DNA of 64,000 bases from Rhizobium leguminosarum (GTDB taxonomy: Bacteria; Pseudomonadota; Alphaproteobacteria; Rhizobiales; Rhizobiaceae), in the NCBI RefSeq assembly GCF_004123835.1, contig NZ_MZMU01000019.1, forward strand, positions 1 through 64,000, read 5' to 3'. This document shows positions 1 to 64,000 of the stretch, piece after piece. Under the pieces are notes generated by a model. It was not told the origin of the DNA. It was given only the letters and a program-made list of their open reading frames with translations, and did no database searches. Each line of letters starts with the position of its first letter. Within the stretch, counting starts at the first letter, position 1. Position numbers and translations under genes: made by a program.

Positions 1-2
1 GC

Positions 3-122
3 CGACCTGGTGGTTATGGCGGGGTGGCTGCACCCGTTCCCTTTCCGAACACGGCCGTGAAACGCCCCTGCGCCCATGGTACTTCGTCTTAAGACGCGGG
101 AGAGTAGGTCGCTGCCAGGTCT
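3..122 (+). rRNA. rrf: 5S ribosomal RNA
   Basis: The segment begins gacctgg and ends ccaggtc (4-10 and 115-121), which pair to form the 5S terminal helix. It contains the usual 5S internal core around ccgttccc...gaacacggc. Its length of about 118 nt fits bacterial 5S rRNA. It sits directly upstream of tRNA-fMet, the normal alphaproteobacterial rRNA operon tail (16S-Ile-Ala-23S-5S-fMet), so the 23S gene should lie just outside the left window edge. Confidence 0.93.
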
Positions 123-188
123 GCAAAGCGCAACTTATATAAAACAATCTTCTCAGAACAAAACCAACGGCCCAAAGCCGAAACAAAG

Positions 189-214
189 GGCCGCTCACAA
201 AGCGGCCTTTCGTG
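189..214 (+). terminator. Stem-loop between 5S and tRNA-fMet
   Basis: GGCCGCT (189-195) pairs with AGCGGCC (201-207) over a 5-nt loop, followed by tttcgtgtt. This has the shape of an intrinsic terminator or processing hairpin after the 5S gene. Because tRNA-fMet follows, it may be partly read through or the tRNA may have its own promoter. Confidence 0.7.
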
Positions 215-251
215 TTATAATACTGCAGCAAATCCCAAGGATTTGCGCTGG

Positions 252-328
<77 letters not shown>

Positions 329-353
329 AATCTTCCAAATAGACAATACGCAA

Positions 354-378
354 AAAGCCCGCCTCGTGCGGGCTTTGT
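354..378 (+). terminator. Intrinsic terminator after tRNA-fMet
   Basis: AGCCCGC (356-362) and GCGGGCT (368-374) form a 7-bp GC-rich stem with a 5-nt loop, flanked by A-run and T-run. It ends the rRNA operon. The same hairpin, 23 nt identical, recurs at 20109-20131 as part of the direct repeat described separately. Confidence 0.88.
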
Positions 379-519
379 CGTATCTCGTAACGGGTCGAGG
401 AGCTAACGCCTCTTCAGGGGCCTGCAAGAAGGCGAAGCGCAGCGGGACAGAAAACAACAAATCCTGAAACCGCAACCAACGATACTTGCAAATTTACCCA
501 TGCAAGTCGCTTGACAGAA

Positions 520-553
520 AGCTCCTCGACATAACCGTCGAGGAGCTTTTTGC
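520..553 (+). terminator. Strong stem-loop with T-run
   Basis: AGCTCCTCGAC (520-530) and GTCGAGGAGCT (537-547) form an 11-bp perfect stem with a 6-nt loop, followed by four to five T. It can act on the plus strand, and also on the minus strand where an A-run converts to T. The same hairpin is in the right border (20253-20287). Confidence 0.8.
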
Positions 554-557
554 GTTT

Positions 558-886
558 CTGCTGGGTGTCCAGCTCCCCGGACGCCAGCTGACCTGCCACG
601 GAACTTTCATCCGGCAGCGATGAGAGCCTCGGCGGTTTTTGATACGCAAGATGGCGCGGTGCAACCGGCGGAAACGCGAAGCTTTCATCTTGCGCAGCGA
701 ACCACTCGTCTCAAAATGTCCTGAGCCCGGACACATCATAGCCAGCGACGACATAACTGCGACGGCATTGTATGAGGTGCGTCGCCGTTGTACCATGTAG
801 TCTGACAAGTGTGCGCAGTGCTCATTGTATAGCCGGAGCCAAAGTCCGGTCGCGCGCTTCAACCCGATGAATAAGTAGCCGGGATC
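558..886. other. Gene-poor interval before nuoH
   Basis: I see no credible gene here. On the minus strand the part at about 500-610 reads as a decayed C-terminus (LASGELDTQQ then KRKKLLD) matching the frameshifted remnant near 20.3 kb, so it is probably a leftover of the same border gene. The promoter of nuoH must lie here, but no clear -35/-10 pair or FixK/FNR-type box (TTGAT-N4-ATCAA) was found by eye. Confidence 0.5.
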
Positions 887-1888
887 ATGGAACTTATCGT
901 CGCCCTTGGCCTGATCGTCTTGAAGGTCGCGTTCCTGATTGCGATCCTGCTGTTGCTACCCTTGCCGCTAACCTGGCTGGAACGCAAGATCGCCGGGCAC
1001 ATGCAGCAGCGGATGGGGCCGATGCGCGTGGGATGGCACGGGCTGTTGCAGCCGGTGGCGGACGGAATCAAGCTCCTGACCAAAGAGGATCACATCCCGG
1101 CCGAGGCCGACCGGTTCCTGTTCAAACTTGCGCCAATCCTGGCGCTCGCCCCGCCCTTTGTGGTGTTCGTCGCGATCCCCTTCGGCGAAACTGTCTCGGT
1201 CCTCGGCCACGAGATCACGCTCTACGTCTCCAACATGAATGTGGCGCTCCTTTTCGTTTTCTCGGTGATCGGGATCGAGGTTTATGGCGTCATCTTCGGT
1301 GGCTGGGCCGCCAACAGTAAATACGCCGTCCTGGGCAGCCTCAGGACCTGCGCGCAGATGATCAGCTACGAGATCCCGATGGGGTTCGCGGTCATCGGCG
1401 TGGTCATGCTGGCGCAATCGATGAGCCTACTCGACATCGTGCGGGCACAAGCTGATGTCTGGAACATCGTCTATCAACCGGTCGGCTTCTTCGTGTTCTT
1501 CGTCGCTGGCCTCGCCGAAGCGCAGCGGATCCCCTTCGACTTGGCGGAAGCGGAAGGCGATCTGGGGGCCGGGTTCCATACCGAATACAGCGGTATCCGC
1601 TTTGCTTTCTTCATGGTCAGCGAATATGCCATCGTGCTGCTGGTGTCGGTCCTGGTGGTGATCCTGTTCTTCGGCGGCTGGAATGGAGTACTGATCCCCT
1701 TGCCACCGCTCCTGTGGTTTGTGCTCAAGGTCGCATTCTTCGTCTATGTGTTTATCTGGTTCCGCTTCACTTTCCCCCGCTACCGCTACGACCAATTGAT
1801 GGCGATCGGATGGAAAGTCTTGCTTCCTCTGTCGATGGCGAACATAATTATAACCGGTGTACTTTTGGGGGCCGTAGCGGCTCCGTAG
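887..1888 (+). CDS. nuoH: NADH-quinone oxidoreductase subunit H
   Basis: Membrane subunit of complex I that forms the quinone chamber joining the peripheral arm to the proton-pumping arm. The 333-residue length is normal. Diagnostic motifs are LERKIAGHMQQRMGP near residue 30, GLLQPVADGIKLLTKED near 60, and EAEGDLGAGFHTEYSGIRFA near 220, with about eight hydrophobic helices between them. The start ATG at 887 has only a weak ribosome site (ccggga). nuoI follows 10 nt after the stop. H and I are separated from the other subunits and transcribed towards them, which is unusual, since complex I genes normally run A to N in one direction. The flanking set marks this as the second-type (nuo2-like) operon. 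Confidence 0.95.
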   Translation: MELIVALGLIVLKVAFLIAILLLLPLPLTWLERKIAGHMQQRMGPMRVGWHGLLQPVADGIKLLTKEDHIPAEADRFLFKLAPILALAPPFVVFVAIPFGETVSVLGHEITLYVSNMNVALLFVFSVIGIEVYGVIFGGWAANSKYAVLGSLRTCAQMISYEIPMGFAVIGVVMLAQSMSLLDIVRAQADVWNIVYQPVGFFVFFVAGLAEAQRIPFDLAEAEGDLGAGFHTEYSGIRFAFFMVSEYAIVLLVSVLVVILFFGGWNGVLIPLPPLLWFVLKVAFFVYVFIWFRFTFPRYRYDQLMAIGWKVLLPLSMANIIITGVLLGAVAAP

Positions 1889-1898
1889 CGAGGCGGCG

Positions 1899-2465
1899 AT
1901 GTCGCGCGCGCAGGACAGAGTTGGAACATGGATTGGTTGGGCGTTCTTTGCCGATCTGGCGAGCGCCTTGGCCTTGACCTTCGGCTACATGTTCTCCAGA
2001 TCCGTGACCATGCAGTATCCGGACAAGGAAAAGTGGTTGCCCTACTCCCGCTATCGCGGGCATCACTTCCTGACGCGCGATGAAGAGGGCGAGATCAAGT
2101 GCGTGGCCTGCGAACTCTGCGCGCGGATCTGTCCCTGCGACTGCATCGAAGTCGTCCCGTACGAGGACGAGAAGGGCAACCGACACCCGGCGAAATTCGA
2201 GATCGACACAGCCCGCTGCCTGTTCTGCGGGCTGTGCGAGGACGCCTGCCCGGCGGACGCGATCGCGCTTGGCCAACAATACGAATTCTCGAGTTTTTCC
2301 TCAGCTGACCTGGTGATCGGGCGCGATGATCTGCTCGCCAAGCCGGGTAAGGCGGCAACCGGCGGCGGCGTGGTTGCCGCGCGCCTGAATGCGAAGAAGG
2401 ACGTACTTGTCGAGACGAAAGAGACGCAGGGCTACAACTGGTGGCGGAATATCCGGCGAACATGA
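1899..2465 (+). CDS. nuoI: NADH-quinone oxidoreductase subunit I (2 x 4Fe-4S)
   Basis: Ferredoxin-like subunit carrying the two tetranuclear clusters that pass electrons towards the terminal cluster in NuoB. The 188 residues hold two CxxCxxCxxxC motifs, C68/C71/C74/C78 and C107/C110/C113/C117. Two extra cysteines, C80 and C82, directly follow the first motif (CPCDCIEV), where family members usually have non-cysteine residues. The C-terminal ~65 residues are poorly conserved and charged. The start lies 10 nt after the nuoH stop, so the two are co-transcribed. The function call is secure; the meaning of the extra cysteines is unknown. Confidence 0.95.
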   Translation: MSRAQDRVGTWIGWAFFADLASALALTFGYMFSRSVTMQYPDKEKWLPYSRYRGHHFLTRDEEGEIKCVACELCARICPCDCIEVVPYEDEKGNRHPAKFEIDTARCLFCGLCEDACPADAIALGQQYEFSSFSSADLVIGRDDLLAKPGKAATGGGVVAARLNAKKDVLVETKETQGYNWWRNIRRT

Positions 2466-2510
2466 ACGCGCGCCAGCTGTCAAACCGAAGCGCTCGGAAA
2501 GGAGGCTCAG

Positions 2511-2951
2511 ATGTTTGTCGGTGAAATCATGAAAAACAAGGGTGTCGGTGTCATCGCAGTTGCTCCCGAGCAGACGATGATGGAGGTACTGCGGCTGTTT
2601 CGAGACAACAATATCGGCTTCGTCGTCGTCAGCCGATCGAACGGCAAATACCTCGGTACGCTGTCGGAGCGGGACTGCTGCAATGCGGTGGCGGAATACG
2701 GGGCCGAGGCGGCGGCAAAGCGGGTCGCGGACATCATGAACCGCAATGTGGCGACGTGTTCGACCCAGGATTTACTGCCCGTCGCGATGGGGATCATGAC
2801 CCAGCGGCGTACGCGCCATGTGCTGGTCACGGATGGAGGCGACGTTGTCGGCGTGGTCAGCATCGGCGACGTGGTTAAACACAGGCTCGACGAAGCGCAG
2901 CGCACGGAGCAGGATCTGCAGGATTACATATGCGGGACCAGGTATCACTGA
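2511..2951 (+). CDS. Two-CBS-domain protein in complex I cluster
   Basis: A 146-residue soluble protein made of a CBS pair: first repeat at about residues 5-65 (VGEIM...VAPEQTMMEVLRLFRDNNIGFVVV), second at about 72-130 (VADIMNRNVATC...GDVVGVVSIGDVVKHRL). CBS pairs typically bind adenine nucleotides (AMP, ATP, NADH) and act as energy sensors. A strong ribosome site, aaaggagg at 2498-2505, precedes ATG 2511. It lies 45 nt after nuoI and is probably in the nuoHI transcript. Its position suggests a role in setting complex I activity or assembly by adenylate level, but that is inference. No fused catalytic domain is present. It converges on nuoG with 75 bp between stops. Confidence 0.85.
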   Translation: MFVGEIMKNKGVGVIAVAPEQTMMEVLRLFRDNNIGFVVVSRSNGKYLGTLSERDCCNAVAEYGAEAAAKRVADIMNRNVATCSTQDLLPVAMGIMTQRRTRHVLVTDGGDVVGVVSIGDVVKHRLDEAQRTEQDLQDYICGTRYH

Positions 2952-3026
2952 CGTCGCCAACTCGATGTGAAGACGCTGGGGCGGGCAGCTTGCCGCGGAG
3001 CCTTGCGGTGCCCCGACCCCAAATCT

Positions 3027-5600
3027 TCAGACCCCACGCCAGATCCGGCCTGGGCGGTCGACCTCAAGAGTGGCATGCGCCTTCTGGACTTCCACCGCGC
3101 ATGGATATTCGCCCCGCCGCAGCAGGCTGTTGAGACGCAAGGCTCTATAGTTCTCCGGAACGACGACGAGGCCCTTGGGAAACCGCCTGTCGACCTTGAG
3201 CTGCGCCGTCAGTTCGCCCTGGCCGGAACGCACGATTACCTGATCGCCATCCGAAAGGCCAAGCTCCGCGGTATCCTGCGCGCTCATCGCGACATAGGGA
3301 TCGTTGGCGACCGTGTTCAGGATGTCCGACCGTTCGGAAAGATATCCGTTGTGGAACAGGCAGTCTCCGGTGATTAGCATGAGCCGGTCGGCTGCTTTCG
3401 GGGAAGGCGGCGCTGCATAGAACGCACCAGCCGGTGGCGTCGGAACCGCCGTGGTGAATGCGCCGTTGGCGCCAAGCCCGTCCTGCATCAACCCCTGATA
3501 GGCCGGAACCAGCCGGGCAATCTCGTTAAAAATTTCGGCTTGCGTCGATGGCCGCAGCGACTGGTTGCGGAGTGCGACGACGAAGTCGAAGATCGTCAGA
3601 TTGCCTCGCGCTTCGAAGGCGGGTTCACGGAATTTGCGGACCATCTGGGTCCGGCCCTCGTTGTTGGTGAAGGTGCCGGGTTCCTCGCCGTAACCCGCCG
3701 CAGGCAGGACGACCTCGGCCAGGCCGGCGGTATCCGTGAGGAAGGCGTCCTGCACGATCAGGAGATCGGCGGCACCCAGCGCCCGTGACACGAAATCCCT
3801 GTCGGGATAGCTGATCAGGGGGTCGGTTCCGGCAATGTAGAGCGCACCCATCCGCCCGCCAACGCAGAGTTCCAGCATGGCATCGAGATCCGCACCGGGT
3901 TCAGACGGGATTTCGGTGCCCCAATTCCGTGCAAGCATTGTGCGCGCCGCATCATCGGTGACTGCCTGCAGCCCCGGCAGAGCCGCCGGCAGTACTCCCA
4001 TGTCCCAGGCGCCCATCTGGTTGGCACGGTCAAAGAGAAACTGCATCGCCAGGCGTTTGCCGAGCAGGCGGAGAACGTTGAGCAGGTTGCTGATTTGTTG
4101 CAGCGTCGCGCGCGCTTCGGGTGATCTCAGGAGATCGACGCTGACCAGCACGGTGACGCTGTGGCCTTCGTTGAGCGCGGTGGCCAGGCGATGCGGCTCG
4201 TCGCTGCCGGTGTCCCCCGCCGCCTTGCCGATTGTCGCGCCCGCAAAAGCGTCGCCCGGCAAGGTCTGGCCGGCCGCCGCCATGAGCTCGGCTACCACCG
4301 CCGCAAGGCTCGCCGCTTCTCCACCCGGGGCCACGCGAACCACCACCCGGGCATCGGCGTCCAGACGTGATGGCCGCGCTGAGAGCATGAGCAACCTGGT
4401 CTGCCGCCGCCGCGCACCGTCCCGCAACAGATATTCGGTGACCGGGTTTTCCTCGGTCACGTTGCCACCGACGACAAGTACACAGTCGTTGCCGATCACG
4501 TCCTCCAGCGGTGCGCGGCTGTAAAAGCCTGCCACCAACGGAGCGAGCGCATCGAAGGGCGTGGACCAGCGCGACGAGCAGTCAATATTGTTTGTGCGGA
4601 ACACCGTCCGCATCATTTTCTGGAACTGATAAAGCACCTCGTTGGGCAGACGCGGCGAGGTCAGCCCGCCAGCAGCCATGTTCTCGACGGCCGACAGCCG
4701 CCGGCGCAGATAGTCCCCCGCTTCGTCCCAGGAAACCGGAACCAGGGCGCCATCCTGACGGATCATTGGCCGCGTGATCCGGTCCCGGCTTGCGACGAAA
4801 TCGAGGCCGAAGCGTCCTCGCACGCAGAGCGTTTCGCGGTTGACCCCATGCTCCACTTTCGAGCGCACCCGCATGAACTCTCCCTTGCGCGTGCCGACCG
4901 TCAGCTGGCAGCCGGTGCCGCAGTGCGGGCAGACCGTGTCAGTCTCGGTGAGATCCCAGGGGCGCGCCTTGTAGCGGTAGGGGAAGCTCATCAGCGCGCC
5001 GACCGGGCAGACCTCGACGCAATTGCCGCACTGGTCGCAACTCGCCAGACTGCCCTCGAAGCCGGTGATGGCGGTGTCCATGCCTTTTTCGACGGTGCCC
5101 AGCGCCACCGCGCCGACGACCTCCTCACACATCCGGACGCAGCGCTGGCACTGGATGCAGCGGTTGACGTTCATGATGATGACCGGGCTTAGACGAATGT
5201 CCTCGGAGTGGAACACACGTTTGTCATCGCGGAATTGGCTTTCGCGGGGCCCGTAGGCCATTACCATGTCCTGAAGCTCGCATTCGCCGCCCTTGTCGCA
5301 GATCGGGCAGTCGAGGGGGTGATTGGCGAGCAGCATGTCGAGCATGGAAGAGCGCGTTTCCTCGATCAGAGGCGTGTTCGTCCGCACGACCATGCCATCG
5401 GTGACCGCAGTGGCGCAGGACGGCTGCAGCCGGCGCAGGCCCTCGATCTCCACCAGACACATGCGGCAGGAGGCCAGCGGCGGCAGGCGCTTCATATAGC
5501 AGAAGGTCGGGATGTCGATGCCCAAACGCAGGGCGGACTGCAACACCGTCGAGCCAGCCTCAACTTCCAGCGTTTGTCCATCGATCGTGACTTTAAGCAT
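3027..5600 (-). CDS. nuoG: NADH-quinone oxidoreductase subunit G
   Basis: Largest peripheral-arm subunit, carrying the iron-sulfur chain from NADH. The start chosen is ATG 5600 (SD GAGGAA); an upstream in-frame extension to 5627 is not needed. That gives 857 residues, clearly longer than the ~690 usual for the alphaproteobacterial housekeeping NuoG. Order: 2Fe-2S ferredoxin (C34, C45, C48, C62), the H94-x3-C98-xx-C101-x5-C107 cluster, 4Fe-4S motifs CIQCQRCVRMC and CDQCGNCVEVC, CPHCGTGC for the further N-module cluster, then a molybdopterin-oxidoreductase-like body and a C-terminal beta-barrel domain like formate dehydrogenase or nitrate reductase. It is last in the A-G run, 33 nt after nuoF. 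Confidence 0.93.
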   Translation of the reverse strand: MLKVTIDGQTLEVEAGSTVLQSALRLGIDIPTFCYMKRLPPLASCRMCLVEIEGLRRLQPSCATAVTDGMVVRTNTPLIEETRSSMLDMLLANHPLDCPICDKGGECELQDMVMAYGPRESQFRDDKRVFHSEDIRLSPVIIMNVNRCIQCQRCVRMCEEVVGAVALGTVEKGMDTAITGFEGSLASCDQCGNCVEVCPVGALMSFPYRYKARPWDLTETDTVCPHCGTGCQLTVGTRKGEFMRVRSKVEHGVNRETLCVRGRFGLDFVASRDRITRPMIRQDGALVPVSWDEAGDYLRRRLSAVENMAAGGLTSPRLPNEVLYQFQKMMRTVFRTNNIDCSSRWSTPFDALAPLVAGFYSRAPLEDVIGNDCVLVVGGNVTEENPVTEYLLRDGARRRQTRLLMLSARPSRLDADARVVVRVAPGGEAASLAAVVAELMAAAGQTLPGDAFAGATIGKAAGDTGSDEPHRLATALNEGHSVTVLVSVDLLRSPEARATLQQISNLLNVLRLLGKRLAMQFLFDRANQMGAWDMGVLPAALPGLQAVTDDAARTMLARNWGTEIPSEPGADLDAMLELCVGGRMGALYIAGTDPLISYPDRDFVSRALGAADLLIVQDAFLTDTAGLAEVVLPAAGYGEEPGTFTNNEGRTQMVRKFREPAFEARGNLTIFDFVVALRNQSLRPSTQAEIFNEIARLVPAYQGLMQDGLGANGAFTTAVPTPPAGAFYAAPPSPKAADRLMLITGDCLFHNGYLSERSDILNTVANDPYVAMSAQDTAELGLSDGDQVIVRSGQGELTAQLKVDRRFPKGLVVVPENYRALRLNSLLRRGEYPCAVEVQKAHATLEVDRPGRIWRGV

Positions 5601-5633
5601 GGTTTCCTCACAACCCTGATCCAGCACACTCCT

Positions 5634-6899
5634 TCAGTGAAACGGGCACTTCCGCTCCTCGACATGGGCGACGAATTCATCTCGGAAATGCGCGAGTGCT
5701 GCCCGCAATCCCATCGCTGCACCGTCACCCAAGGCACAAAACGTATTGCCGAAAATGCCCTTGCAGAGCATCTCCAGCTGCTCCAGATCGCCGGGTGCGC
5801 CATCGCCGCCTTCAACCCGGCGCAGGACCTTCACGACCCAGTTCAATCCTTCCCGGCAGGGCGTGCACTTGCCGCAGGACTCGTGGTGGAAGAACTCGAT
5901 GATCCTGGTGGCGACCTTGACCATGCAGGTGCTATCGTCGATCACGATAACGCCAGCCGAACCGAGCATCGAGCCGGCGGCAGCCAGCGAGTCAAAATCC
6001 ATCCTCACGTCCAGCCCGTGCTCAGGGATGACCGGCGCAGAGACCCCGCCCGGGATCACCGCCTTGATCTTGCGTCCCGGCAAGGCCCCGCCGGCATGTT
6101 CCTCGACCAGCGCGCGCAGTGGTATGCCCATCGGCAACTCGTAGAGGCCGGGTTTGCGCACCTGCCCACTGAGGCAGTAGAGCTTCGGGCCGGGGCTCTT
6201 GTCTGGGCCGATGCCGCGGAACCAGTCCGCGCCCCGCGCCACGATATGCGGCACGCAGGCCAGCGTCTCGACATTGTTGATCACAGTCGGGCTGGCGTAG
6301 AGCCCGGCCACGGCCGGAAACGGCGGCTTCAATCGCGGCTGCGCCCGCTTGCCCTCGAGCGACTCGAGCATCGCAGTCTCCTCGCCGCAGATATAGGCGC
6401 CTGCGCCGCAGTGGATGTGGACGGCGAAATCGAAATTCGAGCCCAGGATGCCCGTTCCCAAATAGCCCTTTTCATGAGCCTCGGCGATCGCCTGCTCCAG
6501 GCGTCGGATCGCCGTCACATATTCTCCGCGGATGTAGACATAGGCGGTTTTAGCCCCAATCGCGTAGGCACTGACCGCCAGCCCCTCGACGAGCTGATGC
6601 GGGTCGCGCTCCATGATGATGCGGTCCTTGAAGGTGCCTGGCTCGCCCTCGTCGGCGTTGCAGCAAAGATATTTCGGCTTGTCGCCCTGCTTCGGCACGA
6701 AACTCCATTTCATGCCCGTGGGGAATCCGGCACCGCCGCGACCGCGCAGGTTGGACTGTTTGACGAGGTTAACGACCTCGTCAGGCGTGGATTCGCGCAG
6801 CACCTTGGCCAGGGCCTGGTATCCGCCGCCGGCCTCGTAGGTCGACAGCAAATGACCGTCCGGCACGTCGACATTCTTGAGAAGAACCGGTTCGAACAT
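5634..6899 (-). CDS. nuoF: NADH-quinone oxidoreductase subunit F (FMN, NADH site)
   Basis: The 421-residue flavoprotein oxidises NADH and passes electrons to the N3 cluster. The nucleotide and flavin loops are visible: GRGGAGFPTGMKWSF near residue 54 and GAYICGEETAMLESLEGKR near 168. The 4Fe-4S ligands are C342, C345, C348 (SCGKCTPC) and C388 (TFCALGD). The start at 6899 has a GGAGAG ribosome site lying inside the nuoE stop region; nuoE ends 4 nt upstream. Every expected catalytic motif is present, so NADH rather than another donor is the likely substrate. Confidence 0.96.
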   Translation of the reverse strand: MFEPVLLKNVDVPDGHLLSTYEAGGGYQALAKVLRESTPDEVVNLVKQSNLRGRGGAGFPTGMKWSFVPKQGDKPKYLCCNADEGEPGTFKDRIIMERDPHQLVEGLAVSAYAIGAKTAYVYIRGEYVTAIRRLEQAIAEAHEKGYLGTGILGSNFDFAVHIHCGAGAYICGEETAMLESLEGKRAQPRLKPPFPAVAGLYASPTVINNVETLACVPHIVARGADWFRGIGPDKSPGPKLYCLSGQVRKPGLYELPMGIPLRALVEEHAGGALPGRKIKAVIPGGVSAPVIPEHGLDVRMDFDSLAAAGSMLGSAGVIVIDDSTCMVKVATRIIEFFHHESCGKCTPCREGLNWVVKVLRRVEGGDGAPGDLEQLEMLCKGIFGNTFCALGDGAAMGLRAALAHFRDEFVAHVEERKCPFH

Positions 6900-6903
6900 G
6901 ACG

Positions 6904-7425
6904 CTACTCTCCCGGCGATGGCGCAGAGGCGTGCTCGACGCCCGCGACCCGCCCCGCCATAGCCCGCAGGCTGTCCAAAAGTGCGTTTATCCGCGCGATA
7001 TCAAGGGTGCCGTGGTAATCATCGCCGACCTGCATCACCGGAGCCATCTCGCAGGCGCCGAGGCACTCAACGGTGGAAAGCGTGAACAGCCCGTCCGGGG
7101 TGGTGTCGCCCTTCTTGATCCCCAGCACCGTTTCCAGATGCTTCAGCAGGTCCTCGGCTCCGCACAGCATGCAGGAAACATTGTCACAGAGCTGCAGGTA
7201 GAACATGCCCACCGGCTCGGTATGGAAGAGTGTGTAGAAGGTCGCCAACTCGTAGACCCAGATCCGCTCGACTCCGAGAATGTCGGCGACCTCTTCCAGC
7301 ACCGGGCCAGGCAGATGGCCATGCTCCCTCTGCGCGATCAGAAGTGCGGGCATGATCGCAGAGCGCTGGTCGGGATACCGCGCCGCTGCCTCCTTTATCT
7401 TTTCGTGCATGGTCATCGCATTCAA
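6904..7425 (-). CDS. nuoE: NADH-quinone oxidoreductase subunit E (2Fe-2S)
   Basis: Thioredoxin-fold subunit of the NADH dehydrogenase module, 173 residues. The 2Fe-2S ligands follow the family pattern: C80 and C85 (CDNVSC), then C121 and C125 (CLGAC). The N-terminal helical part (HEKIKEAAARYPDQRSAIMP) matches the family. It lies 7 nt after nuoD and 4 nt before nuoF. In-frame ATGs at 7416 and 7410 are possible alternative starts. Confidence 0.95.
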   Translation of the reverse strand: MNAMTMHEKIKEAAARYPDQRSAIMPALLIAQREHGHLPGPVLEEVADILGVERIWVYELATFYTLFHTEPVGMFYLQLCDNVSCMLCGAEDLLKHLETVLGIKKGDTTPDGLFTLSTVECLGACEMAPVMQVGDDYHGTLDIARINALLDSLRAMAGRVAGVEHASAPSPGE

Positions 7426-7432
7426 ATCCCTG

Positions 7433-8647
7433 CTACTTGTCCACCTCCGCCATCACGGGGTCGAGGCTGCCGAGCACGGCGATCATGTCCGCCAGGTAGC
7501 GGGCACTGGTCACCCCGAACAGTCCCTGAAGGTTGACGAACGAGGGGGCCCGCACCTTCATGCGGAACGGCTTTGGCGACCCATCGCTGATAATATAGAA
7601 GCCAAGCTCGCCCTTTGGCGCCTCGATCGCAGAATAGACCTCACCCTTCGGCACCTTGAAGCCATAGGCCGACAGGTCGAAATGCTGGATCAGTGCTTCC
7701 ATCGAGCAATGCACCTTGTCCTTGTCCACCGGGAAGGCGATCGTCGGCATGTCGATCTGGAACGGCCCCTCGGGCATCTGGTCGAGACATTGCTCGATGA
7801 TCCGCACGCTCTCGCGCATCTCTTCGACCCGGCATTGCCAGCGCGCGTAGCAATCGCCCTCGTCGCGGGTGATGACGTTAAAGTCGAGCCGGTCATAGAT
7901 CTCATAGGGCTCGTCGCGACGGATGTCCCAGTCGACGCCCGAAGCTCGCAGGTTCGGACCGCTCAGGCCAAGATCGATGGCGTCCTCGGCGGAAATCACG
8001 CCGATCCCCTGCGTGCGCTTCAGGAACACCCGGTTGTTTTCGAGCAACCGCTCATAGTCGCGGATCCGGTTCGGGAAGATGTCGCAGAACTCCCTGATCT
8101 TGGGAAGGAACCCATCAGGCAGGTCTTCACGCACCCCACCGACCCTGCAGAAGGACGTGTGCATGCGCGCTCCGCTGATCATTTCCAGGAGGTCCATGAT
8201 CATTTCGCGCTCCCGCATGGCGTAAAGCAAGGCGGTCATGGCGCCGAGGTCCATCGGCAGCGCACCGGTGATCAGGACATGGCCGGAGATCCGTGCCAGC
8301 TCGGCCATCAGCACGCGGATATACTGCGCCCGGATGGGTGCTTCTATGCCGAGGAGTTTCTCCACCGCCAGCGCGAAGGCCAGGTTGTTCGACGGTGGAC
8401 AGAGGTAGTCGAGCCGGTCGGTGAGCGGAAAAATCTGCGTGTAGGTGAAGCTCTCCGCCAGTTTTTCAGTGCCGCGATGGAGATAGCCGATGTGTGGATC
8501 CACGCGCTTGACGTACTCGCCGTCCAGTTCCAGGACGAGCCGAAGAACCCCATGCGTACTGGGGTGCTGGGGGCCGAGATTGAGAAGCACCTCCTTGGTG
8601 TCGAGCGCTTCGCCTTGCGGCCTGCTCAGTTCCGTGACTTCGGTCAT
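7433..8647 (-). CDS. nuoD: NADH-quinone oxidoreductase subunit D
   Basis: The 49-kDa-type subunit that, with NuoB, forms the quinone reduction site. It is 404 residues when started at ATG 8647, one nucleotide after the nuoC stop; the longer frame to 8731 overlaps nuoC and is rejected. Family motifs: GPQHPSTHGVLR (quinone-site His-Thr-His loop), GYLHRGTEKLAE, VGGVREDLPDG, and the C-terminal RMKVRAPSFVNLQGL. NuoC and NuoD are separate genes here, as is normal in alphaproteobacteria. Confidence 0.95.
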   Translation of the reverse strand: MTEVTELSRPQGEALDTKEVLLNLGPQHPSTHGVLRLVLELDGEYVKRVDPHIGYLHRGTEKLAESFTYTQIFPLTDRLDYLCPPSNNLAFALAVEKLLGIEAPIRAQYIRVLMAELARISGHVLITGALPMDLGAMTALLYAMREREMIMDLLEMISGARMHTSFCRVGGVREDLPDGFLPKIREFCDIFPNRIRDYERLLENNRVFLKRTQGIGVISAEDAIDLGLSGPNLRASGVDWDIRRDEPYEIYDRLDFNVITRDEGDCYARWQCRVEEMRESVRIIEQCLDQMPEGPFQIDMPTIAFPVDKDKVHCSMEALIQHFDLSAYGFKVPKGEVYSAIEAPKGELGFYIISDGSPKPFRMKVRAPSFVNLQGLFGVTSARYLADMIAVLGSLDPVMAEVDK

Positions 8648-8648
8648 T

Positions 8649-9209
8649 TTAAGTTCCCGGCGTGGGGCGGCCTCCCGGAATGTTCTTGGTGGCAAGGTCG
8701 GGTTGTGTTGGCGGCGTACCTTCGGCGCCAAAGGGGTTCAACTCGTCCTTGTAGCCCCGCAGCGGGAAATCCTTACGCTGCGGAAAGCCCTCGAAGCCTT
8801 CCCACATGTAGATCCGGCGCAAGTCGGGGTGGCCTTCGAACCTTATCCCGTACATGTCCCAGGCTTCGCGCTCATGCCAATTGGCGGTCCTCCAGACACC
8901 CGTCACCGACGGAACCCGTGGCGGATCGGCGAGGCGGCACTTGATGCGAACGCGCCATTTGTTGGGCAGCGAATAGAGGTGGTACACGGCCTCGTAGCGC
9001 GGCACCTCGGGGTAATGATCAACCCCGCAGATGTCCGACAGGAAATCGAACCACAGAGCCGGGTGTTCCTTCAGAAACCGGCAAAGCTCGACGATCATGT
9101 CAGGCGGAGCGGCGAAGGCATGTACACCATGCGCGAAGCCAAGATCGTCGATTGCCTCGCCGAAATGCTCCGTGATCGTAGTGCGGATGAGGGGCGTATC
9201 CACACTCAT
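8649..9209 (-). CDS. nuoC: NADH-quinone oxidoreductase subunit C
   Basis: The 30-kDa-type peripheral-arm subunit, 186 residues. The family signature near residue 115, [20 protein letters not shown], is followed by [19 protein letters not shown]. The ATG at 9209 overlaps the nuoB stop by 4 nt (ATGA), indicating translational coupling. The C-terminal tail after residue 150 is proline-rich and not conserved. Confidence 0.94.
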
Positions 9210-9709
9210 GACGCTGCAACCGGATCCAGAGGAGTCCCGGCCAGTGCTCGGGATTTTTTGATCTTCTCCTGAAGCAGCAGGAATCCATGCATCAGCGCCT
9301 CGGGCCGCGGCGGGCAGCCGGGCACATGCACGTCCACCGGCACGAAGGTCTCCGCTCCCTGCACCACGGCATAGGTGTTGTAGACCCCGCCCGAGATAGC
9401 GCAGGTGCCCATGGCGATAACCCAGCGCGGCTCCGGCATCTGGTCATAGAGCCTGCGCACGACGGGAGCGAATTTCCGCGTCACGGTGCCGGCGATAATC
9501 ATCACGTCGGACTGGCGCGGCGAAGGCCGGAACACCACGCCGAACCGGTCGAGATCATAGCGGGCGCACCCCGCCGAGATCATCTCGATGGCGCAGCAGG
9601 CAATTCCGAAGGTCTCGGGCCACAGCGCCGATTTTCGGCTCCAGTTGATAACGCTCTCGGCCGTGGTGAACAGCACGCTGTCGCGGATCGCATTGTTTAC
9701 GCCTCCCAT
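9206..9709 (-). CDS. nuoB: NADH-quinone oxidoreductase subunit B (N2 cluster)
   Basis: Holds the terminal N2 4Fe-4S cluster that reduces quinone. From ATG 9709 it has 167 residues, with ligands C38 and C39 (IACCAIEM), C103 (MGTCAISGG) and C132 ([14 protein letters not shown]). The start lies inside the last codons of nuoA (13-nt overlap). The much longer open frame extending to 9931 is the antisense-like shadow of nuoA and is not used. Confidence 0.95.
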
Positions 9710-10062
9710 TCCAGCGCTCCCTTTAGCCAGGCGTAGGCGAAGCCCACAAGAAGCAGCACTATGAAGACGAACATCTCGACATAACCGACGAGCCCGATGT
9801 CTTTCAGGACAACGGCCCAGGGAAAGAGGAACATTGTCTCGACATCGAAGACGACCAACAGGATCGCGAGAATAAAGAACTGCACCCTGAAGCGGCCCCC
9901 GGCGGCGTCGCCTGCTGGGTCCATGCCGCATTCATAGGGCATGTTCTTTTCGGGATAGGGATTGGACGGGCGCAGCAGTGAGGAGACAAAAAGCGTCGCC
10001 CCTGTCACCAGAACAACTCCGGCGACCATGAAAAGAACCGGCAAGAATTCCATTGCAGCCAT
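9697..10062 (-). CDS. nuoA: NADH-quinone oxidoreductase subunit A
   Basis: Small three-helix membrane subunit of complex I, 121 residues from ATG 10062. A GTG at 10074 would add four residues and cannot be excluded, as neither has a good ribosome site. The family signature YECGMDP...[26 protein letters not shown] lies at about residues 44-84. It heads the A-B-C-D-E-F-G run. A 134-bp spacer with an inverted repeat separates it from nuoN upstream, so it may have its own promoter. Confidence 0.93.
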
Positions 10063-10104
10063 ATCGCACTGCACCGGTTACCCACCGAAAGCTTTCCTAA
10101 GGCC

Positions 10105-10138
10105 GCGACCGCCCTGTTCAGGATGGTAATGCGGTCGC
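10105..10138. promoter_or_regulatory. Inverted repeat between nuoN and nuoA
   Basis: GCGACCGC (10105-10112) and GCGGTCGC (10131-10138) form a perfect 8-bp stem with an 18-nt loop in the only sizeable gap of the leftward nuo block. No T-run follows on the minus strand, so it is not a standard terminator. It could be an mRNA-processing or stability hairpin separating the membrane-arm and peripheral-arm parts of the operon, or an operator. Confidence 0.4.
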
Positions 10139-10196
10139 CCCAGGAAAGGGCTTGGGTAATCCTTTCTTGAGCTTCGAGTTTATTCCGTCGGGCAGA

Positions 10197-11654
10197 TCAT
10201 TGCAAATTCAATCGCTCAGCCGCCAACACCGAGTTTTGAGCAAACCTCAGAAACCACGCGGGAAACAGGCCGATGCCGATGGTGCCCAAGGCGGTGAAGG
10301 CGAGCGTGGTGCGTACCGAGGGCGTCAGCGCCGGCTCGAACGTCCTCTCCGGCTCGCGCATGTAGATCACCATGACTATGCGGATGTAAAAATAGGCGGC
10401 GACGGCGCTCAGCAGCACCGCGATCACCGCCAGCATGACGAAACCTCGCTCGACCAGCGCGACCAGCACGTAGAACTTGGCGAAGAACCCGGCCGTCGGC
10501 GGAATGCCGGCCAGCGAGAACAGATAGAGCAGCATCAGAAGCGCCAGACCGGGATGCGACTTGGCGAAACCCGCGTAATCTTCAATGACCTCGCCTGAGA
10601 AATCGCCGTTCCGCATCATGATGACGGCGCCGAAAATACCGAGATTCATGAGGGAGTAGATCAGCAGGTAGAGCATCACGCTGGCGATCCCGTCCGCACC
10701 GCCGGCCACCACGCCGAAAAGGGCGAACCCGGCATGGGCAATGCTGGAATAGGCTAGGAGGCGCTTGAAATTATCCTGCACCAGCGCGACGAAACTTCCG
10801 AGCGCCATCGTCACCACCGCAATGACCGCGACGATGATCCAGACGTCCGAGGCCGCGACCAGCGGGTTGAGGAACACCCGCAGGATCACCGCAAACCCCG
10901 CCGCCTTAGGGCCTACCGACATGAATGCGGTGATCGTCGTCGGCGCGCCTTCGTAGACGTCCGGCACCCACATATGAAACGGCACCGCGCCGACCTTGAA
11001 GACCAGCCCCGCGACGATGAAGACCACCGCCAGCAGCAATCCGGGATCGAGCGGATCGCCGGTCACCGCCGCAGCCATCCCGTCCAGCTGCGTCGTGCCG
11101 GTAAGCCCGTAGACCAGCGAAACGCCGTAGAGAAAAATCCCTGTAGAGACCGCGCCAAGGATCACGTATTTCAGCGCCGCTTCGTTCGACCGCCGCTCTC
11201 GCCGCAGGAAGCCGGTCAGCACATAGGTGCAGAGCACCATCAGTTCGAGGCCCACATAGATCGAGAGGAGATCGGTCGCCGAGGCCATGATCATCATTCC
11301 CGAAAGGGCGAAGAGCAGCAGGACATAGTATTCGCTGCTGCCGATCCCCTCGATATCCGCATATTTTCGCGAAAGGAGGAATGTCAGGATGGTGGCCAGG
11401 TAGAACACGAACTTGAAGAAGACCGCGAAGCGATCGGCGATGAACATGCCCGTGTAGGCCGGCCGAACCTCGCCCGAAAGCATGAGTGTCGCCAAGGCGG
11501 CAATCAGCACGACCGCGACGGAAGCCCAGACAAGGAAATGTTCCTGTCCCTTTCGCACAAACTGTCCCAGGATCAAAAGGATGCAGGCGCCGGTGATCAC
11601 CACGATCTCGGGCAGGCTTGCGAGAGCCGACTGGAAAAGTGCTGCGGCAGTCAT
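10197..11654 (-). CDS. nuoN: NADH-quinone oxidoreductase subunit N
   Basis: Antiporter-like proton channel subunit nearest the quinone module; 485 residues, about 14 hydrophobic helices. Family features: GLELMVLCTYVL with the conserved TM5 Glu, RSNEAALKYVILGAVSTGIFLYG, GAVPFHMWVPDVYEGAPT with the Lys-Val-Gly-Ala segment before it, and SLAGIPPTAGFFAKFY. Its ATG overlaps the nuoM stop by 4 nt. It is followed by the nuoA-G run. Confidence 0.94.
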   Translation of the reverse strand: MTAAALFQSALASLPEIVVITGACILLILGQFVRKGQEHFLVWASVAVVLIAALATLMLSGEVRPAYTGMFIADRFAVFFKFVFYLATILTFLLSRKYADIEGIGSSEYYVLLLFALSGMMIMASATDLLSIYVGLELMVLCTYVLTGFLRRERRSNEAALKYVILGAVSTGIFLYGVSLVYGLTGTTQLDGMAAAVTGDPLDPGLLLAVVFIVAGLVFKVGAVPFHMWVPDVYEGAPTTITAFMSVGPKAAGFAVILRVFLNPLVAASDVWIIVAVIAVVTMALGSFVALVQDNFKRLLAYSSIAHAGFALFGVVAGGADGIASVMLYLLIYSLMNLGIFGAVIMMRNGDFSGEVIEDYAGFAKSHPGLALLMLLYLFSLAGIPPTAGFFAKFYVLVALVERGFVMLAVIAVLLSAVAAYFYIRIVMVIYMREPERTFEPALTPSVRTTLAFTALGTIGIGLFPAWFLRFAQNSVLAAERLNLQ

Positions 11655-13126
11655 TGGCCGCTCCCTTTATCGTGCAGCTGCGCCAGCAGATGCTTCACCG
11701 AGACGTCGATGATGTTGAGAAAGGGTTTCGGATATAGCCCGACCCAAAGCACGAAGACGGCCAGCGGCAGGATCGCGACCATCTCGCGGGCGTTCACGTC
11801 GCGTATCTTGAACCGGACACCGACGCTGGCCGGACCAAGCGCGACTTTCCTGTACATGCCCAGCAGATAGGCCGCACCCAGCAATGCACCCAAAACGGCG
11901 ACCGCGCCGACGGCCAGGTTGGCCGCAAAACCGCCCGACAGCACCAGCAGCTCGCCCACGAACGAATTCGTCCCCGGCAGCGCCATTGACGACAGAGTGA
12001 ACAGCGCCAGAAACGCCGTATAGACCGGCGCCGCCTTCATCAGCCCGCCATAATCCGCAATGCTACGCGTATGTGTCCGCTCGTAGATCAGGCCGACGAA
12101 CAGGAACAACGCGCCGGTCGTTACGCCATGATTGAACATTTGCAGGATGCCGCCCTCGAGCCCGCGGAGGTTCAGCGCAAAAATCCCCAACGTCACGAAG
12201 CCCATGTGGCTGATGCTGGAATAGGCCACCAGCTTCTTCAGGTCGTCCTGCGCCAGCGCAAGCAACCCGCCATAGACGATCGCAAGCGCCGAAAGCGAAA
12301 GCATCAGCGTCGAATAATACACCGACGCCTCCGGCAGCATCGGCAGCGAGAACCGCAGGAACCCGTAGGCGCCCATCTTCAGGAGCACCCCTGCAAGGAT
12401 GATGCTGCCTGCCGTCGGCGCCTGCACATGGGCGTCCGGCAGCCAGGTATGGACCGGCACCATCGGCACCTTGACGGCGAAGGCGATCAGGAACGCGAAG
12501 AACAGCCAGGTCTGGACCGGGAACGGTAAATCCTGCGCTGTCAGCGCGAGGATATCGAAGGTCTCGCCGCCGTTGAAATAGAGCACGATGACACCGATGA
12601 GGAACAGGAGGCTGCCCGCTAGCGTGTAGAGGAAGAACTTGAACGCCGCATAGACCCGGCCTTCGCCACCCCAGACGCCGATGATCAGGTACATCGGGAT
12701 CAGCATCGCCTCCCAGAAGACGTAGAACAGGAACAGGTCGAGCGCGCAGAACACCCCCAGCATCAGCGCCTGCATGGTGAGCAGACTGACCATGAACTCC
12801 TTCACCTTGCGATCGATCGCGACCCACGAGGCGAGCACGCAGATAGAGCCCAATAGCGCTGTCAGGAACACGAAGAGCGCGCTTATCCCGTCGATACCAA
12901 GCGCATAGGTGATCCCGAGCGCGGGCACCCATAGGCGCCTCTCGGTGAACTGCATCTCGTGGGTCGTGGTGTCAAAGCTCGCCAGCATGGCGATGCAGAG
13001 AACAAGGTCGAGGATGGTGACGCCCAGCGCGGTCCATCGCACCGCATGGTCGCTGCGCAGAAACATCAGAACCGCTGCCCCGGCGACGGGCGTGAATACG
13101 ATGAGACTGAGTAGCGGGAATCCCAT
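11651..13126 (-). CDS. nuoM: NADH-quinone oxidoreductase subunit M
   Basis: Antiporter-like proton-pumping subunit, 491 residues from ATG 13126, which follows a G-rich ribosome site and lies 8 nt after the upstream stop. The longer open frame to 13441 overlaps the NuoL-like gene and is rejected. Key segments: VFWEAMLIPMYLIIG (TM5 Glu), KVPMVPVHTWLPDAHVQAPT (TM7 Lys and Pro loop), LAGVLLKMGAYGFLR (TM8 Lys), LKKLVAYSSISHMGFV and NHGVTTGALFL. All pumping residues appear intact. Confidence 0.94.
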   Translation of the reverse strand: MGFPLLSLIVFTPVAGAAVLMFLRSDHAVRWTALGVTILDLVLCIAMLASFDTTTHEMQFTERRLWVPALGITYALGIDGISALFVFLTALLGSICVLASWVAIDRKVKEFMVSLLTMQALMLGVFCALDLFLFYVFWEAMLIPMYLIIGVWGGEGRVYAAFKFFLYTLAGSLLFLIGVIVLYFNGGETFDILALTAQDLPFPVQTWLFFAFLIAFAVKVPMVPVHTWLPDAHVQAPTAGSIILAGVLLKMGAYGFLRFSLPMLPEASVYYSTLMLSLSALAIVYGGLLALAQDDLKKLVAYSSISHMGFVTLGIFALNLRGLEGGILQMFNHGVTTGALFLFVGLIYERTHTRSIADYGGLMKAAPVYTAFLALFTLSSMALPGTNSFVGELLVLSGGFAANLAVGAVAVLGALLGAAYLLGMYRKVALGPASVGVRFKIRDVNAREMVAILPLAVFVLWVGLYPKPFLNIIDVSVKHLLAQLHDKGSGQ

Positions 13127-13134
13127 CGCCCCCC

Positions 13135-14895
13135 CTACCGCCACGCCACGGCGAAGACGACGGTGGCTGCGATCACACCGACGATCATCGCCAGCACGTA
13201 ATGGGTCACGACGCCGGTCTGGAGCCGCCGTAGCGCGCCGCCGCCACGCTGGATCGAGCGGGCGACGCCGTTCACGACGGCGTCCACGGCGGTGAGATCG
13301 ATCCACAGCCCCGCCCGTGCCGCCCCATGTAGGAAGGGCAGCGCCGCGGTCTCGGACACGTCGCTCACCGCCTTTTCGTAGCGCGCCAGCGGTTTTCCGG
13401 CGATCCATATGAAGACCCGTGCGCCCTTGAGGTAGAACCAATCGGTGTCGATGCTGATCGTATTCTCGGGGTCGAGCGCCCTGAGGAACATGACGAATCC
13501 CAAGGCGGTGAACATCAGCACACCAAGGCTCTCGGTGACATGGACGCCGGTGTAAGGTTCGAAGTCCACCGGATAGGGCAGAAGAGCGTAAAGCGGCTGG
13601 GGGAACACCCCGATCGCGAGGCAGAGTACCGCCGCCATGCCCATCGCAACCAGCATGTTGCGGGGCGGCTCCCGCGCCTCCAGCTTCCGGTCCGTGCCGA
13701 AGAACATGTAATAGGGGAGCTTGAGCCCGGTGTGCAGGAATGTCCCCGCCGACGCCATCGTCAGCGCGAGCGCCATCACCGCGCGGTGATCCTGTCCGGC
13801 GGCGGCCACCACCATCGACTTGGTGACGAAGCCCGAGAAGAATGGAAATGCCGAAATCGCGAAAGCGCCAACCATGTAGAGCGCCACGGTCACCGGCATG
13901 GTCTTGTAGAGCCCACCAAGCTCGGTGAGCTTGCGCCGGCCGGTGACGTAAATCACCGCCCCAGCACCCATGAACAAGAGCGCCTTGTAGAGGATATGTG
14001 CGAAGGCATGACTGGTGGCCCCGTTCACCGCCATCTCGGTGCCGATGCCGACGCCCGCCACCATGTAGCCCACCTGGCTAACGATGTGATAGGCCAGTAG
14101 CCGTCGGCAGTCGTTCTCCAGCACCGCGTAGACGACGCCGTAGAGCGCCATCGCGGTGCCGAGCCAAACGAGAAGTTCAGTTCCCGGAAACGCCCGCGCC
14201 AGCACATAGACGGCGGTCTTGGTGGTGAAGGCGCTCATGAACACCGCGCCGGTGACAGTCGCCTCCGGGTAAGCGTCGGTCAGCCAGGCGTTGAGCGGCG
14301 GCACAGCGGCGTTGAGCATGAACCCGGCAAGGATCAGGTAAGCGCCGACGCCCATCTCGCCTGCGATCGGGCCGAAGCGCAGCGAGCCAGTCGAGACCCC
14401 GTAGAGAATGACGCCGCCAAGTAGGACGACGCCGCCAGTGATATGGACCATGAGATACCGGAACCCGGCGGCGATCGCCTGTCGGCCGCCTTGGGCGAAG
14501 ACCAGATAGGCAGAGGCAAACGCCATGCCTTCCCAGAACAGGTAGAGCGTCAGGTAGTCGCCGGCGAACACGACGCCGAGGGCGCTGCCGACGTAGACAA
14601 ATGCAGCGACATGCTGGCCGGGGCGAGGCAGGTGCAGCGCATAGACCGTTCCGATCAGCGCCATGATGGTGAAAACGGTGGCGAAGACGATGCTCAGCTT
14701 GTCGACCTTGGCGATGAGGATTTCCTGCCCGATGAACTGCGTCGCGCCGTAGCTTCCCGGTTGTATCGTCAGCACGGCGAGGATCGCCAGCGTCGGGATC
14801 AGCAGCAGATAGACTTTGCGGATCGATCCGTTCAGGAAAGGGATCGGCAGGGCGCCGAGAATGAACAGCAGGGCGGGATGGACGAAGTCAGTCAT
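13135..14895 (-). CDS. NuoL-equivalent antiporter-like subunit (MrpA/D-like)
   Basis: A 586-residue membrane protein of the proton-conducting antiporter family. TM5 Glu is in FWEGMAFASAYLVF, and lysines occur in SAFTTKTAVYVL and HILYKALLFMGAGAV. It is not a textbook NuoL: the core reads more like Mrp/Hyf antiporter subunits. However, the last ~60 residues (DAVVNGVARSIQ...LRRLQTGVVTHYVLAM) match the end of NuoL, where the long lateral helix returns to a final transmembrane segment. I therefore take it as the distal NuoL-equivalent subunit. It overlaps the 84-residue gene by 8 nt and precedes nuoM by 8 nt. Confidence 0.82.
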   Translation of the reverse strand: MTDFVHPALLFILGALPIPFLNGSIRKVYLLLIPTLAILAVLTIQPGSYGATQFIGQEILIAKVDKLSIVFATVFTIMALIGTVYALHLPRPGQHVAAFVYVGSALGVVFAGDYLTLYLFWEGMAFASAYLVFAQGGRQAIAAGFRYLMVHITGGVVLLGGVILYGVSTGSLRFGPIAGEMGVGAYLILAGFMLNAAVPPLNAWLTDAYPEATVTGAVFMSAFTTKTAVYVLARAFPGTELLVWLGTAMALYGVVYAVLENDCRRLLAYHIVSQVGYMVAGVGIGTEMAVNGATSHAFAHILYKALLFMGAGAVIYVTGRRKLTELGGLYKTMPVTVALYMVGAFAISAFPFFSGFVTKSMVVAAAGQDHRAVMALALTMASAGTFLHTGLKLPYYMFFGTDRKLEAREPPRNMLVAMGMAAVLCLAIGVFPQPLYALLPYPVDFEPYTGVHVTESLGVLMFTALGFVMFLRALDPENTISIDTDWFYLKGARVFIWIAGKPLARYEKAVSDVSETAALPFLHGAARAGLWIDLTAVDAVVNGVARSIQRGGGALRRLQTGVVTHYVLAMIVGVIAATVVFAVAWR

Positions 14896-15142
14896 AATAG
14901 TCCTCGCGCCGCATGAGTCCAGCCCGATGGCCGAGGAACTTGGAAACGAAAATCAGCAGCGCGCAGGATAAGAAGCCGTAGACGGCCGACCAGCCCGGCA
15001 GGCGGTCCCACAGGTATTCGGCGTGTTCGCGGTGGACCAGAAAGTCGGCGATGACGATCAGAACGAGCACCAGATAGAACAGCCGGCGGCGCTGGTTCGC
15101 ATGTTCCTCGTCACCAAAGAAGTCGACGACACGCTTGATCAT
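14888..15142 (-). CDS. 84-residue membrane protein of the nuo cluster
   Basis: A small protein with two hydrophobic segments (about residues 21-35 and 52-68), a charged N-terminus (IKRVVDFFGDEEHANQRRR) and a C-terminal RREDYYD. I do not recognise a named family, though short proteins ending in a DYYD-like tail occur beside MrpD-type antiporter genes. Its start overlaps the upstream antiporter gene (ATGA, 4 nt) and its end overlaps the NuoL-like gene by 8 nt. It is therefore translationally coupled to both and is probably an accessory subunit between the two antiporter modules. Confidence 0.75.
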   Translation of the reverse strand: MIKRVVDFFGDEEHANQRRRLFYLVLVLIVIADFLVHREHAEYLWDRLPGWSAVYGFLSCALLIFVSKFLGHRAGLMRREDYYD

Positions 15143-16602
15143 CTGACAACTCCTTCCGCCAGGGCGAGGAAATAGCCGGGAAAGATGCCCATCGACACCG
15201 ACAAGATGGCGGTCGCAACCAGCGGGATCGTCATCATCGGAATTTCACGGACCGTCGTCGGGCTCTCCTGCGCTTCCGTCCCGAAAAAGGCGACATAGCT
15301 GACAGGCAGGAAATAAGCTGCGTTCAGGACCGAGCTCGCAAGGAGCACAACCAGGAACGCAATTTCGCCCGCCTCCACCGAGCCCCGCGCCAGATACCAC
15401 TTGCTGACGAAGCCCGCGGTCGGCGGCACCCCGATCATGCTCAGCGAGGCGACGAAAAAAGCTCCCATCGTCCAAGGCAGCCTGCGGCCGATGCCGGCCA
15501 TGTCGCTGATATTCCGCTTTCCCGACGCGCAAAAGATCGAGCCGGCGCAGAAGAAGAGGGTGATCTTGGAGAACGCATGAGCCGCAATGTGGATGATGCC
15601 GCCGACCATCGCGACCGGCGACAACAGAACCGCGCCCAGAACGATGTAGGAGAGCTGGCTGACCGTCGAATAGGCGAGCCTCGCCTTCAGGTCGTCCCGC
15701 GTCAGGGCATAGACGGACGCCATCAGGATCGTGAAGGAGACCAGATAGGCCGTGGCGATGCCCAGCCCCAGCCCGCCCACCAGCCCCGTGCCGAAAACGT
15801 GGAATACCACACGCAGCACGCAGAACACGCCCATCTTGACCACGGCCACTGCATGCAGGAGCGCGCTGACCGGTGTCGGCGCCACCATCGCGGCAGGCAG
15901 CCAGGCGTGCATCGGCATTACCGCAGCCTTGGCGAAACCGAAGAGGTAGCAGAAATAGACGACCGTCAGCATCGGGGCAGAAGCATCGCTACCTACCAGC
16001 AGCCCCCCCGACACAAAATCGAACGACCCCGCAATGTGGTAGGTCAGCGCCAGCGCGGCGAGAAGCAGGCTTTTCGACGCGCCCATCAAATAGACGAGGT
16101 ACTTGCGGCTGCCCGCCCATCCCTGTTCATCCTCGTGGTGGTAAACAAGCGGATAGGTCACGAGGCTAAGCATCTCGTAGAAGATCACCAGCGTGAACAG
16201 ATTGGCGGAAAAGGCGCCCCCGACGGCCGCCGCGAGACTGGTGGCAAAGCAGGCGAAGAATCGGGTCTGCGCATGCTCGTTCAAGTGCCGCATGTAGCCG
16301 ATGGAATAGATCACCGCCACGATCCACAAGAGCGACGAGACGGTGGCGAATACCATGCCGAGCGCATCTACCCGGAAAGCGAAGTCTATCCCCTGCAAAA
16401 TCTCGAACAGGCGCAAATCGACCGTCCCGCCCGCCAGCACCGTGGGCGCCATCGAGACGACAATCGCGAACATGGCGATTGCAGCGAGCGGCGAGACGAT
16501 ATCGCGGAGCTTCTCGCGGTTGTGCAGAAGGAGAACGGCAAGGGCCGCCAGGCCTGCTACGGCGACGGCAAGCAGCGGCCGGATCGATATCACCGGGTCC
16601 AA
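15139..16602 (-). CDS. Extra MrpD/NuoN-like antiporter subunit
   Basis: A 487-residue proton-conducting antiporter-family protein, additional to the NuoL-, NuoM- and NuoN-type subunits of the same cluster. The start is inferred as TTG 16602: AAAGGA (16616-16611) lies 8 nt upstream and the codon follows the nuoK stop by 5 nt. The long frame to 17037 is only a shadow of nuoJ and nuoK. Pump residues are present: FYEMLSLVTYPLV (TM5 Glu), GFAKAAVMPMHAWLPAAM, HAVAVVKMGVFCVLR (TM8 Lys) and HAFSKITLFFCAG. It has no lateral-helix extension, so it could sit as a fourth pumping unit in the membrane arm. Confidence 0.85.
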   Translation of the reverse strand: MDPVISIRPLLAVAVAGLAALAVLLLHNREKLRDIVSPLAAIAMFAIVVSMAPTVLAGGTVDLRLFEILQGIDFAFRVDALGMVFATVSSLLWIVAVIYSIGYMRHLNEHAQTRFFACFATSLAAAVGGAFSANLFTLVIFYEMLSLVTYPLVYHHEDEQGWAGSRKYLVYLMGASKSLLLAALALTYHIAGSFDFVSGGLLVGSDASAPMLTVVYFCYLFGFAKAAVMPMHAWLPAAMVAPTPVSALLHAVAVVKMGVFCVLRVVFHVFGTGLVGGLGLGIATAYLVSFTILMASVYALTRDDLKARLAYSTVSQLSYIVLGAVLLSPVAMVGGIIHIAAHAFSKITLFFCAGSIFCASGKRNISDMAGIGRRLPWTMGAFFVASLSMIGVPPTAGFVSKWYLARGSVEAGEIAFLVVLLASSVLNAAYFLPVSYVAFFGTEAQESPTTVREIPMMTIPLVATAILSVSMGIFPGYFLALAEGVVR

Positions 16603-16607
16603 AGCCG

Positions 16608-16913
16608 CTATCCTTTCATCATGGTCACTTCGTCGACCTTGAGGGTGGATTTGTTCCTCACGAGGGCGACCAGGATACCGAGGGCGACGGCAACTTCCGC
16701 CGCCGTGATTGCGATGACGAAGATCGCGAAGATCTGCCCGCGGAAATCGCCGTAGTAACGCCCGAAAGCGATGAAATTGATGTTGACCGAGTTGAGCAGC
16801 AGCTCCAGCGACATCAGCACGACCAGAATATTGCGCCTGACCAGCACGCCCGCCGCTCCGATCAGGAACAGGACCACTCCGAGCACAATATACCACCAGA
16901 GCGGAACCATCAT
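16608..16913 (-). CDS. nuoK: NADH-quinone oxidoreductase subunit K
   Basis: Three-helix subunit forming one of the proton paths next to NuoN; 101 residues, the family norm. The two essential buried glutamates are visible in [12 protein letters not shown] and [10 protein letters not shown]. The start ATG 16913 overlaps the nuoJ stop by 4 nt. The C-terminal tail [13 protein letters not shown] is charged and unconserved. Confidence 0.95.
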
Positions 16914-17407
16914 CCCTCCTTCCGCGCCAGCACGATGGCGCCGACCAGGGCGGCCAGAAGGATGACGGACGCAGCTTCAAACGGCAGGAGATAGTCGGCG
17001 AAAAGTGTCGTGCTAAGTTGCCTGATCTGATCGCCACCGCCTACGGCGACGGGCTCCGTGACCGAAAACCGGTCGCTCCAGAGCACCAGCACAAGCATCT
17101 CGATCCCAAGCAGGACGAGCAGCACCAGAGCCGGCAGGTTGCCGCCCGGCAAGAACCGCTGCAGCACCGCTTCGCGTACATCGATCATCATGATCACGAA
17201 CAGGAACAGGACCATGATCGCGCCGACGTAGACGAAGATCTGGATGACTGCGAGCAATGGCGCCTCAAGCAAGACGAAGATTGCCGAGATATTAAGGAAA
17301 CACGCCATCAGCGCCAATGCGCTGTGAACCGGATTCCGCGCCAGGACCACCGTCAGAGCGGTGGCCACGGACACCGTAGCGAACAGAAGAAAGAACCCCT
17401 GATCCAT
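16910..17407 (-). CDS. nuoJ: NADH-quinone oxidoreductase subunit J
   Basis: Five-helix membrane subunit, 165 residues. The family core is clear: [19 protein letters not shown], then [21 protein letters not shown] containing the TM3 pi-bulge region. A good ribosome site (GGAGGG, 9 nt spacing) precedes ATG 17407. It is the first gene of the 14-kb leftward block, so the main nuo promoter should lie in 17408-17700. Confidence 0.94.
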
Positions 17408-17713
17408 CGACGCCGACCCTCCGACGCGAACTGTTACTCGGTCCGAGACGGCCGGGTTTGAGATTGCGCCGCAAATTCCGATGCGTTCATAAATTGTGCC
17501 CTAATATCGGATTTTTCACAAGATTATTGTCATCGGCGGAGCAAGACCGGGTCGGTCCGGATGTGGCGAAGGTCGCTTGCGAAGCGCGCGCTTTCGATAG
17601 GGCCGTACCGATTTTATTGTTCCATAGGCAAATGGCTTGAGCCGGTCGGTACCGACGTTTTGTTCCGGCGTAGTGGGAAATTTCTTCCAAATAACACCTG
17701 CTGTTCCGCCGAA

Positions 17714-17749
17714 GTTACAAGTCTCTGTGGCTTCAGGCCCCCGCAACCA
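17714..17749 (+). repeat. 36-nt direct repeat, copy 1 (tRNA 3'-end-like)
   Basis: The segment starts gttacaagtctc and ends caggcccccgcaacca. It matches 19874-19909 at 31 of 36 positions. Its last 12 nt, cccccgcaacca, are identical to the 3' end of tRNA-fMet (317-328). A terminator hairpin follows, as after the real tRNA. The two copies bracket the caspase-like gene. Confidence 0.75.
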
Positions 17750-17773
17750 AACTTTTCCCATTGATACCATCAC

Positions 17774-17800
17774 AAGCCCCTGTCATGCAGGGGCTTCCTG
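17774..17800 (+). terminator. Stem-loop after repeat copy 1
   Basis: AAGCCCCTG (17774-17782) and CAGGGGCTT (17788-17796) form a perfect 9-bp stem with a 5-nt loop, followed by cctgcgtttt. It sits 25 nt after a tRNA-3'-end-like sequence, mirroring the arrangement of the real tRNA-fMet and its terminator. Confidence 0.7.
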
Positions 17801-18263
17801 CGTTTTAAACCTCCCAATCACCCGAGATAAACGCACTGCAAGAAACCAGATATTAAGCCGGAGCCTGACCTGCCACCAAACTGTCGTCCCGCTGCAATTG
17901 AAGGGGTCCGTGGTTTTGAAGACAACACCAGACGCAATGTCAGCAACGGCTGGAGAGGTGAAGCTTTCATCTGCATCGCGAACGAAGGCTGCTATGAGCA
18001 GAATGCGGTCACGAGGTCGCAAAACGCTGACGTTCAGCGGCGGGGCACTGTGCGCTGTTCAATCCTGTTTTGCAATTGAATGAAAACGGGCGTGATCGTT
18101 GATCCATAGAGCGGATCTGCTGTTGTCCCCGCGCTAACGCGCCAGGGGCGGGCGGACGCATTGACACAACCGATAATTGGCCGCACCCTTCCAATTGGTG
18201 CCTATACGCGGCAGCCGGCAGGCGCCTTTCAAAGGGTATGGACGGGTATGCCCGGGGGGAGAC

Positions 18264-19844
18264 ATGCAATACCTTCGCATCGCCCTGACGATTTATCTGA
18301 TGCTGATGTGCTCGCAGGCGTTTGCTGAGAAGCGCGTGGCACTGGTCATCGGCAATTCTGCCTATCAGCATGTGCCGAAATTGCCGAATCCCAAAAACGA
18401 CGCCGGCGACATGGCGGCTAAGCTGCGAGATCTGGGCTTCGTGGTTGTCGTCGGCAACGATCTCGATCTTGCCGGCGTCAGACGTACGATCCGCGATTTC
18501 GTCGATAAGCTTGATGGTGCCGACATGGCGCTGTTCTATTATGCTGGTCATGGCCTGCAGGTGAATGGCGAGAACTATATCGCACCTGTCGATGCGAAGC
18601 TTCTTTCCTACATCGACCTGGAATTCGAGGCCGTGCCGATGAACCTGATCCTGTCCGCCATGGAGCGCACGACGCGGGTCAATCTGGTGTTCCTCGATGC
18701 TTGCCGCGACAATCCTCTAGCGGTCAATCTTGCGCGCTCTATGGGTACGCGCTCGGCTTCGGTCGGCCGTGGGCTTGCCAGGGTTGGAAGCGGCATCGGC
18801 TCTCTCATTGCCTTTGCCACCCAGCCTGGCAATATCGCGCTGGATGGGGTGGGTCGGAATTCTCCTTTTACCGCTGCACTTTTGCGCCATCTCGGAAAGC
18901 CAGGACGGGATATTACCCGTGAATTGATCGACGTTCGCCTTGACGTCTTGAAAGAGACGAATGGCAGGCAGGTGCCCTGGGACAATTCCTCGCTCACTGG
19001 CGAGGTGGTGCTGAGGTCGCCGGAAAAGCTGGACCCGGCGACAGCGGCCGAGACCGGCATAAAGGACAATGCCGCTGAGCTCACCTTCTGGGACACGATC
19101 AAGGCGTCGACTGACAGGGACGTGTTCGATGCCTATCTGCACCAGTATCCGAATGGCGTCTTCGTCTTGCTGGCGAAGGCGAAAATCCGGATCATCGAAA
19201 GGACTGCAACGGAACAGGCCGCCGCCAAGGCAGAGGCCGCAGCAAACGCGACTGCACAGCAACCGGCACAGGCTAGCAGCGATCAGCCAACCGTGGAGCA
19301 ACAGTTGGTAGCAATTGCACCCTTGAGCACCGATGCTACCACCACCCCCGATGTCAAAGAGCCGGATCGCGACTTGGTGCGCTCGATCCAGAAGGAGTTG
19401 AACCGCGTTGGTTGCCGAGCGGGCAGCGAGGATGGGCTCTGGGGTGCTGGCAGCCGCCGGGCGCTGGATCAGTTCGTCAAACGCAGTAAGGTCGAACTCG
19501 CGGCCCTCGAGCCTTCAGGTGATGTGCTTCAGCGGCTGCGCACGCAGAAGGCGCGGATTTGTCCGCTCGTCTGCGCCAAGACCCAGCGGGAGCGAGACGG
19601 CCGCTGCGTCGAGATTAAGGCGCCGGCGAGAAGCATGCCGCAGAACGCGATCACTCCGCCGACCGACACCCGTAAGAAAACCTTTGGGAACTGCCCCGCC
19701 GATGCCCAGGTCGCTGCCCGTGAGACCTTCTCGCGCGGTACGGGACGTGGCCGGACTGTCAGAACGGCCACGCATTCCTGTGGTCGCGGCTTTATCTGCC
19801 GCCGCGCGGCGCGCGGTATTCCCTGGGACTGCAATTGGAGTTAG
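18264..19844 (+). CDS. Secreted caspase-like (peptidase C14) protein
   Basis: A 526-residue protein from ATG 18264 (SD ggggga). Residues 1-21 form a Sec signal peptide ending QAFA. Residues 23-260 are a caspase/metacaspase p20-like domain: RVALVIGNSAY, catalytic His96 in YYAGHGLQ and Cys147 in FLDACRDNP, so the dyad is intact. A low-complexity Ala/Gln linker (about 345-380) follows. Then comes a short helical segment with a peptidoglycan-binding-like pattern (SIQKELNRVGC...EDGLWGAGSRRALDQF, about 400-430) and a Cys-rich tail (CPLVC, SCGRGFICRR, DCNWS). It is probably periplasmic. It stands alone between two 36-nt direct repeats. The substrate is unknown. Confidence 0.88.
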   Translation: MQYLRIALTIYLMLMCSQAFAEKRVALVIGNSAYQHVPKLPNPKNDAGDMAAKLRDLGFVVVVGNDLDLAGVRRTIRDFVDKLDGADMALFYYAGHGLQVNGENYIAPVDAKLLSYIDLEFEAVPMNLILSAMERTTRVNLVFLDACRDNPLAVNLARSMGTRSASVGRGLARVGSGIGSLIAFATQPGNIALDGVGRNSPFTAALLRHLGKPGRDITRELIDVRLDVLKETNGRQVPWDNSSLTGEVVLRSPEKLDPATAAETGIKDNAAELTFWDTIKASTDRDVFDAYLHQYPNGVFVLLAKAKIRIIERTATEQAAAKAEAAANATAQQPAQASSDQPTVEQQLVAIAPLSTDATTTPDVKEPDRDLVRSIQKELNRVGCRAGSEDGLWGAGSRRALDQFVKRSKVELAALEPSGDVLQRLRTQKARICPLVCAKTQRERDGRCVEIKAPARSMPQNAITPPTDTRKKTFGNCPADAQVAARETFSRGTGRGRTVRTATHSCGRGFICRRAARGIPWDCNWS

Positions 19845-19873
19845 CCGGGAGACGGGATGCCCATTAATCAGCC

Positions 19874-19909
19874 ATTACAAGTCTCGGTGCGATCAGGCCC
19901 CCGCAACCA
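19874..19909 (+). repeat. 36-nt direct repeat, copy 2
   Basis: It begins attacaagtctc and ends caggcccccgcaacca; 31 of 36 positions match 17714-17749. It lies 30 nt after the stop of the caspase-like gene, so the gene sits alone inside a 2.1-kb repeat-bounded unit. Confidence 0.75.
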
Positions 19910-19975
19910 TCCCTCTTTGAAGATCAGCAACTACCTTCTTATTGCCGGCGGAAAAGCTTCGCTTTCCCTGGCGAT

Positions 19976-20101
19976 GGTAGCTCCTCGTTCGCGAAGCTCA
20001 CCATAACCTGAAGGGTGAGCGGTCGCTCGGGCCTCGCCCGATAAAACAGCCCAGTGGACTGTTTTAAGCCCCGAACGGGGCAAATCCTGAAACCGAAACC
20101 A
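19976..20101 (+). pseudogene. Scrambled tRNA-fMet-like remnant
   Basis: Pieces of tRNA-fMet occur in order but spread out: ggtagctc (19976-19983, D arm), cataacctgaagg (20002-20014, anticodon loop and 3' stem), caaatcctg (20081-20089, T arm) and accgaaacca (20092-20101, 3' end). Two small perfect hairpins lie between the last two pieces (AAAACAG/CTGTTTT 20043-20065; GCCCCG/CGGGGC 20068-20081). No functional cloverleaf is possible. A copy of the rRNA-operon terminator follows. I read it as a decayed duplicate of the left tRNA locus, though chance similarity of single pieces is possible. Confidence 0.5.
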
Positions 20102-20108
20102 AATACAC

Positions 20109-20135
20109 AAAGCCCGCCTCGTGCGGGCTTTTTGC
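20109..20135 (+). terminator. Intrinsic terminator in right border
   Basis: AAAGCCCGC (20109-20117) and GCGGGCTTT (20123-20131) form a 9-bp stem with a 5-nt loop and a T-run. It is a copy of the rRNA-operon terminator at 354-378. Confidence 0.8.
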
Positions 20136-20239
20136 GTTTCCAGATGTGGGTCGAGGAACTAACCCCTCAGCAGTAGGCCGTAGAAGGCGTAGCCGACAAA
20201 GCCGGACTGAAAACAACAAAGCCTGAAACAGGCAACCAG

Positions 20240-20531
20240 ATACAAACTTGCGAAGCTCCTCGACCATTGCGGTCGAGGAGCTTTTTGCGTTTGGCCTCCG
20301 AGTCGATCTCCCCGCCGCCAGCTTCTCTTCGAAATCGATCTGGACTGCGGCGATAAACGGCTCAAGGCTCGTTACAGTTTCCATCGAAGCCATGATGCTG
20401 GCGATCGATCCATGCACCTGCAACGTCGCCGGCTGATGGCCCGAGGTTTTGCCGATCACCACCTTTTGGTTGGTTTCGCGGCAAGCCATAAACGGCTGCA
20501 ATTCTCTCACTCTCGAAAGCAGCGCGCTCAT
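20240..20531 (-). pseudogene. Frameshifted remnant of a small border gene
   Basis: From an ATG at 20531 the minus strand reads MSALLSRVRELQPF, then a plausible ~70-residue protein to EEKLAAG. At the G-run near 20320 the frame is lost. Adding one G restores EIDSEAKRKKLLD, which matches the left-border remnant ELDTQQKRKKLLD (about 500-610, minus) in both residues and position relative to the hairpin. I do not recognise the family. It is either a true frameshift or a base-call error in a homopolymer. No good ribosome site is seen. Confidence 0.4.
20253..20287 (+). terminator. Long stem-loop with T-run in right border
   Basis: AAGCTCCTCGACC (20253-20265) and GGTCGAGGAGCTT (20271-20283) form a 13-bp perfect stem with a 5-nt loop, followed by Ts. 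It is the counterpart of 520-553. Confidence 0.82.
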
Positions 20532-20610
20532 CGGTTTGTTTCTACGTCCTGAGTATTTGCCACGCGAAACTCCGCTTCCTGACAGCGTATGGCCTCCACA
20601 TTGCACTTTA

Positions 20611-20629
20611 CAACTATATAACATAGTTG
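20611..20629. promoter_or_regulatory. GntR-type operator, copy 1
   Basis: CAACTATATAACATAGTTG is an inverted repeat (CAACTA...TAGTTG) followed by CTACGTTG. It lies 71 bp before the SDR start at 20700. The same structure occurs at 25560-25578 beside the GntR gene, with 14 of 16 identical positions in the right half plus extension. FadR-subfamily regulators bind short palindromes of this kind, so it is the likely operator and promoter region of the catabolic operon. Confidence 0.65.
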
Positions 20630-20699
20630 CTACGTTGCTAGCAATGCGGAGGCGGGCCTACTGACTGGTTGTTGGGCAGCCCTAATGAAGGATGCTGCG

Positions 20700-21488
20700 A
20701 TGATGTCTGGGACTTATGCTACTTTTTCGGACGATTGTTTTTCTGGCCGAACCGTCCTTATCACCGGCGCAGCGAGCGGAATGGGTCTTGAAACGGCAAG
20801 GGCCTTCGCCGGCAAGGGCGCGGAAGTCGTCATGGCCGATCGTGATGAGGCGGGGCTGAAGCGCTACGGTGCGGAACTGCGCAATGGCGGCGCGGCTGTT
20901 CATACCGTGACGGTGGATGTCAGCAATCAGGAGAGCATCGACAAGGCCTTCGATTATTGTGACGCCAATCTCGCGCGTCTCGATAACGTCGTGACGTGTG
21001 CGGCGATCATCACAGCCAAGCGTATTTTCGAGCAGGATCGGGCGCATTGGCACCGCGTGCTCGATGTTAATCTGCTCGGTACCTTTTTCGTCGTGCAGGG
21101 CGCAGTCAAACGCATGCTCGATAACCCCGATGGCGGCAACATCGTCTGTATCGCCTCGGATGCCGGCGTGCATGGCGGCGGCGGGCTGATTGCCGATACC
21201 GCCTATGCGGCATCGAAAGCCGGGACCCTGTCGATGGTCAAGTCGGTGGCGCGGGAACTTGCGGGCAAAAAGATCCGCATCAACGCGCTGAACCCCGGGC
21301 CGACGGATTCCCCGATGCACTCCCATATCGACCAGTCACTGAAGGACCGCATCGCCGGCAATCTGCCGATGCGGCGCATGGGGCGGCCGGAGGACATGGC
21401 GGCGGCAATCATGTTCCTGTGCTCGGATGCAGCCAGCTTTACCTACGGTGCCGCGCTCGATGTCGATGGCGGATCGATGTTCCGCTAA
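20700..21488 (+). CDS. SDR-family dehydrogenase
   Basis: Classical short-chain dehydrogenase, 262 residues from ATG 20700, preceded by gaagga at about 6 nt. ATGs at 20685 and 20703 are alternatives. The NAD(P)-binding glycine motif TGAASGMG is at residues 22-29, with VMADRD after beta-2 suggesting NAD preference. The active-site YAASK follows a Ser in IASDAG. The C-terminal DVDGGSMFR is typical. The usual NNAG is replaced by TCAAI. It opens the sugar-catabolic cluster and carries the GntR-type operator upstream, so it probably oxidises a sugar, sugar acid or polyol intermediate. Confidence 0.88.
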   Translation: MMSGTYATFSDDCFSGRTVLITGAASGMGLETARAFAGKGAEVVMADRDEAGLKRYGAELRNGGAAVHTVTVDVSNQESIDKAFDYCDANLARLDNVVTCAAIITAKRIFEQDRAHWHRVLDVNLLGTFFVVQGAVKRMLDNPDGGNIVCIASDAGVHGGGGLIADTAYAASKAGTLSMVKSVARELAGKKIRINALNPGPTDSPMHSHIDQSLKDRIAGNLPMRRMGRPEDMAAAIMFLCSDAASFTYGAALDVDGGSMFR

Positions 21489-21500
21489 ATCAGGATGACT

Positions 21501-21600
21501 TTAGGCCCGATCGGCCTGAAATCTGAATCCCGATCTAAATCAAAGAAATAGAGCATGATGTCGTCCGAAAACCGCGCACACTTTTCGGCATCATGCTCTA
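21501..21600. repeat. RIME-like palindromic repeat
   Basis: Two nested palindromes: TTTAGGCC/GGCCTGAA (21501-21521), then a perfect 12-bp inverted repeat TAGAGCATGATG (21549-21560) and CATCATGCTCTA (21589-21600), with an internal CCGAAAA/TTTTCGG pair. This matches the Rhizobium intergenic mosaic element type seen in many Rhizobiaceae. It fills the gap between the SDR and FAD genes and may stop or process the transcript. Confidence 0.8.
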
Positions 21601-21621
21601 GACCAGCGAGGGGATAAAAGT

Positions 21622-23016
21622 ATGCAGCAGACAGCCCGCCGTTACGCCTATTCGGCCGATATTCCCGAACTCGATGATGTCGATGTGCTCGTCATCGGGG
21701 GCGGACCATCGGGATTATCGGCAGCGGTCGCGGCGGCACGTCTTGGCGTGCGGGTACGTCTTGTGGAGCGCTACGGCTTCCTCGGCGGCAACCTCACGGC
21801 GGGCCTGGTCGGCCCCTGCATGACCTCCTATTCGCTCGATGGCAGCCAGCAACTGATCCGCGGCATCTACGAAGAATTCGTTCAGCGGATGATGGCGCTC
21901 GGCGGCGCGCTGCATCCGAGTACGATCCCGGCAGGTTCAGCCTATTGCGGCTTCATCGTTTACGGCCACGACAAGGTGACCCCTTTCCAGCCTGAGGCGG
22001 CGAAGGTCGCGGCGCAGCGCATGTGCATCGAGGCGGGAGTGGAATTGTTGCTGCATACCATGGTCGTCGATGCCATCGTCGATGACCATGATGCGGACAA
22101 TCCGCGGGTGCTCGGTGTTGTTTGTGCCGGCAAGGGCGGGCTGAGGAGCGTTCGTGCCAAGGTCGTCGTCGATTGCTCGGCTGACGGCGATGTCGCCCAT
22201 TATGCCGGAGTCCATACTCGTCAGGGCCGGGAAAGCGACGGCCTTTCCCAGCCGCAGACATTGTTCTTCCGCGTACAGAACGTCGACGACCAGGTGGTGG
22301 AGGATTACATCCGCGCGCATCCGCAGGACTTTCGGCCCTTCGCCTCGATCGTCGCCAAGGCGACGGCAGAGGGCCGCTTTCCCGCGCCTCGCCGCGGCAT
22401 CGGCCTTTACAAGACCATGGAACCGGGCGTCTGGCGCATCAATACCGGCCGCGTGTTGCGCCGCAATGGGGCTGACGCCCTTGAGCTCTCGCTTGCCGAG
22501 GTCGAAGGCCGGGAGCAGACCGTGGCGCTGCTCGATTTCTTTCGCGACAATCTGCCCGGCTTCGAACAGGTGGAGCTGCGGGACACGGCAACCCAGATCG
22601 GCGTGCGGGAAACCCGACGGATCGATGGCGCCTACGAACTGACGCTGCAAGATTTGCATTCCGGCCGCGCCTTCGATGATGTCGTGGCGTTGTGCGGCTA
22701 TCCGCTCGATATTCACGACCCCACGGGCTCGGGCGGCGGTACCGGTGGCCAGGGGCTTGATGCGGCCAATATCTACCAGATACCTTACCGGGTCATGCTG
22801 CCGCGCGTTCATGAGGGCCTGTTGGTATCCGGCCGCGCGGTCTCGGCGACGCATGAGGCGCTCAGCGCCATTCGCGTCATGCCGCCCTGTTTTGCGCTTG
22901 GCCAGGCGGCCGGTGTTGCCGCCGCACTTTCGGTCGGCAACAGGGCCAGCCCGCGGCATGTCGACTACGCGGATTTGCGCAGGGAACTTCTGGCCCAGGG
23001 CGCCTATCTTGGCTGA
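21622..23016 (+). CDS. FAD-dependent oxidoreductase
   Basis: A 464-residue flavoprotein with an N-terminal dinucleotide fold, VDVLVIGGGPSGLSAAVAAA (about residues 20-39) and a following acidic LVERYGFLGGNLTAG. It resembles the FAD_oxidored family often found in sugar-catabolic clusters. No signal peptide is seen, so it is probably cytoplasmic. The C-terminal part retains an FAD-contact pattern (GRAVSATHEALSAIRVMPPCFALGQAAGVAAAL). ATG 21622 follows gagggga. It lies after the SDR and RIME element in the same orientation; the next genes are convergent. The substrate is unknown. Confidence 0.85.
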   Translation: MQQTARRYAYSADIPELDDVDVLVIGGGPSGLSAAVAAARLGVRVRLVERYGFLGGNLTAGLVGPCMTSYSLDGSQQLIRGIYEEFVQRMMALGGALHPSTIPAGSAYCGFIVYGHDKVTPFQPEAAKVAAQRMCIEAGVELLLHTMVVDAIVDDHDADNPRVLGVVCAGKGGLRSVRAKVVVDCSADGDVAHYAGVHTRQGRESDGLSQPQTLFFRVQNVDDQVVEDYIRAHPQDFRPFASIVAKATAEGRFPAPRRGIGLYKTMEPGVWRINTGRVLRRNGADALELSLAEVEGREQTVALLDFFRDNLPGFEQVELRDTATQIGVRETRRIDGAYELTLQDLHSGRAFDDVVALCGYPLDIHDPTGSGGGTGGQGLDAANIYQIPYRVMLPRVHEGLLVSGRAVSATHEALSAIRVMPPCFALGQAAGVAAALSVGNRASPRHVDYADLRRELLAQGAYLG

Positions 23017-23058
23017 CGGAAAGAGACAGCGCGGAAGCGATATCCGCGGTTTCTCAAG

Positions 23059-23394
23059 TCAGGCCTTCAGATGAAGGGTCACCAGCACGGTGCATTCAGC
23101 GCCATCTGCAAAGCGGGTTGCAACCCGCAGCCAATTGCCGAAGGAGTTGAGCCGAGCCACGGCAACGCCGTCCTGTTCGCCCGGCATGACGAATTCCGTT
23201 CCTTCCCGAACCCAGTGCATGCCGTCAGGCGAGATTTCCACCCAGCCCTTGGATACAGTGCCGACGGGAGGCTTTAATGCCCGAATAAAGAACACGGCTT
23301 CATGCGCCCAGCCGGCCTCATAGGGTTCGCTGGCGGCGTCGCCGCTCCAGCACTCATTGCGGGTTATCACCGCCGTGATGTTTTCGGGAAGCAT
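23059..23394 (-). CDS. Uncharacterised 111-residue protein
   Basis: From ATG 23394, which overlaps the upstream stop by one base (TGATG), it encodes 111 residues. There is no signal peptide or membrane segment. The sequence is rich in beta-type patterns and aromatic residues (WVEISPDGMHWVREGTEF, NSFGNWLRVATRF), suggesting a small beta-sandwich. I do not recognise a family. It is translationally coupled to the 303-residue gene upstream and forms a three-gene unit with the enolase-superfamily gene, so a role in the same sugar pathway is inferred. Confidence 0.7.
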   Translation of the reverse strand: MLPENITAVITRNECWSGDAASEPYEAGWAHEAVFFIRALKPPVGTVSKGWVEISPDGMHWVREGTEFVMPGEQDGVAVARLNSFGNWLRVATRFADGAECTVLVTLHLKA

Positions 23395-24305
23395 CAAAAA
23401 TCCCCTGAAATACAGATGGAATCGACGTAGAGAAAGGCGCGCTTGGCGACATCTGTCTCGGCGAACAGGCAGAAGTTCAGCATGCACCAGAGGTTTTTCA
23501 TCGCCGGAATCCGGATCGACTCGAAGCCGGATACGTCGAAATTCCGGTCGTTGCACTGCAAGCCGGTCGCCTTCATGGAGGCGAGGTCGAAATCGAAGCG
23601 CATATAGCTCCAGTTCACCTTCGTCGGGATCTCGTTGTAGCAGAGCCGTTGTTCACCATCCGGCAAGTCCAGCCAGCCTTCGGGCGCCAGGTGATAGTGG
23701 CTTACGGTCTTGTCTTCCCGCCCGATGGCGGTGAAGGACGTGGTCTCACGTTTGTACTGCCATTTCTGCAGGTGCTTGCCGTCGAGTGCATTGAGAAATC
23801 GCAGATGTGGCATAACCCGCTCGCCGTCTCCGTCCCGGTCGCCGCATTGCAGGTCGAACAGAAAACCGATCGATCGCACGTCGGTTTCCGATAGTTTCAG
23901 TTCCGTCGCCTCCGGCTTGAACGTGAAGAAAATCTCGAAACGGATCGGCCCGCGCTTGCGGAAGGTGTGACGCTTGATTGCAACGTTCTGCGCACCGGGT
24001 TTTGCCTTCGTGGCGATCTTTAGCGCATAGGACGAGTCCATGCCGCCGTGGGATCCTGCATCCCAATGTCCGAGAGTTGAGAGCATGGCGCTCGAGTGCT
24101 GGGCAAAGCCCGGCAGCATGACGTCGAGGCTGTCCTCGTAATTGCCGACCAACTGTGACCAGCCGCAATGCCCGCGCGAAAAATCGTCAAAGGACAGGAT
24201 ACGCGGCAGAGGATCGAAACGGCTGAGCGCCGGATCCGCGCGAAGCATGGCGAGCCTCATGGCTTCCATCATGTCCGGTGGGGAAGAGGGGGCTGATGTC
24301 GTCAT
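23394..24305 (-). CDS. Uncharacterised sugar-cluster protein (DUF6772-like)
   Basis: 303 residues from ATG 24305 (SD GAGGT). The longer frame to 24470 runs into the enolase gene and is rejected. No signal peptide is seen. Distinct segments: FDDFSRGHCGWSQLVGNYE, GSHGGMDSSYALKIATKAK, RFEIFFTFKPEATELKLSE, VRSIGFLFDLQCGDRDGD and NLWCMLNFCLFAETD. From memory it resembles proteins annotated DUF6772 in rhizobial sugar clusters. The alternating hydrophobic and aromatic pattern suggests a jelly-roll or lectin-like beta fold. It is coupled to the 111-residue gene. Biochemical function is unknown. Confidence 0.7.
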   Translation of the reverse strand: MTTSAPSSPPDMMEAMRLAMLRADPALSRFDPLPRILSFDDFSRGHCGWSQLVGNYEDSLDVMLPGFAQHSSAMLSTLGHWDAGSHGGMDSSYALKIATKAKPGAQNVAIKRHTFRKRGPIRFEIFFTFKPEATELKLSETDVRSIGFLFDLQCGDRDGDGERVMPHLRFLNALDGKHLQKWQYKRETTSFTAIGREDKTVSHYHLAPEGWLDLPDGEQRLCYNEIPTKVNWSYMRFDFDLASMKATGLQCNDRNFDVSGFESIRIPAMKNLWCMLNFCLFAETDVAKRAFLYVDSICISGDF

Positions 24306-24318
24306 TATGGCGTTGACC

Positions 24319-25464
24319 TCACTGTATGCGGAGCCGTTTGACGGCGTCCCAATCGATTTCGATGCCGAGACCCGGCCGTGTCGGCACGTCGAGCTGGCCA
24401 TTCTTCTGGCGCAGGCAGCCGGGCGCCAGATCGGCCAGGTCGCGCTTGAAGGGGCTAAGATCGCATTCACATTCCATCATCCGGAAATTCGGAAGGGCGG
24501 CCGCCAGATGCGCGCTGGCCGTCTCGCAGATAATGCCGGACATGCCGATATGCGGGGCGTAGCCCACATCATGGAGGGCGGCATAGTCAGCCATGCGCCG
24601 TGTTTCGGATATGCCGCCGGCACGGGCAACATCCGGCTGCAGGATTGAAAGAGTGCGGTTGGCGACGAGACGCTGCGCCTGATCGGCGGTAAAGTTGCTC
24701 TCTCCGGCTGCGAGCGGCACGTCGCAGCGCTTGCGAAGTTCTTCGTAGCCTTGCTCGTTTTCCGGCGCCAGCGGCTCCTCGAACCAGAAATAGCCGTTGG
24801 CCGACAGTGACCTGCCGACTTCGATTGCCTGGTCCAGATCATAGGCCCAGTTGGCGTCGACACAGAGTTCAATATCGTCGCCGGCGCGCTTGCGCAGCCG
24901 TTCGATGCGCCGGCAGGCTTCCTTGACGGGATTGGCCATCTTGACTTTGATGCGCGGGAATCCTTCGCCAATATAGCGCTCCAGTTCCCGATCCGCCTCA
25001 GTATCGTCGACCCAGTTTACGGCGGCGGCATAGACATCGATCGTTTCCCGGCCGATGCCGCCAAGCAGCTTGGCGATCGGCATGCCCGCGGCCTTGCCCA
25101 TGATGTCCCACAGCGCAATGTCGACGCCGGCGATTGCCTCGATCAGCATGCCGCCGGCGCGGCCTGACAGCGAGCGCCGCATGGATTGCCAGAGCGCGCC
25201 GATATTGCGTGCGTCCTGTCCGATCAGCCATGGCTTTAACGAGGTTTCGATCAGTTCCGCATAGGCCTTGGGCGAAAACCGGGCCAGCACCTCACCGACG
25301 CCGACGATGCCGGCATCGGTGCGCACCTCGACCAGAACCATCGAGACCTTGTGATAGGTGCCCCAGGACGTGACGGTCGGTTTGGGCAGCGTCTGGCTGA
25401 GCGGATGAGCGATGACATCTGAAATGAGGATCGCCTGTCCGGTCGAACTTTGCACAGAATCCAT
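24319..25464 (-). CDS. Enolase-superfamily (mandelate racemase-like) dehydratase
   Basis: 381 residues from ATG 25464. The family body is complete: N-terminal capping domain, then the barrel with the IKVKM catalytic lysine motif near residue 185. Metal ligands are in CVDANWAY, YFWFEEP and PLAAGESN, followed by QPDVARAGGIS and a PHIG histidine, and an E-x-E-type end strand (MMECECD). Such enzymes usually dehydrate acid sugars (aldonates or uronates) by removing the proton alpha to the carboxylate. It faces away from the GntR gene across an intergenic with an operator. Substrate specificity cannot be read from the sequence. Confidence 0.88.
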   Translation of the reverse strand: MDSVQSSTGQAILISDVIAHPLSQTLPKPTVTSWGTYHKVSMVLVEVRTDAGIVGVGEVLARFSPKAYAELIETSLKPWLIGQDARNIGALWQSMRRSLSGRAGGMLIEAIAGVDIALWDIMGKAAGMPIAKLLGGIGRETIDVYAAAVNWVDDTEADRELERYIGEGFPRIKVKMANPVKEACRRIERLRKRAGDDIELCVDANWAYDLDQAIEVGRSLSANGYFWFEEPLAPENEQGYEELRKRCDVPLAAGESNFTADQAQRLVANRTLSILQPDVARAGGISETRRMADYAALHDVGYAPHIGMSGIICETASAHLAAALPNFRMMECECDLSPFKRDLADLAPGCLRQKNGQLDVPTRPGLGIEIDWDAVKRLRIQ

Positions 25465-25559
25465 CGGCTCTTTCGTTCCCAATGTTTTGCTCGCTGCTCT
25501 AGTTTTGCTCGCTGCTTTGGGGCGTGTCTGCTATTCCTAGCTAGATGTTGATGACTTGG

Positions 25560-25578
25560 CAACTGATAAACCTAGTTG
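25560..25578. promoter_or_regulatory. GntR-type operator, copy 2
   Basis: CAACTGATAAACCTAGTTG is followed by CTAAGTTG, matching the copy at 20611-20629 in both half-sites and in the right extension. It lies in the divergent intergenic between the dehydratase gene and the GntR regulator, 46 bp before the regulator's start, so autoregulation and control of both directions are likely. Confidence 0.68.
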
Positions 25579-25623
25579 CTAAGTTGGAAACCGCATGTTA
25601 GTTTTGCGAATATGAGGACCGAG

Positions 25624-26382
25624 ATGAGTGAAATTCCCGAAAGGAAACCCGTTTTCACCGCCAAGCCACCTAACCCTTCGCGGTTGGCGGATGGGGTGTC
25701 CGATGCGATTGCCGCCGCACTCTTTGATGGGCGCATCTCGCCTGGCGAGCCGTTGCCGCCCGAAGGGGAGATCGCCAGGGAGTTCGGTGTCTCGAAGCCG
25801 ATCGCCCGCGAGGCGCTTCGCCAGTTGACCGCAGCCGGGCTGATCTTCACCCAACAAGGCAAGGTTGCCCGCGCCAAGGCGCTGAGCGGCGAATCGATGG
25901 ACAAGATCTACGGCTACGCGGTGCGTTCCAGTCTCAAGCGGCTGCGCGAAGCCAATGAAATGCGCCGCGTCGTCGAGACGGGAATTGCCCGGCTCGCCGC
26001 CGAACGTCGCGATCCGGAAGGTCTGGATATCATGCGGCAGGGCCTGGCGGGCATGCTGGCTTCTGTTAAGGAGCCCTCCGGCTTTACCGCCGCCGACATC
26101 CTGTTTCACCTTGGCCTTGCCGTGACGACGGGCAATTACATGATCCGCGTGCACATGGAGAGCATGCGTTCCGTGCAGCGCGAGGTGTCGGAATTGTTTT
26201 CACGTCGCGCCAATCGCAGCGACGCTGACTGGCGGGCAACGATTGACCGGCATCACGCGATCTACGACGCAATTGCGGTTGGTGATGCCGACCTCGCCGA
26301 GCAAAAAATCCGTGAGCATTTCGAAGCTGCCGACATTGCCTCGCTCGAGGTGGCCGACAAGTTGAAAGATGCCGAGCGATGA
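25624..26382 (+). CDS. GntR-family (FadR-type) regulator
   Basis: 252 residues from ATG 25624 (GAGG and GAG upstream); earlier in-frame starts overlap the operator and are less likely. The N-terminal winged helix spans about residues 20-85 (PPEGEIAREFGVSKPIAREALRQLTAAGLI). The C-terminal all-helical FCD ligand domain includes metal- or ligand-type residues in DILFHLGLA and RHHAIYDAIAVGDADLAEQKIREH. Such repressors usually release DNA on binding a sugar acid. It is the first gene of a rightward operon with the SDR (ATGA overlap) and probably the ABC transporter, and is the likely reader of both 19-bp operators. Confidence 0.88.
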   Translation: MSEIPERKPVFTAKPPNPSRLADGVSDAIAAALFDGRISPGEPLPPEGEIAREFGVSKPIAREALRQLTAAGLIFTQQGKVARAKALSGESMDKIYGYAVRSSLKRLREANEMRRVVETGIARLAAERRDPEGLDIMRQGLAGMLASVKEPSGFTAADILFHLGLAVTTGNYMIRVHMESMRSVQREVSELFSRRANRSDADWRATIDRHHAIYDAIAVGDADLAEQKIREHFEAADIASLEVADKLKDAER

Positions 26383-27170
26383 GCGCCGCGCGCTTCTCAC
26401 TGAAAGGCCGGCGCGTGCTGGTAACCGGTGCCAGTTCCGGCATCGGCCGGGCTGTTGCGCTTGGCCTTGCGGAGCATGGAGCGGAACTGATCCTGCATCA
26501 TTTCGGTAATGAGAAGGGTGCGAGTGAGGTTGCCCGGGCGACCGGCAGCACAGCGCCGGTGCTGGAAGCAGACTTCACTGACGGACGTGCGACGCAAGCT
26601 TTTGCCGATGAAGTGCTCAGAACACACGGCCCGATCGATATCCTCATTGCCAATGCCGCCATCGAACATCGGCGGCCCTGGCAGGAATTGGACGAGACGC
26701 ATGTCAACGCCCATGTGGCATCGAATTTCTCGGCGCTGCTGACGCTGACGGCAAAGCTGGTTCCACCGATGGCCGAGCGGGGCTGGGGCAGGGTCGTCGC
26801 CACAGGCAGTATCATGGCGGCGCGGCCGCGGGCGGAAACGGTCGTTTATGCGTCGCTCAAGGCGGCGCAGTTGACTGCGATCAGGTCGATTGCGCGCGAA
26901 GTCGGCCATCGCGGCGTCACGCTGAATGTGGTTTCGCCGGGTGCGATCGAGATCGAAGCCAATGCCGCGCGCTACGGCGACCCGGCGTTCCGCAAAGCGG
27001 TTGCCGCCAAGATCCCTGTGGGCAGGCCGGGCCAGCCGCAGGACCTGGTTGGGGCGTTTGTTTTTTTGTGCAGCGATGCTGCCAGCTACATTACGGGTGC
27101 AAATATCCCGGTCGACGGAGGATGGTCGATCGGAGACGCGCCCGGGAGCCTTCCGCACGCTGCCGGGTGA
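26379..27170 (+). CDS. SDR-family dehydrogenase
   Basis: Second classical SDR of the cluster, 263 residues. The glycine motif TGASSGIG is at residues 16-23, with ANAAIEH in place of NNAG, active-site Ser in ATGSIMAA and YASLK. The end PVDGGWSIGD is typical. The start overlaps the GntR stop by 4 nt, so the two are translationally coupled, which is uncommon for a repressor and an enzyme. It is probably a sugar or sugar-acid dehydrogenase or ketoreductase. Confidence 0.87.
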   Translation: MSAARFSLKGRRVLVTGASSGIGRAVALGLAEHGAELILHHFGNEKGASEVARATGSTAPVLEADFTDGRATQAFADEVLRTHGPIDILIANAAIEHRRPWQELDETHVNAHVASNFSALLTLTAKLVPPMAERGWGRVVATGSIMAARPRAETVVYASLKAAQLTAIRSIAREVGHRGVTLNVVSPGAIEIEANAARYGDPAFRKAVAAKIPVGRPGQPQDLVGAFVFLCSDAASYITGANIPVDGGWSIGDAPGSLPHAAG

Positions 27171-27301
27171 GCGGCCTGCCGCAAGGTTTTCGAGATCAGG
27201 CGGCGGAGCCATCCGCCGCAGCTTGCAGCCAAACTCCGGGCGAATGCCGTTGCATTCATTCGGTGAAAGCTGATTGCCCACGACCAAAAAGGGAGGAAAC
27301 C

Positions 27302-28549
27302 ATGAAGGCCGCATTAGCAGGTATCGCAGCATCCGCGTTGACATTGTTCATATCGACGTCTGCCGTCTTCGCGACGGATCTCCGCATGACGGTCTGGACC
27401 GGGAGCGAGGCTCATCTGAAGATGCTGAATGGCATCGCGGAGAGCTTCAAAGCCACACATCCCGACGTGAACGTGAAGTTCGAGACCGTGCCGGTCAGCG
27501 ACTACACGCAGAAACTGACCTTCCAGATCGCCGGCGGCAATGCTCCCGACATAGCCTGGATGATGGAGGATGCCGCTCCGGCTTTCGAAAACGCCAATCT
27601 TCTGATGGATCTCGGCCCGACGCTCAAGGCGGCGGAAGGCTATGATTTCGATGATTTCTCGAAGCCGGCCATGGGCCTCTGGCAGAAGGACGAAACGGTC
27701 TACGGCATTCCGTTCTCCACCTCGCCTTTCATGATCTACTACAACAAAGACATGTTCGACAAAGCGGGCCTCGAAGACCCGCTGACGCTCGCCGCCAAGG
27801 GCGAATGGAACATGGACAAGTTCCAGGAAGTCTCCAAGAAGCTCGCGGAAGCCAATCCCGGCAAATGGGGCTTCGAGTTCAAGGATGGCGAAGGCTATGC
27901 CTCTCGCATGACCCATGCCCTTCTGCCGCCGATCCGCGCCTATGGTGGCGATATCTGGTCGAACAAGGAATGCGGCTTCGACAAGCCCGAAGCCGTCAAA
28001 GCGGTCAAGCAGCTGCATGACATGGTCTTCAAGGACAAGTCCATCGTTCCGCCGGGCGAACAGGGCGATTACTTCTCCGGCAATTCGGCGATGACGGTCA
28101 ACCAGATTTCCCGTGCTTCGAAGATGGCGGAAGCTGGCTTCAAGTGGGGCATCGCACCGTTGCCCACCGGCCCAGGTGGTGAGTCACCCGTTATCGGCCA
28201 GGCCAGTCTTGTTGTGTTCGCCCAAGGCAAGAATACGGAAATCGCTGCGGAATTCGTGGCGCATATGACCGACAAGGAAAACGTCGCCACCATGGCGCAG
28301 TTCTTCCCGCCCGCCCGTAAGAGCGTTCTGCAGGCCGATGCATTCATCAACGGCAACAAGTTGGTGCCGCCCGAGATGATGGAGAATGTGGCTGCCGCTA
28401 TAGAAAAGGGCCGGGTGGTCTCGGCTAACGAAAAAGCGCCACAGATCCTTGCCGCCATGGCGCCTCGCGTCGATGCCTTGTGGAAGCCGGATGCCGATGT
28501 CGATGCCGCCATCAAGGGCATCTGCACGGCAATCCAGCCGCTGCTTTGA
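27302..28549 (+). CDS. ABC transporter sugar-binding protein (CUT1 type)
   Basis: 415 residues from ATG 27302 with a strong gggagga site. The longer frame to 27068 overlaps the SDR and is rejected. Signal peptide about residues 1-24 (ending AVFA). The mature part is a family-1 extracellular solute-binding protein: LRMTVWTGSEAHLKMLNGI, NAPDIAWMMEDAAP, YGIPFSTSPFMIYYNKDMF and FAQGKNTEIAAEFVAH. It feeds the two permeases and the ATPase downstream. The ligand is probably an oligosaccharide or sugar acid matching the dehydratase pathway. Confidence 0.9.
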   Translation: MKAALAGIAASALTLFISTSAVFATDLRMTVWTGSEAHLKMLNGIAESFKATHPDVNVKFETVPVSDYTQKLTFQIAGGNAPDIAWMMEDAAPAFENANLLMDLGPTLKAAEGYDFDDFSKPAMGLWQKDETVYGIPFSTSPFMIYYNKDMFDKAGLEDPLTLAAKGEWNMDKFQEVSKKLAEANPGKWGFEFKDGEGYASRMTHALLPPIRAYGGDIWSNKECGFDKPEAVKAVKQLHDMVFKDKSIVPPGEQGDYFSGNSAMTVNQISRASKMAEAGFKWGIAPLPTGPGGESPVIGQASLVVFAQGKNTEIAAEFVAHMTDKENVATMAQFFPPARKSVLQADAFINGNKLVPPEMMENVAAAIEKGRVVSANEKAPQILAAMAPRVDALWKPDADVDAAIKGICTAIQPLL

Positions 28550-28560
28550 TCAGAACGAAG

Positions 28561-29484
28561 ATGGCCGATACCGTTCATAACTCCATTCGAACCGGCCAAA
28601 AGACCTGGCTGACGTTGAAGATGAGAGAGATGATGGAGGCGTGGCTGTTCGTCAGCCCTACCTTCATCGGGTTCCTCATCTTCTTCCTCGGTCCGCTCTG
28701 CGCAGTGGTCTATTATTCAATGACCGAATGGAACCTGCTCAGCCAGCAAGCCACCTTCGTCGGCCTTGCCAATTTTCAAAATGCGCTCCTCGAAAACCCT
28801 GACTTTTGGCTTGTGGTACGCAATTCGGTTATTTTCGCGATCGGTCTCGTGCCGCTCAACATGGCGCTCGCGCTCGCCTTGGCGCTCGCCCTTTCCCGGC
28901 CGTTCTTCGGCGTCGTGTTCTTTCGCACGGTGTTTTTCGCCCCCGTCATCACCTCGGCCATCGCCTGGGCAATCGTATGGAAATTTCTGCTGCAGGGAGA
29001 AGGCGGTTTCATCAACCAGGTGCTGGCGCTGGTCGGGATCACCGGTCCAAACTGGCTGCGTGAACCGAGCTGGGCAATGGCAGCAGTCATCGTCACCCGT
29101 GTCATCAAGATGGTCGGCCTCAACATGATCCTCTACATTGCGGCGCTGCAGGCGATCCCGCGGGACTATGAAGAGGCAGCGCGCCTGGAGGGCGCCTCAC
29201 GCCGGCAGATTTTCAGCATGATCACCTGGCCGTTGCTGGCGCCGACCACGCTGGTCATCATGGTTATCACGACGATCGGCTCTTTCAAGGTCTTCGATCA
29301 CATATATCAGATGACCGGTGGCGGCCCGGAAAACGGCACACTGGTGCTTGCCTTCTACATCTACCAGCAGGGCTTCAAGTTCTTCAATGTTGGATATGCC
29401 TCGGCGCTCGCCATGATCATGTTTGTGATGATCATGGCGCTGACCCTGGTGCAGGTGATGCTGCGGAGAAAGGGATCGGAGTGA
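28561..29484 (+). CDS. ABC transporter permease, MalF/UgpA type
   Basis: 307 residues from ATG 28561, 11 nt after the binding-protein gene; the ribosome site is weak. Six membrane helices are expected. The cytoplasmic EAA loop is clear (YEEAARLEGASRRQIFSMI). The N-terminal AWLFVSPTFIGFLIFFLGPL is the usual first helix. It overlaps the next permease gene (GTGA). It is one half of the inner-membrane channel. Confidence 0.9.
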   Translation: MADTVHNSIRTGQKTWLTLKMREMMEAWLFVSPTFIGFLIFFLGPLCAVVYYSMTEWNLLSQQATFVGLANFQNALLENPDFWLVVRNSVIFAIGLVPLNMALALALALALSRPFFGVVFFRTVFFAPVITSAIAWAIVWKFLLQGEGGFINQVLALVGITGPNWLREPSWAMAAVIVTRVIKMVGLNMILYIAALQAIPRDYEEAARLEGASRRQIFSMITWPLLAPTTLVIMVITTIGSFKVFDHIYQMTGGGPENGTLVLAFYIYQQGFKFFNVGYASALAMIMFVMIMALTLVQVMLRRKGSE

Positions 29485-30323
29485 CCCAGCGCCAAATCCA
29501 GATTCTCTACCGGGCCTGCTGGACGATCGCACTGCTGATCGCCGCCATTCCTTTTGTGTTCCCATTCGTTTGGATGGTGTCTGCAGGCTTCAAGAGCGTG
29601 ACCGAGATATTTGGCGCGCCGACGCTTATTCCCCGCGTCTGGCGCTGGCAGAATTTCGTCGAAGTGTTCACATACCAACCTTTCGCCCGGCAGTATTTCA
29701 ACTCGCTTTACATCGCGATCGTGGTGACGGCGCTCACCCTCTTCATCTCGTCCCTGGCCGGCTATGCGCTGGCGCGCATGCGGTTTGCCGGCGCCGGGCT
29801 GCTGATGCTTTTTCTGATCTCGGCGCTCATGGTGCCGGAGGAAGTGACGATCATTCCGAACTTCTTCCTGATGCGTTGGTTTGGTTTGGTGGATACTCAC
29901 TGGCCGCTGATCCTGCTGCCTACCTTCGGCCCTCATGGGGTGATGGCAACGTTCCTGATGCGCCAGTATTTCCTGGCCCTGCCCAAGGAACTGGAAGAAG
30001 CCGGCAAGATGGACGGCCTTTCACGCTTCGGCGTTTGGTGGAAGATAGCGCTGCCGATGGCACGTCCGGCCCTGGCTGCGGTTTCCATCATCACCTTTCT
30101 GTTCTCGTGGAACCTGTTCCTGGAGCCGCTGATCTTTCTGAGCTCACTCGACATGTTCACGCTGCCTTTGGCCTTGTCGAACTTCAACGACAGCTACGGC
30201 TTACCGCTGTGGAACCTGCAGCTTGCCGCTACCAGCCTTGCCGTGGTGCCGATCCTGATCGTCTATCTGATCGCCCAGCGGCAGATCATCGAAAGTTTTG
30301 CGCTATCAGGCGTGAAGGGATGA
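29481..30323 (+). CDS. ABC transporter permease, MalG/UgpE type
   Basis: 280 residues starting at GTG 29481, inside the previous stop. Six hydrophobic helices. The EAA loop is LEEAGKMDGLSRFGVWWKI, followed by PMARPALAAVSIITFLFSWN. It pairs with the upstream permease. The start GTG has agaaaggga upstream. Confidence 0.9.
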   Translation: MTQRQIQILYRACWTIALLIAAIPFVFPFVWMVSAGFKSVTEIFGAPTLIPRVWRWQNFVEVFTYQPFARQYFNSLYIAIVVTALTLFISSLAGYALARMRFAGAGLLMLFLISALMVPEEVTIIPNFFLMRWFGLVDTHWPLILLPTFGPHGVMATFLMRQYFLALPKELEEAGKMDGLSRFGVWWKIALPMARPALAAVSIITFLFSWNLFLEPLIFLSSLDMFTLPLALSNFNDSYGLPLWNLQLAATSLAVVPILIVYLIAQRQIIESFALSGVKG

Positions 30324-30336
30324 GGAATTTTCGTTC

Positions 30337-31386
30337 ATGAGCAGTGTATCGCTTAAAGGCATCGAAAAACGCTTCGGTGCCGTCGAGGTCATCCGCGGCG
30401 TCGATCTCAGGATCGATCCGGGCGAGTTCGTCGTATTCGTCGGTCCGTCGGGCTGCGGCAAGTCAACGTTGCTGCGGCTGATTTCGGGGTTGGAATATCT
30501 TAGCGGCGGTGAACTTGCGATTGGCGGCCGGGTGGTCAACGAAGTGCCGGCTTCGAAACGCGGCGTGGCCATGGTCTTCCAATCCTATGCCCTCTATCCG
30601 CATCTGACCGTCCGGGACAATATGGGTTTCGGGCTCAAGGTCCGCAAAGTTCCGGCACAGGAGCGTCAGAAACGCGTCGATGAAGCAAGCGCGACGCTGA
30701 AGCTCGATGCATTGCTCGATCGCTATCCCCGCGAGCTTTCCGGCGGCCAGCGGCAGCGCGTAGCGATCGGCCGGGCCATCGTCGGAAATCCGGATGTCTT
30801 CCTGTTCGACGAACCGCTGTCGAACCTCGATGCAGAGTTGCGCGTGCACATGCGCTCTGAAATTGCCGCACTGCACAAGCGGCTCTCCACGACGATGATC
30901 TATGTAACGCACGACCAGATCGAAGCGATGACGCTCGCCGACAAGATCGTGGTTCTGCGCGACGGCCGTGTCGAGCAGGTCGGCTCCCCCCGGGAACTAT
31001 ACGAGCGGCCGGCAAATATCTTCGTGGCGCAATTCATCGGCAGCCCAAAAATGAATCTGCTCCCGGCAGATATCGCTCCACTGCTGACAGGCGCAACGGC
31101 AGCGGATGCCGCCGCCGAGACCATCGGGATAAGGCCGGAGCATCTGATCGTCGTGGAGCCTCGAGACGGGGCGCTGCACGGGACCGTCGGGCTTTGCGAA
31201 TATACCGGGGCGGTAACGCTGCTCCACGTCAAGTTGCCGGACGGGCACGATTGCCTCGTCCTGCACGACGGTGGTGACATGAAGGCGGGAATCCAAATAG
31301 GGCTCACCGCCGATGTCTCGAAGGTGCACTTTTTCAATGGCAACGGGCAGACAACAAAGCGGACGGAACAAGGCCGGACTGCTTGA
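30337..31386 (+). CDS. ABC transporter ATPase, MalK/UgpC type
   Basis: 349 residues. Walker A GPSGCGKST at 36-44, Q-loop FQSYALYPHL, signature LSGGQRQ at 134-140, Walker B VFLFDEP near 154-160, D-loop SNLD and switch His in YVTHDQIEAMTLA. The C-terminal ~110 residues form the TOBE/regulatory domain (GIRPEHLIVVE). It powers the CUT1 importer. It ends the rightward operon and converges on the CUT2 permease gene 60 bp away. Confidence 0.93.
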   Translation: MSSVSLKGIEKRFGAVEVIRGVDLRIDPGEFVVFVGPSGCGKSTLLRLISGLEYLSGGELAIGGRVVNEVPASKRGVAMVFQSYALYPHLTVRDNMGFGLKVRKVPAQERQKRVDEASATLKLDALLDRYPRELSGGQRQRVAIGRAIVGNPDVFLFDEPLSNLDAELRVHMRSEIAALHKRLSTTMIYVTHDQIEAMTLADKIVVLRDGRVEQVGSPRELYERPANIFVAQFIGSPKMNLLPADIAPLLTGATAADAAAETIGIRPEHLIVVEPRDGALHGTVGLCEYTGAVTLLHVKLPDGHDCLVLHDGGDMKAGIQIGLTADVSKVHFFNGNGQTTKRTEQGRTA

Positions 31387-31446
31387 GCGTACCGCCGCTT
31401 TTGGCGCGGGCGCGACCCGCAGAAGTCTCTTAAGAGCCGGGTTCGT

Positions 31447-32445
31447 CTACTCGCCCTGGCGCAAGTTGCGAAGCCGGTCGAAAAGGACGGCGAGCACGAT
31501 TGCGCCACCGATAAAGCAGCCCTGCCAGAACGCGTTGATGCCAAGCAGGCCAAGACTGTTGCGGATGATTTCGATGAGTGCGGCGCCGACCAAGGCTCCA
31601 AAGGCGGTGCCAACGCCGCCGGCCAGATTGGCGCCGCCGATAACCGCAGCGGCAATGACCTGAAGTTCCATCCCGGCGCCGATATTTGTGGTGACGGCGC
31701 CGAGCCAGCCGGTTTGAATGATGCCGGCAACCCCCGCCGAGAGGGCCGAAATCATATAGACGATGACCTTGATCCTCGGCACGGGAACGCCCGTCAGTGT
31801 CGCGGCGTGCTCATTGCCGCCGATCGCAAAGACATAGCGGCCGAACTTGGTCCAGCGCAGCACGAAACCGGTAATGAGTGCCAGCACGACCATGTAAAGC
31901 ACTGGATTGGCGATGCCAAAAACCCAGGCGCCGCCACCCAGCGCCAACAGTTTGTCGTGATCAGGTCCGAACTCAAAAACCACAGTGTTGTTTGATGCAA
32001 CCATCGCAAGGCTGCGCGCAATCGACAACATGCCGAGCGTGACGACGAAAGGGGGGAAGCCGAGATAGGCAATCAAGACGCCGTTGAAAGCTCCGACCAA
32101 CAGAGCAGTACCGATTGAGGCGGCGATGCCGACTTCAATACTGTAGCCCGCATGCATGACGACCGCCAGCACCATGCTGCACAGGCAAAGTACGGAGCCA
32201 ACGGACAAATCGATGCCGCCGGTGATGATGACCAGCGTCATGCCGAGCGCGATAATTGCGACGAAGGTGACGTTGCGGGTGATGTTGTAGATGTTCTTCG
32301 CCGTCGCAAAGGAGTCCGTCGCCATCGACAGAAAAATGCAGGCGAGAATGACTGCAATCAGCACCCAGAATGTCTGGCCGCTCATGATCGTTGCAAGCCA
32401 GCTCCGTTGCTTCTGTCCGATCGTTTGGTCAAGTGTAATCGCCAT
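31447..32445 (-). CDS. ABC transporter permease, RbsC/FrcC type
   Basis: 332 residues from ATG 32445, which follows a GA-rich ribosome site; an in-frame TTG at 32472 is less likely. About ten hydrophobic helices. The family signature IALGMTLVIITGGIDLSVGSVL lies at about residues 66-87, and GTAFGALVGAALIEIIRN near the end. It works with the single-domain ATPase upstream and probably with the periplasmic binding protein encoded at 34515. Confidence 0.9.
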   Translation of the reverse strand: MAITLDQTIGQKQRSWLATIMSGQTFWVLIAVILACIFLSMATDSFATAKNIYNITRNVTFVAIIALGMTLVIITGGIDLSVGSVLCLCSMVLAVVMHAGYSIEVGIAASIGTALLVGAFNGVLIAYLGFPPFVVTLGMLSIARSLAMVASNNTVVFEFGPDHDKLLALGGGAWVFGIANPVLYMVVLALITGFVLRWTKFGRYVFAIGGNEHAATLTGVPVPRIKVIVYMISALSAGVAGIIQTGWLGAVTTNIGAGMELQVIAAAVIGGANLAGGVGTAFGALVGAALIEIIRNSLGLLGINAFWQGCFIGGAIVLAVLFDRLRNLRQGE

Positions 32446-32485
32446 CGTCGACCTTCTTCCTTCCTGTTGCAACGGATAGCATCGA

Positions 32486-33226
32486 TCACACCTGTTCGAT
32501 GGCGCCGGTAATCAGTCCCGTCACTTCCTCCGGCGAACTTGCCGCAATCTGCTTGTCGGCTACTTTTCTGCCTCGCCGCATCACGATCACACGGTCGGCG
32601 ACCGAAAAGACGTCGGGCATGCGGTGGCTGATCAGGACAACGACAATGCCCCGGTCCCGCAATTGGCGGATCAGATTCAGAACCTCAGCGACCTGGCGCA
32701 CGGAAATGGCTGCGGTCGGCTCGTCCATCAATACGATTTTCGCTTCCGACAGCATCGTGCGGCCGATCGCGACCGCTTGGCGCTGGCCGCCTGACATTTG
32801 CTTGACGAGATCGCGCGCCCGCGTCTCGGATTTGAGCTCGCGAAATATCTCGCCGGCGCGCTTGTACATGGCCTTGTGGTCGAGGATGCGAAGAGGCCAT
32901 ACGCCGCGGCGCAATTCTCGTCCGAGGAAGACGTTCGCTGCCGCCGTCAGATTGTTGCAGAGCGCCAAATCCTGGTGAACGATCTCAATGCCATGCTGGC
33001 GCGCTTCCTTCGGCCGATGAAGCACGAGATCGGCGCCGTCGAGCCGCATGGTTCCATGGCTCGGTCGAAAGTTGCCGGCGATCATCTTCACCAGTGTGGA
33101 CTTGCCAGCCCCGTTGTCGCCCATGAGGCCGACAACCTGCCCCGCCTCGAGCGAAAACGAAACATCGTTGACTGCCTGGATGGCACCGAAATGTTTGGAA
33201 ACATTGCTGAGCTCAAGAACCGCCAC
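32486..33226 (-). CDS. ABC transporter ATPase, FrcA type (single domain)
   Basis: 246 residues from GTG 33226 just after AGGAGG; an ATG at 33268 would add 14 unconserved residues. Walker A GDNGAGKST at 36-44, signature MSGGQRQAVAIGR, Walker B IVLMDEP and switch His in LISHRM. The D-loop region reads AAISVRQ. Most CUT2 ATPases (RbsA, XylG) are two fused ATPase domains of ~500 residues. This is one domain, as in the rhizobial fructose transporter FrcA, so it must act as a homodimer. Confidence 0.9.
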   Translation of the reverse strand: MAVLELSNVSKHFGAIQAVNDVSFSLEAGQVVGLMGDNGAGKSTLVKMIAGNFRPSHGTMRLDGADLVLHRPKEARQHGIEIVHQDLALCNNLTAAANVFLGRELRRGVWPLRILDHKAMYKRAGEIFRELKSETRARDLVKQMSGGQRQAVAIGRTMLSEAKIVLMDEPTAAISVRQVAEVLNLIRQLRDRGIVVVLISHRMPDVFSVADRVIVMRRGRKVADKQIAASSPEEVTGLITGAIEQV

Positions 33227-33417
33227 CAGCCTCCTCGCCTCCCAAAACCTGCGGGCTATCCATCGCACCGAACCCTGCTTGTCTTCGAGGCAAGGCTCCG
33301 GCGAGTGCGCTTTTCCAGTATCCTCCCACGAAAAGCGATCGGGAGCATTTACGCAAAACCCTGCGACAGCGTCAACTCATTGTCCCGGCAATTGACCTTA
33401 TTGTCGCAAAAATCTGT

Positions 33418-33430
33418 TTTGTCAGACAAA
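33418..33430. promoter_or_regulatory. Possible operator in divergent intergenic
   Basis: TTTGTCAGACAAA is a perfect 6-1-6 palindrome lying 55 bp before the epimerase start, between it and the divergent ABC ATPase. It could bind the second GntR-family regulator encoded at 35696. Only one copy was seen, so the assignment is weak. Confidence 0.35.
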
Positions 33431-33485
33431 TATCATTTGACGAGAGTGGCGCGCAGATATTAGCTATTAATGGGGGAGAAACGGC

Positions 33486-34466
33486 ATGCTGATCCTTGTG
33501 ACCGGAGCGACGGGCAAGGTCGGGCGGCGCTTCATTGCTGGGCTGCTTGACGATCCGAGATTTTCCAAAGCCCGTATTCGTGCGCTTTGTCATAATCGTT
33601 TGTACGAGGCGACCGACCGTGTCGATGTCTTCCAAGGCTCAATCGCCGATCGCGATGTCGTGGCAGCGGCGCTGGTTGACGTTACCCATGTCGTGCATCT
33701 CGCCACATGCAAGGAAACGCCTGAAGACATCATGGATGTCACGGTCAAAGGTCTCTTTTGGCTGCTCGAGGAGTTCCGTACGAGCGTGACGGCACGCCAG
33801 TTCATCCTGATCGGTGGTGATGCGGGTGTGGGACATTTCCACTATCGCCACGACGGCCCGATCACCGAGAATGCCCGCCATTGTGCCTATCCGGGAAGCT
33901 ATGCGCTCTCCAAAGTCCTGGAAGAGGTCATGCTGGAGCAGTTTGGCATTCAGTATGGCCTCAATGGCTGTTGTCTGCGCGCGCCCTGGATCATGGAAAA
34001 GGACGATTTCAAGTATTCGCTGTCTTTTGGAGACGACGTCTTTGGCGGCCCGGACTGGAAGACGCTCGTCCCGGAAGAAGCGGCACGGCGCTATGCGGCG
34101 ATGGGTACGGTGCCGCTGCTCTTGGATGCCGACGGACGTGCACTGAAGCGCAGTTTCGTCCATGTCGATGACCTTGTATCGGCAATACTGGCAGCGATCG
34201 ACAATCCGCGGGCGGAGCGGCAACTCTTCAATATCTGCATGGATCGCCCCGTCGACTATGCTGAAGTCGCCGCCTATCTCTTGCGCACGCGCAATCTCGG
34301 CTCTGTCGACATACCGAGCCGCTTCCATTCCAATTGGATGGACAACAGCAAGGCGAAATACCTGCTGGATTGGCAGCCAAATTACGATCTCGAAATGCTT
34401 ATCGACTCGGCCTGGCAATACGAGCGTTCAAAGGAGGAGCCTCGCATCGTCTGGTATCCGGGTTGA
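33486..34466 (+). CDS. NAD-dependent epimerase/dehydratase (extended SDR)
   Basis: 326 residues, ATG 33486 after gggggaga. Extended SDR fold: glycine motif TGATGKVG at 6-13, VVHLATCKE, active-site YALSK, and the C-terminal substrate domain with FVHVDDLVSAILAAI and a typical YDLEMLIDSAWQYE end. Members in sugar-transport clusters act as aldose or uronate dehydrogenases or epimerases. It is the first gene of a short rightward unit with the CUT2 binding protein 48 nt downstream. Confidence 0.85.
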   Translation: MLILVTGATGKVGRRFIAGLLDDPRFSKARIRALCHNRLYEATDRVDVFQGSIADRDVVAAALVDVTHVVHLATCKETPEDIMDVTVKGLFWLLEEFRTSVTARQFILIGGDAGVGHFHYRHDGPITENARHCAYPGSYALSKVLEEVMLEQFGIQYGLNGCCLRAPWIMEKDDFKYSLSFGDDVFGGPDWKTLVPEEAARRYAAMGTVPLLLDADGRALKRSFVHVDDLVSAILAAIDNPRAERQLFNICMDRPVDYAEVAAYLLRTRNLGSVDIPSRFHSNWMDNSKAKYLLDWQPNYDLEMLIDSAWQYERSKEEPRIVWYPG

Positions 34467-34514
34467 TTTCGTGTGGCGGGCACGCGGTGTCCGTCTGTTT
34501 CAAGGGAGGAAGCT

Positions 34515-35501
34515 ATGAGGAAGGCACTACTACTTACAGCCGCAGTTTTAGCACTGACCGCCGGGCAGGCCCTGGCCAAGAAGCAACTCGTCATCGTCGT
34601 CAAGGGCCTCGACAATCCGTTCTTCGAAGCAATCAATCAAGGTTGCCAGAAATGGAACAAGGAGAACCCCACTTCGGAATACGAATGCTTCTACACCGGT
34701 CCGGCATCGACATCCGATGAAGCCGGCGAAGCGCAGATCGTTCAGGATATGTTGGGCAAGGCGGACACGGCTGCAATCGCAATATCGCCGTCAAATGCAA
34801 AGCTCATTGCCCAGACCCTGAAGACGGCCAATCCGACGGTTCCGGTGATGACGCTCGATGCCGATCTTGCCGCCGAGGATGCAGCGTTGCGCAAGACCTA
34901 TCTCGGCACCGACAACTACCTGATGGGCGCCCGCATCGGCGAATACATCAAGAAGGGCAAGCCGAAGGGCGGCAAGATCTGCACGATCGAAGGCAATCCG
35001 GGAGCGGACAATATTCTACGCCGCGCACAGGGGATGCGCGACACGCTTACTGGCCAGAAAGGCTTGACCGAGCTGAAAGGCGAGGGTGGCTGGACCGAGG
35101 TCGCCGGCTGCCCGGTGTTCACCAATGACGACGGTGCCAAAGGCGTTCAGGCAATGACCGATATCCTCGCGGCCAATCCCGACTTGGACGCATTCGGTAT
35201 TATGGGTGGCTGGCCATTGTTCGGCGCGCCGCAACCTTATCGCGACCTGTTCAAGCCGATGGCCGACAAGATCGCCAGCAACGATTTCGTCATTGGTGCC
35301 GCCGACACGATCGGCGACGAGGTCGCCATTGCGAAGGAAGGACTGGTGACGGCTCTCGTTGGCCAACGACCGTTCGAGATGGGCTACAAGGCACCGTCGG
35401 TGATGATGGATCTGATTGCCGGCAAGCCGGTTGAAGATCCGGTCTTCACCGGGCTCGATGAGTGCACAAAGGATACAGTCGACACCTGCATTCAAAAGTA
35501 G
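34515..35501 (+). CDS. ABC sugar-binding protein, FrcB/RbsB type
   Basis: 328 residues from ATG 34515, with gggagga at 34504-34510. Signal peptide about 1-21 (ending QALA). The mature part is a periplasmic-binding protein of family 4: LVIVVKGLDNPFFEAINQGC, AIAISPSNAKLIAQTL, VPVMTLDADLA, NLxADNIL-type hinge and NDFVIGAADTIGDEV. Paired cysteines (FYTG region, GCPVF, DECTKDTVDTC) suggest a disulfide. It probably serves the divergently encoded RbsC/FrcA-type membrane part. Ligand: a monosaccharide, perhaps the epimerase substrate. Confidence 0.9.
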   Translation: MRKALLLTAAVLALTAGQALAKKQLVIVVKGLDNPFFEAINQGCQKWNKENPTSEYECFYTGPASTSDEAGEAQIVQDMLGKADTAAIAISPSNAKLIAQTLKTANPTVPVMTLDADLAAEDAALRKTYLGTDNYLMGARIGEYIKKGKPKGGKICTIEGNPGADNILRRAQGMRDTLTGQKGLTELKGEGGWTEVAGCPVFTNDDGAKGVQAMTDILAANPDLDAFGIMGGWPLFGAPQPYRDLFKPMADKIASNDFVIGAADTIGDEVAIAKEGLVTALVGQRPFEMGYKAPSVMMDLIAGKPVEDPVFTGLDECTKDTVDTCIQK

Positions 35502-35512
35502 GTTCACGGTTT

Positions 35513-35540
35513 GGCGCACCCGGTTCAAGGGTGCGCCGAC
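35513..35540 (+). terminator. Stem-loop after CUT2 binding-protein gene
   Basis: GGCGCACCC (35513-35521) and GGGTGCGCC (35529-35537) make a perfect 9-bp stem with a 7-nt loop, 12 nt after the stop codon. The following bases (gactgttctc) are only weakly T-rich, so it may protect the mRNA 3' end as well as terminate. Confidence 0.65.
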
Positions 35541-35695
35541 TGTTCTCACGAGACGGATCGAGAGATCCGCTGGGCTTGACGCGCCCTGAATTCCGCGCTT
35601 TGTGCCGGCGTCAATCGCAGGCGACTTCCTCGTTATTACGATTGTTTTGATAGTACGTGCAGACAGTCGAAAGAATGCTGAGGCAGTAGAAATAA

Positions 35696-36478
35696 ATGCC
35701 TGACAAGAAATCGGGAAAGCCAACGGCTGCGGTCGAGGTGGTGACGGTTGACCGCTCGGCCACCACAAGGCGCCCAAATTCTCCCCGCATGACTGGGGCG
35801 AGTGTTCATGTGTCTTTGGCAGGCGAGATCGGTCTGCGAATCGTGCGCGGCGACTATCCGCCGGGCACGATCCTGCCAAATGAGGCAAAATGGTCGGAAG
35901 TCTTTGACGTCAGCCGATCGGCGGTGCGCGAAGCGATCAAGATGCTGATGGCCAAGGGCCTGCTTTCTTCCCGCCCCAAAATCGGCAGTTGGGTCGAACC
36001 CAGGGAGCGTTGGAACCTGCTGGATCGAGATGTCTTGGGCTGGTACGCCGCATCTCCCGATCGCGAGTCGTTTCTGAGGGCCGTGCAAGAACTCAGACAT
36101 ATGATCGAGCCGGAAGCGACTGCGCTTGCTGCGGAGCGCCGGACTGAAGAGCAGATGAATGCGATCAGTCAGGCCCTGCAAGACATGGATCAGGCGACAT
36201 CGCTCCAGCAGCGAACTGAATCCGATACGCGATTTCACATCGCGATCTTACGCGCCTCCGGAAATGATCTGCTGGTGCCGCTCGGCGTCTTGATCGAATC
36301 GGCGCTGAACCACCTCTTCGCCCACGTCACGCGAGAGGAAGACAATTTGCGATACGCGCTGAAACTTCATGAAAATATTGAGAAAAGCATCCGATTGCAG
36401 CGACCGAACATGGCGCGCAACGCAGTCCGCAAGGCGCTGGCAAATACCGACGAAATCATCGCCCGGTGGTCACGATAG
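35696..36478 (+). CDS. GntR-family (FadR-type) regulator
   Basis: 260 residues. A ~30-residue unconserved N-terminus is followed by a winged helix at about 38-100 (LPNEAKWSEVFDVSRSAVREAIKMLMAKGLL), then RERWNLLDRDVLGWYAASPDR, a segment typical of the DgoR-like galactonate/sugar-acid branch, and an FCD domain with DTRFHIAIL and the H-containing end helix. The start is uncertain, as no good ribosome site precedes ATG 35696. It probably controls the adjacent CUT2 system and epimerase. Confidence 0.85.
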   Translation: MPDKKSGKPTAAVEVVTVDRSATTRRPNSPRMTGASVHVSLAGEIGLRIVRGDYPPGTILPNEAKWSEVFDVSRSAVREAIKMLMAKGLLSSRPKIGSWVEPRERWNLLDRDVLGWYAASPDRESFLRAVQELRHMIEPEATALAAERRTEEQMNAISQALQDMDQATSLQQRTESDTRFHIAILRASGNDLLVPLGVLIESALNHLFAHVTREEDNLRYALKLHENIEKSIRLQRPNMARNAVRKALANTDEIIARWSR

Positions 36479-36613
36479 ACGTTAGCATCCTGTCTGGCCG
36501 ACGCGTTACCCGGCAGCCTGATGTAGGAGAGTCCAAGCTCCTACCGTCCTCGGTGCCTACCCAAAACCCGCAGCTTGTGCTATTTTCTTTGGTAACCTTT
36601 CGGGGGCTGAGCC

Positions 36614-37207
36614 ATGCGTAGGCTGCTTGCATCGGCGGCGTTGATTTTCACAGCGACAATGGCCGCTGCGGAGAGCCCCTTGTTCGATGCCGTTGCCACC
36701 GGAAACGCCGCCGCCGTCGAGCAGGCTCTGGCTACCGGTGCCGATGTCGATAGCCGGGCACGCGACGAGGCAACACCTCTCATCAACGCCGCGCTCGGAG
36801 CCCAGCTCGCCATAGCTGAATTGCTGATCGGCAAAGGTGCCGACGTCATGGCTCGGAACTCGGGCGGCTTTACGCCGCTTCATGCCGCAGCCTTTTCCGG
36901 CAGCTTGCCGATCAGCAAGCTGCTGCTCCACCATGGCGCGACGCTCGACGACGCGGCCAATAAAGCGGGTGTCACGCCGCTGATGGTAGCCGGTGAGGAA
37001 AATCACGTCGCTCTCGCCACGTTTCTTCTGGCTGAGGGGGCTGACGTCGGTCATGCCGAGCTTCACGGCTACACGCCAATCACACGGGCGATCTGGAAGG
37101 GCAACACGGACATCGTGCGACTTTTCAAGCGGCATGGCGCGCCTTGCCCTCCGGCCAGCCGCATCGGCGAGAAAGAATACGCAAAGTGCATGGAAATCCA
37201 TGATTGA
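36614..37207 (+). CDS. Secreted ankyrin-repeat protein
   Basis: 197 residues with a Sec signal peptide (about 1-19, ending MAAA). Roughly four to five ankyrin repeats fill the mature part: SPLFDAVATGNAAAVEQAL, ATPLINAALGAQLAIAELLI, FTPLHAAAFSGSLPISKLLL, VTPLMVAGEENHVALATFLL and YTPITRAIWKGNTDIVRLF. It ends with a short Cys-containing tail (CPPASRIGEKEYAKC). It is a probable periplasmic protein-protein interaction partner of the YHS protein encoded 13 nt downstream. Confidence 0.85.
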   Translation: MRRLLASAALIFTATMAAAESPLFDAVATGNAAAVEQALATGADVDSRARDEATPLINAALGAQLAIAELLIGKGADVMARNSGGFTPLHAAAFSGSLPISKLLLHHGATLDDAANKAGVTPLMVAGEENHVALATFLLAEGADVGHAELHGYTPITRAIWKGNTDIVRLFKRHGAPCPPASRIGEKEYAKCMEIHD

Positions 37208-37220
37208 ATAGGAGGCGCAG

Positions 37221-37727
37221 ATGTATGCAGGGACCAGAAGCGGTGCGGGAGGAATTGGTCGCTCTATGGCGGTGTTCCTGCTGGCTTTGGCAGCTGTCGG
37301 TGGATCGCGGGCTTTTGCCGACGACTCGGTAAACACGGGGTACTTCGGCGGCGTGGCAATCATGGGATACGACCCCGTAGCCTATTTCACCGAAGGCAAG
37401 GCGGTGAAAGGCTCCGAGGAATTCTCCCACGAATGGCTGGGGACGCCGTGGCTTTTCGCCAATGCCAAACACCGCGAAATGTTCATCAGCGAGCCGATCA
37501 AATATGCCCCTCAGTATGGCGGCTACTGCGCGGGCGAGGTGGCTCTCGGATCGGTGACGATCAACGTCGACCCAGAGGCATTCAAGATCATCGACGGCAA
37601 GCTTTACCTGATCTACGACAAGGGATCGGCGGAGGGGTTTGCCGCTCACGTGGCCGAAGCAGTGCCGAAAGCCGATAGAAACTGGCCGAAGGTCGCAGCC
37701 GATCTCGAGCGGGATCAGTATCACTGA
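37221..37727 (+). CDS. YHS-domain exported protein
   Basis: 168 residues. The N-terminal hydrophobic segment (about 15-33, ending AFAD) looks like a signal peptide; an Arg-Ser before it is not a twin-arginine motif. The YHS domain starts GYDPVAYFTEGKAVKG, followed by EFSHEWLGTPWLFANAKHREMF and YAPQYGGYCAGEVA. YHS domains are linked to metal binding or metal-enzyme partners, but the role here is unknown. AGGAGG gives a strong start. It forms an operon with the ankyrin gene and converges with the cyclase gene 17 nt away. Confidence 0.85.
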   Translation: MYAGTRSGAGGIGRSMAVFLLALAAVGGSRAFADDSVNTGYFGGVAIMGYDPVAYFTEGKAVKGSEEFSHEWLGTPWLFANAKHREMFISEPIKYAPQYGGYCAGEVALGSVTINVDPEAFKIIDGKLYLIYDKGSAEGFAAHVAEAVPKADRNWPKVAADLERDQYH

Positions 37728-37744
37728 ACGCAAGCGGAGCGCGG

Positions 37745-39916
37745 CTATTTGACGGGCGAAAAATAGAAGACCTTGGTGGAGTTCACATAAGCATAGCTGG
37801 TTTCAGCGGGCAGGTTTGCAGGTCTGTAGACCGGTCCGCAATCGGCTCGTCCAAATGCGTTTTCGCTCTGCTCGCAGAGCATGTCCCCATTGACGAAAAC
37901 CGTTCCGGTGATCATCTGCGTCGCCGCGCGGAAGGCCGCCTTGCCGTCGCGTTCGATTTGCATGAGTGCAGGGCTTCCTGAGGGTTCGGTCTTGCCCCGG
38001 AGGAGTTTGCCCATGACGGCGCTTGCGATTTCGTCACCGTGCAGCCGATCCTGCTCATTACCCTTGAAACCGAACGGCCATTCCGGCAGGCCGGCCTCGC
38101 GTAGGGCATCGAGGATAAACGCCAAATCCTGCTCGTTGCGGAAATGGGCATTGCTGATACGCCAGGCCGCCAGGGAATCGCGCCCAGCCAGAAAGCGAAG
38201 TCCTTCGGCGACAGTCGCACGAGCGGCATCGAGGCGACCGGCACGGGCATAGGCCATAGCGAGTGGGGTAACGAAATCGCCGTTTCCCGGAGAACCATCG
38301 CGCGCGCGTTCGAAGCTGTCGATGGCCTTCGTGTAGTCGCGCTGCAAATAAAACACCAGGCCAGCCGTGTATCGATTGATGGCAGAGAGGTTCGGATCGT
38401 GCCTGAGCGCCGTCTCGACGGCCGCGCCGGCTTCGGCATGATTACCGGAGAACAGTTGAACGTATGCCAATGCCATATGAGCTTCGGCATCGGCAGACCC
38501 AAGCGACACTGCCTGCTGCGCCGAGGCAACCGCCTGCTCGTAGCGGCGGTCCACGACTTGCATGACGGCAAGAACGGCGTATGGCGATGAAAGAGCCGGG
38601 TCGAGCGCCAGCGCGCGACTTGCCTTCTCGTAGGCCCTTTTTCGCGCCAACGCGCTCTGGAGAACGTCGTCGTACGCGCTTCGCCAGACATAAGCGGTCG
38701 CGTGCGCGTCGGCTGCGAAGGCCTCTGCAAAACCGGGGTCGAGCGCCTCCGCCTTGTCAAAGAGCGCCAGTGCCTCGAGCAGCCGGGAACGGCGGCCGGT
38801 GCGCGTCGCCTGCTCGGCACGAAGGTAGTAGTCATATGCCTCGAGATTGGCGGTCGGCGGACGGGTAATCCGCTCCGCCTCGGATTGAGTGAGTTTCAAG
38901 CCGAGTGCTTCGGCGATCTGCCGACTGAGCTCATCCTGCACAGCCATGACATCTGCCGCGGCGCGGTTAAATCGGTTGGCCCATAGGTGGTCGCCGCTTG
39001 CGGTATCGCTCAGTTGCGCATTGACGCGGATTTGATCGCCTATCCGTTGCACGCTGCCCTCAACGACAAAACGCACGCCGAGATCGCGTCCGATGTCGGC
39101 CAAAACGAGAGGCTTGCCTTTGTATGCAAACACCGAATTATGACCGATGACGTCAAGGTCCGAAAGCATGGTCAGATCGGCAATCAGGCTGTCTGTAATG
39201 CCATCGGTGAAATAATCCTGGCCGGCGTCGCTGCTCAAATTGGCGAAAGGAAGCACCGCGACAGATGGACGTTGCGGCACAAACGGCCATGGCCATGCGA
39301 AGACAATCGCGGTGGTCGCGATCAGCAGCGCTGCAAGCGTGGCCAGAATAATCGCCCGGCGGCGCGGCCGACGAGAGGCGACGACCTTGCCTGCCTCAGA
39401 GGGGTCCAGCAGAACACGATAGACGCGAACCGGATCGGCTATGTTCTTCAGTTGCTGCTCACCGAGAGCCGAGAAGCCGACCTCAGCCTTGTGTACCGTG
39501 TGATCGAATGCGGTGCCGGATATGCAAATTCCACCGGGTGGGGCAAGGCTCTCCAGCCGCGCGGCTATGTTGACGCCGTCTCCGTGAATGTCCTCCCCTT
39601 CGACGATGATATCGCCGAGATTGACGCCGATGCGGAAAAGCATCCGCTGCTCGGGCCGCAGCGCCGCATTGCGTTCCGCCTTTTGTTGCTGGATTTTGAC
39701 GGCGCAGCGCAAAGCATCCACCACGCTATGGAACTCAACCAGAATCCCGTCGCCCATGGTCTTGATCAGGCGGCCGTGGTACGTGGCGATTTTCGGTTCG
39801 AAGAGCTCGTGCAGGTCGGTGTGGAAGCGGATACGCGTTCCCTCTTCGTCGATCTCGCTCAGGCGGCTGTAACCGACCACATCCGCAATCAGGACTGCTG
39901 CAAGACGGCGCTCCAT
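37745..39916 (-). CDS. Class III adenylate/guanylate cyclase with TPR region
   Basis: 723 residues. Residues 1-170 form a class III nucleotide cyclase domain with metal aspartates D12 (IADVVGYSR) and D56 (KTMGDG), and transition-state residues N116 and R120 (GDGVNIAAR), so it should be active. A membrane helix at about 188-208 (AIILATLAALLIATTAIVFA) follows. The part beyond contains a TolB/FlgO-like region (SVAVLPFANLSSDAGQDYFTDGITD) and several TPR units (about 400-600), probably on the far side of the membrane. It ends in a short unconserved domain. It lies head-to-tail with a related cyclase gene upstream. Confidence 0.9.
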   Translation of the reverse strand: MERRLAAVLIADVVGYSRLSEIDEEGTRIRFHTDLHELFEPKIATYHGRLIKTMGDGILVEFHSVVDALRCAVKIQQQKAERNAALRPEQRMLFRIGVNLGDIIVEGEDIHGDGVNIAARLESLAPPGGICISGTAFDHTVHKAEVGFSALGEQQLKNIADPVRVYRVLLDPSEAGKVVASRRPRRRAIILATLAALLIATTAIVFAWPWPFVPQRPSVAVLPFANLSSDAGQDYFTDGITDSLIADLTMLSDLDVIGHNSVFAYKGKPLVLADIGRDLGVRFVVEGSVQRIGDQIRVNAQLSDTASGDHLWANRFNRAAADVMAVQDELSRQIAEALGLKLTQSEAERITRPPTANLEAYDYYLRAEQATRTGRRSRLLEALALFDKAEALDPGFAEAFAADAHATAYVWRSAYDDVLQSALARKRAYEKASRALALDPALSSPYAVLAVMQVVDRRYEQAVASAQQAVSLGSADAEAHMALAYVQLFSGNHAEAGAAVETALRHDPNLSAINRYTAGLVFYLQRDYTKAIDSFERARDGSPGNGDFVTPLAMAYARAGRLDAARATVAEGLRFLAGRDSLAAWRISNAHFRNEQDLAFILDALREAGLPEWPFGFKGNEQDRLHGDEIASAVMGKLLRGKTEPSGSPALMQIERDGKAAFRAATQMITGTVFVNGDMLCEQSENAFGRADCGPVYRPANLPAETSYAYVNSTKVFYFSPVK

Positions 39917-40111
39917 ACCAGCTCTTTCCGGGTGTCCGATCCGCTAACCGATATCTTACAGCAGGTGCCGTGCCGTTGCCATTACAGTTGCCCAAAGTGG
40001 CATCATGTTCGCCGGCCGCATTCCCCGTGGAGAAGGCGTGATCTGAGAGGCTTCTCGCGCGTCCGCCCATAAAATGAGCTGTTCGCCGTATCGGCTCGAC
40101 AGCAGGTTCCC

Positions 40112-41914
40112 TCAGCAAGGACCAAGATCCGCCGTTGTAAGTCCTGCCTTACGTAGCCCTTCCACACGGCGGTTAAAGTCCTCGGGGTTTCGGAATGGAA
40201 GAACCCGCCGGCGGCGCTCGACAGAAAAATCAGGATTGATCCGGAGTGCCTTCTCCCAGGCCCGCCGGCTCTCCTCCGGCCGGCCGAGGTGCCCATAACA
40301 TGAGGCAAGCAGGGCGTAGGCGGTCTCCGACTGGGAGTTTTGTTGGAGCCGCTGCTCGATCGCGACAATCGCTTGTTCGTACTCGCCGAGAGAAAAGTGC
40401 GCATCGGCGCGAAATTGGAAGAGAATTTCAGGATGGTGCGGGTCGAGCCGCATCGATGCATCGAGTGTTTCCAGGGCCCCGGCGGGATCGCCGGAGAATA
40501 TCTGGATATGGGCCATCAGCAACAGGAGCTCGGCGGAGTTGGGCTGCAGCGCGAGGCCCTGCTGCACTTCTGCCCGCGCTCGGTCCAGTTCCCGGTTCCA
40601 CATGCAAGCCATGCCGAGTGCAAAGTGGCCGTTAGGCTGTTCCTCGGCCATCTCCACGGACTGCTGCGCGAGATCTATCCCGATCCGCAGCGACCCTTCC
40701 GGATCGTTGCTCCAGGCGTTGACGTAGTCGAGCACATGGGTGAAGGAAATGAGTGCCTGGGCGGCCGCATATTGCGGATCGATGGCCAGCGCGTCGGCCG
40801 CCATGCTGCGGGCGGCTCTGTTTCCGGTTCGGGTATGGGCCGACGCCTGCTCGCGGCCACGCAATAACAACTCGTAGGCGTCGACATTGAGTGCGCGCCC
40901 TTGGGCTAGTCGATCCTGGTCGCCATGCGTGAGGTTCAGCCTGAGCGCGGCCACGATCTCCTGCGTGAGCTCATCCTGAACCGCGAAAATGTCGGTGAGG
41001 TCGCGATCGAACCGGCTCGCCCAGATATGTCCGCCGTTGCTCGCGTCGATCAATTGGGCGGTGACACGCACGCGGTTGCCGGCCTTGCGTACGCTACCCT
41101 CAAGGACATAGCGGACGCCGAGCGCCTTGGCCATCTCAGGCACGGAGGCTGTTACATTCTTGTAGACGAAGGATGAGTTGCGGGCGATCACGTGCAATTC
41201 GGACAGCTTCGAGAGATCGGTGATGATGTCCTCGCTGATACCGTCGGAGAAATACTCCTGTTCGGCATCGCCGCTCATGTTGTTGAACGCCAGTACGGCG
41301 ATTGACGGCTTGTCAGGAACGGCCGGAATTGACGGCATTTCGATTGCGGGCTGTACCTGTCGTGCCGGGCTCGGCTGCGGAGTTCCGATCTGAAGCGAAT
41401 AAACCTGCATCGGTTCAGCGATATTCTTGAGCTGGATCTTGCCGAGATCGGTCACGGCAAGATCCACTCGCGCTCTCACCTGGCGGTAGGCGTCTTCGGA
41501 GAGACAGATGGCGCCGGGCTTGGCAATTCCCTCCAACCGCGCGGCGATATTGACGCCGTCGCCCATCAAATCGCCGTCGCTCTCCTCGACCACATCTCCC
41601 AGATGGATCCCGACCCGGAACTCGATGCGATGCTCTGGCGGCACGCCGATATTGCGCTCGACCATGGCAGTCTGCACCTCGATCGCGCAGCGCAGGGCGT
41701 CCACGACGCTGCGAAACTCGATGAGGCTTCCGTCACCGGTACGCTTGACCACACGGCCATTGTGCACGGCAATGGTCGGATCGATCAGGTCACTGCGCAG
41801 CGTTCTCAGCCGCGCCAGGATGCGATCCTCGTCCGCACCGGCGAGGCGGCTGTAGCCGACCACATCTGCGACCAGGATCGCCACCAGTTTTCGCGTCACG
41901 CTCGTAAGTCCCAA
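40112..41914 (-). CDS. Class III cyclase with TolB-like and TPR regions (soluble)
   Basis: 600 residues if started at TTG 41914; a GTG at 41899 is also possible. The cyclase domain (about 8-175) keeps D17, D61 (KRTGDG) and the NIAARLE pair, so catalytic residues are intact. The TolB/FlgO-like region begins SIAVLAFNNMSGDAEQEYFSDGI and TPR units follow (about 370-560). Unlike its neighbour it lacks a membrane helix between the cyclase and TolB parts, so it should be cytoplasmic. The two are clear paralogues in tandem, 195 bp apart. Confidence 0.88.
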   Translation of the reverse strand: MGLTSVTRKLVAILVADVVGYSRLAGADEDRILARLRTLRSDLIDPTIAVHNGRVVKRTGDGSLIEFRSVVDALRCAIEVQTAMVERNIGVPPEHRIEFRVGIHLGDVVEESDGDLMGDGVNIAARLEGIAKPGAICLSEDAYRQVRARVDLAVTDLGKIQLKNIAEPMQVYSLQIGTPQPSPARQVQPAIEMPSIPAVPDKPSIAVLAFNNMSGDAEQEYFSDGISEDIITDLSKLSELHVIARNSSFVYKNVTASVPEMAKALGVRYVLEGSVRKAGNRVRVTAQLIDASNGGHIWASRFDRDLTDIFAVQDELTQEIVAALRLNLTHGDQDRLAQGRALNVDAYELLLRGREQASAHTRTGNRAARSMAADALAIDPQYAAAQALISFTHVLDYVNAWSNDPEGSLRIGIDLAQQSVEMAEEQPNGHFALGMACMWNRELDRARAEVQQGLALQPNSAELLLLMAHIQIFSGDPAGALETLDASMRLDPHHPEILFQFRADAHFSLGEYEQAIVAIEQRLQQNSQSETAYALLASCYGHLGRPEESRRAWEKALRINPDFSVERRRRVLPFRNPEDFNRRVEGLRKAGLTTADLGPC

Positions 41915-42050
41915 TTCCTCGTCGGATCAAAATAACACAGTGTGACCGGCAACGCCGCCAAAACCGATTGCCTTCGCTGAGAAGCGGTCCCGGTGGCCGG
42001 TTGCTTAAACTTGAAGATGGTCGATGAAGCTTATGCGATACCCGCGGCGG

Positions 42051-44369
42051 CTAAGCTCCGTCTTTCAGAGAGAAGGCAAGCACGTAGTCGCCGACGTCCT
42101 TCGAATAGGGTGCGCCGCCAACCGATATCAGGACATATTGCTTGCCTGTTTTCGGTGAGACGTAGGTCATGGGCGTGGCACTCGAGCCGACCGGCAGGGG
42201 ATATCTCCAGAGCTCGGCACCGTTCTCGGCGTCATAGGCACGGATATAATAGTCCTGGAAGCCTGCGAAGAAGACGACGCCGCCGGCGGTCGCAGACGTG
42301 CCGGCGTAGCTCGGCAGCCCCATCGGCATAGGCAGCTTGGTTTTGATCTTGAACGGCCCGAGCTCTTCGGCTGTGCCGGCCGGAACCTGCCATGCGATCT
42401 TGCGCGTCTTCAGATCCACTGCAGTGACGGTGCCGAAGGGCGGTTGCGTGCAGGGAACGCGGAGCCTCGATGTCCACATCTCGGTGGCCATGGCGTAAGG
42501 CGTACCGCGCTGCGGGGCGGAGGGGCCGTGCGCGGTCGTGGTGAGGGCAAAGTCGACATACTCCTCGCGTGGGATGAGTGCGAAGAGACTGGGGACGCGG
42601 ATATCGTTCATGAAGACCCTGTTGTTGGGCAGATCGACCGATACGCTTCCCCAATTGAGGCCGCCCAGATTTCCCGGCTGCTGGATCGCATATTGCGTGC
42701 CGATCGGGGTGAAATCGCCGTCATAGCGCATCTTGCGGAAGGCGATGCGGCAGGCCAGCTGATCAAACATCGTCAGGCCCCAGGCCGTCTGTTCCGTCAC
42801 GCGCTCCGCACCGATTGTCGGCATGCCGACGGAATAGGGCTGTGTCGGAGACAGCTTCTCCTCCGGCGCGCCGCCGTGCTGCGGCACCGGCTTCTCCTGA
42901 ACCTCGGCAAGCGGTGCGCCGGTCTGACGGTTGAGCAGGAAAAGCTGCCCGCGTTTGGTGGTCTGCAGGAGAGCAGGCACGGTGGCGCCATTGGCATCAG
43001 GCAGGTCAATCAGGACCGGTTGGGCAGGCAGATCATAGTCCCATATATCGTGATGCACGGTCTGGAATTTCCATTTCTCCCGACCCGTCGTCACATCGAG
43101 TGCCACCAATGTCGCGTTGTATTGATCGGCAAAGGGAGGGCGATTGACGCCGTAATAATCCGGCGTGGTATTGCCGAGCGGTGCATAGATCAGGCCAAGC
43201 TTGTCGTCGAATGCGGCCGTCGTCCACATGTTGGGCGTGGCCCGCGTATAAGTCTGGCCTTCCGGCGGGAGTTTGGTGATCTCCGGGTTGCCGAGGTCCC
43301 ATGCCCATTCGAGCTCGCCGGTGACGACATTGAACGCGCGGATGACGCCAGAGGGTTCGCCGACCTCCTGATTGTCCGTGACCCAGCCTCCGACGACGAT
43401 CAGGTTGCGGGCAATCAGCGGCGCCGATGTCTGGAAATAATAGCCCATCTTGACTTCGCCCATGCCTTGGGAAAGCTGCACGGTGCCATTGTCTCCGAAG
43501 CCCTTGCAGGGCGCGCCAGTCTTGCTGTCGATCTCCAGGAGACGGGCATCGATCGTCGTCTGCACCAGGCGCTCATTGCAAAGACCATCGGCGGACTGGG
43601 CTTCCGTTGGCATCTTGTAGTAACCGATGCCGCGGCAGCGTTGCCAATAAGGCGCCGTCGCCTTCGGATCGAAAGTCCAGCGGGGTTTGCCGGTATCTGC
43701 ATCGAGCGCTGCGATCACATCTGTCGGCGTGCAGGTGTAGACCGTATCGCCGATCTGCAGAGGCGTGTTCTGATCGGCGCCATCGCCCTTTCCGGTGCGA
43801 TATGTCCAGGCGAGATCGAGCTTGGAAACATTGCCGCGGTTGATCTGATCGAATGGGGAATAACGATCTCCTGCCGTGGTGCGGCCGTAGGATGTCCAGT
43901 CGGAGGGAGAGTTGTCGCCCTTGGCGGTTTTATAGGCGGTGATGTCGGCAGAGGGGCGAATGATCCCATGCGGCACGAAGCTGAGACCGAAACCCGCGAC
44001 AAAGATGAGAGCGGTCACCAAGGCGCCGGCATAAAAGAGCTTCCGGTTGGCGGACGGGGAAAGCGACGGTGCAAAGAGAAGGGCAAAGCCCGCCAGCGCG
44101 ATGGGGGACATCAAGCGGGCAAACAGCGCCCAGAAATTGAGACCCGACTCCCATAGCGCCCAGGGAAGGGTGAAAACGGCGACAAGCAGGACGATGAACC
44201 CGCCTGACGTCTTCCGGCGCCACATCAGAAGTGCCGCAACCAGATAGGCAAGCCCGACGATCGCGTAATAGGGCGAGCCGCCGAGGCGCAGCAGCCAGGC
44301 GCCGCCTCCGATCAGCCCCAATCCGATAAGGGCGAGAACAATACAGAACAGGGTGGCCAGAAATTTCAT
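42051..44369 (-). CDS. gcd: Membrane PQQ-dependent glucose dehydrogenase
   Basis: 772 residues from ATG 44369 (SD GAGGAG). The N-terminal ~130 residues hold five membrane helices. The rest is a periplasmic PQQ beta-propeller (DWTSYGRTTAGDRYSPFDQI, ALDADTGKPRWTFD, HHDIWDYDLPAQPVL, LLNRQTGAPLAEV, GNLGGLNWGSVSVD). It oxidises aldoses such as glucose to the lactone and passes electrons to ubiquinone. In soil bacteria this acidifies the surroundings. It needs PQQ, and no pqq genes are in the window. It is transcribed alone; length and layout match E. coli Gcd. Confidence 0.92.
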   Translation of the reverse strand: MKFLATLFCIVLALIGLGLIGGGAWLLRLGGSPYYAIVGLAYLVAALLMWRRKTSGGFIVLLVAVFTLPWALWESGLNFWALFARLMSPIALAGFALLFAPSLSPSANRKLFYAGALVTALIFVAGFGLSFVPHGIIRPSADITAYKTAKGDNSPSDWTSYGRTTAGDRYSPFDQINRGNVSKLDLAWTYRTGKGDGADQNTPLQIGDTVYTCTPTDVIAALDADTGKPRWTFDPKATAPYWQRCRGIGYYKMPTEAQSADGLCNERLVQTTIDARLLEIDSKTGAPCKGFGDNGTVQLSQGMGEVKMGYYFQTSAPLIARNLIVVGGWVTDNQEVGEPSGVIRAFNVVTGELEWAWDLGNPEITKLPPEGQTYTRATPNMWTTAAFDDKLGLIYAPLGNTTPDYYGVNRPPFADQYNATLVALDVTTGREKWKFQTVHHDIWDYDLPAQPVLIDLPDANGATVPALLQTTKRGQLFLLNRQTGAPLAEVQEKPVPQHGGAPEEKLSPTQPYSVGMPTIGAERVTEQTAWGLTMFDQLACRIAFRKMRYDGDFTPIGTQYAIQQPGNLGGLNWGSVSVDLPNNRVFMNDIRVPSLFALIPREEYVDFALTTTAHGPSAPQRGTPYAMATEMWTSRLRVPCTQPPFGTVTAVDLKTRKIAWQVPAGTAEELGPFKIKTKLPMPMGLPSYAGTSATAGGVVFFAGFQDYYIRAYDAENGAELWRYPLPVGSSATPMTYVSPKTGKQYVLISVGGAPYSKDVGDYVLAFSLKDGA

Positions 44370-44622
44370 AGTCTCCTCATCCAATCCGCCGCCCGATCAC
44401 CTGGATTCCAACTCCGACCGTCGCATGGCCCTCGGGAAGCACAGGGCCATGGGTTGATGGTCAGAGACGCGTCTTCGGGAGAGGGCTGCTCTCCCGTTCA
44501 ATTTTTACCTGATGTACCTGTGGTCACTGACACGCGGCCCCGACCCGGCAATGATGCCGCCGCCGCTCTGCGGCAACGGCTTGCCATTCCAAATCGAGTC
44601 AATACTTCTGAAAGGGGCACAG

Positions 44623-45732
44623 ATGGTTCTCGGCGAAAAGCTTGATCTAGCGAACGGGCGACCGACAGGATTCGACTATATGCGATTACTGTTAGCCTTT
44701 TCAGTGCTTTGGATACACACGGCCCGCGTCACCTATGGCGACGACCTGTTTCTCTGGGAATCGCCATTCCGTCCTTTTATCAAATCAGTGCTGCCCATGT
44801 TCTTTGTCCTGAGCGGGTTCCTGGTGGCTGGCAGTCTTGAACGATCGAAGACATTGATCTCCTTTCTCGGTAATCGATTTATCCGAATCTACCCCGCTCT
44901 CGCGGTAGAGGTATTGTTGGCTGCCTTTATACTCGGAGCGATCTACACTGAGTATGACCTGCGTGACTATTTCACCGATCCTCAGTTCTTTACCTATCTG
45001 ATGAATGTCACAGGGCACATTCACTTCAATCTCCCCGGGGTATTCCTGGATAATCCTGACGCCGCAATGGTGAACGGGCAGCTCTGGACGGTGCCCTTCG
45101 AGCTTGAGTGCTATGCCGTGATCGCCGTTCTCTTCCTGCTCGGCGTGGTCAGGCGGCGGGTGATTGCCCTTATCGCCACGCCGGCGTTGATCATAGCCTT
45201 CGGTATCGCACGATATTGGAAACATGAAAGCAACTGGGCAACTATGCCGACGACCGCGTCGGGCAATCTGCTCATTTGTGCTTTTCTCGTCGGGGTGACC
45301 TTCTATCTCTACAAGGACAAGGTTCTGTGGGATATCCGAATTTTCCTCGCCTCTGTGGCAATGATATTGTGGGCCTACTGGTTCACCTCCTTTGGGGACT
45401 TCATTGCCATTCCGGCCATGGGATATGTCACGGTCTTCCTTGGTCTTACCTCGCCCCGCAAGCTCGGCGTCCTGCGTGGGGCCGACTACTCCTACGGCGT
45501 CTTCCTCTATGGCTATCCGATCCAACAGGCGTTCGTAGCGCTTGGCCCCTGGGCGCATAACTGGTGGTTGAACGGCATCGTCTGCAGCATTGTTGCCGCT
45601 TGCTTTGCAGCCTTCTCGTGGAGGTTCATCGAAAAGCCGGCGTTGAAATTGAGGAAACAAGTCACCTGGCTGGAAAACCTCAGTCTCCAACGCGGCGCAA
45701 AACGGCAACTGGCCGGCGCGGTCTCGAAATAG
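44623..45732 (+). CDS. Acyltransferase-3 family membrane protein
   Basis: 369 residues from ATG 44623 (aaagggg upstream). The upstream in-frame extension to 44512 lacks a ribosome site. About ten membrane helices with family motifs: FDYMRLLLAFSVLWIHTARV (with the conserved His), FFVLSGFLVAGSL, FIRIYPAL and LWTVPFELECYAV. Such enzymes O-acylate extracellular polysaccharides, lipid A or Nod-type molecules. Next to an exopolysaccharide locus, acetyl or other acyl decoration of that polymer is a reasonable guess. The C-terminus is cytoplasmic and basic. Confidence 0.88.
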   Translation: MVLGEKLDLANGRPTGFDYMRLLLAFSVLWIHTARVTYGDDLFLWESPFRPFIKSVLPMFFVLSGFLVAGSLERSKTLISFLGNRFIRIYPALAVEVLLAAFILGAIYTEYDLRDYFTDPQFFTYLMNVTGHIHFNLPGVFLDNPDAAMVNGQLWTVPFELECYAVIAVLFLLGVVRRRVIALIATPALIIAFGIARYWKHESNWATMPTTASGNLLICAFLVGVTFYLYKDKVLWDIRIFLASVAMILWAYWFTSFGDFIAIPAMGYVTVFLGLTSPRKLGVLRGADYSYGVFLYGYPIQQAFVALGPWAHNWWLNGIVCSIVAACFAAFSWRFIEKPALKLRKQVTWLENLSLQRGAKRQLAGAVSK

Positions 45733-46313
45733 GTTTGTCGATATCGGCCTCGCGGCTGGCAATTCCATCGCAGGTGCTCAACCGGCAAGGAGATCAGCAG
45801 GGCTCGCCATAGCGGCGGCCCTGTTTCGTTGTTGCCTGACCGATGGCCTCAGATAAATATCCGGGTCCATCGTAGGGGCCGAATTTTCCGCAGGCTGCTG
45901 CGCGACCTTGATGCGGTCGATGTCACGCTTGCCGGACGAGCATAAACCTGTTCGTTGCCAGCGCATATGCGCTCGAGCGTAAGCCTATGGCCAAATTCAT
46001 CTTTTCAGGAACCTTCAGTTCGGCGAGAGAACGCCGCAGCTGCATTGCTCGCTCCTGTATAAGCCTCCAATGCCTAAATCTTTCTGTCCGTAATATCCAA
46101 GGATTTCTTGGGTCTAACCGGTAGATCGGCCCCGACGGATGAATAGTCGAATATTTTCCGGCACTGTTCCGTCGACTTGCTGGGCTGCTATTAGCAATAT
46201 TTTAACCGCAATAGGTAAAATACTTTGATCGGACTTCGTTTCGACTTTGGGTTTTGTCATGTCATCGAGGGCTGACGGTGGCTTGAAGGAGGTGTGAAGA
46301 GAGGAACAGAATA
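45733..46313. other. Intergenic before small membrane protein
   Basis: 581 bp with no supported gene. It has a 14-bp perfect palindrome AGCGCATATGCGCT (45960-45973) and an AT-rich stretch from about 46140 to 46260 that probably holds the promoter of the small membrane protein gene. Nothing resembling the 43-bp block of the two Crp-type units was found. Confidence 0.45.
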
Positions 46314-46610
46314 ATGCTGAAGAGCACGCTCGTCGTGGTTGCCGTCTCTATCGCCGCCGGAGCGACCATTCGCGCCTCGGCCTTTGCAATCTTTGCATTT
46401 CTGGTGGTCACGGCCCTGGGCGGCGTGATCATGCTGAAAGGTTCCTCCTTGACGGAGGCGGTCGTTTCTTGCGTCGAAGTGCTTGTATTGATGGAGATAT
46501 GCTATCTGGCGGGTCTATTCGCCTTCTCCTTGTGGCATATTCAAAAGCGCCGGAAAAAGAACTCCATTACTGAGCGCTCCCATGTCACGGGCAAGCGTCC
46601 TCATGGGTAA
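46314..46610 (+). CDS. Small membrane protein, paralogue 1
   Basis: 98 residues: three hydrophobic helices and a basic C-terminal tail (HIQKRRKKNSITERSH). It is clearly paralogous to the 99-residue protein at 51290: both contain ISIAAGA-x-IRA-x-AFAIFA near the N-terminus and end in a K/RPxG tetrapeptide. The start has gaggaacag upstream. No family is recognised. It sits at the left end of the exopolysaccharide locus, so a role in polymer assembly is possible. Confidence 0.75.
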   Translation: MLKSTLVVVAVSIAAGATIRASAFAIFAFLVVTALGGVIMLKGSSLTEAVVSCVEVLVLMEICYLAGLFAFSLWHIQKRRKKNSITERSHVTGKRPHG

Positions 46611-46759
46611 TGACATGACCGAGGCGGCAGGATGCTCGGTTGCGCCATGTCAGGGTGTCTAAAGCGCGTCGCAGTATTTTAGGTTCGCTTGCCGCGCCTT
46701 GGTCTTTGGTTTGCGCGCGTCTTTATCGCAAACCGCAACACAGTTTTACGCGACATCCT

Positions 46760-47416
46760 TTAGGAATCGACTTTGGGCAGCAACGCGTGCCGGGAAAGCA
46801 GCGCCGACAGCGTTTTTGCCATGATCACGAAATCCAGCCTGAGCGTCCATTTGGACAAATATTCGACGTCGAGGGAAATTCCATTCCGATAGCTGACGTC
46901 GTTGTGCCCGCTGGTTTGCCAATGGCCAGTCAGGCCGGGACGGAAGGCCATGTAGGCATAGGCATGTTCACCGTAACGCGGCAGCTCTTCTTTGGTAATG
47001 GCGCGAGGCCCGACGAGGCTCATTTGACCCAGCAACACGTTAATCAATTGCGGAAGCTTGTCGAGGCTCGATCGCCTCAAAATATCGCCGACGACCGTGA
47101 CGTGCGCGTCGGTCGTTGCGTCGGATCCTGTCGTCCGAAACTTGAGGCAACCAAACTCTTTTCCCTTATAACCGATCCTGCGATGAGAATTGAAAACAGG
47201 GCCCCAATCACTTAGCGTGACGATGACTGCCGCCGACAGAAGGAGCGGCGACAGAAAGAATAAGAAACTTGCCGCAATGATGATGTCCAATGCGCGCTTC
47301 AGAATTCTGCTGATCAGACGGGGTTGTGACGAATTGAATGGACGCCTTTCCTGTCGAGCCGTCGCGAAATCCCGCCAAGGTCCGGTTGGGTTGATGCCCT
47401 GATTTTTTCCCGCCAC
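46760..47416 (-). CDS. Priming sugar-phosphate transferase with internal deletion
   Basis: 218 residues from GTG 47416 (GGAG upstream); a TTG at 47455 is the alternative. Bacterial sugar transferase (PF02397 type): N-terminal basic part, membrane helix KRALDIIIAASFLFFLSPLL, then GPVFNSHRRIGYKGKEFGC, LKFRTT, VVGDILRRSSLDKLPQLIN, MSLVGPRAITKEELPRYGEH and RPGLTGHWQTSGHNDVSY. It transfers a sugar-1-phosphate to undecaprenyl phosphate. Compared with the paralogue at 57660 it lacks ~28 residues after KFRT, including the DDPRIT motif, so activity is doubtful. It is divergent from a Crp-type gene. Confidence 0.85.
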   Translation of the reverse strand: MAGKNQGINPTGPWRDFATARQERRPFNSSQPRLISRILKRALDIIIAASFLFFLSPLLLSAAVIVTLSDWGPVFNSHRRIGYKGKEFGCLKFRTTGSDATTDAHVTVVGDILRRSSLDKLPQLINVLLGQMSLVGPRAITKEELPRYGEHAYAYMAFRPGLTGHWQTSGHNDVSYRNGISLDVEYLSKWTLRLDFVIMAKTLSALLSRHALLPKVDS

Positions 47417-47869
47417 CTGCGTCTCCGTTAGACGAATTCCAGAAATCACAGCCAAAGCTTTGTTTTAATGCAAGTTTGATGTCTGTGACCGAGGTCATAA
47501 TCATGAATAAATTCCGTATTCTCTAAAGAAATTCTTGCGCATATTAAAAATATTACCTTTGATTTTGACTATATATCGGAAATGTTATTTAGTTTTATTT
47601 TAAAATTCGGTGTTGTTGTTATACTTGTTAGATGTATTCTTCAGGTAGGCAATTGTCATAAATTGTATAAAAATCGTCACGCAGCCCCAAAGACTTGTCT
47701 GCGATAGAATTCAATATGAATTTTATGATATATAAACATGAGGATTATTCATAATAATGTATAGTTTGAAAACGTAGTTTTTATTATATTATTGTTTGAC
47801 TTTCTAATTTAACCTATTACGAATGTCGCTCCAGATAATAAGTTATTTAGTCTGTGTGGAGTTGTGCGT
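47417..47869. other. AT-rich divergent intergenic, unit 1
   Basis: 453 bp, very AT-rich compared with its surroundings, between the sugar-phosphate transferase (left) and the Crp-type regulator (right). It has long A/T runs suggesting curved DNA and a region where silencing proteins could act. It carries the conserved 43-bp block at 47480-47522. No gene is seen. Confidence 0.6.
47480..47522. promoter_or_regulatory. Conserved 43-bp block, copy 1
   Basis: The block begins TGTCTGTGACC and contains the perfect palindrome TGACCGAGGTCA (47486-47497), then TAATC and AAATTC. About 35 of 43 positions match 58423-58465. In both units it lies 62-64 bp before the start codon of the leftward sugar-phosphate transferase. 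It is probably the operator/promoter of that gene, perhaps bound by the adjacent Crp-type regulator. Confidence 0.7.
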
Positions 47870-48619
47870 ATGGACGGGGCGATCAGCACCAGAGACAACA
47901 GAGCTAGAGGAAACGCAGCGCGAACAAGCGAAGCGGTTACTTGCGGGTCTGCAGGTATTGTTTACGACGGCCGGGCGAATTTGGATCACGAGTTCCCGTT
48001 TTGCCGCTCGAGTGTTCGAAAGTTTCGCCGCGGTGAGATTATTGCCGGCGCCGGCGTCGTCCTTGACATGTTCGCCCGCGTACAGCGCGGAATGGTGAGC
48101 GCAAGCACCCCGCTTGCCGATGGACGAGAGTTCATCGTGGAAATCGTTCCGAAAGGCGGCTTGATCGGCGAATTGGAGGTGCTGCGCAAGCAGTCTCTCA
48201 GCCTGGAATATCGGGCCTCGTCGGACTGCGAACTGCATTACTTCGACGGTCGGTTGCTGCGGGACTTATGTGCGAACGATCCGCAGTTTCAGGTGAAGAT
48301 CCTGTCGAAGGCGCTGGCTCGTGTTTCCGAACTCGAACTGCGGATCATTTCCAATGCCGGATCGAGTCTAAGGCAGAGACTGGCCCGGACGCTGCTGCGT
48401 CTTTCTGCCCTGTATAGAATGGATGCGCAGAATAGCGGCGACGAGCTGATCATCTCCCAGCATGAGCTGGCCGCGACACTTCCGGCGTCGCGTGAAAAGG
48501 TCAACCAATGCCTGCGGCGTTTGCGCGAGAGCAAAGTGGTCGACGGGACACAGGGCAAAATCCGCATTCTCAATCGGAAGGCGCTGGAGGCTTATGCCGA
48601 GGGTGCGTCTCTCGCCTGA
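47870..48619 (+). CDS. Crp/Fnr-family regulator, paralogue 1
   Basis: 249 residues from ATG 47870 (GGAG, 8 nt). N-terminal cyclic-nucleotide-fold domain at about 45-155 (FRRGEIIAGAGVVLDMFA...GREFIVEIVPKGGLIGELEVL). C-terminal winged helix with ISQHELAATLPASREKVNQCL, the Crp recognition helix region. It lacks the N-terminal Cys set of FNR, so it is not an oxygen sensor of that type; the ligand is unknown. It is highly similar to the regulator at 58830. It stands divergent from the sugar-phosphate transferase and probably controls polysaccharide synthesis. Confidence 0.9.
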   Translation: MDGAISTRDNRARGNAARTSEAVTCGSAGIVYDGRANLDHEFPFCRSSVRKFRRGEIIAGAGVVLDMFARVQRGMVSASTPLADGREFIVEIVPKGGLIGELEVLRKQSLSLEYRASSDCELHYFDGRLLRDLCANDPQFQVKILSKALARVSELELRIISNAGSSLRQRLARTLLRLSALYRMDAQNSGDELIISQHELAATLPASREKVNQCLRRLRESKVVDGTQGKIRILNRKALEAYAEGASLA

Positions 48620-48667
48620 GGCGTTGCCGCGATAAACAAAAAAACGGAACGGCAGAAAGCCTCAACA

Positions 48668-48692
48668 GAATCCGCCGCCGGCGGGTTTTGTG
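48668..48692 (+). terminator. Stem-loop after Crp-type gene 1
   Basis: CCGCC (48672-48676) and GGCGG (48680-48684) form a short GC stem with a 3-nt loop, followed by gttttgtgttt. It lies about 50 nt after the stop codon, consistent with an intrinsic terminator. Confidence 0.55.
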
Positions 48693-48812
48693 TTTGATGA
48701 CAGTGCGAGTGATAGTCAGAGAAAGCAGGCTGAAAGATCAGGTTGGCGTATTAGCACACTTGTCTTCATGCGCGTCGTCCCAAAATCGCTGTGCATTTTG
48801 GCGTGGCATACT

Positions 48813-48916
48813 TAGAGCGGTTCAGCTCTTCATGGAAACGCAGAACCGCTCTAACTTTTTGTTTTTACGCAATTCCGGACGGAAAACCGCTTCGCACTTT
48901 TCCTGGAATTGCTCTA
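48813..48916. repeat. RIME-like double palindrome
   Basis: Two consecutive palindromes: TAGAGCGGTTC (48813-48823) with GAACCGCTCTA (48843-48853), then GCAATTCC (48869-48876) with GGAATTGC (48905-48912), bounded again by a TAGAGC-type end at 48911-48916. It is the mosaic repeat type common in Rhizobium intergenic DNA. Its right edge supplies the TAG stop codon of the leftward glycosyltransferase gene ending at 48914. Confidence 0.75.
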
Positions 48917-49936
48917 GACTTCGCTCTCGGAAGCATTCCTCCAGTATTTCCAGCCTTCACCCTGTATGAGCCCGTGATCGGACAGGTCCTTCCAGCTTCT
49001 GTAGGTGCCCGTATCGTCGTAGACGAAGTCATCCATGTCCTTGCCTGAGGAGTATACGGTATATTCTTCCGTATGTTGGGACCGGTGTGCCGCATCGGCG
49101 ACCTTGTGCACGAAGGTCGACAGGAACTTGAAATGCAGAAGGGCGCCGGATACGCCGAGCGCTCCGCGCATGTCGCCCAAATTCAGGGAGAGCGGCCAGA
49201 CCTGGTGCGATGATTTAAGAAACAGACGTTCACCCGCCACATAGACGAGGGGTATCTTGTTGAGCGCGGGGCCGTCCCAGAGCCGGTCGTGGAAATAGAC
49301 GCGCCCGCGAACACCGCCCTTGATCCATATCGTCCAGTTGCGTTCGTCGAAATGCGCCACATAGCCGGAGCGGTCGAAGAGATTGCAGACCTCGAGCGGG
49401 TTGCGACCGGGTTCGCATATGTTTTCGAGAACGGGATGCGGGCTGTACATGTCGATCATGACCGAGCGGAGGGAATGGCCGCCCATGGAATCGATATAGG
49501 AAGTCAATTGATCGATCGGCCGTGTGTCGCAATGCGGATAGACCAGGAACTCGTCTGCATCGACATACAGGACCCACTTCTCCCGGCAGTGGCGGTTGAT
49601 GACTTCGTTGATCCAGTCGTTTCCGAACCTCGCCGCCTTGTAGGAACCATGAGCCGAAAGAAGGGAGACATCGTCGAAGCTGGACAGCAACTCGGCCGTG
49701 CCGTCGGTCGAGCCGTTGTCGATACAGATGAAGTGCTCGAAACCGAGATCGCGATAATACTGAAGGAAGAAGGCCAACCGGTGCCCCTCGTCACGGATGA
49801 CGCAGATGACGACGTGGCGCGCCTGCTTGAGCCCGTTGCGCAGCAGGTCATAGCGAACCTGCCGAGCCTTGAGCGACCGGCGCAGGCGGGCTTTCACGTA
49901 ATGCGAGATACTGGCGGCGGAAGCCCTATAACTCAT
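48914..49936 (-). CDS. Glycosyltransferase family 2-like protein
   Basis: 340 residues. The N-terminal part is basic. The GT-A-like core starts VVICVIRDEGHRLAFFLQYY, then FICIDNGSTDGTAEL and the metal site WVLYVDADEFLVYP. It resembles the Glyco_tranf_2_4 group (long, no membrane segment, DADEF motif). Start ATG 49936 has AGGA upstream. The stop codon lies inside the edge of a RIME-like repeat, so the C-terminus may have been trimmed when that repeat inserted. It probably adds a sugar to the exopolysaccharide repeat unit. Confidence 0.85.
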   Translation of the reverse strand: MSYRASAASISHYVKARLRRSLKARQVRYDLLRNGLKQARHVVICVIRDEGHRLAFFLQYYRDLGFEHFICIDNGSTDGTAELLSSFDDVSLLSAHGSYKAARFGNDWINEVINRHCREKWVLYVDADEFLVYPHCDTRPIDQLTSYIDSMGGHSLRSVMIDMYSPHPVLENICEPGRNPLEVCNLFDRSGYVAHFDERNWTIWIKGGVRGRVYFHDRLWDGPALNKIPLVYVAGERLFLKSSHQVWPLSLNLGDMRGALGVSGALLHFKFLSTFVHKVADAAHRSQHTEEYTVYSSGKDMDDFVYDDTGTYRSWKDLSDHGLIQGEGWKYWRNASESEV

Positions 49937-50069
49937 AATCTGTCCTGAAGATTATCCATTCCTGGAATGAATGGATGAATACTTTGCGCTTCCGTCTGCA
50001 AATCCACGGCTCGACCGGCGACGCTGAGTTCAGTCACGCGGACATTCAAGTCGGACCAACAATACATCA

Positions 50070-50981
50070 TCATACGGCGTAGTCGCCAACCAGCAGGCTC
50101 TGGACCCTAGGATTGGGTCCTTCTTTCTCAATTGCGTGCTCGATGCGCGCCCGTATCGACCGGTATTTATACAGCATCTTCCGATCGAAGCTTATTCCGC
50201 GATACAGCGAGTTGTAAATCGGATGTGCCTTGCGCAGATCGACGTATACTTGGCTTTCCTTATCGGTCCACGGAAAGAAAGTTCCATGCCATGGCTTCGG
50301 ATGCGCCATATAATGGACGATCGACAAGGAAGACATGTTCACCAGATGAAGGAATTGTTTGGGAAAGTTCCAGCGGTTCGATACCAGGATAAGCGATGAA
50401 CCGCAGACATAATTCAATGCACCCTGATCGTGTTTGCCCTCGCAGGCCTCGGGATTTCTAGCAAAAAGCTCGAGCGCCTCCTGCCCGATCCAGCCGTTTC
50501 GATGGAATTTCAGGACGCCTGCGTTGAAGTAGTGGCTGTCCTTTCCGGTGTCGAGGAAGTCATGGATCGCCGTGTAATCGCGCGCCGCGAAAAACCTGCC
50601 CTCGGGCACAGTGGCACTTTCGAACGCACCGAGATCGCTGACGATCTGGGTATCCCCATCGAGGTAGATGATCTGGGTATAGTTGGAAGGCAGGATCTCG
50701 CAAAGGACCAGCTTGGCCATCGTGCTGACGCTGATGCGTCCCTGGAAATGCGAACTGTCGAGCTTGCCGAGCGAGTCCTGCAGCGCTTCGGTCGCATCGG
50801 TCAATATGACCCCACTCCTTGCGAGCAGGGCTTTCAGCTCTTCGAAATTGTCGAGATGTTCCGACATCAGAACGCAGACGTCGGTCGCAGGGCTTGCGAA
50901 TTTGCGAGCCTGAAGCGCCGAGAGAATGGTCGGAAATGAATATTCGACATCCGTGACGTAGACGACGCACTGGTTGTTCAT
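50070..50981 (-). CDS. Glycosyltransferase family 8 protein
   Basis: 303 residues from ATG 50981 (SD AAAGGTG). The longer frame to 51110 has no ribosome site. GT8 features: N-terminal VVYVTDVEYSFPTILSALQA, metal site IIYLDGDTQI (DxD), HYFNAGVLKF and the C-terminal HYMAHPKPWHG, a version of the HxxGxxKPW motif. Retaining hexosyltransferases of this family use UDP-glucose or UDP-galactose. It belongs to the exopolysaccharide locus and is followed by the family 2 glycosyltransferase 133 bp downstream. Confidence 0.88.
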   Translation of the reverse strand: MNNQCVVYVTDVEYSFPTILSALQARKFASPATDVCVLMSEHLDNFEELKALLARSGVILTDATEALQDSLGKLDSSHFQGRISVSTMAKLVLCEILPSNYTQIIYLDGDTQIVSDLGAFESATVPEGRFFAARDYTAIHDFLDTGKDSHYFNAGVLKFHRNGWIGQEALELFARNPEACEGKHDQGALNYVCGSSLILVSNRWNFPKQFLHLVNMSSLSIVHYMAHPKPWHGTFFPWTDKESQVYVDLRKAHPIYNSLYRGISFDRKMLYKYRSIRARIEHAIEKEGPNPRVQSLLVGDYAV

Positions 50982-51289
50982 GTGATCACCTTTCCGATTG
51001 TGCGCAATACAAGTGAATCGGTATTGTCTTTGCGAGGCGAGGGACCAGTTGTGAATTGAGCCGACGGGTCTGTCATATGAAGGCCCTGTTCGGTATATAT
51101 AGGCCAGCATCCGGTGCGCTGGTGCTGAAGCGGGGTCTGGCTGTCGGCGGCTTTTGTATGTTTCATTGTTGAGATATTCGCCATGAAGAGTGCCTTGCCT
51201 GTCAAAAGGCTATGTTTCGACATGTTGTTTCGCGGTACGGCGATTGGTGCCGGGACCCTTGTCGGAATGTGGAGGGAAGGGGGATTGTC
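50982..51289. other. Divergent intergenic, GT8 / small protein
   Basis: 308 bp between two divergent genes. A TATA-rich segment (cggtatatatagg near 51093) could be a -10 region. No gene, repeat or clear operator was found. Confidence 0.4.
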
Positions 51290-51589
51290 ATGTTGATCAC
51301 CACACTCGGGGCAGCCGTGATTTCGATCGCTGCCGGGGCTTCCATCCGCGCCTGGGCTTTCGCAATTTTTGCAATCCTGGTGGCAATCGGCTTCGGCGGC
51401 GTGGCTTTCGCCGACGGGTCTTCCGTGATCGCGGCCATGCTCTCCGGCATCGCCATCCTCGTGCTCATGGAAATCGGCTATCTGGCAGGCGTGTTCCTGT
51501 CGGGGCTTTTGCGGCGCAGTGCCAGGCTGCGCGAAAACAATTCCGTTGCAGATAGCGTCGCGACCACCAGCGAGCGCCCGCAAGGCTGA
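51290..51589 (+). CDS. Small membrane protein, paralogue 2
   Basis: 99 residues from ATG 51290 (ggaaggggga upstream); the frame extending to 51212 is unsupported. Three hydrophobic helices and a polar C-terminal tail (RRSARLRENNSVADSVATT). It shares ISIAAGA-S-IRA-W-AFAIFA and a SERPQG-type end with paralogue 1 at 46314. No recognised family. It sits inside the exopolysaccharide locus, convergent with the Wzy-like gene. Confidence 0.78.
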   Translation: MLITTLGAAVISIAAGASIRAWAFAIFAILVAIGFGGVAFADGSSVIAAMLSGIAILVLMEIGYLAGVFLSGLLRRSARLRENNSVADSVATTSERPQG

Positions 51590-51777
51590 TGTCGACATAA
51601 AACCTACAGCATAGCCTTCCGCGACTGCCCTCGCAGGACGGCGTTTGTCCGATGGACTGCTTTGATAGGCGATCCTTGAAAGATGCGGTGCGGCCGGCCG
51701 GCTTCGGCCCAATGCGGGCACGCCGATGGCTCGACGAGATTGCCATCCCGCGCCGTGGCGGAGTTCCAAAGCGGGCG

Positions 51778-53244
51778 TCATCGTGTTGAAAACATCGGCG
51801 CTCTCATCAGAGATGTCGATGTCTCCAGCGGGGTTCGATTAGCGAGCGATCGGGTCGCGCGCCGGGGAGAGGTATTGGTTGCCAGGCAGCCGGCCGCCAG
51901 ACCTGCCGTGGTGCTGAACAGCAAGCCGAGATCCGTGCCGCTCCCCGATATCGCCGCCGAGGCGACCTGCGCGATGGATGCCATGACCGCAGCGTTTCCG
52001 ATCGCGTGCGTCTCCCGATCGCCTGACATGTGCCGGCCGGAGGCCCGCGCAAGGCTGTACAGGAAGGCGGCGAAGAGAAGAGTGCCGGTCAATCCGACAT
52101 TGGAGAGCAACGCAGCGATAAAACTCGAGGCCCGAACCGTACCGAGCCCGGCGCCGAAGGTGGCGGTATCGACGAATGCGATCAATGCCAGTGTATTCCA
52201 GGCGGTGCGCTCTTCACCGGATTGCGATTGGAGCTTGTCCGACAAGGTGGTGCTCATCAGGCCGGCGATGGAATTCCACGCATCGGGGACAAGGCTGAGT
52301 GCGACGATGACGCAGGGAATCAAAAACAGCGTGATCACCAGGAAAGTCACATGCGGGGTCTTGGCGGGGCCGCTGATCAGTCGTTTCAGGCAAAACAGAA
52401 CGAACATGCAGACAACGAAAATGCCGGCAATATAGGCGGTTGTCGATGTGCAGAGGACGATCGTCGGGCCGATGAAAAGCGTTGCAAGTCCTGCCATACG
52501 GCTTTGGACGCGCTCCAGCCAGAGCAGAAGCGTGAAGGAAAAATAGGCTAATGCGACTGCGCCATAAGTGCTTGCTTCGGGGAACGGGCCGACGATGCGT
52601 TTGAAGCCGCTGATCGTCTCGGCCGTATGCATCGTATAGTTCGCGTTTCTGATGACATCGAGCAGGTAGGACTGGTCGGTCAGGAATGTTCCGATATCAA
52701 TCAATGCCAGGGTAAAACATGCGATCGAGGCGACGATTAACTGCAGTGCGATGAAACGGGCATAGCCGAGCCTGGCAAGCCCCGAGACGACGGCAAAGCA
52801 GGCGAGGTCGCCGAGCAGATAGACAGACTGGCTGAGATTGGACGAACCCGGCGACAGGGGAGCGGCCACTGTCGACATCATGCCCGTGGTGTCTCGTGCA
52901 GAGGAGTAGACGAGGGTCGCACCTGCAAAGATGCGCGGCAAAAAGAAAGACGATGCCACCGAAAACAGGATGTAGGCGGCAAACCAGAAACCGGGACCCG
53001 GATAGGCCATGCTGGCGAGCGTCGCCTGTGTTTGAGCCGGGCGCAACAGGGCGGCCACCACGAGAAAAAGTACGAGAAGATGGCTTGGCTGGATGCTGCT
53101 GCCGCCGAGCGCGGGCAATTGCAGAGCCGCTGCCGCTCCGAGCAGCGTCGACAGGCAAAGGGTCGTGATCGCAAAACGCGCCCCGTTGACCATGCTGAGC
53201 AGGCCAAGTAGCAGAACGATGAAGCCGATCGGTTCTATCGACAT
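51778..53244 (-). CDS. Wzy-like O-antigen/exopolysaccharide polymerase
   Basis: 488 residues with about ten to twelve membrane helices and a larger periplasmic loop in the middle (about 110-140: RIFAGATLVYSS...TTGMMSTVAAPLSP). A second part, GPFPEASTYGAVALAYFSF and GAGLGTVRASSFIAALLSNVG, matches the Wzy_C-like region of polymerases. The C-terminal ~40 residues are polar and unconserved. Together with the Wzx, ExoF-like and Wzc-like genes it completes a Wzx/Wzy-dependent pathway. Family resemblance in Wzy proteins is always weak, so the call rests partly on context. Confidence 0.75.
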   Translation of the reverse strand: MSIEPIGFIVLLLGLLSMVNGARFAITTLCLSTLLGAAAALQLPALGGSSIQPSHLLVLFLVVAALLRPAQTQATLASMAYPGPGFWFAAYILFSVASSFFLPRIFAGATLVYSSARDTTGMMSTVAAPLSPGSSNLSQSVYLLGDLACFAVVSGLARLGYARFIALQLIVASIACFTLALIDIGTFLTDQSYLLDVIRNANYTMHTAETISGFKRIVGPFPEASTYGAVALAYFSFTLLLWLERVQSRMAGLATLFIGPTIVLCTSTTAYIAGIFVVCMFVLFCLKRLISGPAKTPHVTFLVITLFLIPCVIVALSLVPDAWNSIAGLMSTTLSDKLQSQSGEERTAWNTLALIAFVDTATFGAGLGTVRASSFIAALLSNVGLTGTLLFAAFLYSLARASGRHMSGDRETHAIGNAAVMASIAQVASAAISGSGTDLGLLFSTTAGLAAGCLATNTSPRRATRSLANRTPLETSTSLMRAPMFSTR

Positions 53245-53366
53245 GCTTCAGATCCCGATCCGGACGGAGCAGCGGAGGCATCGGGTTTGCCGAAAAGCGG
53301 CATCCACCTTCCGACGCAATGCCGAGGCGAAAGCCGCCAGCTGTCGTTAATGGTCACGACCGCCCC

Positions 53367-54752
53367 CTAATTCGATCCCGTCTGGGATATCCAGCCGGGA
53401 GCCGTCTGATTGTCGCCTGCTACATCAGATAGCGGGACTGCCGAGCTTTGCTGCTGTGGCGCGGACTGCAGCTGCAGCGTAGGCGACGGCGTCTGGAGAT
53501 CCGTGTCGATGCCGATTTCGACGACATCATGCGGCCGCAAGCTGGTCGTCTCGTCCGCCTCGATGTTGCGATAAGTGCCATCGTCGTTGCGGCGCACGAT
53601 CCTGTAGTTCTTCTGCGCTCTACCAAGACCCGGCATGTCCGTATTCATCTGGGCGAGTTGAGCGCTGTAGCCAGCCTGTTCGCCCAGGAGCTGGGCCACC
53701 TGAATGTCGATTGCCGCCCTGCCGATCGCGAGATTGACCTGGTTGAGCAGCTCCTGGTTTTCGCTGTTCTGCCGGTTGACGATATTGATCTTCGAGCGAT
53801 CGGCTTCGCTGAGCCCCTGGCGAGCCGTGGTCAGGGCGACCTCGAGATCGATCAGAGTGCCTTGTGCATCCGCGACGCCGCGGTCGACCGTGACCTGCCG
53901 GGAATTGCTGACCAGGCCCTTGCTCACCAGGCTGTTGACATTATCCAGTTCCTTTTGCGCAAGGTCGATCTGCCGCTTTTGCGAATTGATCTTGGCCTCG
54001 AGTGATTGGACCTGCTGGCCGTAGAGACGGGCGAGGTCGCTCGCCGCTTCGATCTGGCTTTCGATATCGACGCGTCGCAGCCGCATCAGGTTCAATTCCT
54101 GCGCCTTCAGCTTGTCCACATCGGGTGTTCCGGCGAGTTCGGCAGGGATCTCGAAACTCTGTTCGCCGGCGATCTCGGCGCGCAACCGCGCCTGGCGCAT
54201 CAGAAGATCGCGCCGGTTGAGAATGGCCGTTCGGTAGGCGCCGGCAGCCTGAATCCGGTCGCGCTCGAAGACGGTATTTTCCTCGCGCTCCCGAAGGAAG
54301 CCGCCGGCGATGCTGACGGCCTTCATGACCGTCATATCGGCCTCAAAAGCATAGCGCCCGGGGGTCTGCACGGTCCCGGTTACGAAGATCGGCGCATGCT
54401 GGGCAATTTCCACGGCGATGAACGGCTTTCCCGGCAGTTCGGCCTTTTCGGAGAGCGCAGTGGCGATCGCATCGGAAACCTGCTCCGTCGTCTTGCCGAT
54501 CGCCTGCACTTGGCCGGCGATCGGAATCGCCAGATTACCGGCATCGTCGACTGTATATGTTCCGCCGAGGGCTTCCCAGCTGGCATACCGGGAATCTGAC
54601 GATCGCCATTCGACGACACGCAGTCTCACCTGATCTTCCGGCACGAGGGTGTAGTTTTCCGCATGGGCGACGCTCCAGCCGGTCACGCCGGAAAATACCA
54701 GCAAGGCAAGGGCGATGGAGATGAGGCGACCGGACAAGGATGTGCGCTGCAT
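53367..54752 (-). CDS. ExoF/Wza-like polysaccharide export protein
   Basis: 461 residues. Signal peptide about 1-31 (ending AHAEN). Poly_export domain YTLVPEDQVRLRVVEWRSSD...YTVDDAGNLAIPIAGQVQAIG, then an SLBB-like part (APIFVTGTVQTPGRYAFEADMT). A long coiled-coil region (about 200-345) follows, rich in Gln, Ala and Leu, and then a second beta-type segment (IEADETTSLRPHDVVEIGI). The coiled-coil insertion is the ExoF feature rather than Wza's. It probably forms the periplasmic/outer-membrane conduit. GGAG lies 9 nt before ATG 54752. It is the last gene of the operon with the GT2 and Wzc-like genes. Confidence 0.85.
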   Translation of the reverse strand: MQRTSLSGRLISIALALLVFSGVTGWSVAHAENYTLVPEDQVRLRVVEWRSSDSRYASWEALGGTYTVDDAGNLAIPIAGQVQAIGKTTEQVSDAIATALSEKAELPGKPFIAVEIAQHAPIFVTGTVQTPGRYAFEADMTVMKAVSIAGGFLREREENTVFERDRIQAAGAYRTAILNRRDLLMRQARLRAEIAGEQSFEIPAELAGTPDVDKLKAQELNLMRLRRVDIESQIEAASDLARLYGQQVQSLEAKINSQKRQIDLAQKELDNVNSLVSKGLVSNSRQVTVDRGVADAQGTLIDLEVALTTARQGLSEADRSKINIVNRQNSENQELLNQVNLAIGRAAIDIQVAQLLGEQAGYSAQLAQMNTDMPGLGRAQKNYRIVRRNDDGTYRNIEADETTSLRPHDVVEIGIDTDLQTPSPTLQLQSAPQQQSSAVPLSDVAGDNQTAPGWISQTGSN

Positions 54753-54758
54753 TGTCTG

Positions 54759-55781
54759 CTATCTCCGTTTCGTTGCGATCGACGGCGAAGGCATCTCGCG
54801 CGGCGCGGGATTGCCGAATTCCAGGATGCGGGACGGAGAGGCGCGGCCGACAAGAAGATCGGATAGCGCCAGCAAATTGCCGTTCAAGCGTCCCCATCGG
54901 TCGATCAAGCGGTCATTGAATAATAGGCCCCGCGTATTCGCCAGGATGTTGCGGCCGATCTGTGCGACAGCACGGCCCTTCGACATCGTGCCCTTCCGGA
55001 TCAGGTAGACAGGATTGGCAACTTGCGAATAGCCGAGTCTTCGGCCGGGCTGGCGCCCGGATCGGACGCCGAGATGCACGCCGCGAGCGCCTTCGACACG
55101 CACGGACCTGCCGTAGCGGGCGATGGACCGGCTGAAATCGACATCTTCGAGCCAGCCGTAGAGCGGCAGCTGTTCATCGAAGGCCAGCGCGTGCTGGACA
55201 ACGGGTGAAAGGCGAACCGCCATGTTGCATCCGTAGGCGTTATAAACGTCCGCCACATGCCCAGCCCTTTCGCCCGCAGTTTCAAGAACCTGCAGGGCCT
55301 TTGACATGCTGAGGCCGCCATCGAGGATGCCGTCGGCGAGGACTTCGCCGGTGGCGATCGCCACGTCGGGGTTTGCCGCAAAGACAGCCGCCATCCGCGA
55401 CAGGAAGGTCGCGGCTGGAATGAAGTCGTCATCCAGGAAGATCAGAATATCCGTATCGGCGGCGGCGGCCTGGATGATCCTGTTGCGCTGGGAGGTCAGG
55501 CCACGGCTGCCGACGATGACTTCCACATCGAGGCGGTCGGCGAGGCCGGCGGCATCGTCGATCACGGGCACGCAGACGATCAGCCGCTCGGCCTGGTCCG
55601 GCAGGGCGGTGAGATAATCGACGGTCTCCTTGAGTATCGAGGGGCGGCCCGCCGAAGCAATCCCGACAGCCATTCGCAATGGGCGGCGCGCGCGGCCCGC
55701 CATGGCTTCAGCGCCGCAAGGAACAGGCGCCGGTCCGATCGGGCTGTCCTGCCTGGTTGCTTCTGCCGAAGGTGAAGTCAT
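54759..55781 (-). CDS. Glycosyltransferase family 2 protein
   Basis: 340 residues. The core starts RMAVGIASAGRPSILKETVD at about residue 36, with the metal site ILIFLDDDFIPAA near 125 and the acceptor-side ED in LYGWLEDVDFSRSI. There is no membrane helix, so it is a peripheral inner-membrane or cytosolic enzyme building the repeat unit. Its ATG overlaps the Wzc-like stop (ATGA), and the export gene follows 6 nt downstream, making a tight co-polymerase / transferase / exporter operon. Confidence 0.88.
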   Translation of the reverse strand: MTSPSAEATRQDSPIGPAPVPCGAEAMAGRARRPLRMAVGIASAGRPSILKETVDYLTALPDQAERLIVCVPVIDDAAGLADRLDVEVIVGSRGLTSQRNRIIQAAAADTDILIFLDDDFIPAATFLSRMAAVFAANPDVAIATGEVLADGILDGGLSMSKALQVLETAGERAGHVADVYNAYGCNMAVRLSPVVQHALAFDEQLPLYGWLEDVDFSRSIARYGRSVRVEGARGVHLGVRSGRQPGRRLGYSQVANPVYLIRKGTMSKGRAVAQIGRNILANTRGLLFNDRLIDRWGRLNGNLLALSDLLVGRASPSRILEFGNPAPREMPSPSIATKRR

Positions 55782-57541
55782 GACTGTATTCTCTTCGGTG
55801 CGTGGTTGATGATTGCGCCGAGGATCTCCGCGCCGACATTCCGCAGGGTCTCGATGACGTGCATGGTATCGTCGATCGAGGTGTGCCCGTGCGAGGTGAC
55901 CACGAGGACACCGTCCAGTTCCGGCGCGATCGCATTGGCATCCGGCGAAGCAGAGAATGCGGAAATGTCGACGAATATGGCGTCGAACTCCTTTTTCAGG
56001 TCGGCGAAGCTCAACTGCGTGCGGCGGGAACTGAGGCGAATGGCCGGCGTCACCGCTTCGACTTTGCCGAGGGGTAGGAATTTCAGCGTCGGGGTGATGG
56101 GCAATGCCGCCGTCTGGATCAGTTCGCCATTGTCGAGAACATCGACGAGGCCTTTGGAACTATGGGGCGCGATCGATTTGCTGAGCGACGATTTCTGCGC
56201 AGCCGCATCGATCAGCAGCGTCTGCGCTCCTGATATCGACGAGAGCACCGCAAGTTCGCATGCTATGGTCGATGCCCCGCTGCCGGGATTGACGGCGACG
56301 ATTCCAATGACGACCCGGCGTTTGCGCCGAAGACCAACAACCGTCGCGCTCAGCTCCGCCATGCCTGGAATAACAGGATAGGCGGCTGCGGTGCCGCTGC
56401 TGCCGGTACCGGCGGCGGGGAAACGCGCAGAGTGACCATTGCGGGTCCTCGATGTCGCCAGCAAAGTGACAAAGGGAAGCCCGCCGGCTTCCGCGATCTG
56501 ATGGGGCCGGACGATTCGGCGATCGCCGGCGTGCCTTATCATGGCGAGTGCGAAGCCGACCCCAAGACCAACCGCCGCCGCAAAGGCGATGATGAGCGTG
56601 CTGCGTGGTCTGGCTTTCGAAAGAGGCAGGGTGGCCCGAGAGACGATCGTGGCATCCGACACCGGGTAGGTGATGCGCTGCTTGGCTTCGGTCAGCTGAT
56701 TCAAGGTATTTTCATAAAGGGTGCGGCGGGCGTCAGTCGCGCTCTGCAGCTCCGCAAGCTTGAACTGATCGCGCGGATTGCTCGTGAAGCTGGCCAGGGC
56801 ACTGGCAGCTTCGGCCAGTCCGCGCTGCTGCTCGCTTACGAACCTGGTCAGCCATTCGCTGTATTGCCGGGACGCATTGGCCTTCATCGCGATATTCTTC
56901 TGGATATACTGCCTGGCCAGCGTGTCGGCGATGTCGACGGCCTGCTGCGGGGTCGACGCCGCAGCCGATATCTCGATGATCGTCGAACTCCCGATCCGGC
57001 GAACTCCCATCATATTCAGCAGCGTGGCGACCGCCCGATCATGGATCCGCCCGTCCTCGATCTGCTGTTGCGGCTGTGCGTCACGCGGTCCTGGGCCTGC
57101 CGCTTCCTGCGACGCCGTATCCGGTTCGGAAGAAACCCCCATCAACCAGTTCTTTGCCCTATCCTGCAGCGAAGGCGTCTGATCGACAAAGTTAGGATCG
57201 GTATCGAGACCAAGTGCCGTTACCGTTCCACCGACGACATCGCTGGATTTGGCGATCTCCAACTGTCCCTCGATGAACGCGTCTTCCGCGAAAGCCCTCT
57301 GTGCTTCGGAGCCGCTGACCTGGGGGACGATCACAAGTTGCGTGTTGGCAACGAATGTCGGTTCGGCGGTCAGCACGTAGCTCCCTGCCATTACGAGGAA
57401 AGCGAAAGTCGTCGCCGCAATCCACAGCCAGCGCATTCTGAGAAAGAAGAGCATATCCCGCAAGGTGAGCGGCGAATTCCCGCCGGTGGCTGCGGCAGGC
57501 AGAATCGGAGAAACACCGCTGAAGATCGTGCTTGAGGTCAT
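55778..57541 (-). CDS. Wzc/ExoP-like chain-length protein, degenerate kinase
   Basis: 587 residues. Layout: first membrane helix ~37-57, periplasmic Wzz domain with coiled coil (about 60-300), second helix ~320-342 (STLIIAFAAAVGLGVGFALAMI), then a cytoplasmic BY-kinase-like domain. That domain keeps the fold but not the active site: Walker A reads NPGSGAST at 418-425, with Ala where the catalytic Lys belongs. Walker A' is LLIDAAAQ instead of the usual LLIDADLR form. D525 of Walker B remains (AIFVDIS). The C-terminus ends HAPKRIQS with no Tyr cluster. Chain-length control without tyrosine kinase activity is inferred. Confidence 0.88.
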   Translation of the reverse strand: MTSSTIFSGVSPILPAAATGGNSPLTLRDMLFFLRMRWLWIAATTFAFLVMAGSYVLTAEPTFVANTQLVIVPQVSGSEAQRAFAEDAFIEGQLEIAKSSDVVGGTVTALGLDTDPNFVDQTPSLQDRAKNWLMGVSSEPDTASQEAAGPGPRDAQPQQQIEDGRIHDRAVATLLNMMGVRRIGSSTIIEISAAASTPQQAVDIADTLARQYIQKNIAMKANASRQYSEWLTRFVSEQQRGLAEAASALASFTSNPRDQFKLAELQSATDARRTLYENTLNQLTEAKQRITYPVSDATIVSRATLPLSKARPRSTLIIAFAAAVGLGVGFALAMIRHAGDRRIVRPHQIAEAGGLPFVTLLATSRTRNGHSARFPAAGTGSSGTAAAYPVIPGMAELSATVVGLRRKRRVVIGIVAVNPGSGASTIACELAVLSSISGAQTLLIDAAAQKSSLSKSIAPHSSKGLVDVLDNGELIQTAALPITPTLKFLPLGKVEAVTPAIRLSSRRTQLSFADLKKEFDAIFVDISAFSASPDANAIAPELDGVLVVTSHGHTSIDDTMHVIETLRNVGAEILGAIINHAPKRIQS

Positions 57542-57659
57542 GTCGTCCTAATCCAAAATGGCGAGATCACGGAGTAACCAAGTAGTGGTAGCTTGGAGGG
57601 ACGGGGGAGTAGCGTGTCTTCCGATTCCAGGCATGATCGGCGGCTCTCCCCATGAATGC

Positions 57660-58361
57660 TCAATACGAGCCGCGCTGCGAAAACAGAGCGGGAATGGTCT
57701 TGGCAATGATGATGAAGTCCCGGCCGAGCGACCAGTTGTTGAGATAGTGAACGTCGAGGGAAACCCGGTACTCGTAGCTGACATCATTGCGCCCGCTGGT
57801 CTGCCAGTGACCGGTCAGGCCCGGGCGGACGGCCATGTAGGCCCATATATGCTCGCCGTAGCGCGGCAATTCCTCGGCCGTGATCGGTCGGGGGCCGACG
57901 AGGCTCATGTCGCCACGCACGATATTGATCAGTTGAGGAAGCTCGTCGATACTCGACCGCCTGAGGATATCACCGACGGCCGTGATCCTCGGATCGTCCT
58001 TCAGCTTGCGTGTCTCTTCCCATTCGCTTCGCGCAGCCGGGTTGTTTTGCAGCAATTCGGCAAGCTGAGCACTGGCATCGGTCTTCATCGTGCGAAACTT
58101 GAGGCATCCGAACGGTGCTCCGCCGACGCCGATGCGCGTATGGGAATAGAAGACCGGGCCGCGGTCGCTCATCTTCACGATCATTGCGACGATCAACAGA
58201 AGCGGGGAAAGCAGGATCAGTGCCGTGACTGCGATGACAAGGTCTAGCGCGCGCTTCGACGATCTGCCTGCCGCGCGAGGCCGGGACGAATGGAGATCGC
58301 CGCCTTTCGCGGACCGTCCGACACGCGACCAAGCCTCGAAACTATGTGCTTCCCATGTCAT
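57660..58361 (-). CDS. Priming sugar-phosphate transferase (full length)
   Basis: 233 residues from ATG 58361 (GGAG, 8 nt); a second ATG at 58379 is less well placed. PF02397-type bacterial sugar transferase: helix SKRALDLVIAVTALILLSPL, GPVFYSHTRIGVGG, FGCLKFRTMKTDA, LKDDPRITAVGDILRRSS, IDELPQLINI, MSLVGPRPITAEELPRYGEH and RPGLTGHWQTSGRNDVSY. All expected motifs are present. It starts repeat-unit assembly by loading hexose-1-phosphate on undecaprenyl phosphate. It is divergent from a Crp-type regulator and is the intact paralogue of 46760. Confidence 0.92.
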   Translation of the reverse strand: MTWEAHSFEAWSRVGRSAKGGDLHSSRPRAAGRSSKRALDLVIAVTALILLSPLLLIVAMIVKMSDRGPVFYSHTRIGVGGAPFGCLKFRTMKTDASAQLAELLQNNPAARSEWEETRKLKDDPRITAVGDILRRSSIDELPQLINIVRGDMSLVGPRPITAEELPRYGEHIWAYMAVRPGLTGHWQTSGRNDVSYEYRVSLDVHYLNNWSLGRDFIIIAKTIPALFSQRGSY

Positions 58362-58829
58362 CGGTGGTCTCCAAAACATTCCGATTAAGAACCGTTCAAA
58401 GTTTGCTGCGCCGCACTCTGGTTGTCTGTTACCAAGGTCATAATCCTTAACAAATTCTTTATGCTACTAACGGGCAATCGAGAATTCGGAGTACACCTTG
58501 ATGGCCTTATATTCATTTAAAACGACAATCTAATCTAGTTCGTGGTGATTATCCGCTGATGCTTGTCTATCAGTTTTGATATCATCATTTCGATTATTGC
58601 CGCTTTTTATTCAGTAAGCCATTTTAATAGGCATTCATTTTCGATCGCGTGGCGGGTTTTTTGGCTTCCTTGAGATTTTGAGTCCTTTTACGGTGTATAT
58701 TTTGTTTTAAAGTTAAATATATACTTTATCTTTGCGTCATATCTCCGTGATGTTATTTGACTCTCATATTAAGACAATATAAATGATGCAGTGCAGCATT
58801 GCCTATGGTTATCGAGTGGAGTTATGCGC
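58362..58829. other. AT-rich divergent intergenic, unit 2
   Basis: 468 bp, AT-rich, between the sugar-phosphate transferase and the second Crp-type regulator. It carries the 43-bp conserved block at its left side and long A/T stretches (58680-58760) before the regulator. No gene is seen. Confidence 0.6.
58423..58465. promoter_or_regulatory. Conserved 43-bp block, copy 2
   Basis: The block begins TGTCTGTTACC and contains ACCAAGGT (58431-58438), then TCATAATC and AAATTC. It matches 47480-47522 at about 35 of 43 positions, at the same distance from the leftward sugar-phosphate transferase start (62 bp). The flanking sequences are not alike, which points to selection on this block. Confidence 0.7.
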
Positions 58830-59567
58830 ATGGATGGGGCGACACACGCATCAGATCGCAGGGCCGGCATCGGCAAGGCGGCGGTATCGGCTAACGGCGG
58901 CATTCATCTGAACAGCCGCATCGTCATCGACGACGAATTCCTTTCCTGCCGGTCGAGCGTCCGGCGTTTCCGGCGCGGCGAGATCATCGCCGGGGCCGGC
59001 GTCCTCGTCGATACGTTCGCGCGCGTTCATTCGGGGGTGGTCAGCGCAAGCACGATGCTGCCCGACGGCAGGGAATTCATCGTCGAGATCATTCCGAAAT
59101 CCGGCCTCATCGGCGAGCTCGAAGTTCTGCGCAGGCAGACATTGAGCCTCGAATACCGCGCCGGTTCCGCCTGCGAACTGCATTTCTTCGAAGGCCGGCT
59201 GCTGCGCGACATGTACGCCAGCGATCCCTGCTTTCGCGAAAAGGTCTTCTCCAGGGCGCTGGCGCGTATTTCAGAGCTTGAACTTCGGATCATTGCGAAT
59301 GCGGCATCGAGCCTGCAATCGAGGCTGGCCAGCACGCTGCTGCGGCTCTCCACTGTTTATGGAAAAGATGCGGCAAACAGCGGCGACGAACTGATCATCT
59401 CGCAAAATGATCTGGCCGCGACGCTGCCGGCGTCCCGCGAGAAGGTCAATCAATGCCTGCGGCGCCTGCGGGAAGGCAAGATCATCGACGGGGGCCAGGG
59501 CAAGATCCGCATCCTCAACCGCAAGGCGTTGGAGGCCTGTGCCAACGGCGCGGTTTCGGTGAAGTGA
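58830..59567 (+). CDS. Crp/Fnr-family regulator, paralogue 2
   Basis: 245 residues from ATG 58830, chosen because GGAG lies 8 nt upstream exactly as in paralogue 1. cNMP-fold domain FRRGEIIAGAGVLVDTFA...GREFIVEIIPKSGLIGELEVL and winged helix ISQNDLAATLPASREKVNQCL. The two regulators are similar over their whole length, with divergent N-terminal ~40 residues. No FNR-type N-terminal Cys cluster. Its stop overlaps the next start by one base (TGATG), so the regulator and two glycosyltransferases are co-translated, an unusual coupling. Confidence 0.9.
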   Translation: MDGATHASDRRAGIGKAAVSANGGIHLNSRIVIDDEFLSCRSSVRRFRRGEIIAGAGVLVDTFARVHSGVVSASTMLPDGREFIVEIIPKSGLIGELEVLRRQTLSLEYRAGSACELHFFEGRLLRDMYASDPCFREKVFSRALARISELELRIIANAASSLQSRLASTLLRLSTVYGKDAANSGDELIISQNDLAATLPASREKVNQCLRRLREGKIIDGGQGKIRILNRKALEACANGAVSVK

Positions 59568-60913
59568 TGCGCCCGTCGCTTCCCGAGGCCCTCCGATCCG
59601 CCGCGAGCGTCGGCCGGTTTACCGGCCCCGGCACGACAAAGATCGATCGGGTGGTCATCATCGACGACTATTCGGTCGCCAGAGGTGGTGCGACGGCGCT
59701 GGCGGTGCTGTCCGCCAAGCTTTTTCGGGGGCTCGACATCCCCGTGACCTATATTTGCGGGGATGACGCCGCCAATGCGGATCTCATCGCACTCGGGGTC
59801 TTAATGGTCGGGCTGAATAGTCGCGATCTGCTCAGTGCCGAGCGTGCGAAGGCTTTCGTGACCGGCATTCACAATGGCGCCGCCGTCCGTATGGTCGCGA
59901 ACTGGATTGCCGCAAACGACACCGCCAATACCGTCTACCATGTGCATGGCTGGCACCAGATTCTGTCTCCGGCGCTTTTCAGGGCGTTGATGCCGGTCGC
60001 CAGACGATGTGTGGTGCACGCGCATGATTTCTTCACGGCCTGCCCCAACGGCGCCTTCTTCGACTATCAGGCGCAGGAAGTCTGCCTTCGACGCCCGCTC
60101 GGCGGAGGCTGCATTGCGACGGCCTGCGACAAGAGAAGTTATTCGCACAAATTGTGGCGGGTTGCCCGCGGCTCCAATATCCTCCGGCGGCTGAAGGATC
60201 AGGCCGATTTCGGCCGCATCATCCTGCTGCACGAGAAGATGGCAAGCTTTCTCGTCGGCGCCGGATATCGGCCCGAACGACTGACGACGATCCGCAATCC
60301 CGTCGCTCCGCTCTCCATCAAACGCATCGAGGCGGAGGCCAACGAGGAGTTCGTCTTCATCGGGCGGCTGGACGAGGAGAAGGGCATAGAGGACGCCGTG
60401 GCCGCCACGCGCAAAGCCGGCGTCAGGCTCTGCGTGATCGGGGACGGGCCGCTGATGCCGCTGGTTGCGGCTTCGGGAGATCACGTCAGGGCCGTCGGCT
60501 GGCAGTCGCATGCGGAGATCGGCCCGACCATCCGCAAGGCGCGTGCATTGTTGATGCCGTCTCGCTATCCCGAGCCATTCGGCCTCGTCGCTATCGAAGC
60601 GGCCAGGAGCGGTCTGCCGGTCATCATGTCGCGTAGCGCCTTTCTTGCCGAAGAAATGCAAAGAGCCGGCATGGCGATCGCCTGCGATACGGCTGACGAA
60701 AGCGCCTTTGCCGATACTTTGACGCGATTTAGCCAAATGCCGAGGCACGAGGTCCGCGCCATGAGCGAGCGGGCTTTCCGGTTGTCGCCGGATCTTGCGT
60801 CGACACACGAGGAATGGCGCGACGCGCTTCTTTCCGAATACCACAGCCTGATTTCGACGAATGCGGTTCCCCAGCTGACAGACGGTGTGGCGATACAAGG
60901 AGTATTGAGTTGA
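59567..60913 (+). CDS. Glycosyltransferase family 4 protein
   Basis: 448 residues from ATG 59567. GT-B fold: an N-terminal Rossmann part with VVIIDDYSVARGGATALAVL and VHAHDFFTACPNGAFFD, and a C-terminal nucleotide-sugar domain with FVFIGRLDEEKGIEDAVAA, LCVIGDGPLMP and PSRYPEPFGLVAIEAARSGL (EX7E-type motif). A Cys-rich stretch (CLRRPLGGGCIATACDKR) lies between. It is probably a retaining transferase of the repeat unit, in an operon between the Crp-type gene and another GT4 gene. Confidence 0.9.
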   Translation: MRPSLPEALRSAASVGRFTGPGTTKIDRVVIIDDYSVARGGATALAVLSAKLFRGLDIPVTYICGDDAANADLIALGVLMVGLNSRDLLSAERAKAFVTGIHNGAAVRMVANWIAANDTANTVYHVHGWHQILSPALFRALMPVARRCVVHAHDFFTACPNGAFFDYQAQEVCLRRPLGGGCIATACDKRSYSHKLWRVARGSNILRRLKDQADFGRIILLHEKMASFLVGAGYRPERLTTIRNPVAPLSIKRIEAEANEEFVFIGRLDEEKGIEDAVAATRKAGVRLCVIGDGPLMPLVAASGDHVRAVGWQSHAEIGPTIRKARALLMPSRYPEPFGLVAIEAARSGLPVIMSRSAFLAEEMQRAGMAIACDTADESAFADTLTRFSQMPRHEVRAMSERAFRLSPDLASTHEEWRDALLSEYHSLISTNAVPQLTDGVAIQGVLS

Positions 60914-62154
60914 CCCTTAAGGCAACAACCTCTCTTCCCGACGCGAGGGCATTTCTCGGCGATGCGCCTGTCATGGCGAAAAGACGTGTCACTGAGGCCG
61001 GAAGCGCGAGCGATACCAAGCAGCTTCGCGTCGCCATCGTGCATTATTGGCTCGTTTCGATGCGCGGCGGCGAGAAGGTCGTCGAAGAGCTGTGCCGCAT
61101 GTTTCCGCAGGCCGACATCTTCACCCTCGTCTGCAACCGGGATCGCATCAGTGATTTTCTGAAGACGCGGAACATCCGCACATCCTTCCTGCAGAAGATC
61201 CCCGGTGCAAAGCGGCACTATACCAAGATGTTGCCGCTGATGCCCTTCGCGCTCGAGCAGTTCGATCTGCAGGATTACGATCTCGTGCTGTCGAGCGAAT
61301 CCGGACCCGCCAAGGGCATCATCACGCGCGCCGACGCCCTGCATGTCTGCTACTGCCATTCGCCGATGCGCTACATCTGGGATCAGTTCCATGTCTACCG
61401 CCATGGTCTGCCCTGGGTGGGTCGCGCTTTGATGTCGATCACCGCACCGATGCTGCGCGCCTGGGACGTGACGACCTCCTCGCGGGTCGATGTGTTCGTT
61501 GCCAATTCCGATTATGTCGCAAGCCGCATCCGCCGCTTCTACGACCGGGAATCCATCGTCATCCATCCGCCGGTTGCGACCGACGATTTTGCGGTGGGGA
61601 AGGGGAAGGGCGAGTTCTATCTCTATGCAGGACAGCTGACCACCTACAAGCGGCCGGATATCGCCGTTCGCGCCTGCACCGAGACCGGCCGGAAACTGGT
61701 CGTGATCGGCGAGGGCGATCAATTGGCCTATCTGAAGTCGATCGCCGGACCGACCGTCCAGTTCCTCGGCCATCAGCCCTTCAACGTTCTGCGCGACCAC
61801 CTGTCGCGATGCCGCGCCCTCTTGTTTCCGGGCACGGAGGATTTCGGCATCCTGCCGGTGGAGGCCATGGCATCAGGGCGGCCGGTCCTGGCTTTCGACG
61901 CCGGCGGCGCCAGGGAAACCGTTTCCTCGCCGCAGGTCGGGTTTCGCTTCGCGCAGCAGACCACGGAAGCTCTGTTGGAAACGATGGCGGCGTTCGAAGA
62001 GGTGGAGGACGATATCGATCCGCATGCGATCCGCGCGCACTCGCTGAAATTCTCTTCTGCCGTGTTTCGCGACCGGCTGTCCAGCCTGATCGAGCAGCAA
62101 CTGACCACCCATGGCGACCGATCCGCCGACATCTGCGGAAGACGACCGGGCTGA
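60910..62154 (+). CDS. Glycosyltransferase family 4 protein
   Basis: 414 residues if started at TTG 60910, which overlaps the preceding stop (TTGA) and has AAGGAG at 7 nt. An ATG at 60973 would shorten it by 21 residues. N-terminal LRVAIVHYWLVSMRGGEKVVE, CYCHSPMRYIWDQF and a C-terminal domain FYLYAGQLTTYKRPDIAVRA, LVVIGEGDQ and FPGTEDFGILPVEAMASGRP (EX7E-type). It belongs to the mannosyltransferase-like GT4 group, but the sugar cannot be named. Confidence 0.88.
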   Translation: MTLKATTSLPDARAFLGDAPVMAKRRVTEAGSASDTKQLRVAIVHYWLVSMRGGEKVVEELCRMFPQADIFTLVCNRDRISDFLKTRNIRTSFLQKIPGAKRHYTKMLPLMPFALEQFDLQDYDLVLSSESGPAKGIITRADALHVCYCHSPMRYIWDQFHVYRHGLPWVGRALMSITAPMLRAWDVTTSSRVDVFVANSDYVASRIRRFYDRESIVIHPPVATDDFAVGKGKGEFYLYAGQLTTYKRPDIAVRACTETGRKLVVIGEGDQLAYLKSIAGPTVQFLGHQPFNVLRDHLSRCRALLFPGTEDFGILPVEAMASGRPVLAFDAGGARETVSSPQVGFRFAQQTTEALLETMAAFEEVEDDIDPHAIRAHSLKFSSAVFRDRLSSLIEQQLTTHGDRSADICGRRPG

Positions 62155-62223
62155 CGGGAAGAAGTGGAGCTGCCCGTCTTGCCGCTGCGACCGAAACCGT
62201 CGACGAGGAATAGAAAATAGATC

Positions 62224-63705
62224 ATGTCAAGCGTATCTCAGAGGACGGCGACGGCGAGTATCTGGAGCATCAGCGGAAAGTTCCTGGCGCGACTGCTCGA
62301 TTTCGTCAGCCTCCTGATCCTCGCAAGGCTTTTGAGCCCGGCGGATTTCGGCCTTGTCGCCATCGCGACCTCGGTTCTGATCATCGTCGAGACAATCCTG
62401 GACCTGCCGCTGACGCAGGCCCTGATGCGCCAGCCGTCGCCTTCGGACGATATGTTTGCCACCGCCCTTACCCTCAGCCTGCTTCGAGGCGTGGCCATCA
62501 GCACGCTGATGATGATCATCTCCTGGCCGATGGCTCTGATCTATGACGATTCCCGGCTTTTCTCCCTTGTCGCCGTGCTCTCCATCGCGCCTGCTATGCG
62601 CAGTGTGATCAGCCCGCGCATGGTTCTGTTCATGCAGCGGTTCGATTTCAAACGCGAATTCGCACTCGATCTCATCACCAAAGGGGCGACACTGCTGTTC
62701 GGTGTCGGGGTGGCGGTCGCGACCGGCAGCTATTGGGGACTGGCAATCGGCGCGGTTGCAGGCCCGACCGCCGCGGCGATCACCTCCTATATCTTTGCGC
62801 CGATGCGACCGAGGTTCAGCCTTTCCGAGTGGAAGCACTTCCAGGACATGATCAGCTGGAACACCGTCTCGCAGCTGCTGAGTTCGATCAACTGGCAACT
62901 GGATCGCCTGCTTTTGCCACGCTTTACGGGCCTGTCGACTTTCGGCGCCTTCAGCGTCGCCGACAATATCGCGGGTATTCCATACCAGACCTTCGTCGGG
63001 CCATTGTTGCGTCCGCTGATGGCGGCATTCTCGACCGTCGATGACCGTCGCAATCTGATCGCTGCCTATCTGAAGGCGACGAACGCCATCACTTTCGTGG
63101 CAGCGCCCATCCTCATCGCGCTCGCTTTGCTTGCCGAGCCGGCCGTGCGGATCATCGTCGGCGAGAAATGGGCATCCGCCGCGCCGATTCTGCAGTGGTT
63201 GTGCATCGGCAGTCTGCTCGGTCTTCCGACGAACATGATGCCGCCATTGGCTATGGTGCTCAACAAAACCCGTTATCTCGCTCTCCGGATGTTTGCCGAG
63301 TTCGCCGTCAGGGTTCCGGTCACCATCCTGGGCATTGTCTATTTTCAGGTGGCAGGAGCACTGGGCGCGCGGATCGTGGCGGTGCTTGTCGCCTATGCCG
63401 CATCGCTGATCATCACGCGGCGGCTGATCGGTGCGACGTTCGCCGCTCAGTTGCACGCCTTTTTGCGGCCTCTGGCCGCGAGCTTGCCGATGATCGCTTT
63501 CCTGCTGTGGATGGAGCCGATGCTCGCCGCCATGCCTGTCGGCCTCAACCTGATCGTCAGCCTGGCGCTTTGCGGCGGGGCAGCAGTGGCGATCTTCTGG
63601 GCCTTCGCGCTGCTCGTGTGGCAGGTTGTCGGAAGGCCCGACGGCATCGAGACCATCGTCGTCCAAAGGCTCATGCCGCGACGAAACGGAGTTCTCATCT
63701 CATGA
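62224..63705 (+). CDS. Wzx-type polysaccharide flippase
   Basis: 493 residues with about 12-14 membrane helices, of the MOP/PST family (polysacc_synt_3 type). The N-terminal TATASIWSISGKFLARLLDF and LLSPADFGLVAIATSVLIIV are characteristic. It flips the lipid-linked repeat unit to the periplasm, where the Wzy-like protein at 51778 would polymerise it. It starts 70 nt after the GT4 gene, with aggaa upstream. Confidence 0.88.
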   Translation: MSSVSQRTATASIWSISGKFLARLLDFVSLLILARLLSPADFGLVAIATSVLIIVETILDLPLTQALMRQPSPSDDMFATALTLSLLRGVAISTLMMIISWPMALIYDDSRLFSLVAVLSIAPAMRSVISPRMVLFMQRFDFKREFALDLITKGATLLFGVGVAVATGSYWGLAIGAVAGPTAAAITSYIFAPMRPRFSLSEWKHFQDMISWNTVSQLLSSINWQLDRLLLPRFTGLSTFGAFSVADNIAGIPYQTFVGPLLRPLMAAFSTVDDRRNLIAAYLKATNAITFVAAPILIALALLAEPAVRIIVGEKWASAAPILQWLCIGSLLGLPTNMMPPLAMVLNKTRYLALRMFAEFAVRVPVTILGIVYFQVAGALGARIVAVLVAYAASLIITRRLIGATFAAQLHAFLRPLAASLPMIAFLLWMEPMLAAMPVGLNLIVSLALCGGAAVAIFWAFALLVWQVVGRPDGIETIVVQRLMPRRNGVLIS

Positions 63706-63755
63706 TTGAGACAAGTGTCACCCAACGATTGGTTTGGCGTTTTCGGAGGAGCAGA

Positions 63756-64000
63756 ATGCGTTACGGAATATCTTCTAAGGCTCTGGGTTTGCTTATCGTT
63801 CTTGGTTTGGGCGCGTTGCCCGGCCAGCCCAGCGTGGCCCAGGAACCGCTCAACATCGATGCGTACCAGCTGACGTTCGAGGAGAGTTTCGACAGTCTCG
63901 ACGTCTCGGCCTGGGGGGAGAGAAGCTCCCGCTGGATCGCCCATACGCCCTGGAACGGCGATTTCGGTGACGCCCGCTTCACAGATCCGGCCCCCGGCTT
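63756..64000 (+). CDS. GH16-like secreted hydrolase (cut by window edge)
   Basis: Only the first 81 codons are present. ggaggag lies upstream of ATG 63756. Signal peptide about 1-29 (ending SVAQE). The mature part starts YQLTFEESFDSLDVSAWG, then RWIAHTPWNGDFGDARF, the opening strands of glycoside hydrolase family 16-like proteins (beta-glucan/EPS lyases and hydrolases such as ExoK, ExsH or PlyA). It probably trims the polymer made by this locus. Catalytic residues are outside the window. Confidence 0.75.
   Translation, partial: MRYGISSKALGLLIVLGLGALPGQPSVAQEPLNIDAYQLTFEESFDSLDVSAWGERSSRWIAHTPWNGDFGDARFTDPAPG

What the first reader, a model, noticed from the sequence alone, without database searches (positions are those of the whole stretch)
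47480..58465. 43-bp block shared by two divergent EPS promoters
The AT-rich intergenics of both sugar-transferase/Crp units share ~35/43 positions in one block while the rest has diverged. It holds an ACC-NN-GGT palindrome and sits at 62-64 bp from the sugar-transferase start in both. This looks like a selected operator-promoter module and a candidate site for the two Crp-type paralogues.
Basis: seen in the sequence. Interest (0 to 1): 0.68.

Follow-up and report, generated by a model that had tools for sequence, protein, structure and literature searches.

The report
Twin Crp switch for polysaccharide genes
Two neighbouring polysaccharide gene units in a Rhizobium of the R. leguminosarum group carry the same short DNA switch, which comparison with many relatives marks as the probable landing site of the Crp-type regulator encoded next door; it is a convincing new example of a well-known kind of promoter rather than a new kind of system.

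Summary
The 43-bp block is real (35/43 identical; 0 of 300 shuffles reach 35); its core fits only two places in the 6.95-Mb genome closely. The core, TGTKACCnnGGTCATA plus GACA on the sugar-transferase side, is almost unchanged beside every related sugar-transferase/crp pair examined, down to Crp proteins 35-41% identical. All 62 of 148 genus genomes with this Crp gene have the motif; 5 of the other 86 have it, each with one mismatch and not by a listed sugar transferase. It lies 64-94 bp from the sugar-transferase start but 128-444 bp from crp, and two stand-alone crp copies lack it. With the palindrome at -41.5, CAGACA falls at -35 and a weak CAAnnT at -12 to -7: a class II Crp-activated promoter aimed at the sugar transferase. 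The recognition helix (LPASREKVN) is the same in both paralogues, so both probably read both sites; in three genomes the unit-A crp has decayed but its site remains. Binding and activation are inferred. The unit-B promoter (pssY, Pss-II) is published as active and RosR-repressed; the passages I read name no Crp site. Unexpected: unit A's sugar transferase lost its Asp-Glu pair in 37 of 37 rows, yet stays under purifying selection.

The parts
47480..47522 (.). 43-bp block, unit A
   Evidence: 35/43 identical to 58423-58465
58423..58465 (.). 43-bp block, unit B (Pss-II, pssY)
   Evidence: the composite pattern finds only these two sites in the own genome
47484..47499 (.). Crp-type palindrome TGTGACCGAGGTCATA, predicted operator A
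   Evidence: footprinting
58427..58442 (.). Crp-type palindrome TGTTACCAAGGTCATA, predicted operator B
   Evidence: footprinting
47480..47485 (-). CAGACA, predicted -35 element of sugar-transferase promoter A
   Evidence: positions 7-12 after palindrome centre = -35..-30
58423..58428 (-). CAGACA, predicted -35 element of sugar-transferase promoter B
47457..47462 (-). CAAAGC, weak predicted -10 element A (CAAnnT in 26 of 33 related unit-A loci, CAAAGC in the other 7)
58400..58405 (-). CAAACT, weak predicted -10 element B (CAAnnT in 44 of 45 related unit-B loci)
47450..47450 (-). predicted transcription start A (inferred, about +/-2)
   Evidence: class II geometry, not measured
58393..58393 (-). 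predicted transcription start B (inferred, about +/-2)
   Evidence: class II geometry, not measured
47500..47522 (.). AT-rich conserved upstream flank A
   Evidence: not kept in the distant loci
58443..58465 (.). AT-rich conserved upstream flank B
   Evidence: not kept in the distant loci
46760..47416 (-). sugar transferase A (start GTG 47416): PF02397, Asp-Glu dyad lost and about 24 aa deleted
57660..58361 (-). sugar transferase B = PssY (start ATG 58361)
47870..48619 (+). Crp-A, Crp/Fnr-family regulator (likely start ATG 47870, inferred from GGAG spacing)
   Evidence: PF00027 + PF13545; sequence
58830..59567 (+). Crp-B, Crp/Fnr-family regulator (crp1 of the Pss-II literature; likely start ATG 58830, inferred)
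   Evidence: 70% identical to Crp-A
58756..58762 (+). conserved TTTGACT near crp start, candidate crp promoter element
47795..47801 (+). same element in unit A

Best explanation
The block is the activator part of the sugar-transferase promoter in both units. A dimer of the neighbouring Crp-type protein binds the 16-bp palindrome centred at -41.5, overlaps a poor -35 element (CAGACA) and recruits RNA polymerase to a weak -10 element (CAAnnT) 17 bp further on, starting transcription about 30 nt before the sugar-transferase start codon (class II activation). Because the reading helices are identical and the sites nearly so, Crp-A and Crp-B probably act on both sites, so that the two units form one small linked regulon. 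Shown by sequence: the site, its conservation, its place relative to the sugar transferase, its linkage to this Crp clade. Inferred: binding, activation, start site, cross-regulation, and that the protein does not depend on cAMP in the classical way.
For: Core kept in all groups incl. Crp homologues of 35-41% identity; 18 positions (-49 to -43 and -40 to -30) identical in 13-14 of 14 lineages. 62 of 62 crp+ genus genomes have the motif within one mismatch vs 5 of 86 crp-; 8 of 8 crp+ vs 8 of 386 crp- in the family sample. None of those 13 entries from crp- genomes had a sugar transferase or crp in the DNA examined around it. 81 crp- genus genomes carry a sugar-transferase homologue with no such motif near a listed match (one search read). 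Distance centre to sugar-transferase start 64-76 in the three Rhizobium groups, 69-74 in five Phyllobacterium/plasmid loci, 68-94 in six distant ones; to crp 328-444 and, distant, 128-207 (L193 left out). CAGACA in 45 of 45 unit-B, 27 of 33 unit-A and 14 of 14 group-3 loci (the rest CAGACT/G); CAAnnT 17 bp on in 44 of 45, 26 of 33 and 13 of 14, while the spacer varies between groups; T at -7 in 12 of 14 lineages. Helix LPASREKVN in every row that covers it except one decayed fragment. In 3 genomes crp-A has decayed but site and transferase remain; in L179 the crp next to the transferase looks frame-broken, the site is kept, and a second crp copy, matched in one unbroken stretch, lies 6 kb off without a site. 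Published: the 424-bp fragment before pssY is an active promoter in two media (PMC4182512 section 19; primers map here); crp1 and pssY rise in a rosR mutant (PMC4696191 passages and section 14).
Against: No binding or start-site data. The -10 elements are poor; unit A here and 7 of 33 relatives have CAAAGC, and in the distant lineages little beyond T at -7 fits. The half-sites are not perfectly symmetric, and unit B has lost G at one conserved position. The rise of crp1 and pssY in the rosR mutant is equally explained by direct RosR repression of both. Co-occurrence of site and crp is partly expected from gene linkage, and the genomes are related, so the Fisher value overstates. Two stand-alone crp homologues (L178, L179) have no site within 3 mismatches nearby, so the site is not a general autoregulatory element of this clade. 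A looser search of the own genome leaves many weaker candidates unjudged.
Confidence: 0.7

Rival explanations
1. The site is bound by the linked Crp proteins, but as a repressor operator: a promoter lies in the AT-rich flank (TATAAAG or CATAAAG reading towards the transferase) and the palindrome sits just after it.
For: A TATAAA/CATAAA-like hexamer reading to the transferase stands about 15 bp upstream of the palindrome in most close loci.
Against: By eye no conserved -35 sequence upstream of that hexamer; not kept in the distant lineages that keep the palindrome; a -35/-10 register downstream instead.
Confidence: 0.15
2. The block is a site of the global cyclic-nucleotide regulator Clr rather than of the linked Crp proteins.
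For: Published Clr core GTNNCNNNNGNNAC (PMC10127613 passages) fits both window sites with one mismatch, and loci ending in GGTCACA (e.g. L087, L116, L118, L126) exactly.
Against: The Clr core does not require the nearly invariant inner CC..GG; the relaxed core has 77 matches in this window alone, 54 expected, against 2 composite sites in the genome; the site follows the linked Crp clade. Clr's helix reads ASRPKVNR where these read ASREKVNQ.
Confidence: 0.07
3. The conservation is of a translated leader peptide: reading towards the transferase the core is ATG ACC nnG GTC ACA GAC (Met-Thr-x-Val-Thr-Asp).
For: The six codons are open in the loci listed and most core changes outside codon 3 are synonymous or ATG to GTG (in unit B all 296 single-base codon differences in codons 1-6 are synonymous, but they come from one site). 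In group 3, 22 of 44 single-base codon differences in codons 7-14 are synonymous in this frame and none in the others (few sites).
Against: Beyond codon 6 there is no coding signal in the larger sets: extra states by codon position 4/7/3 (unit B), 10/10/11 (unit A), 19/16/16 (lineages); synonymous share 0.20, 0.20 and 0.17 in this frame against 0.16-0.44 in the other two. Codon 3 varies mainly at positions 1-2. Frame length 9-261 codons with free frame shifts. Asp codon changed in L177.
Confidence: 0.05
4. The block is the site of RosR, the known repressor of pssY and crp1.
For: RosR represses both genes; the paper names pssY among genes with a RosR-box, whose place is not in the text I read (PMC4696191 section 14).
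Against: The box it lists for crp lies 129 nt before crp and the RosR-box sequence does not resemble the block by eye. RosR/MucR proteins are said to act in several rhizobial species (same paper), while the motif follows this Crp clade.
Confidence: 0.03
5. The block is only the least diverged part of an old tandem duplication, or a dispersed repeat, without function.
For: The two units are paralogous.
Against: Same core in single-unit genomes and in distant lineages, while much of the rest has changed; two close matches only in the genome.
Confidence: 0.02

Closest known systems
E. coli CRP (CAP) class II promoters (recalled; e.g. galP1)
   Same: TGTGA-N6-TCACA-like palindrome at -41.5 overlapping -35; SRE in the recognition helix (recalled for E. 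coli); same family
   Different: a linked regulator with two close sites found in the genome instead of a global one; inner CC..GG nearly fixed; Arg of the cyclic-nucleotide pocket replaced; cAMP not shown
Sinorhizobium meliloti Clr, PDB 7pza/7pzb (PMC10127613, passages read)
   Same: best PDB match (5.2e-11), related palindrome GTNNCNNNNGNNAC
   Different: ASRPKVNR vs ASREKVNQ; Arg-Ser where these have Leu-Ser (that this is the ligand pocket is recalled); Clr has many genomic sites
Pss-II region of R. leguminosarum bv. trifolii TA1: pssY / crp1 promoter (PMC4182512, passages and sections 18-19; PMC4696191, passages and section 14)
   Same: same locus as unit B: primers of the pssY promoter fragment map to 58362-58381 and 58763-58776
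   Different: those texts report promoter activity and RosR repression; what I read of them describes no Crp site, no shared block and no second unit

Membership tests
Crp/Fnr-family regulators | N-terminal cNMP_binding domain plus Crp-type HTH | tested here: met
   PF00027 and PF13545 above cut-off in both proteins
cAMP-dependent CRP proper | Arg-Ser of the ligand pocket (R82, S83 in E. coli; recalled) | tested here: not met
   Leu-Ser in the window protein against Clr Arg-Ser; no Arg at that aligned place in the rows that cover it (L174/L196 and L175/L194 have one a place or two earlier); far below the CRP equivalog cut-off (48.1 and 39.5 against 266 bits)
Class II Crp-activated promoter | Crp-type palindrome centred at -41.5, overlapping -35 | tested here: inconclusive
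   a -35/-10 pair in that register in most close loci, but the hexamers are weak and no start site is mapped
Class II Crp-activated promoter | activation by the bound protein | not testable with these tools
   needs expression assay
Clr binding site | GTNNCNNNNGNNAC | tested here: inconclusive
   one mismatch in both window sites (found with the relaxed pattern ending in AY); exact in a few relatives
Monotopic phosphoglycosyl transferase, sugar transferase A | catalytic Asp-Glu dyad (recalled for PglC) | tested here: not met
   0 of 37 unit-A rows keep D-E; all 77 other rows do, some being two fetches of one locus
Protein-coding leader | excess of synonymous change in frame | tested here: not met
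   with a small exception in group 3

The most novel reading that the evidence does not exclude
Two Crp paralogues without a normal cAMP pocket share one operator and drive, from twin promoters, an active priming transferase (PssY) and a long-lived catalytically dead copy of it. The dead copy is kept as a dosage or assembly partner that competes with the active enzyme, so that the switch sets how much of a second surface polysaccharide is started.
Probability: 0.25. Interest if true: 0.65.

Novelty: new member of a known kind. Interest (0 to 1): 0.5.

Why it matters
It gives a testable 16-bp operator, -35/-10 register and start site for a published but unexplained promoter (pssY/crp1), whose crp gene is strongly repressed by RosR, and names the likely local activator. 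The near-invariance of site and helix over 35%-identical proteins makes it a clean case of regulator-operator co-conservation, and the linked dead transferase raises a question about pseudoenzymes in polysaccharide priming.

Tried and rejected
Rfam gave nothing, so a known RNA family is not indicated. A crp-directed class II promoter was considered: the TATGCT hexamer is 4 bp too close (read off), and the distance to crp is not kept. Leader peptide tested and mostly rejected. Dispersed repeat rejected (one search shows one further place with 3 mismatches in the 23-base core). A looser 16-bp palindrome search of the own genome (up to 3 mismatches) gives 290 hits against 155 for the reversed control; these were not judged one by one, so weaker extra targets remain possible. 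The order-wide protein scan (397 genomes) found the Crp clade only in the own and two same-genus genomes. Rows dropped: L099 (contig end, no upstream DNA; the same genome's motif lies on another contig, L192), one of 33 unit-A loci and L179, L180 gave no start by the rule, and for L193 the start given is an ORF, not crp. On checking, one search corrected an earlier wording of mine: the two stand-alone crp copies in L178 and L179 lack the motif. L180's transferase looks frame-broken.
Full report
What is there. The window lies in a 6.95-Mb genome of 28 contigs of the Rhizobium leguminosarum complex: the named species nearest by its Crp protein are R. johnstonii 3841, R. sophorae, R. laguerreae, R. 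ruizarguesonis and R. leguminosarum (96-99%). Two units 10.9 kb apart each hold a sugar transferase (PF02397) on the minus strand and a divergent Crp/Fnr-family gene (PF00027 + PF13545) on the plus strand. I call them unit A (47 kb) and unit B (58 kb). The Crp proteins are 70% identical, the transferases 57%. Unit B is the published Pss-II region: two primers of the pssY promoter fragment match at 58362-58381 (1 mismatch) and, for 14 bases, 58763-58776 (1 mismatch), and a pssY primer matches exactly at 58338-58363 (PMC4182512 passages and sections 18-19; PMC6628131 passages). Its transferase is therefore PssY and its regulator the crp1 of that literature.

The two 43-mers share 35 positions; 0 of 300 shuffle pairs reach 35, the maximum being 28. 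The spacing of 62-64 bp is correct from the ribosome-site-supported starts 58361 and 47416; the longest-ORF starts would give other numbers.

Footprinting. Loci were collected from 148 genus genomes (62 with the Crp gene at E 1e-30 or better, 97 places), 394 family genomes (8 at 1e-22), named species (20 loci) and plasmids (4 records, 6 places). Wherever the crp homologue stands with a sugar transferase, and the DNA between is held, the core TGTCTGTKACCnnGGTCATA or a one- to two-base variant is there. This includes Phyllobacterium, Sinorhizobium chiapasense and lineages whose Crp is 35-41% identical and transferase 56-61%. The exceptions are two stand-alone crp copies, in L178 and L179, which have no match within three mismatches nearby. 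Over 14 lineages (three group consensuses, one Phyllobacterium locus and ten other single loci) the positions -49 to -43 and -40 to -30 are the same in 13 or 14 of 14, while the two central bases vary. Within the groups, conservation is high from the transferase start through the block, is lower (about 0.6-0.85 of rows) in most of the stretch towards crp, and rises again near crp around a TTTGACT (in group 3 the drop is small).

It follows this regulator. In the genus, motif (one mismatch allowed) and Crp gene agree as 62 with both, 0 with crp only, 5 with motif only, 81 with neither (the Fisher value there ignores relatedness). The five have one mismatch each, and no transferase or crp was found in the DNA taken around them. 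In the family sample the 8 crp-carrying genomes all have the motif by a transferase; the other 8 of the 16 motif genomes have one mismatch and no transferase or crp in the DNA around. Linkage explains part of this. But of the 86 crp-negative genus genomes, 81 carry a transferase homologue, and none of their listed matches lies by a motif hit; the list is cut at the weak end, and motifs with two or more mismatches were not sought there. Counts of crp places and motif places per genome agree in 57 of 62. G035, G056 and G070 have one motif more (decayed crp), G010 one more elsewhere, and G112 one fewer because its unit-A motif has two mismatches (L116). In the own genome the composite of palindrome, CAGACA and CAAnnT, up to three mismatches, occurs only at the two places.

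Direction and geometry. The palindrome centre lies 72-75 bp (unit B, 45 of 45 loci), 64-76 (unit A, 32 of 33), 67-73 (group 3, 14 of 14), 69-74 (5 of 7 Phyllobacterium/plasmid loci) and 68-94 (6 distant loci) from the transferase start. To crp it is 348-404, 369-444, 347-395, 328-381 and, in the distant loci other than L193, 128-207. Towards the transferase, bases 7-12 after the centre are CAGACA in 45 of 45, 27 of 33 and 14 of 14 loci of the three groups, and bases 30-35 are CAAnnT in 44 of 45, 26 of 33 and 13 of 14, the 17 bases between differing from group to group. If the centre is -41.5, these are exactly -35..-30 and -12..-7. The variable nn are then -9 and -8, and T at -7 is kept in 12 of 14 lineages. 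That is the layout of a class II Crp promoter (recalled from E. coli). Weak points: the hexamers are poor, the distant lineages fit only in part, and unit A of this strain, like 7 of 33 relatives, has CAAAGC.

The protein side. Every Crp row that covers it, bar one decayed fragment, has LPASREKVN in the recognition helix, in both paralogues and the 35% relatives. E. coli CRP reads TGTGA with Arg-Glu of that helix (recalled), and the same residues are here. Clr, the best PDB match (7pza; PMC10127613 passages), has ASRPKVNR and a different published core site. The Arg of the cyclic-nucleotide pocket (recalled) is Leu in the window protein against Clr, so classical cAMP control is doubtful. In three genomes (L183-L185) unit A's crp has decayed to fragments of 39, 123 and 42 aligned residues, while the transferase and the palindrome remain. 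In L179 the crp beside the transferase looks frame-broken, the palindrome is kept, and a second crp copy, matched in one unbroken stretch, lies 6 kb away. Both are expected if the site can be served in trans by the other paralogue.

Alternatives. The core can be read as Met-Thr-x-Val-Thr-Asp towards the transferase. The changes inside the palindrome are mostly compatible with this, but beyond it there is no coding signal in the larger sets. A repressor role cannot be excluded. Clr is possible but does not explain the nearly fixed inner bases or the linkage. RosR has a listed box 129 nt before crp; its box for pssY is not located in the text I read.

What is known. The pssY promoter fragment is active in 79CA and M1 media (PMC4182512 section 19). 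In a rosR mutant the Crp gene rises by log2 7.05, and lacZ fusions of crp1 and pssY rise too (PMC4696191 passages and section 14). The searches gave no description of a Crp site here; only the passages and sections named were read, the rest seen as listings.

By-product. Unit A's transferase has lost the Asp-Glu dyad in 37 of 37 rows and 22-32 residues in the middle, yet in the 33 related loci compared no stop codon interrupts the match and the median dN/dS is about 0.27, against 0.13 for unit B: a maintained pseudoenzyme under the same switch.

Noticed in passing
46760-47416 (-) and L087-L120, L183-L185, L192: Sugar transferase A lacks the catalytic Asp-Glu dyad (mostly Asp-Lys) and 22-32 residues in 37 of 37 rows, but keeps an open frame with median dN/dS about 0.27: a conserved pseudo-phosphoglycosyl transferase.
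   Followed up: partly
58756-58762 and 47795-47801 (+): TTTGACT conserved about 60-75 bp before the crp start in both paralogue groups, candidate crp promoter or RosR-controlled element.
   Followed up: no
Crp-A and Crp-B, ligand pocket: The Arg of the cyclic-nucleotide phosphate pocket (recalled) is replaced, mostly by Leu; the ligand, if any, is unknown.
   Followed up: no
L183, L184, L185: Three species have a decayed unit-A crp but keep the operator and transferase.
   Followed up: partly
L178:19877-20602 (-) and L179:14001-14693 (+): Stand-alone second crp copies in two Phyllobacterium plasmids, without transferase or motif beside them; the one in L179 has a long inverted repeat (CTGCACCGTAATCAGAC...) a few hundred bases upstream.
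   Followed up: partly
58423-58442 and 47480-47499 (-): The operator read towards the transferase spells Met-Thr-x-Val-Thr-Asp in nearly all loci; no coding signal beyond it in the larger sets.
   Followed up: yes
L193 (G399): A perfect palindrome TGTGACCCCGGTCACA stands before a transferase, with the crp homologue about 1.2 kb away.
   Followed up: no
L191 (G010:C6:3352924): A third, one-mismatch copy GCCTGTGACCAGGGTCATA in one crp-carrying genome, outside the transferase units.
   Followed up: no
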